This document shows, one piece after another, positions 1 through 36,363 of a DNA stretch of 36,363 bases. Position 1 is the stretch's first letter. Each line of letters starts with the position of its first letter. The notes under the pieces are model-generated. The model was not told the DNA's origin. It saw only the letters and a list, made by a program, of their open reading frames with translations, and ran no database searches. The stretch spans positions 1 to 36,363 of the forward strand of contig CASGAN010000017.1 of the NCBI GenBank assembly GCA_949299455.1. Reading direction: 5' to 3'. This stretch comes from an uncultured Oscillospiraceae bacterium (GTDB taxonomy: Bacteria > Bacillota > Clostridia > Oscillospirales > Ruminococcaceae). Made by a program: the position numbers and the translations under genes.

Positions 1-50
1 ATAAACATACTCGTGTCGAGAGTCAATATGTCAAACGGGCTTAGCCCGCC
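1..50. repeat. 50-bp direct repeat, copy 1
   Basis: This segment recurs at 172-221 with only four differences in 50 bases. It ends in a perfect hairpin, CGGGC-TTA-GCCCG (36-48). It could continue upstream of the window edge. No coding frame explains it. It looks like an intergenic repeat unit. Confidence 0.7.
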
Positions 51-100
51 TGCGGAAATCAAAGCAGCTTAGCCGCCGCGACCGCAGGCTTTTTATTTTA
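48..100 (+). terminator. terminator-like hairpin between the direct repeats
   Basis: GCCTGCGG (48-55) pairs with CCGCAGGC (82-89), followed at once by a T-rich run (90-100). The enclosed loop carries a smaller hairpin around another CTTAG motif (near 67-71). It would end a transcript entering from before the window, but it may simply be part of the repeat family. Confidence 0.5.
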
Positions 101-109
101 TAAGGAATC

Positions 110-165
110 AAGAGCCCGCGACGAATCAATGTGCCTTAGGCACCGCGTTCGGACTCTTTTCTTTT
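110..165 (+). terminator. second terminator-like hairpin with CTTAG loop
   Basis: AAGAG (110-114) pairs with CTCTT (154-158) across an imperfect stem. Inside lies a perfect hairpin GTGCC-TTA-GGCAC (131-143). A T-rich tract follows. The internal layout (ATCAA, then CTTAG, then CCGCG) matches the hairpin at 48-100, so the two are probably related units. Confidence 0.4.
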
Positions 166-171
166 ATGTAA

Positions 172-221
172 ATAAACGTACTCGTGTCGAAAGTTAATAT
201 GTCAAACGGGCTTAGCCCGCT
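172..221. repeat. 50-bp direct repeat, copy 2
   Basis: Near-identical to 1-50, including the CGGGC-TTA-GCCCG hairpin (207-219). The sequence after the repeat differs from that after copy 1, so the repeat boundary is near position 221. Confidence 0.7.
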
Positions 222-564
222 CCCTTTCCTGGGAATCTTTCTGAAGCCTTGACTTTTTGTTGAAAAGGATATACTAGTTTATTGGGGATTTTTGTATAAA
301 GGAAACGAAAACACGGGAAATTTGACCCATATTGTCCGGTCCATTCTCTTTTCGGATTTTCAGTGACAGCAATCATTCGTAAAACCCCAGAAAAAGAGAA
401 TTTGCACCTGCCAAAAATCCTTTAACAGTGCAAGTTTCTAATGAAAAAAGCTGAAATGATGCACTGAAAAAAATTTTTTTAATTTTTTTTCGAAAATATA
501 AAACCTTTTTGGAAGTTCATCTGTCATAGTCGTGTAAAGCGAGGTGAGATGAACGAAAAACAGT
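222..564. other. AT-rich intergenic region upstream of the sigma-factor remnant
   Basis: No convincing gene. It holds a possible sigma-A promoter (249-275), an inverted repeat TTGCAC/GTGCAA (402-407 and 428-433), and an A/T homopolymer-rich tract (about 468-491). The segment near 511-533 (TGGAAG, then CGTG 15 bases later) loosely resembles an ECF-type promoter, which would fit autoregulation, but the match is weak. A 14-codon frame with a GAGGTGAG site begins at 549; I see nothing to support it as a gene. Confidence 0.4.
249..275 (+). promoter_or_regulatory. possible sigma-A promoter
   Basis: TTGACT (249-254) and TATACT (270-275) with a 15-base spacer, shorter than the usual 17. It points toward the sigma-factor remnant but lies over 400 bases upstream of it. 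Confidence 0.3.
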
Positions 565-720
565 ATGATTCAATGGTTTGTATGTCTGTTTAAAAAAGGA
601 ATGGACGAATACACAGAAAACCAGCAGCAAAAGAAAAAAATGTTTCGCAATATCAGGAAGAGCAACAATCAGGAGGGAAAAAATAAAAATGAACTACACG
701 CAGGCAGTAGCACTCGCTAA
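565..720 (+). CDS. possible small upstream ORF, 51 aa
   Basis: An ATG frame from 565 to the TAA at 718-720 encodes a basic, Gln/Lys/Asn-rich peptide beginning MIQWFVCLFKKG. It overlaps the start of the sigma-factor frame at 689. The nearest purine-rich site (GAGGTGAG, 541-548) is rather far from the ATG. A leader peptide or a remnant of a disrupted upstream gene are both possible. I do not recognise a family. Confidence 0.2.
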   Translation: MIQWFVCLFKKGMDEYTENQQQKKKMFRNIRKSNNQEGKNKNELHAGSSTR

Positions 721-2190
721 AGCGGGAAAGGAGGAAGGCTTTCAGTTTTTATACGAAAGCACCTATAAAAACAAATACTATCTCGCGTTAAAATATCTCA
801 AGGATGAGCAGGCGGCACAGGATATTTTGCAGGATGCATATATCAAAGCGTTTGACAAGCTGGATACGCTCCAAAATCCGGAAACGTTCCCTGCATGGTT
901 CGGCGTGATCGTTGGCAATCTGGCGAAAAACAGACTGCAGAAAAAAATCCGTTATTGTTTTCTGACATCGCAGTCAACGATGAAGAAGAGCCTTTTGAAT
1001 ATGAAATCGAAGACGAAGCGGTCGACTATCAGCCGGAGCTTTCTTACAGCAAGCGTGAAACCCAGCAGCTGGTACACGAAATGATCAACGCACTTTGAGA
1101 GGAGCAAAGAGTCTGCATTTTGATGTATGAGATCGAGGGAATCCCCATCAAAGAAATTGCGGCGGCACTTGGCTGTTCGGAAAATACGGTAAAATCCCGA
1201 TTAAATTATGGCCGGAAGAACCTGAAGAAAAAAGCAGAAGAATTACAGCGCAAAGGTTACAAGCTCTACGGTCTGCCGGCACTTCCGCTGCTGCTTTTGC
1301 TGCTCGGCAAGGAAAAGGCGTTCTTATCCGCAGACGGGCTGCTGGCGGCGGCACAGAGCCAAACCGCACAGCATCTCATTTCCCATACAGGCGCAGAAAA
1401 ATTTTCCGCTGTCAAATCAGCCGCCTCACAAAACATCCTGGAAGGCGGAAAACAGGTTGCAATGGGAATCGCCAAAAAAGGATTCTTACATACCGTGGCA
1501 GGAAAAGCAGTCGCGGTTTTAACCGGAATCGCCGTAATCGGCGGTGCTGCGGGAACAGCTTACTACATCAGCACACAGGCAGGCACACCGGATTTTGGCA
1601 CAGAAATCAGTTCAAGCGTTGCCGACGATCAGCCGCAGGAATCGCTTCCGGACACAGAAGGTACAGAGGAAGAAAACACCTCCTCACAGGAAGCGGTTTC
1701 TTCTGAAGAAAGCGATGAAGTCACATTTGATGAAACGTATGCAGCTGTTCTTGAAGCGATCAGACAAAAACAGCCGGGATATACGTTTGAAAACGACTTT
1801 GATTACACCGGAAAGATCAAATATTTTTATCAGGACTTAAATCAGGACGGCATCAAAGAACTGATCGTCGGCGCAGAAGGTGGAGACGGACCGTTTATGA
1901 TTATGGACTGCAAGTTTTACAGCTATCGAACAGACAGCAACGATCCTCAGGCGATCGAGCTTCCGGGTGCACAGTCTGTATGGATTGCATGTTTGCCGAA
2001 GGACGGAAACGGACTGTATTCGCTGCTTGTGTCGCGCGGAACAGGCATTTATGACTGCAGACGCATCAGTATGGAGAACTACCAGATCAAATCGACATAT
2101 TTGCCGGAGTACGATTTTATGATGGGATCTGCCGAAGAAGATGCGTTCATGCAGGAAAACCCAAGAGTCCAGTGGATCGATTTAACATAG
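689..2190 (+). pseudogene. ECF-type sigma factor fused to a membrane and extracellular domain, disrupted
   Basis: Seen: an ATG at 689 follows AGGAGGG (671-677) and opens a sigma-70 region 2 (AQDILQDAYIKAF, then a PAWF-type segment). The frame is lost at a run of seven A (941-947). The expected continuation lies in the -1 frame and then meets an in-frame TGA at 1096-1098. Beyond it the same frame continues with region 4, including the helix-turn-helix EIAAALGCSENTVKSRL, a membrane helix (about 1507-1569), an acidic Ser/Glu linker, and an outer domain with a calcium-loop-like DLNQDG (1834-1851). Clostridial ECF factors with such C-terminal membrane extensions are known; the tail probably acts as a built-in anti-sigma or sensor part. 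Two separate lesions favour a decayed gene. Sequencing error, slippage on the A run, or restart near TTG 1120/ATG 1123 remain possible. The 3' part alone encodes about 355 residues. Confidence 0.75.
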
Positions 2191-2196
2191 GATTTC

Positions 2197-2218
2197 ATTA
2201 CAGCGAACACGCTGTAAT
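2197..2218 (+). other. hairpin without T-run after the sigma remnant
   Basis: ATTACAGCG (2197-2205), loop AACA, CGCTGTAAT (2210-2218): a perfect 9-bp stem 7 bases after the stop codon. No T-run follows, so it is more likely an mRNA 3'-end or intergenic stabilising hairpin than an intrinsic terminator. The next gene starts 46 bases later. Confidence 0.5.
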
Positions 2219-2263
2219 CATCAAATAAACAATGTAATATCAATGGATTATCAGGAGGAATTT

Positions 2264-2830
2264 ATGATGTATTGTCCAAATTGCGGAGCAAATATCAAAG
2301 AAGGCGCAACATTCTGCGACCAGTGCGGCGTATCGCTGCAAAATTCACAGATGCAGCAGACAGCAGGCTGTGAAGCGGAGGGAACCATGCCGCAAGACAC
2401 CTTTACAGCACCGGTACAAGTCCCTAATCAAAACACAAATTACTACGGCGCACCCCAGTACCCGCAAAATACCTGGCAGACACCCAATCAATACGCACAG
2501 CCGCAACCGCAGCCGATGAATTACGGCCCGGGAAATCAGCCGCCGTACAGTGCTGGAAATCAGCCTTTCCATATTCCGATCAGAAACTATGATCCATCCA
2601 AAGACTATACACCGATCGGCATGTGGGGATATTTCGGCTATCAGCTCTTGTTTGCAATCCCGTTCATCGGTTTTATTCTGATTCTGATTTTCTCGTTCGG
2701 CGGAACAAGAAACATCAATTTGAGAAACTATGCACGTTCGACATTCTGCTTGTTGATTATCGTACTCGGCGTTGTGGCGCTCATCGCGCTGTTTGGACTG
2801 ATTACCTCGCTGGCGGTGGCAGGGCATTAA
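2264..2830 (+). CDS. zinc-ribbon membrane protein
   Basis: A 188-residue protein. The N-terminus has a two-knuckle zinc ribbon (CPNCG at 4-8, CDQCG at 18-22). A long linker rich in Gln, Asn, Pro and Tyr follows, then two C-terminal membrane helices (roughly 125-146 and 160-184). The YFGYQLLFAIPF and RNYARS motifs are typical of small Clostridia/Bacilli zinc-ribbon membrane proteins of unknown role. The start is ATG 2264 (or the adjacent ATG 2267), behind AGGAGG at 2253-2258. The zinc ribbon should face the cytoplasm or act in protein contacts. It follows the sigma remnant in the same direction and may once have been co-transcribed with it. Function unknown. Confidence 0.8.
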   Translation: MMYCPNCGANIKEGATFCDQCGVSLQNSQMQQTAGCEAEGTMPQDTFTAPVQVPNQNTNYYGAPQYPQNTWQTPNQYAQPQPQPMNYGPGNQPPYSAGNQPFHIPIRNYDPSKDYTPIGMWGYFGYQLLFAIPFIGFILILIFSFGGTRNINLRNYARSTFCLLIIVLGVVALIALFGLITSLAVAGH

Positions 2831-2843
2831 AGCCAAACAGACG

Positions 2844-2874
2844 AAGATGTTCTTCCGATACGCAAGAACATCTT
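2844..2874 (+). other. perfect 11-bp hairpin
   Basis: AAGATGTTCTT (2844-2854) and AAGAACATCTT (2864-2874) enclose a 9-base loop, shortly after the zinc-ribbon gene. There is no T-run, so its role is unclear (3'-end processing or an operator-like palindrome). Confidence 0.5.
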
Positions 2875-2902
2875 GTAAGCGGCTCTGCGTTAAAAACAGC
2901 GG

Positions 2903-2958
2903 CAGTATCAAACGCGGCGGAGATTATTCTCTCCGAATAGTCGCGCCTGCTGATACTG
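2903..2958. other. three-tier nested inverted repeat
   Basis: CAGTATCA (2903-2910) pairs with TGATACTG (2951-2958). Inside, CGCG (2913-2916) pairs with CGCG (2942-2945), and CGGAGA (2918-2923) pairs with TCTCCG (2930-2935). Three correctly nested stems in 56 bases suggest a structured RNA element or a degenerate mobile-element end. Confidence 0.4.
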
Positions 2959-2983
2959 TAACGATACACACAAACAATTTATA

Positions 2984-3019
2984 AAAAACGAACCTGTCCG
3001 TTTGGACAGGTTCGTTTTT
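2984..3019. terminator. bidirectional terminator, inverted twin of 4185-4218
   Basis: AAAAACGAACCTGTCC (2984-2999), loop GTTT, and the complementary arm at 3004-3019 form a 16-bp stem ending in T5. It ends the zinc-ribbon transcript. Its 24-base core (2990-3013) is the exact reverse complement of 4190-4213. Confidence 0.85.
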
Positions 3020-3123
3020 CTCTTACATACAGCTTTTTCGCTGCCATTGCCCGATTTCACCCGTTTTGCAACCTCGAATTTACAAATTGACAGCTTTACA
3101 TGGTAGCACGCAACCGCCCGCTA

Positions 3124-3132
3124 TGCTATACT
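3124..3132 (+). promoter_or_regulatory. extended -10 promoter for the XRE-membrane gene
   Basis: TG-C-TATACT at 3124-3132 is a good extended -10 element, which can work without a strong -35. A TTGACA at 3087-3092 is too far upstream (34 bases) to pair with it. The gene starts 48 bases downstream. Confidence 0.55.
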
Positions 3133-3180
3133 AAACGCAAACGAGGACGATTCCTTAATCAAACAAACGGGGTGAATCAA

Positions 3181-4170
3181 ATGATTTTAGCTGAAAAAAT
3201 TATCAAACTCAGAAAAAAGAACGGCTGGTCACAAGAAGAACTGGCAGAGAAATTAAACGTGTCCCGTCAGGCTGTTTCCAAATGGGAAGGTGCTCAAACG
3301 GTTCCCGATATCGGAAAAATTCTTCAGTTAAGTGAGCTGTTCGGTGTATCCACCGACTACTTGTTAAAAGATGAAATGGAAGCCGAAGAATTTACCGAGC
3401 AGGTATCCGATTCTCCGCTGCCGCACGTCACACTCGAACAAGCCAACGTCTATCTCGCACAGCGAAAAAAAGCCTCTGTCCAGATTGCGTTCGCAACATT
3501 TTTGTGTATTCTTTCGCCGATTCCGCTGCTTATTTTGAGTGCGGCATCCGAATCTCCTGCTATAAAAATTTCCGAAAGTGCCGCAGCTGCAATCGGTGTC
3601 CCGCTTCTCCTTGTGATCGTGACGATTGCAGTGGCATTGTTCATCTTCTGCGGATTTCAAAACACACCGTTCACCTTTTTGGAAAAAGGACCGTTTGAAT
3701 CCGAATACGGTGTTACCGGCATGGTAAATGAACGGAAAGCCGCCTATTTCCCCACATATGTCAAAGGAAACATCATTGGCACCTGTATTTGCATCCTGTC
3801 GCCAATTCCGCTCTTAGTGGGCGCTTTTTTGGAAAACGTATTTCTGCTCATCTGCTTATTATGTGTCACCATGCTTATCGCCGGAATCGGTGCCTCCTGC
3901 TTTATTGTAGTGGGTGTTCGGTATATAAGTATGCAAAAACTGCTCAAAGAAGGTGAATTCCAGCCTGAGCAGACAGAAAACAGTAAACAAGAAGAATGCA
4001 GCAAACAGGAAGAAGCACTTTCTTCCGTCTACTGGCTGCTGACCACTGCGCTGTATCTCACCGTCAGTTTTCTCACCGGCAGATGGGGCCAAACATGGCT
4101 GATCTGGCCGGTTGCAGCCCTCCTATACGCCGCCATTCTTTCCGTTTATCATCTGGTGGTTAAAAAATAA
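3181..4170 (+). CDS. XRE-family HTH regulator with C-terminal membrane domain
   Basis: A 329-residue protein. Residues 5-62 are a Cro/CI-type helix-turn-helix (WSQEELAEKLNVSRQAVSKWE). The rest holds about six hydrophobic helices (near 101-121, 137-159, 197-217, 221-247, 283-301, 305-326). The motif CILSPIPLL occurs twice (109-117 and 204-212), so the membrane part looks internally duplicated. The start is ATG 3181 behind GGGGTGA (3169-3175); longer versions reading back to 3100 lack a ribosome site. Such membrane-tethered XRE proteins are common in Clostridia and probably sense envelope or small-molecule signals, but the target is unknown. The gene stands alone between two matching terminator hairpins, converging on the surface-protein gene. 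Confidence 0.8.
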   Translation: MILAEKIIKLRKKNGWSQEELAEKLNVSRQAVSKWEGAQTVPDIGKILQLSELFGVSTDYLLKDEMEAEEFTEQVSDSPLPHVTLEQANVYLAQRKKASVQIAFATFLCILSPIPLLILSAASESPAIKISESAAAAIGVPLLLVIVTIAVALFIFCGFQNTPFTFLEKGPFESEYGVTGMVNERKAAYFPTYVKGNIIGTCICILSPIPLLVGAFLENVFLLICLLCVTMLIAGIGASCFIVVGVRYISMQKLLKEGEFQPEQTENSKQEECSKQEEALSSVYWLLTTALYLTVSFLTGRWGQTWLIWPVAALLYAAILSVYHLVVKK

Positions 4171-4184
4171 AGAATTACAAAAGC

Positions 4185-4218
4185 AAAATGAACCTGTCCA
4201 AACGGACAGGTTCATTTT
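4185..4218. terminator. bidirectional terminator between convergent genes
   Basis: AAAATGAACCTGTCC (4185-4199), loop AAAC, and the complementary arm 4204-4218. It lies between the stop of the XRE-membrane gene and the stop of the convergent surface-protein gene and can serve both. The loop shows it is inverted relative to 2984-3019. Confidence 0.85.
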
Positions 4219-5499
4219 TTATGAAGATCGTTTTCTTCTGTACATCATCAAGCTTCCGCCACCCAGAGCTGCACAGGTTAAAAGAATGGCACCTGTAAAT
4301 ACGTTTTCATCCCCAGTATCCGGCGATTCTGTTTCTTCCTTGCCGTCCTCCGGATCTGTCTCTGAAGTTTCTGCCGGTTTAAGCTGTGCCACCGCCTGTT
4401 TGAGCGCTGTCATCGCCGCGTCAACTTGCTCCTGCGTTGCATCCGGATTTTCAAAAACTGCTTTCGCCTGTTTGAATGCCGCCTCATATGCTGCAAACGA
4501 TTCTGCGGTATAATCTGCTGCACTGAGGTCACTATATTCCGTGATGATCTGTTTAAGCTCCTCTTTGTCCGTTTCCGGTGCAGGTGCGATTCCATCTTCT
4601 GTTACATGAAGTGTGATGAGCGTTTCCGGATTGTACGTCCGGTATTCTCCAGTAGGATTCCCCTCGGAAACGAATACTGAGTTACAACTCCAACATGTAG
4701 CAAACTGTTTGTAGGTAACTTTCAGTGTGACAGTACCTGTGCCGGTAAACGTCAGCGTTTCGGCAGAATGCAGTGTATTAGAATAGTCCTGTTCGGACTG
4801 TTTGACAATCTCCTGTCCTTCCACTACTTCCACACACGGCAGATAGGCGATTTTATGCAGGAGGTCGAAATTGGAAGAGTCCATTTTCAGCCATCCATTT
4901 TCATCATAATTGTTTTCATCCAGATAGTAAGCTGTATCTCTGTTTTCGAGTGCGGTGTTGGTCAATTCTGTGGTAAACCGAAGGGTACTGCCTGCTTTCA
5001 CATATTCCGGCGCATTCGTCTCAATCACAGGTTCTTCCACTGTAACGGTGAACGGTTCACCGACTGAAATATACTCATCTTCATTCGGCGCATCATCCCA
5101 ACTGCCATCCCCATATGCATATGCAAAATCGAATGACAGCTTACCCGGTGCATAGGCTGTTTGATATTCTGGAGTAAACATAATAATCGCTTGTGCCGTG
5201 CCGTTTTCATCAATGGATGCATAAGGTCCTTCCCCTAGATGCGACGGATAAAACATCGAGTACAGATCCTGCTCATCCGCTGTGTGATAATAAATCCCCG
5301 GCTGACTCGGATCTAAGTGGTCAAAATACGCGATACACTCATATTCGCCCATTGATGCCGGGAGTGTTTCCCCGATTTTGATCGACTCCGGCAAATTATA
5401 TCGAACCGAAACAGGTTCTTTTGCCATTGCCGGAATGGCTGCCAGTGTTCCTGCGAGCGACAAGGAAACAATGGCTGCACAAAGCTTTTTGAACTTCAT
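4219..5499 (-). CDS. sortase-anchored surface protein
   Basis: A 426-residue secreted protein. A signal peptide (1-26, cleavage probably after AMA) leads to an ectodomain with beta-rich segments. A charged helical stretch at about 311-374 resembles FIVAR/albumin-binding-like helical modules. An acidic stalk, a sortase-type signal SPDTG (392-396, a variant of LPxTG), a hydrophobic helix (about 400-420) and a basic tail YRRKRSS complete it. A CWSC pair (269-272) could form a disulphide or bind metal. The start has GGGGAGG nearby, and an ideal promoter (5530-5558) lies upstream. It should be covalently linked to peptidoglycan; ligand unknown. No sortase is encoded in this window. It is divergent from a small XRE regulator that may control it. 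Confidence 0.8.
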   Translation of the reverse strand: MKFKKLCAAIVSLSLAGTLAAIPAMAKEPVSVRYNLPESIKIGETLPASMGEYECIAYFDHLDPSQPGIYYHTADEQDLYSMFYPSHLGEGPYASIDENGTAQAIIMFTPEYQTAYAPGKLSFDFAYAYGDGSWDDAPNEDEYISVGEPFTVTVEEPVIETNAPEYVKAGSTLRFTTELTNTALENRDTAYYLDENNYDENGWLKMDSSNFDLLHKIAYLPCVEVVEGQEIVKQSEQDYSNTLHSAETLTFTGTGTVTLKVTYKQFATCWSCNSVFVSEGNPTGEYRTYNPETLITLHVTEDGIAPAPETDKEELKQIITEYSDLSAADYTAESFAAYEAAFKQAKAVFENPDATQEQVDAAMTALKQAVAQLKPAETSETDPEDGKEETESPDTGDENVFTGAILLTCAALGGGSLMMYRRKRSS

Positions 5500-5529
5500 A
5501 ATATTTCCTCCCCTTGGTAATTTGCCTTC

Positions 5530-5558
5530 ATTATATTACTATTTTTTCGTTTTGTCAA
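5530..5558 (-). promoter_or_regulatory. consensus sigma-A promoter of the surface-protein gene
   Basis: On the minus strand: TTGACA (5553-5558), 17-base spacer, TATAAT (5530-5535). This is a perfect consensus and predicts strong expression unless repressed. Confidence 0.9.
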
Positions 5559-5568
5559 CGTTATTCTA

Positions 5569-5586
5569 GTTCAAAAAAGTTTGAAC
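5569..5586. promoter_or_regulatory. candidate operator palindrome
   Basis: GTTCAAA (5569-5575), 4-base gap, TTTGAAC (5580-5586): a perfect dyad just upstream of the -35 box of the surface-protein promoter and upstream of the divergent XRE gene. The position suits binding by the neighbouring XRE regulator (inference). Confidence 0.5.
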
Positions 5587-5590
5587 CATC

Positions 5591-5618
5591 AACTCCTTTT
5601 ACAATAATAAAAGGAGTT
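5591..5618 (+). promoter_or_regulatory. inverted repeat enclosing the XRE gene ribosome site
   Basis: AACTCCTTTT (5591-5600) pairs with AAAAGGAGTT (5609-5618), with an 8-base loop. The 3' arm contains the AAGGAG ribosome site of the next gene, so in RNA the hairpin would hide it. It could equally be a DNA operator. A TACAAT in the loop (5600-5605) may be a -10 box, in which case the 5' arm is not transcribed. Confidence 0.45.
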
Positions 5619-5624
5619 GATAAC

Positions 5625-5993
5625 ATGAACTTAGGAGAAATTTTGAGAAACCTGCTCGATGAACGCGATATGACGCAAAAGGAGCTAGCCAAAACATTAA
5701 ACATCGCCGCTTCTACTTTAGGCGGCTATATTCAAGGGTATAGCGAACCCGATTTCGAAACGCTGAAATTGTTGGCTTCTTATTTTGATGTTTCAACCGA
5801 TTATCTTTTAGATTTCCAGCGAAATCGCTCTTACACCAGAAATCAGCAAGAGCTTCTGCGTATTTTTGAATCTCTTACCCCGGAACAACAGGCGCTCTAC
5901 ATCGAACAAGGAAAAGCCATCTTAAAATTCAATCAAAAAGAACATGCAAAATTATCGCCATCGATTACGAGCGAAGATAGTCACGCAGGATAA
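5625..5993 (+). CDS. small XRE-family transcriptional regulator
   Basis: A 122-residue protein. The N-terminal half is a Cro/CI-type helix-turn-helix (MTQKELAKTLNIAASTLGGY, ending in the usual DYLL). The C-terminal half is a predicted amphipathic helix with a run of charged residues, probably for dimerisation. The start ATG 5625 sits 8 bases after AAGGAG; earlier in-frame starts lie in the promoter region. It is divergent from the surface-protein gene and ends at a strong bidirectional terminator, so it is monocistronic. It probably represses itself and/or the surface protein through the palindromes between them. No sequence motif identifies a ligand. Confidence 0.8.
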   Translation: MNLGEILRNLLDERDMTQKELAKTLNIAASTLGGYIQGYSEPDFETLKLLASYFDVSTDYLLDFQRNRSYTRNQQELLRIFESLTPEQQALYIEQGKAILKFNQKEHAKLSPSITSEDSHAG

Positions 5994-6026
5994 AAAAACA
6001 GCGGGAAACGGTTCCCGCTGTTTTTT
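5993..6026. terminator. bidirectional terminator
   Basis: AAAAAACAGCGGGAA (5993-6007), loop ACGG, complementary arm 6012-6026. It separates the XRE gene from the convergent DUF1622 gene. Confidence 0.9.
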
Positions 6027-6034
6027 ATTTGATA

Positions 6035-6403
6035 TTATTTTGTTTCTTCCCGTTTTTCCAATACAGTCTCCGCCTCTTGCTCTACAGCAACTTCCTTTTT
6101 GACATTTTTGATCTCCCAGTGAATCAAGAACGTCAGCGCCGCACGCAGCAGAATAATCGCACCGACAATTAAGATTTCACTTAAATCACGCACCACCACA
6201 GTACGCAGAATCTCACTGCCAAGCTTAAACTCAAGTCCCATTGCCATGCCCTCCGCAAGCTTTAGCCGCGTGAGCGGATCTCGTTTTATATAGTGAATCA
6301 CACCCTGAATGCCCGTCACCACAAGTACGAGCACACCAATCAGCTCAAACAGAATAATCGCCGCGTTGCCGATCACCATGAGCGCATTATGCATCCATTC
6401 CAT
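6035..6403 (-). CDS. DUF1622 family membrane protein
   Basis: A 122-residue protein with three hydrophobic segments (near 8-34, 60-70 and 73-93) and a charged C-terminal tail rich in Glu and Lys. Its pattern (FELIGVLVLVVTGIQG; then a LxRxxLAEGMAMGLEFKLGSEILRT core) matches the DUF1622 family, whose role is unknown. The core is nearly invariant in the family, suggesting a conserved interaction in the membrane. A good AGGAGG site precedes ATG 6403. The upstream permease gene ends 24 bases before this start, so the two form an operon. Confidence 0.8.
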   Translation of the reverse strand: MEWMHNALMVIGNAAIILFELIGVLVLVVTGIQGVIHYIKRDPLTRLKLAEGMAMGLEFKLGSEILRTVVVRDLSEILIVGAIILLRAALTFLIHWEIKNVKKEVAVEQEAETVLEKREETK

Positions 6404-6427
6404 TGATTCATCCTCCTGTAGTGTGGT

Positions 6428-7546
6428 TTAGATTGCGTGTATAACAAACGAAAGCAGAATCATCACTGCCAAAAACAGCACGTTGAGCGCAAAAAACAGT
6501 CCTGTAAACCGCTTTGTGTCAGGTGATTCGCTCTTTAAGTACAGCTTGAACGAGATAAGACTTGCAAGCGACGCAATCGGTGTGCCGAGTCCGCCGATAT
6601 TTGTGCCGACAAGCAGCGCAGCACCGTTTTGCGTAAATCCCGAAAGCAGAACAGCTGCCGGCACATTGCTGATCACCTGGCTCGCGGCCGCGGCAGTGAG
6701 CATCGGATTTGCAGAAAGCATGGAGGAAAGCAGGTCGCGCACCGCCGGGATCTGTCCCATATTGCCCGAAAAAATAAAGAAAAAGATAAACGTCACAAGC
6801 AGACTGTAATCGACCTGCTTAAATGTCTGCCGGGAAAAAATGAGCAGGCACAGTATCATAATCCCCACCAGCACATCTGTCCGAAACAGCCGCAGCACAC
6901 ACAGCAGACACAGAACAAACAGCACCAAAAACAAAAAGAGCGACCGTTTTTGAAGCGGCGCAGGCGATGTACCGACCGAAACCGATACCGGCTGATTTTT
7001 AATCACAAACACACCCGCCATCAAAAGCACCAGACTGCACACGCCAAACGGAAACACCGTTTTGAAAAAGTCCCAGAACGAGAACGAATACGACGCATAT
7101 AAAAACAGATTCTGCGGATTGCCGAACGGAAGCACCATACTGCCGGTGTTGGCGGCAATCGTCTGAAGCACAACAACATACGGAATCGTCTGTCTGGCTT
7201 CACACAGCGACAAAATCAGAATCGCAAACGGTACAAACGTGATGAGTGCAACATCGTTTGTAATAAACATGGACGTGAAAAACGGCAAAAGCACCAGACT
7301 CATGCACAGCAGCCGAATGCTCTTCTGCCCGCTTAACAGTACTTGCGCCATCCGGTTGAATAACCCGCTCGCCGAAAGGCCCGCTACCACCGCCATCAAA
7401 CAAAACAGCAGTCCAAGCACGGACCAGTCGATATAATCAAAATACGCTCTGCTCGGCGGCACAAACAAGCACGACACCGCCGCACAGAGAAACGACAGCA
7501 CCAAAATCAGTTCCTTTTTCACCCACGCGGTGATCCGCTGCCCCAT
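6428..7546 (-). CDS. SLC13/ArsB-like permease (CitMHS-type ion transporter family)
   Basis: A 372-residue protein with about ten membrane helices. The motifs NDVALITFVPFA and NTGSMVLPFGNPQNLFLY are the paired hairpin signatures of the ion-transporter superfamily that includes ArsB, NhaD and SLC13 carriers. The ion or acid carried cannot be told. I prefer ATG 7546, because GGGGTGA lies at the right distance from it; a GTG at 7555 falls inside that ribosome site. An extended -10 promoter sits at 7581-7589. It is co-transcribed with the DUF1622 gene. An arsenite role would normally come with arsR or arsC neighbours, which are absent, so an organic anion or sodium-coupled substrate is equally plausible. 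Confidence 0.8.
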   Translation of the reverse strand: MGQRITAWVKKELILVLSFLCAAVSCLFVPPSRAYFDYIDWSVLGLLFCLMAVVAGLSASGLFNRMAQVLLSGQKSIRLLCMSLVLLPFFTSMFITNDVALITFVPFAILILSLCEARQTIPYVVVLQTIAANTGSMVLPFGNPQNLFLYASYSFSFWDFFKTVFPFGVCSLVLLMAGVFVIKNQPVSVSVGTSPAPLQKRSLFLFLVLFVLCLLCVLRLFRTDVLVGIMILCLLIFSRQTFKQVDYSLLVTFIFFFIFSGNMGQIPAVRDLLSSMLSANPMLTAAAASQVISNVPAAVLLSGFTQNGAALLVGTNIGGLGTPIASLASLISFKLYLKSESPDTKRFTGLFFALNVLFLAVMILLSFVIHAI

Positions 7547-7580
7547 ACGCTTCACCCCAAATCAAGCTCTTTCGCGTTTG

Positions 7581-7589
7581 AGTATAGCA
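7581..7589 (-). promoter_or_regulatory. extended -10 promoter of the permease operon
   Basis: Minus strand TG-C-TATACT (TATACT complement at 7581-7586). No convincing -35 is seen 17 bases upstream. Confidence 0.5.
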
Positions 7590-7645
7590 CAAATGAGAGG
7601 AAAAATCCACAGCGGATGTTTTGTCACTCGTCTTTGTTTTTTGTA

Positions 7646-7677
7646 TTGCGAAAATTATTTATCGCAAAACGATAAAT
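7646..7677. promoter_or_regulatory. overlapping operator-like palindromes
   Basis: ATTTATCG (7657-7664) and CGATAAAT (7670-7677) form a perfect dyad with a 5-base gap. TTGCGA (7646-7651) and TCGCAA (7662-7667) form a second, overlapping dyad. They lie just upstream of the -35 box of the DUF2975 operon, which encodes its own HTH protein, and could bind that or another regulator. Confidence 0.45.
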
Positions 7678-7682
7678 TTATA

Positions 7683-7710
7683 TTGACAAACGAAAAAACT
7701 CGGTTATAAT
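7683..7710 (+). promoter_or_regulatory. sigma-A promoter of the DUF2975 operon
   Basis: TTGACA (7683-7688), 16-base spacer, TATAAT (7705-7710). Both hexamers are perfect consensus. Confidence 0.9.
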
Positions 7711-7734
7711 AAAAGGCAAAAGGAGGTCATGTTT

Positions 7735-8214
7735 ATGAAACCCAAAACCATGGCACTGTGGCTGTTTGCCGTTATCATCGGCATCGGCTTGTGCGGAACT
7801 GCTGTTTTGTTCTACGTCATCCCGACACTTGCATCCTCTGTCTGCCGCGAATTTCCGGAATTTGCAGGTGCATTCTGGCCTTGGATGATCTTTTTGTGGA
7901 TCTCTGCGCTTCCCTGCTACGCCGTGCTCTGCTGCGGCGGTGCGATTGCCGCGGCAATCGGAAAAGAAAACGCCTTTTCTCATCAAAATGCGCGCCGGCT
8001 TTTGACGATTGCGCACCTTGCCGCCGCAGATACCGTGTTCTTTTTTGCAGGGAACGTGGTGCTGTTCCTGCTTTCTATGAGTCATCCGTCCGTTTTCCTT
8101 GCCGCAATGGGGATTTGCTTTGCGGGCATCTGCGTTGTGATTGTTGCGCGCACCCTCGCTTATTTTACGCAGAAAGCCGCCGTTTTACACGAAGATGCCG
8201 CGCTGACAATCTGA
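7735..8214 (+). CDS. DUF2975 family membrane protein
   Basis: A 159-residue protein with four membrane helices (near 8-32, 47-70, 92-113, 118-140), matching the DUF2975 family usually found immediately upstream of a small YozG-like HTH gene, as here. ATG 7735 is 8 bases after AGGAGG (7721-7726); ATG 7729 is only 2 bases from it and less likely. The family is thought to act with its HTH partner, perhaps holding it at the membrane or transmitting a signal to it, but this is inference from the conserved pairing. The three genes 7735-8898 form one operon. Confidence 0.8.
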   Translation: MKPKTMALWLFAVIIGIGLCGTAVLFYVIPTLASSVCREFPEFAGAFWPWMIFLWISALPCYAVLCCGGAIAAAIGKENAFSHQNARRLLTIAHLAAADTVFFFAGNVVLFLLSMSHPSVFLAAMGICFAGICVVIVARTLAYFTQKAAVLHEDAALTI

Positions 8215-8230
8215 AAGGAGGCGTTTTGCG

Positions 8231-8449
8231 ATGATTCAAATCAATATTGACGTGATGCTCGCCAAGCAGAAAATGAGTGTCACCGAACTTGCAAACCGCG
8301 TCGGCATCACACTTGCAAACCTTTCGATTTTAAAAAACGGCCGCGCCAAGGCGATAAAGCTCGAAACACTCGACAAAATCTGTGCCGCGCTCGACTGCCA
8401 GCCGGGTGATATCCTCACATTTCTCCCCGAAAGCGAGGAATCCGAATGA
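8231..8449 (+). CDS. small YozG-like HTH regulator
   Basis: A 72-residue protein that is almost entirely a Cro/CI-type helix-turn-helix (MSVTELANRVGITLANLSIL, then LDKICAALDCQPGDIL). This is the standard partner of DUF2975 proteins. It begins 16 bases after the DUF2975 stop, behind AAAGGAGG. Its stop overlaps the next start (ATGA at 8446-8449), implying translational coupling to the lipoprotein gene. It may bind the palindromes at 7646-7677 (inference). Confidence 0.85.
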   Translation: MIQINIDVMLAKQKMSVTELANRVGITLANLSILKNGRAKAIKLETLDKICAALDCQPGDILTFLPESEESE

Positions 8450-8898
8450 AACGGTTGTGCACATTCTTTTTCTGTCTGCTTTTGTGTCTGGTTCTCACCG
8501 GATGCGGTATCGTTTCCCATAGTGATTCGTTTTTATTACTTCAAAAGAGCCTGACCGAATATGGCACCGTCACGCGTCACATCGACACACACGGCGGATT
8601 CCACGGCGACGGCATCGAATACACCTGTATCACCTATGACGAAGCCGCGGCAAGTACCGTCGAATCCAGCATCAAAGCTGACCCGCGCTTTTCTCCTCTG
8701 CCGATGGACGATACACAGCTTTCCTCCTGTGACAACGCAATCGCATATGATGTACCGCTCCCCTCGTCTGTCCGGTCATCCGGATGGTACGCATATGTTG
8801 ACCGTTCACCAGCAGACAGCGAACATGTTTTAAACTTCACACTCATTTTATATGCAGAGCCGTCGCACACGCTCCATATCTGGCGGGCAGATGCATAA
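8446..8898 (+). CDS. putative lipoprotein of unknown function
   Basis: A 150-residue protein. Residues 1-20 form a lipoprotein signal peptide ending in the lipobox LTGC (17-20), so it should be anchored to the outer face of the membrane. The mature part has no family I recognise; it is polar with short hydrophobic strands and two further Cys residues (53 and 86). It is the last gene of the DUF2975 operon and is coupled to the HTH gene by a 4-base overlap. The context suggests an envelope-sensing or accessory role. Confidence 0.7.
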   Translation: MKRLCTFFFCLLLCLVLTGCGIVSHSDSFLLLQKSLTEYGTVTRHIDTHGGFHGDGIEYTCITYDEAAASTVESSIKADPRFSPLPMDDTQLSSCDNAIAYDVPLPSSVRSSGWYAYVDRSPADSEHVLNFTLILYAEPSHTLHIWRADA

Positions 8899-8904
8899 AG
8901 CGAA

Positions 8905-8932
8905 AAAACGCACCGGAAAACCGGTGCGTTTT
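8905..8932. terminator. bidirectional terminator
   Basis: AAAACGCACCGG (8905-8916), loop AAAA, CCGGTGCGTTTT (8921-8932). It lies between the lipoprotein gene and the convergent lgt-like gene. Confidence 0.9.
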
Positions 8933-8934
8933 CT

Positions 8935-9744
8935 TCAGATTTTCAGTTTTCGTTCCAAAAACGAAACGAGTGCGTCGCCTTTTAACAACAGCAGGATTCC
9001 TGCCGCAAAAATAAACAGGCTGATAAACTGTGAGGTGGACAAAAAGCCGATGAATCCGCGTTCTGCATCGTCATAGCGCAGATATTCGAGCAGGAAGCGT
9101 GCCACGGCATAATAGCAAAGATAAAACGCCACGCCGTCTGACCGCTTGCATTGCTTTCTGTTTGTAAGCCACAGCAGCAGGACAAACAAAATCAGGTTTG
9201 TGCATACCTCCAAAAGCTGCACCGGAAAAAGCGGTATCCCGTTTGGCGCAATCTGTGAATGCGAAAACGCAATCCCGAGCGGCGGATCACACGGAATCCC
9301 ATAACAGCAGCCCGACAAAAAGCAGCCGATTCGGCCAATGCCGTGAAACACGGGAATAATGACAATCAGACGATTTGCATAATCGAACAGATGCAGCTTA
9401 AACTGCCGGCAATAGATCATCGCACCCGCAATACCGCCGATCAGTCCGCCGTAAAACACAAATCCACCCGAAAGATACCGCGCCGAAAACGTCTGCACAT
9501 CGGAAAACAACAGCGGCAGATCACGAATCAATGCAGGCGACACCTGAATTAAATAGAGAAGCTTTGCACCGGCCAATACACCGACCATGCCATACAAAAG
9601 CATGAACATCGTGTCCTCAGCTGAATGTGCGGGCGATTTTCGCACCCGCAAAAAAGCGATCAAAAACGCGGCACCCACGCCAATCAGCGCACAGATGCCG
9701 TATGTCGGAATGGAATAGCCGAACAAGGACAATGAAGGGCACAT
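8935..9744 (-). CDS. Lgt-like membrane protein (prolipoprotein diacylglyceryl transferase family, divergent)
   Basis: A 269-residue protein with about seven membrane helices and the Lgt-family framework: an FVFYGGLIGG loop (95-104), GIGRIGCFLSGCCYG (135-149) and PVQLLE (174-179). Classical Lgt moves a diacylglyceryl group from phosphatidylglycerol to the lipobox Cys. Here the usual catalytic His of the HGGL loop is Tyr98, and the NFxN-type segment is replaced by CFLSGCC. The conserved Arg is kept (R138). This GCCYG branch is widespread in Clostridia; whether it has classical Lgt activity is unsure. ATG 9744 follows AAGGAGA (9752-9758). It starts only 26 bases after the terminator of the upstream gene. 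Confidence 0.75.
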   Translation of the reverse strand: MCPSLSLFGYSIPTYGICALIGVGAAFLIAFLRVRKSPAHSAEDTMFMLLYGMVGVLAGAKLLYLIQVSPALIRDLPLLFSDVQTFSARYLSGGFVFYGGLIGGIAGAMIYCRQFKLHLFDYANRLIVIIPVFHGIGRIGCFLSGCCYGIPCDPPLGIAFSHSQIAPNGIPLFPVQLLEVCTNLILFVLLLWLTNRKQCKRSDGVAFYLCYYAVARFLLEYLRYDDAERGFIGFLSTSQFISLFIFAAGILLLLKGDALVSFLERKLKI

Positions 9745-9770
9745 GAAAAAATCTCCTTACTCATACAAGA

Positions 9771-9807
9771 AAAAATAAGGCATACGTGTGCCGTATGCCT
9801 TATTTTT
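9771..9807 (-). terminator. terminator between the DUF4190-like and lgt-like genes
   Basis: A perfect 16-bp stem (9771-9786 with 9792-9807), loop 9787-9791, T-run on the minus strand. It leaves 26 bases to the next start codon, so there is no space for a separate promoter. Confidence 0.9.
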
Positions 9808-9824
9808 CATTGCTTGTTTCTCAA

Positions 9825-10265
9825 TCAATAATACAGCGGAAGGCTGCTTGCTGCACAGCCGATCGAACCGATGACTACTGCACAAGCGACAAATACGATG
9901 CCGCCGACAACAGTGCCGATGATCGACAACACAAGACCTGCGGTCAGCATACCGCCGACAAAGCCCTGTTTTTTCGCATTGACTGCCAGAATAATACCTG
10001 CGATACCTGCCAGCAGAGAAATGAAAGCAGAAACGCCAAACCAGAAGAACACGCATGCTGCAATGCCGCAAACGAGCGAAGCGATTGCCAAGCCTTTGCC
10101 CGGCTGGTTCATCGGCGGCTGTCCATACGGCTGCTGATACTGCGGAGCCTGCTGGTACTGCGGCTGCTGGTATTGCGGAGCCTGCTGATACTGCGGCTGC
10201 TGGTACTGCGGTGCCTGATACTGGTTGTTATTGTTGTTGTTATTCGGGAATTGTTGATTATCCAT
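9825..10265 (-). CDS. DUF4190-like membrane protein with Gln/Tyr/Pro repeats
   Basis: A 146-residue protein. After MDNQQFP comes a run of seven Asn, then about 30 residues of APQYQQPQYQQ repeats, then three hydrophobic segments (near 57-77, 79-93 and 104-134). The junction NQPGKGLAIASLVCGI is the typical start of DUF4190-type domains. The start ATG 10265 has GGAGGG upstream; in-frame codons farther upstream lie in the promoter. Function is unknown; such proteins are small cytoplasmic-membrane proteins with a disordered tail. Repeat number is likely to vary between strains. A good promoter lies at 10302-10330. Confidence 0.75.
   Translation of the reverse strand: MDNQQFPNNNNNNNQYQAPQYQQPQYQQAPQYQQPQYQQAPQYQQPYGQPPMNQPGKGLAIASLVCGIAACVFFWFGVSAFISLLAGIAGIILAVNAKKQGFVGGMLTAGLVLSIIGTVVGGIVFVACAVVIGSIGCAASSLPLYY
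10131..10223 (-). repeat. in-gene tandem repeats
   Basis: A 33-bp unit encoding APQYQQPQYQQ occurs about 2.5 times within the coding region. It is followed at about 10224-10247 by an Asn-codon run. Slippage could change length without breaking the frame. Confidence 0.75.
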
Positions 10266-10301
10266 CGTAACATACCCTCCTCTTATCCTATAATTTATTT
10301 T

Positions 10302-10330
10302 ATGATAGCGCACTGACACTGAATTGTCAA
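10302..10330 (-). promoter_or_regulatory. sigma-A promoter of the DUF4190-like gene
   Basis: Minus strand TTGACA (10325-10330), 17-base spacer, TATCAT (10302-10307). Confidence 0.8.
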
Positions 10331-10378
10331 TAGCATTCAGATAAAATATGAATAAAATATGTCCTTACAAAAGCATGC

Positions 10379-10407
10379 TTGCAGGCTTTTAAAAACTGTG
10401 CTACACT
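10379..10407 (+). promoter_or_regulatory. promoter of the HAD gene
   Basis: TTGCAG (10379-10384), 17-base spacer, TACACT (10402-10407), with a TGC extension in front of the -10. Confidence 0.65.
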
Positions 10408-10435
10408 GAAAAACAAAAACGATTGGGGAACCACC

Positions 10436-11152
10436 ATGAAAACCACGATTTTATTTGACTTAGACGGCACACTTCTGCCCATGGATCAGGAATTTTTCAT
10501 GAAAGCATACTTCGACGCATTGGGGAAAAAATGTGCGTCGCTTTCGCTCGATGCACAGGCGATGATCGGTGCGATCTGGACGGCAACAAAAGCCATGATG
10601 AAAAACGACGGCAGCATGACAAACGAAGCGCGCTGCTGGAACGTGCTGAACGAAACGATGGGCGACGCCATCGCCGGCAAAAAAGAACTGCTCACATCCT
10701 TTTATGAACACGAATTCTGCAAAATCGGCGATTTTGTCACACCCGACCCGCGCGCAAAACAGTGTGTCACACGCTTAAAGGAAAAAGGCTACACCCTCGT
10801 TCTGGCAACAACGCCGCTGTTCCCGCGGGCCGCAACACTCGAACGCATCCGCTGGGCAGGCCTTTCGCCGGATGATTTTTCGCTCATTTCCACCTATGAG
10901 GATTTTTCATTCACAAAGCCGAACCCGGATTACTACCGCGAAGTGCTTAAAAAATGCAATAAACAGCCGGACGAATGTTTGCTTGTGGGCAACGACACGG
11001 TCGAAGACATGGCGGCGGCAAAAGCCGGCATCTCGCTGTTTTTCCTGACAGAACATCTCATCAACCAAAACAACACCGACCTTTCCTCATTCGAACACGG
11101 CGATTTTGATGCGCTGTGTGCATTTGTGGAATCGCTCCCGGATGTAAACTAA
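10436..11152 (+). CDS. HAD family hydrolase (phosphoglycolate phosphatase-like)
   Basis: A 238-residue cytoplasmic protein. Motif I is LFDLDGTLLP with nucleophile Asp8 and acid/base Asp10. An alpha-helical cap region follows (about 16-85). A Thr in ATTPLFP is motif II, the Lys in FTKPNPDYY is motif III, and LLVGNDTVEDMAAA is motif IV for magnesium. It is a C1-cap HAD phosphatase acting on a small phosphate ester; the true substrate is unknown. ATG 10436 has only a weak GGGGA site. It is monocistronic, with its own promoter and a terminator at 11169-11206. Confidence 0.85.
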   Translation: MKTTILFDLDGTLLPMDQEFFMKAYFDALGKKCASLSLDAQAMIGAIWTATKAMMKNDGSMTNEARCWNVLNETMGDAIAGKKELLTSFYEHEFCKIGDFVTPDPRAKQCVTRLKEKGYTLVLATTPLFPRAATLERIRWAGLSPDDFSLISTYEDFSFTKPNPDYYREVLKKCNKQPDECLLVGNDTVEDMAAAKAGISLFFLTEHLINQNNTDLSSFEHGDFDALCAFVESLPDVN

Positions 11153-11168
11153 ACGATATTTGCAAATG

Positions 11169-11206
11169 AAAAGCGTTTTGACGTCACCGCGTCAGGACGC
11201 TTTTTT
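11169..11206 (+). terminator. terminator of the HAD gene, overlapping the sulfatase 3' end
   Basis: Arms 11169-11183 and 11190-11204, loop 11184-11189, then T-run. Two T-G wobbles hold only in the plus-strand RNA, so it works best for the HAD gene. The stop codon of the convergent sulfatase lies in the loop. Confidence 0.8.
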
Positions 11207-12620
11207 GCATTTGTCCTGCAATGAGCCTCTCCCCGTCGGAATAGCCCTCTTCTCTGCCGGCAAGCTCGTGCACAAGCATGGCGCGCAGTTCGTCGATCCG
11301 GTCTTTGCAGGCAGGATCATCGATTCGGTCATGAAGCTCGTGCGGGTCTTCGCTCAACAGGAAATACTGCTCTTTTCCGCTCTCCATAAACCAGATGAAT
11401 TTGTCCGTTTCGGTGACAATGTACTGATTTCCGATTGTACCGCCGCTGTGCTCGCCGTGCAGAAACGGATGCACTGCGTCCGTTTCCCCGCGCAGAACAG
11501 GGACAAGCGAACGGCCGTCGAGTGTGTCGGGAATCTGTCCGCCCGCAAGATCAATGAGTGTCGGCATGATATCCTCGAGGCACATGACACCTTTGTGCGT
11601 CTGCGGTGTACCGAGTCCCGGTACGCGGATGAAAAACGGAATGTGCGTACTGCCCTCATACGGACGGATTTTCCGATAGGTGTGATGATCACCGAGCAGT
11701 TCACCGTGGTCAGATGTAAACAGGATGATCGTATCGTTTAACAGACACTCCCGTTCGAGCGCCTGCAAAATCCGCCCGATCTGATGGTCAAGATGGGTGA
11801 TGCACGCATAGTAGCCGATCTGCGCCTGCCGCATCAGCTCCGGATCTGCCGGGCCCTCTGCGCTGTCATACACACGTCCCGTGCGCAGATATGTTTCATT
11901 ATCCGCCCAATCACCGACAACAGGAGGTATAATCTCAATATCTTTATACATATCGAAATAGCAAGCCGGTGCGTCAAACGGCGGATGCGGCCGCACAAAC
12001 GATGCAAACAGGAAAAACGGCTTGTCACGGTCACGCTGTCTTAAAAAATCAAGACAGCCGCGTGCCACCCAGTTCGTCGGATGGCTCTCCTCGTCATAAA
12101 TCCATGGACGGGCAACGAATGAATTGCACTCGACACCGGTTGCCGTCACATCAGCATCAATTCCCTTTTCGTTTTTAAGCCAGTGGAAATAATCGTCGGC
12201 ATTCTCCTGTGTATAACACGACGGCGTGTCACTGCGGCGGTAATAAGCGATATAGCCGTCATGGAGCTGCACGTTTTCAAATCCCATACGGTTTCTCGGC
12301 GGATGGACGTGCATTTTTCCGACACACTGTGTCTGATAGCCGGCTTTTGTGAGTTCGCCTGCGAGTGTGACAGGAAAGTCAAAGCGCACGCCATCCTGAT
12401 AGCCGACGCGTCCGTTGTGAGCGGGGTACAGTCCTGTCATGAGCGCCGCGCGTGCCGCGATACATGAAGGACAGGTGGTGTATGCGTGTTCAAAAAAATG
12501 GCCCGTCGACGCGATCGAATCGAGATACGGCGTTTTGACGTTCGGATGTCCGGCAAAGCCCATGCAGTCACCGCGCATCTGATCGGTCATCAAAAAGAGA
12601 ATGTTCGGCTGCTTGTTCAT
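11184..12620 (-). CDS. sulfatase (alkaline-phosphatase superfamily), CxAxR type
   Basis: A 478-residue protein without a signal peptide, hence cytoplasmic. It has the sulfatase fold: N-terminal metal ligands in FLMTDQMRGD, and the maturation site CIAARAALMTG in which Cys53 should become formylglycine. Here the usual Pro of CxPxR is Ala (C-x-A-x-R). Later metal and sulfate ligands sit in TSDHGELLGDHH. It hydrolyses a sulfate (or phosphate/phosphonate) ester; the substrate is not evident. In an anaerobe, formylglycine needs a radical SAM maturase (anSME), which is not in this window. ATG 12620 is preceded by AAAGGAGG. It is divergent from the ABC ATPase gene. Confidence 0.85.
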   Translation of the reverse strand: MNKQPNILFLMTDQMRGDCMGFAGHPNVKTPYLDSIASTGHFFEHAYTTCPSCIAARAALMTGLYPAHNGRVGYQDGVRFDFPVTLAGELTKAGYQTQCVGKMHVHPPRNRMGFENVQLHDGYIAYYRRSDTPSCYTQENADDYFHWLKNEKGIDADVTATGVECNSFVARPWIYDEESHPTNWVARGCLDFLRQRDRDKPFFLFASFVRPHPPFDAPACYFDMYKDIEIIPPVVGDWADNETYLRTGRVYDSAEGPADPELMRQAQIGYYACITHLDHQIGRILQALERECLLNDTIILFTSDHGELLGDHHTYRKIRPYEGSTHIPFFIRVPGLGTPQTHKGVMCLEDIMPTLIDLAGGQIPDTLDGRSLVPVLRGETDAVHPFLHGEHSGGTIGNQYIVTETDKFIWFMESGKEQYFLLSEDPHELHDRIDDPACKDRIDELRAMLVHELAGREEGYSDGERLIAGQMQKSVLTR

Positions 12621-12695
12621 TGAGTAAAAAACCTCCTTTGTTTTATGCATAGCAGAAAAATCCGGGGGAAAAATAAGCAAAAAGGGGGAACCGCC

Positions 12696-13379
12696 ATGAA
12701 ACCATTGCTTTCACTTTCTCATGTGCAAAAACGGTATACATCACACGGCTTATCGGTGCCGGTGCTTCACGATTTAAACCTCACAATTGATCCGGGCGAA
12801 TTTGTGACGATCTCGGGCAGCTCCGGCTCGGGAAAAACGACGATGATGAACCTGCTCGGCTGTCTGGACACGCCCGACAGCGGCACATATCTGCTCGACG
12901 GCGCGGACGTATCTGCACTGTCCGAAAAAGAGTTAAGCCACATCCGAAACGAAAAAATCGGTTTTGTGTTTCAGGGGTTTCACCTGATTTCGTGTTTGAC
13001 TGCGCTCGAAAACGTCGAGCTTCCGCTTCGGTACCGCGGCATTTCCAGGGAAAAACGGCACAAACTCGCGCAAAACGCACTAAAACGCGTGGGACTTTCG
13101 ACCCGGATGCACCACCTGCCCGCAGAGCTTTCCGGCGGACAGCAGCAGCGTGTGGCAATTGCGCGTGCCGTTGCAGGTGCACCGCCGCTCATCTTAGCAG
13201 ACGAGCCGACCGGTAACCTCGACAGTGCGTCCGGCGCAGAGGTGATGAAGCTATTGACCGAGCTTTGGAAAAACGGTGCGACGCTCATCCTCATCACGCA
13301 CGATCCGGCTGTTGCCGCCGCGGCGCCGCGTCAGATCCGCATCTCTGACGGCGCGGTCATGAGCGACCTTCGGCTGTGA
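12696..13379 (+). CDS. ABC transporter ATPase, MacB/LolD type
   Basis: A 227-residue ATPase with all motifs: Walker [11 protein letters not shown]-loop FQGFHL, signature LSGGQQQR, Walker B LILADEP, and D-loop GNLDSASG. Its length and the GNLDS sequence place it with the MacB/LolD/FtsE-like group, which pairs with FtsX-domain permeases for peptide or lipoprotein export or mechanical envelope work. No such permease is next to it; downstream is a convergent nucleoside hydrolase whose 3' end overlaps by 23 bases. It is therefore an orphan ATPase or a rearranged locus. ATG 12696 is preceded by a G-rich site. Confidence 0.85.
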
Positions 13380-14268
13380 TGCACGAAAGAATGAGTTTGC
13401 ACAGCGTTTCGCTCTCGCCGCTTTGAATCAGTGTGACGTTATTTCGGCTGTCGGTGATCTGCGTTTTGCCGTATCGCTCACCGCAGTCAACCGTGATGCC
13501 GCACTGTATGGTTTTAAAATATTCAGGGAACAGATAGTAGAGCACGGCGGTCGAATCGTGCATCGTGGAACCTTCCTCACCGTAGCGCGTGCAGTTTTCG
13601 TAGTTTGCCGTCAGGATTTTTTGCATCAGCGATGCAAGCGGTGTGTGCACGTCTGCCAATGCGTTAATCTGTTCCATCGAAAATGCGACGTGGTTTGTTG
13701 TATCAAGCGGCACGAGTGCCACGGGCAGTCCGGATGCAAACACCTCGTCGGCGCTTTCCGCGTCGCAGTGGATGTTAAACTCCGCATGCGGCGTCACATT
13801 GCCGCACGCAATGCCGCCGCCCATTGTCACAACACGTGCAATGTGGGACGTGACATCCGGATATCGTTTTAACAGAAGCGCCAAGTTTGTAAGCGGTCCC
13901 AATGTGATATAATCGACCGTTCCGGCTTCTTTGATCGTGTCATAGAGCGTCTTCAAAAAATCATCGCTTGCAAGCGGCGCCTTTGTCACGGTACCGAGCG
14001 CCATGCCGCCTAAACCGTCTGCGCCGTGAATATGAGCGGCGTCCTCATAGTCTCGCATCTGCGGCACAACCGCACCCGGTAAAACGGGCACATCCATATC
14101 TAACAGCTCGCACATCATCAAGGCGTTTTTGACTGTCTGCTCCGCTTTGATATTGCCGTATCCCGCCACAATGAGCCGGGCACGCTCTTTGCAGAAATGA
14201 TGCAGAACAATCATCGCAACGGCATCATCAATGCCGGGATCTGTATCTAAAATAATCGGATTTTTCAT
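13357..14268 (-). CDS. inosine-uridine preferring nucleoside hydrolase family protein
   Basis: A 303-residue cytoplasmic enzyme. DTDPGIDDA (8-16) is the calcium/ribose-binding hallmark of the nucleoside hydrolase family, supported by GPLTNLALLL, VVTMGGG, and EFNIHCDAESADEV. It cleaves the N-glycosidic bond of ribonucleosides, releasing base and ribose for salvage. Purine versus pyrimidine preference is not clear. ATG 14268 follows AAAAGGAG. Promoter at 14299-14327. The C-terminal codons overlap the convergent ABC ATPase gene by 23 bases. Confidence 0.9.
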   Translation of the reverse strand: MKNPIILDTDPGIDDAVAMIVLHHFCKERARLIVAGYGNIKAEQTVKNALMMCELLDMDVPVLPGAVVPQMRDYEDAAHIHGADGLGGMALGTVTKAPLASDDFLKTLYDTIKEAGTVDYITLGPLTNLALLLKRYPDVTSHIARVVTMGGGIACGNVTPHAEFNIHCDAESADEVFASGLPVALVPLDTTNHVAFSMEQINALADVHTPLASLMQKILTANYENCTRYGEEGSTMHDSTAVLYYLFPEYFKTIQCGITVDCGERYGKTQITDSRNNVTLIQSGESETLCKLILSCITAEGRS

Positions 14269-14298
14269 AAAAACTGCTCCTTTTTTGTTTCTATTGCC

Positions 14299-14327
14299 AT
14301 CATATCATACCGATTCGGTGTTGTAAA
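14299..14327 (-). promoter_or_regulatory. promoter of the nucleoside hydrolase gene
   Basis: Minus strand TTTACA (14322-14327), 17-base spacer, TATGAT (14299-14304). A second overlapping TATGAT lies at 14304-14309. Confidence 0.75.
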
Positions 14328-14331
14328 CCGC

Positions 14332-14377
14332 TTGTTGGTTTCTCTTTTGTGTGTTACAATATTGTTAAAACAATATT
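14332..14377 (+). promoter_or_regulatory. promoter and operator of the MATE-kinase operon
   Basis: TTGTTG (14332-14337), 17-base spacer, TACAAT (14355-14360). The dyad AATATTGTT-AA-AACAATATT (14358-14377) overlaps the -10 box and the start site. This is the classic position for a repressor such as a MarR or TetR protein. Confidence 0.65.
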
Positions 14378-14432
14378 TGCCGCTCGTTAAAAAAGAGAGA
14401 CAGATGCGGCGATCAAAGGGGATTGGGTTTTT

Positions 14433-15848
14433 ATGATGATGAAAAAGCTGCTTGCGCGCTTTTTCTCTGTCCGCTACATGTTAAAGCCTTCACAGCGGAC
14501 AGACAAACCGCTCCCGCCCTCCAAAGAAGTGTATGCACGGCAGTACCGGATGTCGTGGCCGTGCGCGCTCGAGTCGATTCTTGTGAGTCTCATTGGCTCG
14601 ATCGACACGATGATGGTGGGCGGCATCGGCCCTGCGGCAATCACAGCCGTGGGTCTTACGAATCAGCCGAAATTCATTCTGCTGGCAGTGATTTTTTCAC
14701 TCAACGCAGGCGTTACGGCGGTGTGCGCACGCAGAAAAGGACAAAATGATCACGAAGGTGCAAACCGTTGCTTACGCCAGTCGTTTATGCTGAGTCTGTC
14801 GCTGTCGGTTTTGATGGCAATTATCGGAACGATCTTTGCGGAACCGATTCTGCTGTTTGCCGGTGCAGGCTCTGACACGATTGCCGATGCGACCGCATAT
14901 TTTCAAATTCTGATGATCAGCATTGTGTTTATGTCTATAAGTCTTACGATCAACGCGGCACAGCGCGGTTGCGGCAACACAAAGCTTTCCATGCGCACAA
15001 ACGTCGTTGCAAACGTGGTAAACGTTATTTTCAACTACTTCCTAATCAACGGCGTCTGGATTTTCCCGGAGCTCGGTGTACGCGGCGCGGCGATTGCAAC
15101 CGTCATCGGCAACATTGTCGGATGCGGCATGTCACTCCTCTCTGTTGTCCGGCACACGCATTTTCTCGATCTGCGCGGCAATGTGAGCTGGGGATTTGAC
15201 CGCCGCACGATGAAATCACTCGTTTCCATCAGCGGCAGTGCGATGGTGGAGCAAGTGTTCATGCGCATCGGCTTTTTCACCTATGCGAAAATCGTTGCAG
15301 GACTTGGCACCATCCCGTTTGCGGCGCATCAGATCTGTATGAACATTATCAACCTTTCGTTTGCGGCGGGCGACGGTCTTGGTGTTGCGGCATCGTCGCT
15401 TGTGGGACAGAGCCTCGGCGAAAAGCGTCCCGACATGGCGATTATCTATGGCAAGGCGGGACAGCGCATGGCATTTTGTGTGTCTACCGTTCTGTTTTTC
15501 CTCTTCATCTTTGCACGGCACTTCCTTGTTTCGCTGTTTACAAACGATGCAAGCGTCATTGCCATGGGCGGTGTCATCATGATTATCATCGCGTTCACCA
15601 CCCATATTCAGACGGCACAGGTCGTCTACTCGGGCTGTCTGCGCGGTTCGGGCGACACAAAATTTGTAGCCCTCTCCTCGTTTGTGAGCATCGGCATCAT
15701 CCGCCCGCTTCTTTCGTGGGTATTGTGCTTCCCGTGCGGCTTAGGGTTAGTCGGTGCATGGCTTGGCCTGTTCGGCGACCAGACGATGCGGCTTATCTTC
15801 TGCATGACGCGGTTCCGCGGCGGAAAATGGACGAAAATTGAAGTGTGA
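14433..15848 (+). CDS. MATE family efflux transporter
   Basis: A 471-residue protein with twelve predicted membrane helices in two similar halves. It has MATE hallmarks: IGSIDTMMVGGIG near the N-terminus, and IPFAAHQICMNI and GSGDTKFVA in the second half. MATE proteins export drugs, metabolites or nucleotides using a sodium or proton gradient. Three in-frame ATGs (14433, 14436, 14439) follow AAAGGGGA; the first is taken. A cytoplasmic extension of about 45 residues precedes helix 1. Eighteen bases downstream begins a P-loop kinase-like gene, making a two-gene operon under the operator-bearing promoter at 14332-14377. Confidence 0.85.
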   Translation: MMMKKLLARFFSVRYMLKPSQRTDKPLPPSKEVYARQYRMSWPCALESILVSLIGSIDTMMVGGIGPAAITAVGLTNQPKFILLAVIFSLNAGVTAVCARRKGQNDHEGANRCLRQSFMLSLSLSVLMAIIGTIFAEPILLFAGAGSDTIADATAYFQILMISIVFMSISLTINAAQRGCGNTKLSMRTNVVANVVNVIFNYFLINGVWIFPELGVRGAAIATVIGNIVGCGMSLLSVVRHTHFLDLRGNVSWGFDRRTMKSLVSISGSAMVEQVFMRIGFFTYAKIVAGLGTIPFAAHQICMNIINLSFAAGDGLGVAASSLVGQSLGEKRPDMAIIYGKAGQRMAFCVSTVLFFLFIFARHFLVSLFTNDASVIAMGGVIMIIIAFTTHIQTAQVVYSGCLRGSGDTKFVALSSFVSIGIIRPLLSWVLCFPCGLGLVGAWLGLFGDQTMRLIFCMTRFRGGKWTKIEV

Positions 15849-15866
15849 CGCACATGGAGAAATCAA

Positions 15867-16373
15867 ATGAAAACAATCTATCTCATCGGCGGAACCATGG
15901 GTGTTGGCAAAACAACCGTATGTAAGCAGTTAAAACAAGATTTCTGTCACAGTGTCTTTTTGGACGGAGACTGGTGCTGGGATGCCAACCCGTTTCTGGT
16001 AACCGAAGAAACCAAAGCAATGGTGCTCGATAATATTTGCTATCTGCTCAATAATTTTTTACATTGCTCAGCTTATGAAACGGTCATTTTTTGTTGGGTT
16101 ATGCACCAGCAGTCCATCATTGATTCGATCATCGAAAAGCTGGACCTCACACATTGTGAACTGAAGTGTATTTCCCTGATTGCGGACGAAATCCATTTAC
16201 GTGAGCGATTAACCGCAGATGTCGAAAAAGGAATCCGTACTGCTGATGTGATTGAAAGAAGCATCGCAAGAATCCCGCTGTATCAAGCGCTTGACACGAT
16301 TAAAATTGATACCAGCAACAAAACGATTCCAATGATTGTCGATGAAATAAAGAAACTTCCATCCTGCAAATGA
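15867..16373 (+). CDS. small P-loop kinase-like protein
   Basis: A 168-residue protein. Walker A is GGTMGVGKTT (8-17). A hydrophobic strand with Asp (FLDGDWCW, 31-38) and an Arg-rich lid region (HLRERLTADVEKGIRTADV) follow the shikimate kinase/gluconate kinase/chloramphenicol phosphotransferase plan. It probably phosphorylates a small molecule with ATP; the substrate is unknown. Its start is 18 bases after the MATE stop, behind TGGAG, so it shares the MATE promoter. A drug-modifying partner for the exporter is plausible but unproven. It ends at a strong terminator. Confidence 0.7.
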   Translation: MKTIYLIGGTMGVGKTTVCKQLKQDFCHSVFLDGDWCWDANPFLVTEETKAMVLDNICYLLNNFLHCSAYETVIFCWVMHQQSIIDSIIEKLDLTHCELKCISLIADEIHLRERLTADVEKGIRTADVIERSIARIPLYQALDTIKIDTSNKTIPMIVDEIKKLPSCK

Positions 16374-16382
16374 TCGAAAACA

Positions 16383-16420
16383 AAATGAGGCACGCTCCTT
16401 GGGGAGCGTGCCTCATTTGT
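16383..16420. terminator. bidirectional terminator
   Basis: A 16-bp GC-rich stem (16383-16398 with 16403-16418), loop TTGG, A/T flanks on both sides. It serves the kinase-like gene and the convergent MATE gene. Confidence 0.9.
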
Positions 16421-16434
16421 TTTACACAGCGTTT

Positions 16435-17787
16435 TTATCCCTTTGTTTTCTCTTGCCCATAGTGGTAGATCGCCCGGTATTTCCGGTAGCAGATCACACC
16501 GACTACAAGTGCCAATGCCTCTGCTACGGGAACGGCAATCCATGCGCCGTCCACGCCGAGCCACAGCGGAAGCAAAAGCAATGTGCCTACCAAAAAGACA
16601 AGCGTACGCAGAAACGATAAGAGTGCGGAAACGGCGCCATTTCCAAACGCGGTGAACATTGCCGAGAGGAAAATATTGATGCCCATAAACAAATATGCAG
16701 AGGAGAAAATCAAAAATCCGCGCTTTGTGAGTGCATAAACGGGACTTCCCGGCCGGATAAACAGTGACACTGCCAAATCTGCACCAAACACCGACAGAAT
16801 AATCACCAAAACAGAACAAACAAGCATAAACCACAGGCTTGCTTTCACCACATAGCGAAGCTGCTGCTTGTCACCCGCACCGTACTTATAACTGATGACT
16901 GGCGCGATGCCCTGTGAATAGCCGAAATAAATCGCGGCCTGAATAAACTGGACATACAAAATCACAGTGATTGCCGCAACGCCGCCTTCGCCTGCATAGC
17001 GCAGCATCGTGAGATTAAAAAGCATCGTCGTAATCGCAACCGAGAGGTTGTTGACAAGCTCAGACGAGCCGTTTGTACAGGTATGAAGCAGTTTTCCACC
17101 CTCAAATTCCGGTTTTGCAAACCAGAGCGTTCCTTTTCGGCTCGCAAAGAAATAACCAACACCGTAAAGTCCCGGAATCATATAGCCGATACCTGTGGCA
17201 AGTGCCGCGCCGGCGATTCCCATATGAAACACGGCGATAAACACATAGTCTAAAATGATGTTTGCAATGCCGCCCAATGCCGATACCAAAAGTCCGACGC
17301 CCGGTTTTCCCTCAGTGACAAAAAAGTTCTGTGTTCCGACCTGCAAAAACAGCATTGGCGCAAACAGACAGAGTACGGTGAGATATTCTCTTGCATACGA
17401 ATAAAGCGTTTCGGTCGCACCGAGCATGGAAAGAAGCGGGTCCATGAGCAACAGGATAATCGCTGTGGCAGCAATACCCATCAGCGTTCCCACAATGTAA
17501 ATCAGTGAGAAAAACCGCCGTGCTTTTTCCGGCTGTCCCTCACCGAGCATCCGGGCGATGATGGCGTTTGCGCCGGAAGTGAACATCAGCGAAAGTGCAA
17601 GCACCACACTCATCACCGGATAAACGACGTTGACGGCCGCCAGTGCATCCTCGCCAATGAGCCGCGACACAAACGCGCCGTCGACCGACGTATAAAGCGA
17701 CATGAACACCATCATCACGATGGTCGGGAATACAAACAAAAGCAAGCGCGGCAGATTAAACTTCTGTGCCAGTTTTGTCGACTGCAT
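16435..17787 (-). CDS. MATE family efflux transporter, MepA-like, MarR-linked
   Basis: A 450-residue, twelve-helix protein with MATE features (SLYTSVDGAFVSRLIG; SQGIAPVISYKYGAG; an FTAFGNGAVSA segment). It resembles the MepA branch of multidrug exporters. ATG 17787 is chosen because AAAGGAG lies about 10 bases upstream; an earlier ATG (17808) is formed by the ribosome-site region itself. The gene overlaps the end of the marR gene by 32 bases, so the two are translationally coupled. MarR control of MepA-type pumps is well known (mepR-mepA), and the operator at 18245-18263 would serve both. Confidence 0.85.
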   Translation of the reverse strand: MQSTKLAQKFNLPRLLLFVFPTIVMMVFMSLYTSVDGAFVSRLIGEDALAAVNVVYPVMSVVLALSLMFTSGANAIIARMLGEGQPEKARRFFSLIYIVGTLMGIAATAIILLLMDPLLSMLGATETLYSYAREYLTVLCLFAPMLFLQVGTQNFFVTEGKPGVGLLVSALGGIANIILDYVFIAVFHMGIAGAALATGIGYMIPGLYGVGYFFASRKGTLWFAKPEFEGGKLLHTCTNGSSELVNNLSVAITTMLFNLTMLRYAGEGGVAAITVILYVQFIQAAIYFGYSQGIAPVISYKYGAGDKQQLRYVVKASLWFMLVCSVLVIILSVFGADLAVSLFIRPGSPVYALTKRGFLIFSSAYLFMGINIFLSAMFTAFGNGAVSALLSFLRTLVFLVGTLLLLPLWLGVDGAWIAVPVAEALALVVGVICYRKYRAIYHYGQEKTKG

Positions 17788-18229
17788 GGGTTTTGATCTC
17801 CTTTGCATAAAGTTCGTCTAAATCGGAAAGCATCGTACAGAACGTTTCGATTTCCTGCGGGGAATATTTCTCACACATCCGCTGTGCCACTTTTTTGCCC
17901 ATTTCATCGTAAAACACATATTCCGGAAGTGTTTCTTCATTGACATACAGATAGTGCACGCGTTTATCCGTTTCGCTCTGTTTCCGGTACAGATAACCTT
18001 TGCGGATGAGTTCATTCACCTTCATAATGACGGCCGGTTTTGAAATATGGAGCACATCGGCAAGCGATGAAGCCGTATAATATCCGGGACGCCCATAGAT
18101 CAAATCCACATACAGAAGGCTTCTGTATGTAAGCCTTGATTCCGGACCGTATCGGTTCATCATATACATCTCGTTTAACGTATAGTCATGGAAAAACCGG
18201 CTGACGGTCTTGATGAGCTTTTCTTTCAT
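17756..18229 (-). CDS. MarR family transcriptional regulator
   Basis: A 157-residue protein with a winged-helix core: YTASSLADVLHISKPAVIMKV (helix-turn-helix, about 50-71), then RKGYLYRKQSETDKRVHYLY, the beta-wing with the DxR typical of MarR. Flanking helices form the dimer. ATG 18229 is preceded by GAGGTGG; a GTG at 18238 lies inside that site. It is the first gene of the marR-MATE operon and probably represses it through the dyad overlapping its own transcription start, releasing when a drug or metabolite binds. It could also act on the operator of the first MATE gene at 14358-14377. Confidence 0.9.
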   Translation of the reverse strand: MKEKLIKTVSRFFHDYTLNEMYMMNRYGPESRLTYRSLLYVDLIYGRPGYYTASSLADVLHISKPAVIMKVNELIRKGYLYRKQSETDKRVHYLYVNEETLPEYVFYDEMGKKVAQRMCEKYSPQEIETFCTMLSDLDELYAKEIKTHAVDKTGTEV

Positions 18230-18244
18230 GCGTTCCACCTCAAA

Positions 18245-18292
18245 ATAAGTTCAATTTACTTATATAATATCGCTTATCTTTTTTATTGTCAA
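18245..18292 (-). promoter_or_regulatory. promoter and operator of the marR-MATE operon
   Basis: Minus strand TTGACA (18287-18292), 17-base spacer, TATTAT (18264-18269). Immediately downstream, ATAAGT (18245-18250) and ACTTAT (18258-18263) form a dyad with a 7-base centre over the start site, which suits MarR autorepression. Confidence 0.8.
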
Positions 18293-18323
18293 CATCTTTT
18301 TGCGCTTTTTCGCATTCTTTCTC

Positions 18324-18352
18324 TTGTCATCGCTTTAAAGGAGTGATATAAT
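18324..18352 (+). promoter_or_regulatory. sigma-A promoter of ilvE
   Basis: TTGTCA (18324-18329), 17-base spacer, TATAAT (18347-18352). The leader to the start codon is short (about 55 bases), with a small CCGG/CCGG hairpin and no T-box features. Confidence 0.85.
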
Positions 18353-18415
18353 ATATAGTTAATAACCGGATTTCACCGGCATTTTATTATCCTGACGGAA
18401 AGAAGGCTGTTGTTG

Positions 18416-19477
18416 ATGGAAGAGATCAAAGTGACCCTCACCGAAACACCAAAGCAAAAACCTGCCGAAGACGCACTGGGATTCGGCAAATATTTTACCG
18501 ACCATATGTTCATGATGGACTACAACGAGGAAAAAGGCTGGCATGATCCGCGCATTATTCCGTACGGACCGATTGCGCTTGATCCGTCTGCTTCCGTGTT
18601 CCACTATGCACAGGAAGTATTCGAAGGCTTGAAAGCATACCGCACCGCTGACGGCACGATTCAGATGTTCCGTCCGGAGGAAAACTTCAAACGCTTAAAC
18701 AACTCGAACGACCGCTTGTGCATTCCGAAGCTCGACGTTGATTTCTGCATCAAAGCACTCTCGAAGCTTATCACCATCGAAAAAGACTGGGTTCCGCACG
18801 CAGAGGGCACTTCCCTTTACATCCGCCCGTTCATTTTTGCATGCGAGCCGGTTTTGGGCGTTCATCCGTCGAAAGAATATAAATTCGTCATCATCCTCTC
18901 GCCGTCCGGCTCTTACTATGCAAGCGGCTTGGCTCCGGTCAAAATCTATGTGGAACCGGAATATGTCCGCGCAGTCCGCGGCGGCACCGGCTTTGCAAAA
19001 ACAGGCGGCAACTATGCTTGCTCCTTGAAAGCACAGCAGGAAGCAAAAGGCTATTCGCAGGTACTGTGGCTCGACGGCGTTGAGCGCAAATACATCGAAG
19101 AAGTCGGTGCAATGAACGTGTTCTTCGTCATCGGCGACGAGGTTGTCACACCGGCACTTTTGGGAAGCGTACTCCCGGGCATCACCAGAAAATCGTGCAT
19201 CGAGATCCTGCGTTCATGGGGATACACTGTAAACGAGCGCCGTCTGTCGATCGACGAAGTGGAAGAAGCGGCGAAAAACGGCCAGCTTAAAGAGATGTTC
19301 GGCACCGGTACCGCGGCAGTTGTTTCTCCGGTCGGCGAGTTAAAATACAAAGACGACATCATCGAGATCAGCGGCGGCAAAATCGGCGAGCTGACCAAAC
19401 GGCTCTACGACGAACTGACCGGCATTCAGCTGTCGAAACGCGAAGACCGTTTCGGCTGGGTCACAAAAGTCTGCTGA
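18416..19477 (+). CDS. ilvE: branched-chain amino acid aminotransferase
   Basis: A 353-residue, fold-type IV PLP enzyme. It moves the amino group between glutamate and the keto acids of Leu, Ile and Val. Motifs: [14 protein letters not shown] (63-76), the phosphate-side Arg in YIRPF, the PLP Lys195 in [10 protein letters not shown], and [10 protein letters not shown]. The length and the GGNYACSL segment match the long BCAT group shared with eukaryotes. ATG 18416 lies 9 bases after AGAAGG; two in-frame TTG codons just upstream are less likely. It has its own promoter. A terminator follows, then queH only 21 bases beyond. Confidence 0.92.
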
Positions 19478-19497
19478 TTCCCCCGACAAACACAAGC

Positions 19498-19528
19498 AAA
19501 AAACGGCGCCGGACGGCTGCCGTTTTTT
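19498..19528 (+). terminator. terminator between ilvE and queH
   Basis: AAAAAACGGC (19498-19507) pairs with GCCGTTTTTT (19519-19528); the 11-base loop contains further G/C pairing. queH starts 21 bases later, with no promoter between. Confidence 0.8.
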
Positions 19529-19549
19529 CTTTGCGGAAAGGAAGGTTTC

Positions 19550-20173
19550 ATGAACAAACGAAACTATCAGCGCGAACTGGACGCGTGTATTGCGCGCCAC
19601 GAAGCCGCCGGCGAACGGCCCACACTTCTGCTCCATGCGTGCTGTGCGCCGTGCAGCAGCTATGTGCTCGAATATTTATCGAAATATTTTGCGATCACGC
19701 TGCTGTTTTATAATCCGAACATCTCGCCGGCGGCAGAGTACGAAAAACGCGCGGCAGAGCTAAACCGGCTCATAAACGAAATGGCGCTTTCCTCGCCGGT
19801 ACAGATTGCGTCCTGCGATTATGACGCGTCGGAATTTTTTGAAGCAGTCAAAGGGTTCGAGCAGGAACCCGAGGGCGGCGCGCGCTGCACGGTTTGCTAC
19901 ACGCTCCGGCTCAAAGCAGCGGCAGCATACGCCAAAGCACACGGTTTTGACTATTTCACAACGACGCTGTCGATCAGCCCGCTAAAAGATGCGGTGCGGT
20001 TAAACACGATCGGCGAAGCGCTCGGCAAGGAAGTAGGCGTTTCCTATCTCTGCTCCGATTTCAAGAAAAAAGAGGGCTACAAACGCTCGATTGTGCTCTC
20101 AAATGAGTACAATCTCTACCGGCAGGACTACTGTGGCTGTATTTTCTCAAAACAGCAAAAACACAACCCATAA
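19550..20173 (+). CDS. queH: epoxyqueuosine reductase QueH
   Basis: A 207-residue cytoplasmic protein of the former DUF208 family. QueH performs the last step of queuosine formation in tRNA (epoxyqueuosine to queuosine) and replaces the cobalamin enzyme QueG in many anaerobes. The paired Cys motifs that bind the metal cluster are present: HACCAPCS (Cys31, Cys32, Cys35), RCTVC (Cys113, Cys116) and DYCGC (Cys195, Cys197). ATG 19550 follows AAGGAAGG. It lies right behind the ilvE terminator and likely depends on readthrough. A strong bidirectional terminator follows. Confidence 0.92.
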   Translation: MNKRNYQRELDACIARHEAAGERPTLLLHACCAPCSSYVLEYLSKYFAITLLFYNPNISPAAEYEKRAAELNRLINEMALSSPVQIASCDYDASEFFEAVKGFEQEPEGGARCTVCYTLRLKAAAAYAKAHGFDYFTTTLSISPLKDAVRLNTIGEALGKEVGVSYLCSDFKKKEGYKRSIVLSNEYNLYRQDYCGCIFSKQQKHNP

Positions 20174-20218
20174 AAAAACAAACCGGCGTTCTGAACACCA
20201 GAACGCCGGTTTGTTTTT
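20174..20218. terminator. bidirectional terminator
   Basis: A 20-bp stem (20174-20193 with 20199-20218), loop AACAC. It is shared by queH and the convergent amino-acid ABC operon. Confidence 0.92.
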
Positions 20219-20240
20219 GGATACCGTGTATCCAAATTTA

Positions 20241-20963
20241 TCACAGCACTTTAGACAAGAAATCTTTCAGTCGCTCGTTTTTGGGATTTGTAAAAAATTC
20301 TTCAGGTGCAGCCTGCTCGAGCACTTTTCCGCCGTCCATGAACAGAATGCGGGTGCCAACCTCGCGGGCAAAGCCCATCTCGTGCGTGACGACCACCATG
20401 GTCATGCCGTCATCGGCAAGCTCTTTCATGAGCTCGAGTACCTCGCCGACCATCTCCGGGTCAAGCGCACTCGTCGGCTCGTCAAACAAAATCACATCCG
20501 GATTCATCGCCAGCGAACGCACGATTGCGATACGCTGTTTCTGTCCGCCCGAGAGCATGTTCGGGTAGATATCCGCTTTGTCAATCAGTCCGATTCGTGT
20601 GAGCAGCTCGCGTGCACGCGCTTCGGCCTGTTCTTTTGTCTGGAGTTTGAGCATAACCGGCGCCAATGTGATATTCTGCAGCACGGTCAGATGCGGGAAA
20701 AGGTTGAAATGCTGAAACACCATGCCCATCTTCTGACGGATGCGGTTGATGTTGCATTTTTTTGTGTTGATCTGCTCGCCTTCAAACCAGATTTCACCGC
20801 TGTCAGGCGTTTCAAGCAGGTTTAAGCAGCGCAAAAATGTACTTTTTCCGGAACCGGACGGTCCGATCACGACCACTTTTTCGCCTTTTTGAATCGTTTC
20901 GGTAATCCCGTCAAGCACGACGTTGCCGTCAAAGCTTTTTACAAGATTTTTAACCTCTATCAC
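20241..20963 (-). CDS. polar amino-acid ABC transporter ATPase (GlnQ/ArtP-like)
   Basis: A 240-residue ATPase with Walker [11 protein letters not shown]-loop [12 protein letters not shown], signature LSGGQKQR and Walker [15 protein letters not shown]. The FQHFNLFPH and LDPE sequences mark the polar amino-acid uptake class. It powers import by the permease encoded just upstream. The start is GTG 20963, behind AAGGAGG; it overlaps the permease stop by 14 bases. It is the last gene of the receptor-permease-ATPase operon and ends at the shared terminator. Confidence 0.9.
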
Positions 20964-21669
20964 TGCGCGCCAGCCTCCTTTCGAGCAATGCAAACAATTT
21001 TGTCAGTCCGAATGTGATGAGCAGATAGATCACTGCAACGGTAATCAGCGGAATCCACGCATTGTAGGTGGCGTTACGGATCAAATCGCCCGATTTGTTC
21101 AAGTCGGTGACTGCGATAAAGCTCAACACGGATGTTTCTTTGATGAGTGCGATAAACTCGCTCGTATAGGTCGGCAGCGCCGTTTTGACTGCCTGCGGAA
21201 TGACAATGCGCCACATGGTCTGCGCACTGCTCAAGCCGAGCGAACGGCCGGCTTCCGTCTGGCCGATATCAACGCCCTGAATGCCGGCACGGAAAATCTC
21301 GGTGACGTATGCACCGGAGTTGATGCCGCATGCGATTACAGCGACCAAATGGCGGTCCATGCCAAACGGTGCAAAGATGACAAAATAGAAAATCATCAGC
21401 TGGGTTGCAAGCGGAATGCCGCGGATGATGGTTGTATATGTATTGGCGACGGCACGCAGCGCTTTTGATTTTGAAATTTTGCAAAGCGCCAACAGACAGC
21501 CGATCACAGTACCGATGAGCACTGCGCAGATGGCGATATAGATCGTGTTCCAAAGACCTTCCAAGAGCAGCATCCAGCGTCCGTCTTGAATCATGGTTCT
21601 GTAGAAATCATTGAAGATTCCGACAAAAAAGTCCACGCAATCATTGAAGATTCCGACAAAAAAGTCCAC
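20950..21669 (-). CDS. polar amino-acid ABC transporter permease (HisM/GlnP-like)
   Basis: A 239-residue membrane protein of the His/Glu/Gln permease family with about five helices. The cytoplasmic EAA loop ([20 protein letters not shown]) contacts the ATPase. Two copies of the subunit should form the channel. The N-terminus is unusual: DFFVGIFND occurs twice, separated by Cys-Val, owing to an exact 33-bp tandem duplication (21606-21671) that also copies the GTG start. GTG 21669 has AAGGAGG 8 bases upstream and is used; the inner GTG 21636 is the likely ancestral start. Co-operonic with the receptor and the ATPase. Confidence 0.9.
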
Positions 21670-21671
21670 GC
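21606..21671. repeat. exact 33-bp tandem duplication at the permease start
   Basis: Two identical head-to-tail copies (21606-21638 and 21639-21671), a multiple of three, lengthening the permease N-terminus by 11 residues without changing frame. No difference between copies points to a recent slippage event. Confidence 0.95.
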
Positions 21672-21694
21672 GTTTCCCTCCTTATGACACGGAA

Positions 21695-21720
21695 TACCGG
21701 ACGGGAAATGCCGGCCGGTA
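21695..21720 (-). other. intercistronic hairpin between receptor and permease
   Basis: TACCGG (21695-21700) pairs with CCGGTA (21715-21720), with further CGG/CCG pairing inside. There is no strong T-run. Such hairpins often protect receptor mRNA and lower downstream expression. Confidence 0.5.
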
Positions 21721-21739
21721 CTCGTTTTTATGTTCCTGA

Positions 21740-22513
21740 TTATTTTCTGACAATGACAACCTGCTCGGAAGAGTAGTACGGATCAGAGAAATCAACCTCT
21801 GCCTGACGATCCGGTGTGATCGACATGCCTGCTGCAACAAAATCGATGCTGCCTGCCTGCAGTGCTGCGATCAGTGCGTCAAACTCCATGTTGATGACTT
21901 CGAGCTGTTTGCCGTAGCCTTTTGCGATGTACTGCGACATCGTGATGTCAAAGCCGACCACTTCGCTGCCTTCGGTGTACTCAAACGGCCAGAAGGTTGC
22001 GTTTGTACCCATTTTCACGACACCGTCGCCCGATGTTGCAATGTTTTCCGGAATAACAATGTTGCCGTCTGCCGGCATGAACGCGCCGGTCAGTTTGTCG
22101 TAATCGCCGTTTTCTTTCATCTCAGCGATTGTTTTGTTGATCGAATCAAGCAGTTCGGTGTTGCCTTTTTTGACTGCGATTGCATATTCCTCTTTGGTGA
22201 AACGCAGGTCGAGGATTTTCAAATCGCTGTTCTGTTCAACGATCCGCTTTGCCGGCAATTCGTCGATGACAACTGCGTCAATCGCGCCGTTTTTAAGATC
22301 GAGTGCAGCGTCCATGCCGGATTTGAATGTGATGACATCCGAATCGGTGTTTTCTTCACACCAGGTCTGGCCGGTGGTACCCGACTGCACGCCGATTTTT
22401 AAACCGTTTAAATCTTCTGTGGAATTGATGGTGACCTGTTTTTTCTCAGCGCAGCCTGCAAAGGTCAGTGCACAGAGAACAACGGCCATGAAAAGTGCTG
22501 TGATTTTTTTCAT
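21740..22513 (-). CDS. amino-acid ABC transporter receptor lipoprotein with swapped half-domains
   Basis: A 257-residue lipoprotein (signal peptide 1-20, lipobox FAGC with Cys21). It belongs to the family 3 solute-binding proteins, but the order of parts is unusual. Residues 28-146 carry what is normally the second half: STEDLNGLKIGVQSGTTG, VVIDELPA, YAIAVKKGN, and the closing helix. Residues 165-257 carry what normally comes first: MGTNATFWPFEY, VGFDI, FDALIAALQAGSIDF, SITPDR, VDFSDPYY, QVVIVRK. The ligand residues are all kept (Trp/Phe in FWPFEY, Arg236 in TPDR, SGTTG 44-48, Asp84), so it should bind an amino acid. This is a circular permutation about a new linker, PADGNIVIPEN. It heads the importer operon. 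Confidence 0.85.
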   Translation of the reverse strand: MKKITALFMAVVLCALTFAGCAEKKQVTINSTEDLNGLKIGVQSGTTGQTWCEENTDSDVITFKSGMDAALDLKNGAIDAVVIDELPAKRIVEQNSDLKILDLRFTKEEYAIAVKKGNTELLDSINKTIAEMKENGDYDKLTGAFMPADGNIVIPENIATSGDGVVKMGTNATFWPFEYTEGSEVVGFDITMSQYIAKGYGKQLEVINMEFDALIAALQAGSIDFVAAGMSITPDRQAEVDFSDPYYSSEQVVIVRK

Positions 22514-22557
22514 AACGTGAGTTCCCCCTCAACAAATTTGTTCCCGTTTGGGATGAT

Positions 22558-22593
22558 GGTACTTACTGTACCACATCTCTTTGCAAATTGCAA
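22558..22593 (-). promoter_or_regulatory. promoter and possible operator of the amino-acid importer
   Basis: Minus strand TTGCAA (22588-22593), 17-base spacer, TACAGT (22565-22570). A dyad GGTAC-TTACT-GTACC (22558-22572) covers the -10 and start site and may be a repressor site. Confidence 0.6.
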
Positions 22594-22619
22594 GCGTTTT
22601 TTGTATTTTTATAACACAT

Positions 22620-23480
22620 TTATTCATTTTGCATGAGCATACCCCATGTTTTATTCATTTCTATGCAAAATATGACCGGTTTTCCGCTGATCGGATGTAT
22701 AAAATGCACGCAGCTGCAGGTAAGCGCCTGTCTGCCCGGTTCACCGCCTGTGCCGTACATCGTATCACCGGCAAGCGGATGCCCGATATATGCCATATGT
22801 ACGCGGATCTGATGCGTGCGCCCTGTTTCAAGTGAAAGCTCAAGCAGTGTATAATGCGTACTCCGCGCTTTGACCCGGTAATGCGTGACGGCACGCTGTC
22901 CGTCTGCACGCACGCCGCGTTTCATCTGGTGAGGAACAAGCTGCACGATCGGTGCATCCACGGTGCCCTCATCCTGCTCGACCATTCCGCAGACGAGCGC
23001 CGTATACGTCTTTTCGATCTTTCCTGCCAGAACAGCCGCCGCGTGGGTGTTTTTGGCACAGACACACAGCCCGTCCGTATCGCGGTCAAGCCGGTAAACC
23101 GGGCGGAACACGGCGTTTTCTCCCATATGCGCTGCATACACATTGGCGAGTGTATCGACCTGGTGCAGCTTAGACGGATGCGTCGCTAAAAACGGCGGCT
23201 TGTTGTAAATAATCAGATCATCGTCCTCATAGACAATGGGAACCTGCGTATCGGACGGTGTGGTCGTTGCCGTTGTATCCACAAGCATGATGGCAATCCG
23301 GTCGCCTGCAAAAATCGGATCGACCATGCGGATATGTGCGCCGTTTCGCTGCACACAATCGGGTTTTTGCTTTAAGCTGCGGATCGTCCGCCTCGAAAAG
23401 CCGTGCTCTCCCATCAAAAACCGTTCAAGCTTCATGCCGTCGTGCGTGTTGTCAATCGTATAGCAAAGCGTTCGTTCCAT
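22620..23480 (-). CDS. RluA family pseudouridine synthase
   Basis: A 286-residue cytoplasmic enzyme. An N-terminal S4-like RNA-binding domain (about 12-75) precedes the catalytic domain with YRLDRDTDGL (129-138), where Asp132 is the nucleophile, and a GRTHQIRVH motif. It converts uridine to pseudouridine in rRNA or tRNA; the exact site (RluC-, RluD- or TruC-like) cannot be told from sequence alone. ATG 23480 is taken: GGGGGAG lies just before it and recG stops 13 bases upstream. Likely co-transcribed with recG. Confidence 0.9.
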   Translation of the reverse strand: MERTLCYTIDNTHDGMKLERFLMGEHGFSRRTIRSLKQKPDCVQRNGAHIRMVDPIFAGDRIAIMLVDTTATTTPSDTQVPIVYEDDDLIIYNKPPFLATHPSKLHQVDTLANVYAAHMGENAVFRPVYRLDRDTDGLCVCAKNTHAAAVLAGKIEKTYTALVCGMVEQDEGTVDAPIVQLVPHQMKRGVRADGQRAVTHYRVKARSTHYTLLELSLETGRTHQIRVHMAYIGHPLAGDTMYGTGGEPGRQALTCSCVHFIHPISGKPVIFCIEMNKTWGMLMQNE

Positions 23481-23493
23481 GTCTCCCCCTTGT

Positions 23494-25539
23494 TCAGTTG
23501 AGCGTTGTCTGTCCGCTCTGCAAAAACATCCGCTGCACACTTTTGCGCAGGCCGCGGTGCTCGTCCGATGAAAGCGCCGGATCATCCGCCAGAATCTGTT
23601 TGGCGCAGTCCTGTGCCTTATGCAGAAGGCTTGTATCATTTACAAGGTTTGCAATCCGCAGCTTCGGCAGTCCATGCTGACGGCTCCCGAAAAAGTCGCC
23701 CGGGCCGCGCAGACGTAAATCCTCCCTTGCAATCACAAATCCGTTCGACTCCCGTTTCATGACATCAAGCCGCGCTTTTGTCTCCTCACTCTGGTTATCG
23801 GAAACGAGAATGCAATAGCTTTCAAACGCACCGCGTCCGACCCGTCCGCGCAGCTGGTGCAGCTGGGAAAGGCCGAACCGTTCGGCATTTTCGATCATCA
23901 TGACGGTGGCGTTTGGCACATCGACGCCCACCTCGACGACCGTGGTCGACACAAGCACGTTCGTTTCGCCGCTTGCAAACGACTGCATCAGCGCGTCTTT
24001 TTCCTTTGGTTTAAGCTTTCCGTGCAATAAGCCGATTTTGACATCGGCAAGCGACGACTGGGTGAGTGATTCCACATACTGCTTGACCGACGAGAGTGCC
24101 AGCGTTTCGTTTTCGTCAATCAGCGGGCACACGATATACGCCTGCCGTCCTGCTCTGATCTGCTCGCGCACAAATGAGAGTGCGCGGCGGCGCTGTTTTG
24201 ACGAAATCACCATCGTTTTGATCGGTTTTCGGCCACCGGGCAGCTCGGCAATCTGCGAAATGTCGAGGTCGCCGTAGATGAGCAGTGCAAGTGTGCGCGG
24301 AATCGGTGTCGCCGACATGACAAGCAGGTGCGGATGATTGCCCTTTGCGCACAGTGCCGCGCGCTGCGACACACCAAAGCGGTGCTGCTCGTCTGTCACG
24401 ACAAGTCCGAGCGCGTGAAACGACACTTCCTCCTGCAAGAGTGCGTGTGTACCGGCGATCACCTGAATCTCACCGGACGCAAGCCGTTCCTTTTGGTCGC
24501 GGCGGGCGGCGGCGCCCATGGAACCTGTCAGCAGTCCGCACGAAATGCCGAGCGGTGCGAGGATTTTTTCAAATGTACGCGCGTGCTGTTCGGCGAGAAT
24601 CTGCGTCGGCGCCATCACGGCGGTTTGCAGTCCGTTTTTTGCACACACATACGCGAGCGCCGCTGCGACCATCGTTTTACCGCAGCCGACATCGCCCTGG
24701 CACAGCCGGTTCATCGGCACATCACCCTGCATATCTGCAAGCGATTCACGGATGGCAGTCATCTGCCCGTTTGTGAGCGAAAACGGCAGAGATTCAAGAA
24801 ACGGCGCAAGCGACACATCAGACACAGAAACGGACGTCTGTACGCGGTTTTTTTGACGTAACAGATGCATCGAAAGCGACAAGGTCAGCAGTTCTTCAAA
24901 GATGAGCCGCTCTCTTGCAACAGCGAGCGCATGGCTGTCCGGCGGGAAATGAATCGTTTCGAGCGCATAGCGAAACTGGCAAAGCCCGTATTCCCGGCGC
25001 ACACCCTCGGGCAGTTTATCGCTTAAACAGTCTCCCCAGACGTGCAGTGCTTCCCGCATATGCGATTGCACCTGTTTATTCGTGATTCCCTGCGTGAGCG
25101 GATAGACGGGATACATCTGCGCTGACTGCGCATCGGGGAAGATCTGCGGCGAACGCATCTCTTTTTTTAAGAACGTGCCGTCCATTTTGCCGTAAAAAAG
25201 GTACGTCTCTCCCTCCTCGAGCATAGCAAACTGATAGGCGGAATTGAAAATCGTGACCGTCATGGCTCCGCTGTCATCCGACACAAACACCCGGAAGATC
25301 GAAAGCCCTTTGCGGATACGCTGTTCGCCCTGCTTGCGTATGACGGTCGCCCGTACAACATACACTTCGCCCGGCTGGGTTTCCTCAATCGGGATCGGGT
25401 GCGACAAATCGAGATATTCGCGCGGAAAATGAAGCAGCAGCTCGCCGATGGTGGTAATGGACAGCTTTGCATACAGCTCCGCCCGCTTTTTGCCGACACC
25501 CGCAAGCTTTTCGACCGAATCGCGCAGTGTAAGCGCCAT
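23494..25539 (-). CDS. recG: ATP-dependent DNA helicase RecG
   Basis: A 681-residue helicase that reverses stalled replication forks and processes Holliday-type junctions. N-terminal wedge/OB region (about 1-200), then helicase lobes: Walker A GDVGCGKT (282-289), DEQH box (383-386), MSATPIPRTLAL (motif III), and QLRGRVGRG (motif VI). Length is normal for the family. ATG 25539 is preceded by AAAGGAGG. The terminator after yloV ends only 23 bases before this start, so recG seems to rely on partial readthrough. It is followed by the pseudouridine synthase gene after 13 bases. Confidence 0.95.
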   Translation of the reverse strand: MALTLRDSVEKLAGVGKKRAELYAKLSITTIGELLLHFPREYLDLSHPIPIEETQPGEVYVVRATVIRKQGEQRIRKGLSIFRVFVSDDSGAMTVTIFNSAYQFAMLEEGETYLFYGKMDGTFLKKEMRSPQIFPDAQSAQMYPVYPLTQGITNKQVQSHMREALHVWGDCLSDKLPEGVRREYGLCQFRYALETIHFPPDSHALAVARERLIFEELLTLSLSMHLLRQKNRVQTSVSVSDVSLAPFLESLPFSLTNGQMTAIRESLADMQGDVPMNRLCQGDVGCGKTMVAAALAYVCAKNGLQTAVMAPTQILAEQHARTFEKILAPLGISCGLLTGSMGAAARRDQKERLASGEIQVIAGTHALLQEEVSFHALGLVVTDEQHRFGVSQRAALCAKGNHPHLLVMSATPIPRTLALLIYGDLDISQIAELPGGRKPIKTMVISSKQRRRALSFVREQIRAGRQAYIVCPLIDENETLALSSVKQYVESLTQSSLADVKIGLLHGKLKPKEKDALMQSFASGETNVLVSTTVVEVGVDVPNATVMMIENAERFGLSQLHQLRGRVGRGAFESYCILVSDNQSEETKARLDVMKRESNGFVIAREDLRLRGPGDFFGSRQHGLPKLRIANLVNDTSLLHKAQDCAKQILADDPALSSDEHRGLRKSVQRMFLQSGQTTLN

Positions 25540-25562
25540 ACTTTTCCTCCTTTCCCGCATAC

Positions 25563-25595
25563 AAAAACAGGCAGGAATCCCCCTGCCTGTTTTTT
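25563..25595 (-). terminator. terminator between yloV and recG
   Basis: AAAAACAGGCAGG (25563-25575) pairs with CCTGCCTGTTTTT (25582-25594), loop AATCCC. On the minus strand it ends in a T-run. The recG ribosome site begins less than 20 bases beyond. Confidence 0.9.
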
Positions 25596-25609
25596 CGCTT
25601 TAAAAAACG

Positions 25610-27250
25610 TTATTCGACTGAAATCATGTAGTAATAAACAGGCTGACCGCCGTTTATCAGGTTCACTTCAAAATCAGCGCCGTATTTTTCCGCCACAGCG
25701 TCACGCGCACGCTCTGCCTGCTCATCGGTCACGTCGCTGCCGTAGATGAGCGTGATGAAGCTTGCTTCGCGTTTTTTAATCAGGTGCTTGACCAGACGCA
25801 TAAGCGCTTTCGTCAGATCGCGGTCGGTAAAGTCGAGTTTGCCGTTATCGAGCGCCAAAATCTCGCCTTTTTTGATCGGATGACCGTCAAATTCACTGTC
25901 GCGTGCCGCAAAGGTGATAAGACCTGTCTGAACCTGATCAAACTGTTTTGTCATCGCAACGCGGTTATCGCTGTAGCTCTGCTCCGGGTCAAATGCGAGC
26001 ATTGCAGAAATGCCCTGCGGAACGGTGCGTGTCTGGAGTACACACACCTTGCGGTCTGCGAGTTTGACTGCCTGTTCTGCCGCCATGATGATGTTTTTGT
26101 TGTTCGGCAGAACGAACACGGTTTCTGCCGGTGTCAGCTCAATCGCACGCAGAATATCGTCGGTGCTCGGATTCATGGTCTGACCGCCCGAAACGACCTG
26201 ATCTGCACCTAAGTCGGTGAACAGCTCGCGCAGTCCGGCACCTGCCGCAACTGCCACAAAGCCAAACGGTTTTTCCGGTTCCACCGGTGTGTAGCCGGCT
26301 TTTTGTGTTTTTTCCGCTTCCACAACCTTCGACTGATGCTGCACACGCATATTGTCGATTTTAATATTCACAAGCTGGCCGAATTTAAGGCCCTCCTGGA
26401 TGGCGTTGCCCGGGTCGTTTGTGTGGACGTGGACTTTGATGATATCGTCGTCATCGACGCAGACCACGCTGTCGCCGATCGACTCAAGATATGCACGCAG
26501 TTTCATCGGATCTGCTGCATCCGGCTTTTTGTCGACGATGAACTCGGTGCAGTAACCGAATGTGATCTCGCCGTCTGCCTCTGCGACAACGCTTGCAGGC
26601 GATTTTTCTTTCGGTTTTTCCTCGTTTGCCGACTCGATTACCTCGCCGGTGCGGAAGGTGTGCGCCATGCCTTCAAAAATCACGACAAAGCCTTTGCCGC
26701 CTGCATCGACGACGCCTGCTTTTTTGAGCACCGGAAGCTGCTCCGGTGTTTTGTCGAGCGCTTCTTTTGCCGCACGAATAATCTCATCCATCACGATCTG
26801 CGGATCGTTTGTCGAAAGCGACAGCTCTTTTGCCGCCTCTGCTGCCAAACGTGCAACCGTCAAAATAGTGCCCTCGGTCGGTTTCATAACGGCTTTGTAT
26901 GCCGCCTGCACGCCGATCGACAGCGCTTCTGCCAGGTCCTGGCCGTCTGCTTCCACTTTTCCCTTTAATCCCTTGGAAAAACCGCGGAATAAAAGCGACA
27001 GAATAACACCCGAGTTGCCGCGTGCACCGCGCAAAAGTGCGCTTGCCGCCACGTCAGCCGCTTTTTCGACCGTCGGATTTGTGAGCAGTAAAAGCTCACG
27101 CTTGCCTGCGCTGATGGTCATGGACATATTGGTTCCCGTGTCGCCGTCAGGAACCGGAAAGACGTTTAATTCGTCAACCATTTGCTTCTGGTTTTGAATA
27201 TTGTTTGCGCCGGAAATAATGGCTTTCGCCAAAAGACTTCCATCTATCAC
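25610..27250 (-). CDS. yloV: DAK2 domain protein YloV / FakA-like
   Basis: A 546-residue cytoplasmic protein. The N-terminal DhaL-type nucleotide-binding domain has VPDGDTGTNM (33-42) and a GARGNSGV segment. A middle DegV-like region and a C-terminal segment (ending in FEVNLINGGQPVYYYMISVE) follow. The family includes FakA, the ATP-binding kinase that phosphorylates fatty acids presented by FakB proteins. No fakB is nearby, so that role is inferred from family. GTG 27250 is preferred because AAGGAG lies 9 bases upstream; a TTG at 27256 is too close. It follows yloU by 30 bases, as in Bacillus. Confidence 0.9.
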   Translation of the reverse strand: MIDGSLLAKAIISGANNIQNQKQMVDELNVFPVPDGDTGTNMSMTISAGKRELLLLTNPTVEKAADVAASALLRGARGNSGVILSLLFRGFSKGLKGKVEADGQDLAEALSIGVQAAYKAVMKPTEGTILTVARLAAEAAKELSLSTNDPQIVMDEIIRAAKEALDKTPEQLPVLKKAGVVDAGGKGFVVIFEGMAHTFRTGEVIESANEEKPKEKSPASVVAEADGEITFGYCTEFIVDKKPDAADPMKLRAYLESIGDSVVCVDDDDIIKVHVHTNDPGNAIQEGLKFGQLVNIKIDNMRVQHQSKVVEAEKTQKAGYTPVEPEKPFGFVAVAAGAGLRELFTDLGADQVVSGGQTMNPSTDDILRAIELTPAETVFVLPNNKNIIMAAEQAVKLADRKVCVLQTRTVPQGISAMLAFDPEQSYSDNRVAMTKQFDQVQTGLITFAARDSEFDGHPIKKGEILALDNGKLDFTDRDLTKALMRLVKHLIKKREASFITLIYGSDVTDEQAERARDAVAEKYGADFEVNLINGGQPVYYYMISVE

Positions 27251-27280
27251 AATCAAACACTCCTTGTTTCGTGATTCTCG

Positions 27281-27637
27281 TTATTCCTGTGCAGTCATGC
27301 CGTCGACAAAGACATTGACCCGCGCCACGGAAAATCCCGTGTTCTCCTCCACCGCAAAACGCACCTTGTGCGCAATGCTTTTGACAATTGCCGAAATGTT
27401 CATTCCATACGAAACGATGATATGCAGATCAATGATGAGTTTTTGCTCCTTGACCCGCACGGTTACCCCTTTGTTTTCAGGTTCTTTTCCGAACAGCTTT
27501 GAAAGAAACGTCTCTTTCCGTGAACTGTGGGAAAGTCCTGCAACACCATAGCAGCTCACCATTGCGCTTTTGACGAGACTGACAAAGTACGCCTGCGAAA
27601 TGTCAATCACACCAAGATGATTTTCATATTTCACCAT
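27281..27637 (-). CDS. yloU: Asp23/Gls24 family envelope stress protein YloU
   Basis: A 118-residue protein of the Asp23/Gls24 (DUF322) family: GVIDISQAYFVSLV near the N-terminus, a VTVRVKEQKLIIDLHIIVSYG strand pair, and the closing VARVNVFVDGM. Family members are small cytoplasmic proteins tied to envelope stress and to the membrane. Its placement before yloV, and then recG, is a conserved Firmicutes order. ATG 27637 follows AAAGGAAG. Its promoter lies at 27687-27715. Confidence 0.92.
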   Translation of the reverse strand: MVKYENHLGVIDISQAYFVSLVKSAMVSCYGVAGLSHSSRKETFLSKLFGKEPENKGVTVRVKEQKLIIDLHIIVSYGMNISAIVKSIAHKVRFAVEENTGFSVARVNVFVDGMTAQE

Positions 27638-27686
27638 ACCGATCTTCCTTTCCTGCCGCCCCCGCGGTCACGTTTCTCTGATTCCT

Positions 27687-27715
27687 ATTATAATGCAGGC
27701 AGCCAAAAGCCGCAA
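27687..27715 (-). promoter_or_regulatory. promoter of the yloU-yloV operon
   Basis: Minus strand TTGCGG (27710-27715), 17-base spacer, TATAAT (27687-27692). It lies between the ymdB stop and the yloU start. Confidence 0.75.
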
Positions 27716-27738
27716 GCATTTTTCGCCGTTTGGCTCGA

Positions 27739-28560
27739 TTATGAACGATCCGCTGTTGTCTGCACCGTTATTTTGTGCGTTTGCGCATCAATTCTTGCAA
27801 GAAACGAAACAATTCCCGTGCTGCGTCCTGTTTTCTTATCGAGCGTGACACACACGCCGCCCATCACGCACGGTTCTTTTTCGTCCACCTCAAACCGCAC
27901 CGGCAGATTCGTGCGAAGCCGCTCGATCACACGTTCCGGCTTTACGCCGAGCGCCGAATGTTCGGGACCGGTCATGCCGACATCGGTGATATACGCCGTG
28001 CCGTTTTTTAAAATCTGCGCGTCGGCTGTCTGCACATGCGTATGCGTGCCGAACACGGCGCTCACACGGCCGTCCAAATAAAATCCGAGCGCACGTTTTT
28101 CGCCCGTTGCCTCCGCGTGGAAATCGACAACCGTATACGTCGCGTCATATTGACGCAGAATCTCGTCCATCGTATCAAACGGATTTTTAAGCGGGTCTAA
28201 AAACGATGTGCCCATCAAATTGACGACGAGCAGAGAAAACGATCCGCCGTCATACAGGTAAACCCCGTTTCCCGGTGCGTCCGGACGATAATTTGCCGGA
28301 CGGATGATCTGCTCGTGCGAGGCAAGATAGTCATACATCTCAAACCGGCGGAACACATGGTTGCCTGTGGTGATGACGTCCGCTCCGCTTGCAAACAGAT
28401 GCTCCGCCGAACCGGGCAGAATGCCGTTGCCGATGGCAGCATTTTCACCGTTTACAATCGCGACATCTGCACCAAACTGCCGTTTTAGCTGCGGCAGACA
28501 CGTCCGCACCATCTCGCATCCGCACTGCGACACCACGTCGCCGATCATCAGGATTTTCAT
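27739..28560 (-). CDS. ymdB: YmdB family metallophosphoesterase
   Basis: A 273-residue cytoplasmic protein matching the YmdB family over its whole length. Metal ligands: MIGDVV (Asp8), VNGENAA, TTGNHVF, VDFHAEAT, and GTHTHVQTAD. Bacillus YmdB is a 2',3'-cAMP phosphodiesterase that affects biofilm and late development. ATG 28560 overlaps the stop of the upstream CNNM/CorC gene (ATGA, 28557-28560), with AGGAGGA before it, so the two are translationally coupled. In Bacillus ymdB follows rny; here it follows a transporter gene, a different neighbourhood. Confidence 0.92.
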   Translation of the reverse strand: MKILMIGDVVSQCGCEMVRTCLPQLKRQFGADVAIVNGENAAIGNGILPGSAEHLFASGADVITTGNHVFRRFEMYDYLASHEQIIRPANYRPDAPGNGVYLYDGGSFSLLVVNLMGTSFLDPLKNPFDTMDEILRQYDATYTVVDFHAEATGEKRALGFYLDGRVSAVFGTHTHVQTADAQILKNGTAYITDVGMTGPEHSALGVKPERVIERLRTNLPVRFEVDEKEPCVMGGVCVTLDKKTGRSTGIVSFLARIDAQTHKITVQTTADRS

Positions 28561-29891
28561 GCTTCCTCCTGTGTTGTTTCTTTGGGCACACGCTGTGCGA
28601 GAATCCGCACAATGCGGCGCTCTTCAATTTTTGTCACGGTAAACAAAACGCCGTCCACAGTGACTGAAGGTTGTTCGCCGTCCTCAGGAATCCGTCCAAG
28701 CAGATTGATGACCAGTCCGCCCAGTGTGTCGGTATCCTCGTCGGCATCTAAATCAATATCAAACAGCTCTTCGACCTTTTCAATCGACACGCCGCCGTCA
28801 AACGAAACACTTCCGTCCTCAAGGCGTGCGATCTCTTCCTCTTCGCTGTCATATTCGTCCTGAATATCGCCTACGATCGATTCGATCAGGTCCTCCATCG
28901 TGGCGATGCCTGCTGTGCCGCCGTATTCGTCCACAATGACTGCCATATGCTGTTTCGATTCTTTGAATTGTTTAAACAGCATCCGACAGCGTGTCGATTC
29001 GGGCACATAAATCACAGAATGCATGTGTTCAGCAAGCGGCTTGTGCGAAAAATCACAGTCTCCCACAAAACGCAGCAAATCTTTTGCGTATACGACGCCG
29101 ACAATGTCGTCGATGTCGTCTTTGTAGATCGGAATGCGCGAAAATCCCTCTTCGATGACGAGTGAAAGCACATCCGAAAGCGACTGGTCGATGCGTGCCG
29201 CACAAATTTCGGTTCGGTGCGTCATAACGGCGTCCACCGTGCGGTCGTCAAACTCAAACACGTTGTTGATCATCTCACGTTCCGACATTTCGATGGTGCC
29301 CATTTCGTTGCCGGTGTCCACCATCAAGCGGATATCCTCTTCCGAAATGCCCTCTGCCGCTTTGTTCGGGTCATGACCTGCCATGCGCACAAACAGCCGT
29401 GTCAGCGCTGTAAGCGGCCATACAACGGCGCGCATGATGCCGCCCAAAACCGGGAAAAGCCGCAGCATGAAATATCCGAATGATTCTGCGTGATAGGAAA
29501 CAAGCTTTTTGGGGAACAGATAGCCGAATGTGACAAGAATCACCCATTCAAATAGGATGACACCCGCTGTGCCGAGTCCTTTAGCCCATGCGTCTGCCTC
29601 TGAAAGCCAAAGCGTCTGCACCGCATGCACAAATGTACCTGTGGAAATCAAAGCCGCCGCAATCAGCAGTGTGAGCGTACTTGCACCCGCATACAGTGAA
29701 AAATCAAACTGTTTTTTCTTGATGGCATAAAGCTTCTGCGCTTTTTCGTCCTCTTCCTCTTCCGCAAGCCGCTTTAATGTACTGCCGCTCAAAGACGCAA
29801 CAGCCGTTGCTGCCGCCGAAAAAAACATAGCGATCAAAACAAGCAGCACAAATCCTGCTGCTGTCCAAATATATCGCCCTATGTCGTCCAT
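28557..29891 (-). CDS. hemolysin-family protein with CNNM, CBS and CorC domains
   Basis: A 444-residue membrane protein. The N-terminal CNNM (DUF21) domain has four membrane segments (roughly 9-30, 62-88, 105-128, 143-165). A CBS pair follows (about 215-335, with GFSRIPIYKDDIDDIVGVVYAKDLL), then a C-terminal CorC/HlyC domain (about 350-435, with FDGGVSIEKVEELFDIDL). CNNM/CorC proteins are tied to magnesium (or cobalt) efflux and homeostasis, despite the old name hemolysin. ATG 29891 follows AAAGGAG. A strong promoter sits about 150 bases upstream, leaving a structured leader (29892-30034). It is the first gene of an operon with ymdB. Confidence 0.9.
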   Translation of the reverse strand: MDDIGRYIWTAAGFVLLVLIAMFFSAAATAVASLSGSTLKRLAEEEEDEKAQKLYAIKKKQFDFSLYAGASTLTLLIAAALISTGTFVHAVQTLWLSEADAWAKGLGTAGVILFEWVILVTFGYLFPKKLVSYHAESFGYFMLRLFPVLGGIMRAVVWPLTALTRLFVRMAGHDPNKAAEGISEEDIRLMVDTGNEMGTIEMSEREMINNVFEFDDRTVDAVMTHRTEICAARIDQSLSDVLSLVIEEGFSRIPIYKDDIDDIVGVVYAKDLLRFVGDCDFSHKPLAEHMHSVIYVPESTRCRMLFKQFKESKQHMAVIVDEYGGTAGIATMEDLIESIVGDIQDEYDSEEEEIARLEDGSVSFDGGVSIEKVEELFDIDLDADEDTDTLGGLVINLLGRIPEDGEQPSVTVDGVLFTVTKIEERRIVRILAQRVPKETTQEEA

Positions 29892-30034
29892 GCATAAACT
29901 CCTTTCAAGGAAGGAAGCCTCCCGCGGTTCCCCGGCCTGCGCTCTGCCCTTCCTGCAAAGCTCTGCGCACTTTCAAAAACGCACAGCGGCCGGCACCCGG
30001 CAAAGTCCGGATGGCGGATATATAGAATGATACA
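29892..30034 (-). ncRNA. candidate structured 5' leader (possible riboswitch)
   Basis: The predicted transcript from the 30041-30069 promoter carries about 143 bases before the start codon. It can fold into a hairpin (29994-30000 with 30007-30013) and a three-way junction: outer stem 29932-29937/29988-29993, inner stems 29941-29947/29955-29961 and 29963-29969/29980-29986. Three of the four stems contain G-U pairs that work only in the minus-strand RNA, which argues for selection on this transcript. A TCCTT/AAGGA pairing near the ribosome site could hide it. It matches no riboswitch class I know; control by a metal is a guess from the downstream gene. Confidence 0.5.
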
Positions 30035-30040
30035 GTATAT

Positions 30041-30069
30041 ATCATATCGTTTTTTTGCATGATTGTCAA
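30041..30069 (-). promoter_or_regulatory. sigma-A promoter of the CNNM/CorC-ymdB operon
   Basis: Minus strand TTGACA (30064-30069), 17-base spacer, TATGAT (30041-30046). Confidence 0.85.
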
Positions 30070-30080
30070 ACAAAGGCGCA

Positions 30081-30114
30081 AAAAAAGCAGGATTCCAAAG
30101 AATCCTGCTTTTTT
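30081..30114 (-). terminator. terminator of the PRPP synthetase gene
   Basis: A 15-bp stem (30081-30095 with 30100-30114), loop CAAA, ending in A6/T6 flanks. Confidence 0.9.
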
Positions 30115-30123
30115 GAAAACAAC

Positions 30124-31260
30124 TTATTTTTCTGCTGCGGCAAGCTCTGCCTCGTGTTTTGCAAGGAGTGTTTTGATCTTTGCAAACGGATCGATGAGGC
30201 TGCTGGTCGAATTGTCGTGGTTTAATTCCTCGACGATATATGCCACATATTTGGTCATATCCACTTCGTGATACCACGGTTTTGCGCGAAGTGCATCGCT
30301 TCTGTAGATCAGGTTTGTGGTGAAAATGCCGTCGAACATTTTTTCTTCGTACATTTTGTCGAATGCATCCAGACCGTGTGTGAACAGGCCGAACGAAACG
30401 AATGCGAAAATACGGCGCGCACCGCGTGCTTTCAAGTTTTTGAAGATGTCGAGCATTGAATCGCCCGAAGCAATCATGTCGTCGACGACGATGATGTCTT
30501 TGCCCTCAACGCTGTTGCCCAGATATTCGTGCGCTTCAATCGGGTTTCTGCCGTTGACAATCACCGAGTAGTTACGGCGTTTGTAGAACATGCCGACGTT
30601 GACACCCAGCACCGACGAATAGTAGAGGCAGCGCGACACACCGCCCTCGTCCGGAGAAATCATTGCAAGCGACTCGTCCTCGATGCGGATATCCGGTACG
30701 ACTTTGGTGAGTGCTTTGATCATCTGATAGGTCGGCTGGAAGCTGTCGAATCCGGACATCGGGATCGCATTCTGCACGCGCGGATCGTGTGCGTCGAATG
30801 TGATGATGTTGGAAACGCCCATGCTCACGAGCTCCTGCAGTGCGAGTGCACAGTCAAGCGATTCACGCGACGAGCGTTTGTGCTGTCTTCCTTCATACAG
30901 CATCGGCATGATGACGGTGATGCGTTTTGCTTTGCCGGAAGCTGCGGAAATCATACGTTTTAAATCCTGGAAATGATCGTCCGGGCTCATCGGGACGTCC
31001 ATTTCGTACATTTTATAGGTCACGTTATAGTTAAAGCAGTCGGTGATGATATACAAATCCTTGCCTCTGACCGACTCGCGGATCAAACCTTTTGCCTCAC
31101 CCGAAGCAAAACGGGAAATCACGGTGTTCACCACATAGCTGTGGTCTTTTTCATTGTGCCATGTGCGCAAGTAGTTCTCCACCTGCTCGACAAATGCTTC
31201 ACAGCCCGGCATGCAGATAATGCCGAGATCGCCAATCGTTTCACTGTGCAAACGTTCCAT
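30124..31260 (-). CDS. prs: ribose-phosphate pyrophosphokinase, divergent type
   Basis: A 378-residue cytoplasmic enzyme making PRPP from ribose 5-phosphate and ATP for nucleotide, His and Trp synthesis. Family features: SRFASGE near the N-terminus, MLYEGRQHKRSSRESL (121-136, in place of the canonical YARQDRKxRxRE loop), TFDAHDP (154-160), and the PRPP loop VVDDMIASGDSM (258-269; the canonical form is DDxxDTAGT). It is longer than typical Prs (about 315), with additions near 85-105 and at the C-terminus. It belongs to a divergent Clostridia group. ATG 31260 follows AGGAGG. It is monocistronic, with promoter 31341-31369. Confidence 0.88.
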   Translation of the reverse strand: MERLHSETIGDLGIICMPGCEAFVEQVENYLRTWHNEKDHSYVVNTVISRFASGEAKGLIRESVRGKDLYIITDCFNYNVTYKMYEMDVPMSPDDHFQDLKRMISAASGKAKRITVIMPMLYEGRQHKRSSRESLDCALALQELVSMGVSNIITFDAHDPRVQNAIPMSGFDSFQPTYQMIKALTKVVPDIRIEDESLAMISPDEGGVSRCLYYSSVLGVNVGMFYKRRNYSVIVNGRNPIEAHEYLGNSVEGKDIIVVDDMIASGDSMLDIFKNLKARGARRIFAFVSFGLFTHGLDAFDKMYEEKMFDGIFTTNLIYRSDALRAKPWYHEVDMTKYVAYIVEELNHDNSTSSLIDPFAKIKTLLAKHEAELAAAEK

Positions 31261-31340
31261 AGTATCCTCCTGCTTTCACAAAGTGGTATTTTTGTCTTCC
31301 GCGCGCCGCAAACGAACAAAGGGCGCAAAACTCTATCTTT

Positions 31341-31369
31341 ATCATAAAAAAACCGTCGCATTTTGTCAA
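31341..31369 (-). promoter_or_regulatory. sigma-A promoter of prs
   Basis: Minus strand TTGACA (31364-31369), 17-base spacer, TATGAT (31341-31346). Confidence 0.85.
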
Positions 31370-31492
31370 TGTAAACGCCTCATTCCGTTTGTTTTTTCTC
31401 CGTAATGCAAAAAACAAGCGTTTTTTTTCGTTTTTTGTGTGTCGTTGTCCACAAAGCCGAGATTCTTTTGCGTATTTCCATTTTCCTTTTCT

Positions 31493-32344
31493 TTACTCTT
31501 TTAGACGGCTTAATTTCTCAAACGGCAGATGAATCTGCGTCACATATTCCTGCGGCGAACGGGAGGTAAAGCTGTCGAGCACACAGTATTCATACGAATA
31601 TCCGCACGGCGAAAGCCCGTTTTGATGCAGAAATGCAATCATCCGCTCATATGTTTCGCCGATTGTTTCGTATGTTCCCTTGTGATAGCCGCACAGATAT
31701 TCGCCTGCCGGCTTTTTATGCACCAAAAACGCGCCGCATGTGTTCTTCGGCCGTTCAGAGAGCGGTAAAAATGCATATTCGGCGGCCGTATATGCACCGC
31801 GCAGAATCGAAGGTACCGGAACCGTCACGCCCAGCAGATACTCATAGCCGACCTGCGCGTCTGCACAGCATAAAAGCAGCTGCTTGGTCGCAAGATCGAC
31901 GTCAAACAGCGTATGCGGCGGCGCGACCGGATGCATTGCCAGATACTGCGCGTACGGCTGTGTAAAAAATGCAATATCACCCGCACCGGTTTGCAGCGCG
32001 CGAAGCGTTTCGATTTTTTTCGAAAGCCGTTTGACGATGCGTTTTTTATGCGCAATCTCATCTTCGAGCAGCCGTTTTTGCTCCTCCATATACACGGCGG
32101 TGCCCACACCGTTTCGCCCATCCAGATACGCACGGATCTCCAAAAGGGAAAGCCCGATTTCCTTGAGCATCAAAATGGTGTCGAGCGTGGGAAGCTGTGC
32201 GGCACTGTAGTACCGGTATCCGTTTTTAGGATCGACATACGCCGGCGAAAACACGCCTTTTTTATCGTAAAACAAAAGTGTCTGTTTTGAAATGCCGTGA
32301 AGCTGCGCCATCTCACCGGCAGTAAAAAAGTGTTTGCGCGTCAT
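31493..32344 (-). CDS. MerR family regulator with GyrI-like effector domain (BmrR-like)
   Basis: A 283-residue protein. The N-terminal MerR winged helix (FFTAGEMAQLHGISKQTLLFYD, then GYRYYSAAQLPTLDTILMLKEIG) is followed by a long coiled-coil helix (about 85-120) and a C-terminal GyrI-like ligand-binding domain (about 130-280). This is the BmrR plan, in which a drug-like compound binds and twists the promoter to switch on a target gene. ATG 32344 has an AGAGGT site. It is divergent from the YitT-type gene, whose promoter has the diagnostic 19-base spacer with a dyad, so that gene is the probable target. Confidence 0.9.
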   Translation of the reverse strand: MTRKHFFTAGEMAQLHGISKQTLLFYDKKGVFSPAYVDPKNGYRYYSAAQLPTLDTILMLKEIGLSLLEIRAYLDGRNGVGTAVYMEEQKRLLEDEIAHKKRIVKRLSKKIETLRALQTGAGDIAFFTQPYAQYLAMHPVAPPHTLFDVDLATKQLLLCCADAQVGYEYLLGVTVPVPSILRGAYTAAEYAFLPLSERPKNTCGAFLVHKKPAGEYLCGYHKGTYETIGETYERMIAFLHQNGLSPCGYSYEYCVLDSFTSRSPQEYVTQIHLPFEKLSRLKE

Positions 32345-32357
32345 TTTTTAAAACCTC

Positions 32358-32388
32358 TTGACTGTATAGTTACTATATCCTTTATACT
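32358..32388 (+). promoter_or_regulatory. MerR-type promoter with 19-bp spacer and central dyad
   Basis: TTGACT (32358-32363), 19-base spacer, TATACT (32383-32388). The spacer contains the perfect dyad TATAGT-T-ACTATA (32365-32377). Over-long spacers with a central dyad are the hallmark of MerR-activated promoters. Confidence 0.9.
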
Positions 32389-32422
32389 ATCGGAAGAGGC
32401 GAAAAAACACAAGGAGGAAATC

Positions 32423-33079
32423 ATGCATCTTTTTTCACGGTATTCGCACTTTTTTTGCCGGCGCACACTGTTTCGCATCCTGACGCTTTGTCTTGGCGCC
32501 ATGATTTTGGCGTTCGGCATGTTTCATATTCACAACCGCACCCACATCACAGAGGGCGGCATTTTAGGGCTTACGCTGTTTATCCAGCACTGGACCGGCA
32601 TTACTCCCGGTGTATCGGGCATTGTACTCGACAGTCTTTGCTATCTCATGGGATTTAAACTGCTCGGCAAATCGTTTTTGGTGTTTGCCGCATGTTCCAG
32701 CGTCTTTTTTTCGATGTGGTACAACCTGTTTTCGATGATCGGCTATATATTCCCCGATTTAAGCGACCAGCCGCTGCTTGCAGCACTGATTGGCGGCCTA
32801 TTCGTCGGTGTCGGTGTCGGGCTCATTGTACGCGCAGGCGGCGCTTCGGGCGGCGATGATGCACTCGCACTTATTATTCACAAAAAAACGCCGTTAAAAC
32901 TCGCACAGGCGTATTTTATCACCGATTTTATCGTGCTCATGCTCTCGCTCTCGTATATTCCGCTTCATAAAATCGCGTGCTCGCTTCTGACTGTGACGCT
33001 TTCTTCTTTTTTGATTGGGAAAATCCACGGATTGAGCCTGCCGAAGAAAAAATCACAAGACAACCAAAGCCAAACGTGA
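32423..33079 (+). CDS. YitT family membrane protein
   Basis: A 218-residue protein with five or six membrane helices. Family motifs include ITEGGILGLTLFI, GITPGVSGIVLDSLCYLMG and the GVGVGLIVRAGGASGGDDALA segment. It lacks the C-terminal soluble DUF2179 domain of full-length YitT proteins. The function of the family is unknown; a transport role is likely. ATG 32423 follows AAGGAGG; upstream in-frame codons lie in the promoter. Expression is probably switched on by the divergent MerR regulator. A basic C-terminal tail ends where the promoter of the next gene begins. Confidence 0.85.
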   Translation: MHLFSRYSHFFCRRTLFRILTLCLGAMILAFGMFHIHNRTHITEGGILGLTLFIQHWTGITPGVSGIVLDSLCYLMGFKLLGKSFLVFAACSSVFFSMWYNLFSMIGYIFPDLSDQPLLAALIGGLFVGVGVGLIVRAGGASGGDDALALIIHKKTPLKLAQAYFITDFIVLMLSLSYIPLHKIACSLLTVTLSSFLIGKIHGLSLPKKKSQDNQSQT

Positions 33080-33085
33080 TATAAT
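33077..33085 (+). promoter_or_regulatory. extended -10 promoter of the dehydrogenase gene
   Basis: TG-A-TATAAT at 33077-33085, overlapping the stop codon of the YitT-type gene. A leader hairpin TGCGGC/GCCGCA follows (about 33091-33109). No clear -35 is seen. Confidence 0.55.
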
Positions 33086-33134
33086 ACGATGTGCGGCACA
33101 ATCGCCGCATTCGTAAAAAGGAGTGAACCATCTC

Positions 33135-34097
33135 ATGAAACTGGTCGTTTTGGACAGCTATGCAGCCGTTTCCACCGATTTATCGCTTAGCAATTTTCAC
33201 GCGCTGTGCGATGAAATGGCAGTGTATGACCGCACCCCTGCCGACAAAATTGTTGAACGCATCGGCGATGCGGAAATGATTCTCATCAACAAAACCATCA
33301 TCACCCGTACAGTCATGGAATCGTGCCCGAATTTGAAATACATCGGTCTGTTTGCAACCGGATATAACGTCGTCGACATCGAATGCGCGAAAGAGCGCGG
33401 CATCGTCGTTTCAAACGCGCCCGCCTATTCGACAAACGGTGTTGCACAGCTGACATTTGCATTTTTGCTTCACTTTTTCTCGCTTGTGACAAAACACAAC
33501 GATGAAGTGCACCATGGCGCATGGTGTGAAAGCGAAGATTTCTGCTTCTATGACCCGCGCATCCGCGAGCTTGCCGGCAAAACCATCGGTCTGATTGGAT
33601 TCGGCAACATTGCAAAGAAAGTCGCACAGATCGCGCAGGCGTTTGACATGAACGTGCTCGTCTACTCCCGCACGGTATATCCGCAGTACGAGTCGGACAC
33701 GCTTCACTTTGTTTCCCTCGACACACTGTTAAAAGAAAGCGATGTCATTTCCCTGCACTGCCCGCTCTTTAAAGAAACGACGCGGCTTATAAACAGCGAA
33801 ACAATCGCCAAAATGAAAAAAGGCGCACTGCTGATTAACACGGCGCGCGGCGGCGTCATCGACGAACAGGCGGTTGCCGATGCTTTGAACAGCGGCCATC
33901 TGGCAGGGGCGGGACTCGATGTGGCGACTGTCGAGCCGATCAACGAGGATTCCCCGCTGCTGACGGCGAAAAACTGCGTGATAACGCCCCATATTGCATG
34001 GGCATGCAAGGAATCCCGCGAACGGCTCATCGATATTGTGTATGAAAACACTGCCGCATTTCGAAACGGCGCACCGAAAAACAACGTCGCAGTCTGA
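33135..34097 (+). CDS. D-2-hydroxyacid dehydrogenase (glycerate/hydroxypyruvate type)
   Basis: A 320-residue cytoplasmic oxidoreductase reducing a 2-keto acid to the D-2-hydroxy acid. Rossmann motif GLIGFGNIAKKV (152-163). Catalytic residues Arg238 (TARGG), Glu267 (VEP) and His286 (TPHIAW) are all present. The strand after the Rossmann loop ends in YSRT rather than with the Asp typical of NAD enzymes, which suggests NADP preference. Closest in style to glycerate dehydrogenase/hydroxypyruvate reductase; D-lactate or ketoisocaproate reductase cannot be excluded. ATG 33135 lies about 11 bases after AAAAGGAG; a GTG at 33123 overlaps that site. A terminator follows. Confidence 0.88.
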   Translation: MKLVVLDSYAAVSTDLSLSNFHALCDEMAVYDRTPADKIVERIGDAEMILINKTIITRTVMESCPNLKYIGLFATGYNVVDIECAKERGIVVSNAPAYSTNGVAQLTFAFLLHFFSLVTKHNDEVHHGAWCESEDFCFYDPRIRELAGKTIGLIGFGNIAKKVAQIAQAFDMNVLVYSRTVYPQYESDTLHFVSLDTLLKESDVISLHCPLFKETTRLINSETIAKMKKGALLINTARGGVIDEQAVADALNSGHLAGAGLDVATVEPINEDSPLLTAKNCVITPHIAWACKESRERLIDIVYENTAAFRNGAPKNNVAV

Positions 34098-34102
34098 ATG
34101 AC

Positions 34103-34133
34103 AAAAGCACCAGCCGCAGGGCCGGTGCTTTTT
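34103..34133 (+). terminator. terminator of the dehydrogenase gene
   Basis: AAAAGCACC (34103-34111) pairs with GGTGCTTTT (34124-34132), with inner GCC/GGC pairing, then T-run. It may also act on the convergent GNAT gene. Confidence 0.85.
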
Positions 34134-34138
34134 TTCGT

Positions 34139-34609
34139 TCAGTTCTCTTTTTTACCCGATTCCCGCCGCATCACATACGCTTCGACTGTATATGCTTCAT
34201 TGCCGGGCATTTGTCCTGTTTCCAGCGCGGATACACGAAAGCCAAGTCCTTCATAAAATATACGCGCCGGCTCATTTCCTTTTAGCACTTCAAGAACGCA
34301 AATCTGCGGAAACGCCGCAAACATATGCCGGCACAAACAGCCGCCCACACCTTTTCGCATCTGTTCCGGCGCAACATACAGCCATGCCAATTCCTCCTCC
34401 GTACATGCGGAGAAGCCCACAACCTCGCCGTCTTGCTCCGCAACAAACAACCCCGGATAGTCAAGCAGGTTTTCCCGCTGTGCGGCAATGCGAAGCGGCA
34501 AAAACGCCTCGTCCAGTCCTGCGTGCGAAAGTTCGATTTTCCGGGCGCTGTCGTGTATGCGCTCGATTGCCGGCCAATCGGATTCCTGATAAGCTCGGAT
34601 CACAATCAT
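34139..34609 (-). CDS. GNAT family N-acetyltransferase
   Basis: A 156-residue protein with the GNAT fold: RAYQESDWPAIERI (first strand-helix), then EVVGFSACTEEELAWLYVAP, and the acetyl-CoA loop RKGVGG (motif A, RxxGxG-like), then ARIFYEGLGFRV (motif B). It moves an acetyl group from acetyl-CoA to an amine; the substrate is unknown. ATG 34609 follows GAGGGGAG. It begins 24 bases after the MATE gene, so it is the second gene of that operon. Acetylation of an exported compound is a possible joint role. Confidence 0.85.
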   Translation of the reverse strand: MIVIRAYQESDWPAIERIHDSARKIELSHAGLDEAFLPLRIAAQRENLLDYPGLFVAEQDGEVVGFSACTEEELAWLYVAPEQMRKGVGGCLCRHMFAAFPQICVLEVLKGNEPARIFYEGLGFRVSALETGQMPGNEAYTVEAYVMRRESGKKEN

Positions 34610-34633
34610 TTTATCTCCCCTCTCTTGGATCAG

Positions 34634-35992
34634 TCACACTTCTTTTTGCTGCTTCGGACAGATTTTTCCGATCCGCCAGTAATATGCAATCATCAAAAGG
34701 ACTGCCGCGCCGACCCATGCGCCAACCTCGGCAAAATAGACGCCGTATTTTCCGGCGACGGCACTCAGCAAAAGCACCATGCCAATGCGCATCAGAAGTT
34801 CCACAATGCCCGAGATCATCGGGATCAGCGTATCGCCCATGCCTTGCAGTGTCGTTCGATAGACAAACAGCGCATACAGCACAAACAAAAACAAACTCAT
34901 AATCACCAAGAACGGATATGCCGCATCGACCACCTGCGCCACGACCTCCGGCTCATCGGAAATAAAGAAGCGTACAATATAGCGTCCGAATGCAATGACC
35001 ACCAAGGCGATGGAAAACGCAATGATAATCGAAATAAGGAGTGCCTTTTTGATTCCCTCACGGATACGGTCATATTTTTTTGCACCGAGATTTTGTCCGG
35101 CAAACGTACCCATTGCCGCCGCAAACGAAGAACCTGCCTGCTCCATCAGGCCGCACAGCTTATTTGCAGCAGTCACACCTGCGACAAAGATGTATCCGAA
35201 CCCGTTGACAATATACTGCACAACGAGTCCGCCGCCGCAGATGACGGCGTTCTGGAGTGTTACCGGCAGTCCTAAACGCAAAAGCTCTTTGCATGTTGCA
35301 CCGTCAAACCGCCAGTCCTCTTTTTGAAACCGGAGAATCGGAATGCGCACAACAGAAAACAAACAGAATACACACGAACAGCACTGCGCCATCACCGTTG
35401 CAATCGCTGCACCCGCGATGCCCCAGCCGAATCCCATGACAAACAGCACGTCCAAGCCGATATTGATAAGCGATGCAATCACCATTGCAACGAGCGGCGT
35501 TTTGCTGTCGCCGAGCGCACGAAGAATCGCCGCCAGCAGGTTATACGTCATGACGATCGGGATGCCCATATAAATGATGCTGATATAAAGATGCGCGCCG
35601 TCGATGGTCTGTGCAGGTGTATTGAGAAATTCAAGAAGCGGCCGCGCAATCAGCAATGCTGTCACCGTGAATACCACGATGGTTACAGCTGAGAGCAGCA
35701 TCGACATCGTGACCGATTTTCGCAGTCCCTCATAGTCCTCCGCGCCAAAGCGCTGAGAAATGAGAATCGCAAATCCCTGTGTTAGACCGATGACCATGCC
35801 GAGCACCAGCCAGTCAAGCCATCCTGCCGCACCCACCGAAGCGAGTGCCTGGACGCCGACGCCGCGTCCGACGACAATCGTATCAACCATGCTGTAGAGC
35901 TGCTGAAACAGGTTGCCGAGCAGCATCGGCAGCGCAAATCCAACAAGCAGACGCGCAGGTTTGCCTGTTGTCATGTCTGTGATTTTTGCCAT
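34634..35992 (-). CDS. MATE family efflux transporter, third copy
   Basis: A 452-residue, twelve-helix protein of the NorM/DinF-like Firmicutes branch: LPMLLGNLFQQLYSMVDTIV at helix 1, then LASVGAAGWLDWLVLGMVIG, RALGDSKTPLVAM, and TTLQGMGDTLIPMISG. It exports an organic cation or drug with a sodium or proton gradient. ATG 35992 follows GGGGAT; the 16 upstream codons lie in the promoter region. A likely promoter lies at 36018-36045. It is followed by the GNAT gene. Confidence 0.85.
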   Translation of the reverse strand: MAKITDMTTGKPARLLVGFALPMLLGNLFQQLYSMVDTIVVGRGVGVQALASVGAAGWLDWLVLGMVIGLTQGFAILISQRFGAEDYEGLRKSVTMSMLLSAVTIVVFTVTALLIARPLLEFLNTPAQTIDGAHLYISIIYMGIPIVMTYNLLAAILRALGDSKTPLVAMVIASLINIGLDVLFVMGFGWGIAGAAIATVMAQCCSCVFCLFSVVRIPILRFQKEDWRFDGATCKELLRLGLPVTLQNAVICGGGLVVQYIVNGFGYIFVAGVTAANKLCGLMEQAGSSFAAAMGTFAGQNLGAKKYDRIREGIKKALLISIIIAFSIALVVIAFGRYIVRFFISDEPEVVAQVVDAAYPFLVIMSLFLFVLYALFVYRTTLQGMGDTLIPMISGIVELLMRIGMVLLLSAVAGKYGVYFAEVGAWVGAAVLLMIAYYWRIGKICPKQQKEV

Positions 35993-36017
35993 AAATATCC
36001 CCTTTATCTGATATATC

Positions 36018-36045
36018 TTTATATAAGCAAACAATATCATATCAA
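36018..36045 (-). promoter_or_regulatory. possible promoter of the MATE-GNAT operon
   Basis: Minus strand TTGATA (36040-36045), 16-base spacer, TATAAA (36018-36023). An alternative is TTGACG (36054-36059) with TATTGT (36031-36036), spacer 17. The sequence cannot decide between them. Confidence 0.45.
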
Positions 36046-36102
36046 ACGAACAGCGTCAACCATCTTTTTCGAAGAAAAAACAGAATTTTTTTAAAAAAAC
36101 AC

Positions 36103-36131
36103 TTGCAAAGTGATTTTTCGTGTGATATAAT
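36103..36131 (+). promoter_or_regulatory. promoter of the tRNA-Leu gene
   Basis: TTGCAA (36103-36108), 17-base spacer, TATAAT (36126-36131) with a TGA extension in front. Confidence 0.8.
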
Positions 36132-36183
36132 ACCATTCGTACTCGCGGATATCATGAAATGTGATACGATGTGATCTGTACAT

Positions 36184-36270
36184 GCGGATATGGCGGAATC
36201 GGCAGACGCGCTAGATTCAGGTTCTAGTCGGGGCAACTCGGTGGAGGTTCAAGTCCTCTTATCCGCACCA
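36184..36270 (+). tRNA. tRNA-Leu(CAG)
   Basis: Acceptor arm GCGGATA (36184-36190) pairs with TATCCGC (36260-36266). The anticodon loop TTCAGGT sits between CTAGA and TCTAG, giving anticodon CAG, which reads CUG. A long variable arm (CGGGGCAACTCGG region) marks it as class II, as expected for leucine. The T loop has GGTTCAAGTCC. The 3' CCA is encoded (36268-36270). Confidence 0.97.
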
Positions 36271-36300
36271 TAAGAGGGCACTAAAAAAGATGCCTAAGCG

Positions 36301-36328
36301 AAAAACCTCGATTTTATCGAGGTTTTTT
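36301..36328 (+). terminator. terminator of the tRNA-Leu gene
   Basis: AAAAACCTCGAT (36301-36312), loop TTT, ATCGAGGTTTTTT (36316-36328), about 30 bases after the tRNA end, which suggests a single-tRNA transcript. Confidence 0.9.
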
Positions 36329-36363
36329 CGCATTTTCAGGGCAAGTTTTTCAGCATAGATTTT

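Follow-up and report, generated by a model that had tools for sequence, protein, structure and literature searches.

Whether a solute-binding protein (SBP) can carry its two halves in the reverse of the usual order and still serve its transporter is the question raised by one gene in a 36,363-nucleotide stretch of DNA from an uncultured Oscillospiraceae bacterium (the window hereafter, meaning the whole stretch). An initial annotation, made from the letters alone, had proposed that the canonical second half (block B) here precedes the canonical first half (block A). The encoded chain runs from a putative signal peptide through DLNGLKIGVQSGTTG...YAIAVKKGN...DYDKLTGAF and the linker MPADGNIVIPENIATSGDG to VVKMGTNATFWPFEY...TPDRQAEVDFSDPYYSSEQVVIVRK (Table 1), and both the proposed block limits and the linker motif PADGNIVIPEN (residues 147-157) were correct. 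The end of the signal peptide is what we take to be a lipobox, and the AlphaFold model has pLDDT below 50 at residues 1-5 and 7-21.

Table 1. Positions of the SBP gene, its parts and its transporter partners in the window
Feature	Positions	Strand	Details
Family-3 amino-acid SBP, read as permuted (order B-A)	21740-22513	minus	257 aa, ATG start, lipoprotein
Putative signal peptide, residues 1-21, lipobox-like end ...FAGC	22451..22513	minus	sequence
Block B, residues 28-146, canonical second half: small lobe, second hinge strand (107-115), large-lobe C-terminal helices	22076..22432	minus	
New linker, residues 147-164, bridging canonical C- and N-termini	22022..22075	minus	sequence
Block A, residues 165-257, canonical first half: large-lobe core	21743..22021	minus	
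C-terminal strand 247-256, corresponding to the first hinge strand; chain stops right behind	21746..21775	minus	DSSP of model
Arg236, aligned with GlnH R75	21806..21808	minus	R in 93/93 permuted rows
Asp84, aligned with GlnH D157	22262..22264	minus	D in 93/93 permuted rows
ABC permease (BPD_transp_1), polar amino-acid type	20950-21669	minus	
ABC ATPase, nearest models TcyN/GlnQ, both below cut-off	20241-20993	minus	

The swapped order is borne out by two kinds of comparison. With the Pfam profile SBP_bac_3 (PF00497) the ORF scores 121.3 bits against a cut-off of 26.4. The match is split into two stretches, of which the best puts profile positions 1-92 on residues 166-257, while profile positions 97-127 fall on the N-terminal half in the genome search. 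BLASTP to E. coli GlnH likewise returns inverted segments, residues 159-256 matching GlnH 20-117 (37% identity, 2e-20) and residues 29-141 matching GlnH 123-238 (28%, 3e-11). The ORF carries one A and one B, which rules out an internal duplication missed by eye. At E<=0.001 PF00497 and PF10613 are its only Pfam matches, the profile of OpuAC-type betaine SBPs gives no match, and the window's genome holds no other SBP_bac_3 match. Among the 14 NCBIfam equivalog and subfamily models listed (GlnH, cystine SBP, LAO and others), none exceeds its cut-off; the top scores (TIGR01096, 156.5 of 256.35; cystine, 123.8 of 312; GlnH, 120.5 of 303) are reduced because the match is split into two stretches. 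Judged by its sequence, the ORF is a family-3 SBP with inverted halves: profile, contact residues and operon place it in family 3 by descent, and it departs from the canonical topology of A then B with two covalent hinge crossovers.

The residues expected to hold the ligand are kept, as the initial annotation had claimed for two complete blocks. Positions aligned to GlnH ligand contacts are conserved in the permuted proteins: F174, F211, R236, D84 and Y110 are invariant in 93 permuted rows, G229 is found in 92 and T46 in 91, and the same letters (F174/F211/R236/D84/Y110/G229/T46) occur in 50, 52, 51, 50, 50, 52 and 43 of 52 canonical rows. We take R75 of GlnH to be the ligand of the alpha-carboxylate and D157 that of the alpha-amino group, and the roles assigned to the Arg, the Asp and the aromatic pair in the window protein presumably follow these GlnH contacts. 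In a bound alpha-amino acid the carboxylate would then face Arg236 and the amino group Asp84. The operon is intact, as first noted, with permease and ATPase both present downstream of the SBP gene, and because these two score best against cystine-transporter models, though below cut-off, a polar amino acid is the probable ligand. The permease gene carries a perfect 33-bp tandem duplication at its 5' end (21606-21671, 11 codons); at locus L010 both copies are present in diverged form (2 and 5 mismatches), and L011 has a single copy (3 mismatches). A scan of 20200-22800 returned no sigma-70-like promoter sites, and Rfam at gathering score matched no riboswitch family over the window, only a single tRNA. 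A 98-base tRNA-Gly called by ARAGORN at 10667-10764, without Rfam confirmation, is probably false.

A single draft genome in 51 contigs would be no safeguard against a misassembly or a decaying, rearranged pseudogene. However, the homologue search recovered B-A proteins in many independent genomes. In the host's own genus a full-length collinear match, B-A each time, is found in seven of eight genomes, and the eighth, G003, has a canonical relative only. Across the host family 60 of 297 genomes match (61 rows, E<=1e-45), with B-A order in all 33 rows checked and, judging by a single collinear match, in the others too; in the host class it is 24 of 391 genomes (E<=1e-35), each of the 24 confirmed as B-A, and at phylum level two of 199, the window genome and G1032, the latter judged from its collinear match alone. 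The family around Treponema berlinense is the richest, with matches in 143 of 274 genomes (E<=1e-30): 16 are canonical (16/16 checked), two are contig-end fragments and, by subtraction, about 125 are full-length permuted proteins. The two fragments, from G919 and G953, are L132 and L133. Named isolates also carry the permuted form (the gut isolate Merdimmobilis hominis, with a protein 88% identical to that of the window, two Anaerotruncus and two Treponema), one of them on a complete chromosome according to a contig scan. GlnP-like A-B-A-B tandems, considered as a source of permuted matches, were not seen among loci L001-L167.

Selection speaks in the same direction. Comparing the window protein with each of two close relatives, and these with each other, gives dN/dS values of 0.064, 0.247 and 0.068, far below 1, each half stays below 0.31 in all three pairs, and purifying selection acts on both halves. 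With a frame free of stop codons and an intact operon, misassembly or a broken gene is ruled out by the independent genomes and dN/dS, and the chance that either explains the locus is vanishingly small. The initial claim of a working permuted fold is instead supported by recurrence in more than 100 genomes, dN/dS of 0.06-0.25, the kept contacts and a two-lobed model, and a natural, working circular permutant is the supported and best reading of the window protein. Not every permuted copy need work, since a few permuted rows have altered residues in the Gly-Thr loop and one match (G187, among the host-family rows placed by collinear match) has an in-frame stop. Nor is the permutation essential, because canonical relatives are widespread in the class (a canonical query matches 80 of 147 class genomes at E<=1e-40) and G003 has only the canonical form. 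At seven loci (L067, L075, L077, L078 and L135-L137) the B-A protein is fused directly to the permease in a chain of about 500 residues, so that the cut strand of the hinge leads on to the membrane portion. The canonical Treponema SBP at L020 (4902-5693) has no adjacent permease or ATPase match in the neighbouring DNA examined.

Where the chain has been cut is suggested by the predicted structure. The AlphaFold model is confidently two-lobed (pTM 0.79, as a monomer), with the expected elements of both lobes present in rotated order and each block matching one lobe. Neither outcome that the initial annotation had named as refuting a permutation was thus encountered. Among the Foldseek matches listed, its lobes match ArgBP-type SBPs piecewise only, whereas a canonical sister model, used as a control, matches them over its full length. 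TM-scores to the 50 PDB chains listed are 0.32-0.47 by query length, low values that are to be expected of a permutant and are no proof of a cleft. According to DSSP, strand E247-256 of the permuted model corresponds to E107-116 of the canonical sister. The 10-residue blocks covering the linker have a mean pLDDT of 83-91, and the C-terminal tail of the canonical sister (244-255), covered by only 2 of 10 rows, has pLDDT below 50. In the models, the cut appears to fall in one of the two hinge strands, leaving one covalent crossover. The initial annotation had suggested that other crossover strands would form the hinge and that the direction of closure might change; this anatomy speaks instead for the same two strands being present, one of them cut.

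The window protein would fold into the usual two-lobed cleft, shut like a Venus flytrap and dock onto its permease, as a functional permuted family-3 lipoprotein that supplies an ABC importer of polar amino acids. With the break at the first hinge strand, a single covalent crossover and a non-covalent pairing of strands would hold the lobes together, and the lipid would tether the protein on its small-lobe/hinge side rather than at the start of the large lobe. A single crossover and a free hinge strand might also ease an exchange of lobes between two chains, so that a dimer would be the working unit and the permutation would matter for oligomerisation; a designed permuted half of ribose-binding protein did give a segment-swapped dimer, according to the part of that report consulted (PMC9815098). 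The monomer is nevertheless modelled with confidence, and we consider such a lobe-swapped dimer improbable.

The single-chain permutant probably came from a fused tandem duplication whose outer halves were then lost. Among the best 60 of 110 matched sequences in a phmmer search of the PDB, 6h30, the SBD1-SBD2 tandem of GlnP, is the only one whose best stretch covers both halves of the window protein. Unlike the window protein, it holds two complete canonical SBPs per chain, and B of SBD1 followed by A of SBD2, its middle part, is collinear with the permuted protein; judging by this collinearity, the permuted protein could have arisen from a tandem of this kind. At L026 (2475-3665) and L142 (1102-2292) a canonical SBP has its second half partly duplicated (A-B'-B), so such duplications do occur, and they are possibly a kind of intermediate for permutation.

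How often the order has changed was read from trees in which lobes A and B were aligned separately and then joined in one order. Left out were L026 and L142 (A-B-B), the contig-end fragments L132 and L133, the second, weak SBP of L056, and, among rows of like order, any with 90% or more identity to one already retained, so that 119 of 145 remained; 64 of the 119 entered a careful SBP tree. Rows without an adjacent permease in the DNA examined were omitted (7 of 64 in the permease tree, 4 of 60 in the second joint sample, whose 56 rows include 5 permuted and 4 canonical Treponema), and the first joint SBP and permease tree also left out L025, L148, L021 and L038, mostly long branches. The question about canonical Treponema was set before the first tree, and the rows for the approximately unbiased (AU) tests were chosen after it had been seen. 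In a quick tree of all 119 rows the order requires six changes. The 64-row tree places canonical Treponema proteins inside the permuted ones, with support of 98/98 for the clade that mixes both orders, 97/94 for Treponema as a whole and 94/79 once the window clade is added. The same nesting is found with the permease, an independent gene (100/99), and with lobe B alone (96/92), and it is weakly supported by lobe A alone (53-58% bootstrap). Because the canonical Treponema proteins form one clade in some trees (119 rows; second joint sample) and L120 stands apart in others (64-row SBP and permease trees), the number of reversions is unsure, one or two being possible.

These canonical Treponema proteins might alternatively be the unpermuted ancestral form, in which case the switches would be fewer or different. 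With the SBP lobes alone, AU tests leave room for this, since a permuted clade without them is not rejected (p 0.14 and 0.146), and their tail could be ancestral and later turned into a linker. When SBP and permease are combined, however, canonical Treponema outside the permuted clade is rejected (p 0.0171, and 7.4e-11 in the second sample), and a permuted Treponema clade free of canonical members appears in none of the 1000 bootstrap trees of the second sample. A single permuted group with all non-Treponema canonicals outside, and with it a single origin of the permuted order, is rejected as well (p 6.4e-6); letting five nested canonicals into the permuted clade gave p 0.032. The tail itself looks like a relic of the linker. 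The motif (FY)(MI)Px(DEG)G follows block B in 32 of 34 permuted Treponema and 14 of 17 window-clade rows, and forms the C-terminal tail of all 16 canonical Treponema proteins; outside these groups it was seen in 1 of 37 canonical and 1 of 42 permuted rows. Taken together, an ancestral canonical form in Treponema is unlikely, and a second permutation, from B-linker-A to A-B-linker, explains both the nesting and the tail.

The preferred reading is thus one of repeated change that runs in both directions. The 1000 bootstrap trees of the second sample need five changes in 511 cases, six in 485 and seven in 4, and the trees of the lobes, of the permease and of both joined call for no fewer than five switches of order. 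Of these, one or two appear to be reversions to canonical order in Treponema. In the joint tree canonical L156, L158 and L167 nest with L065 and L075, and L148 with L063, possibly as further reversions or independent permutations. The order would have switched several times in Clostridia and Treponema, with one or two reversions leaving the old linker as a tail. That half order in these family-3 SBPs is labile and reversible, with at least five switches, a shared hinge strand as their site at the inspected loci and at least one reversion that left a linker tail, seems to us likely, and a functional natural permutant that arose by duplication and trimming and whose relatives switched several times, reversion included, is, taken jointly, a reading we hold with high confidence. 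A large class of permuted SBPs, arising repeatedly and with reversal, goes beyond what the initial annotation saw.

Permuted SBPs as such are already known, in the type I fold and among glycine-betaine-binding proteins. The portion consulted of the report on TpMglB-2 (Tp0684), a proposed 'Type Ic' SBP, describes a natural circular permutation in the SBP of an ABC importer, spread across Treponema and Gram-positive gut bacteria, and proposes a link with tethering (PMC4990184). That protein has a type I fold, glucose as ligand and a fourth hinge crossover added by the permutation, a combination that the window SBP lacks: it has type II amino-acid lobes and profile and appears to have one of two crossovers cut. 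That portion describes no reversion for TpMglB-2, whereas one is suggested for the family-3 Treponema SBPs. OpuAC and ProX, which bind another ligand family, are related by natural permutation according to the part seen of the CPSARST report, and since any pair in its figure is less than 24% identical, timing and direction are hidden (PMC2395249); in contrast, both family-3 orders occur among proteins whose lobes are still about 40-68% identical to those of the window protein. With canonical family-3 SBPs (GlnH, ArgBP, AncQR) the window protein shares both lobes, the ligand residues and the operon, and it differs in its reversed halves, the break at the first hinge strand and the new linker. 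The titles and abstract openings listed from the literature searched, with subscription papers mostly outside it, held no natural permutant of a family-3 SBP, and as far as these searches go, the permuted family, its spread, its repeated switching at one hinge and its reversion are new.

Comparisons of circular permutants have often spanned great distances, with neither the cause nor the direction known. In the present family the two chain orders separate close relatives whose neighbouring permeases are themselves related, and the change seems to have gone both ways. Such close natural pairs make the effect of a cut hinge strand on affinity, closure and docking measurable. They also illustrate how profile annotation masks topology, as Pfam reports the permuted protein plainly as SBP_bac_3. 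Since the type I permutation is similarly spread in treponemes and gut Gram-positives, at least in what was consulted of its description (PMC4990184), the idea that tethering favours permuted SBPs becomes testable.
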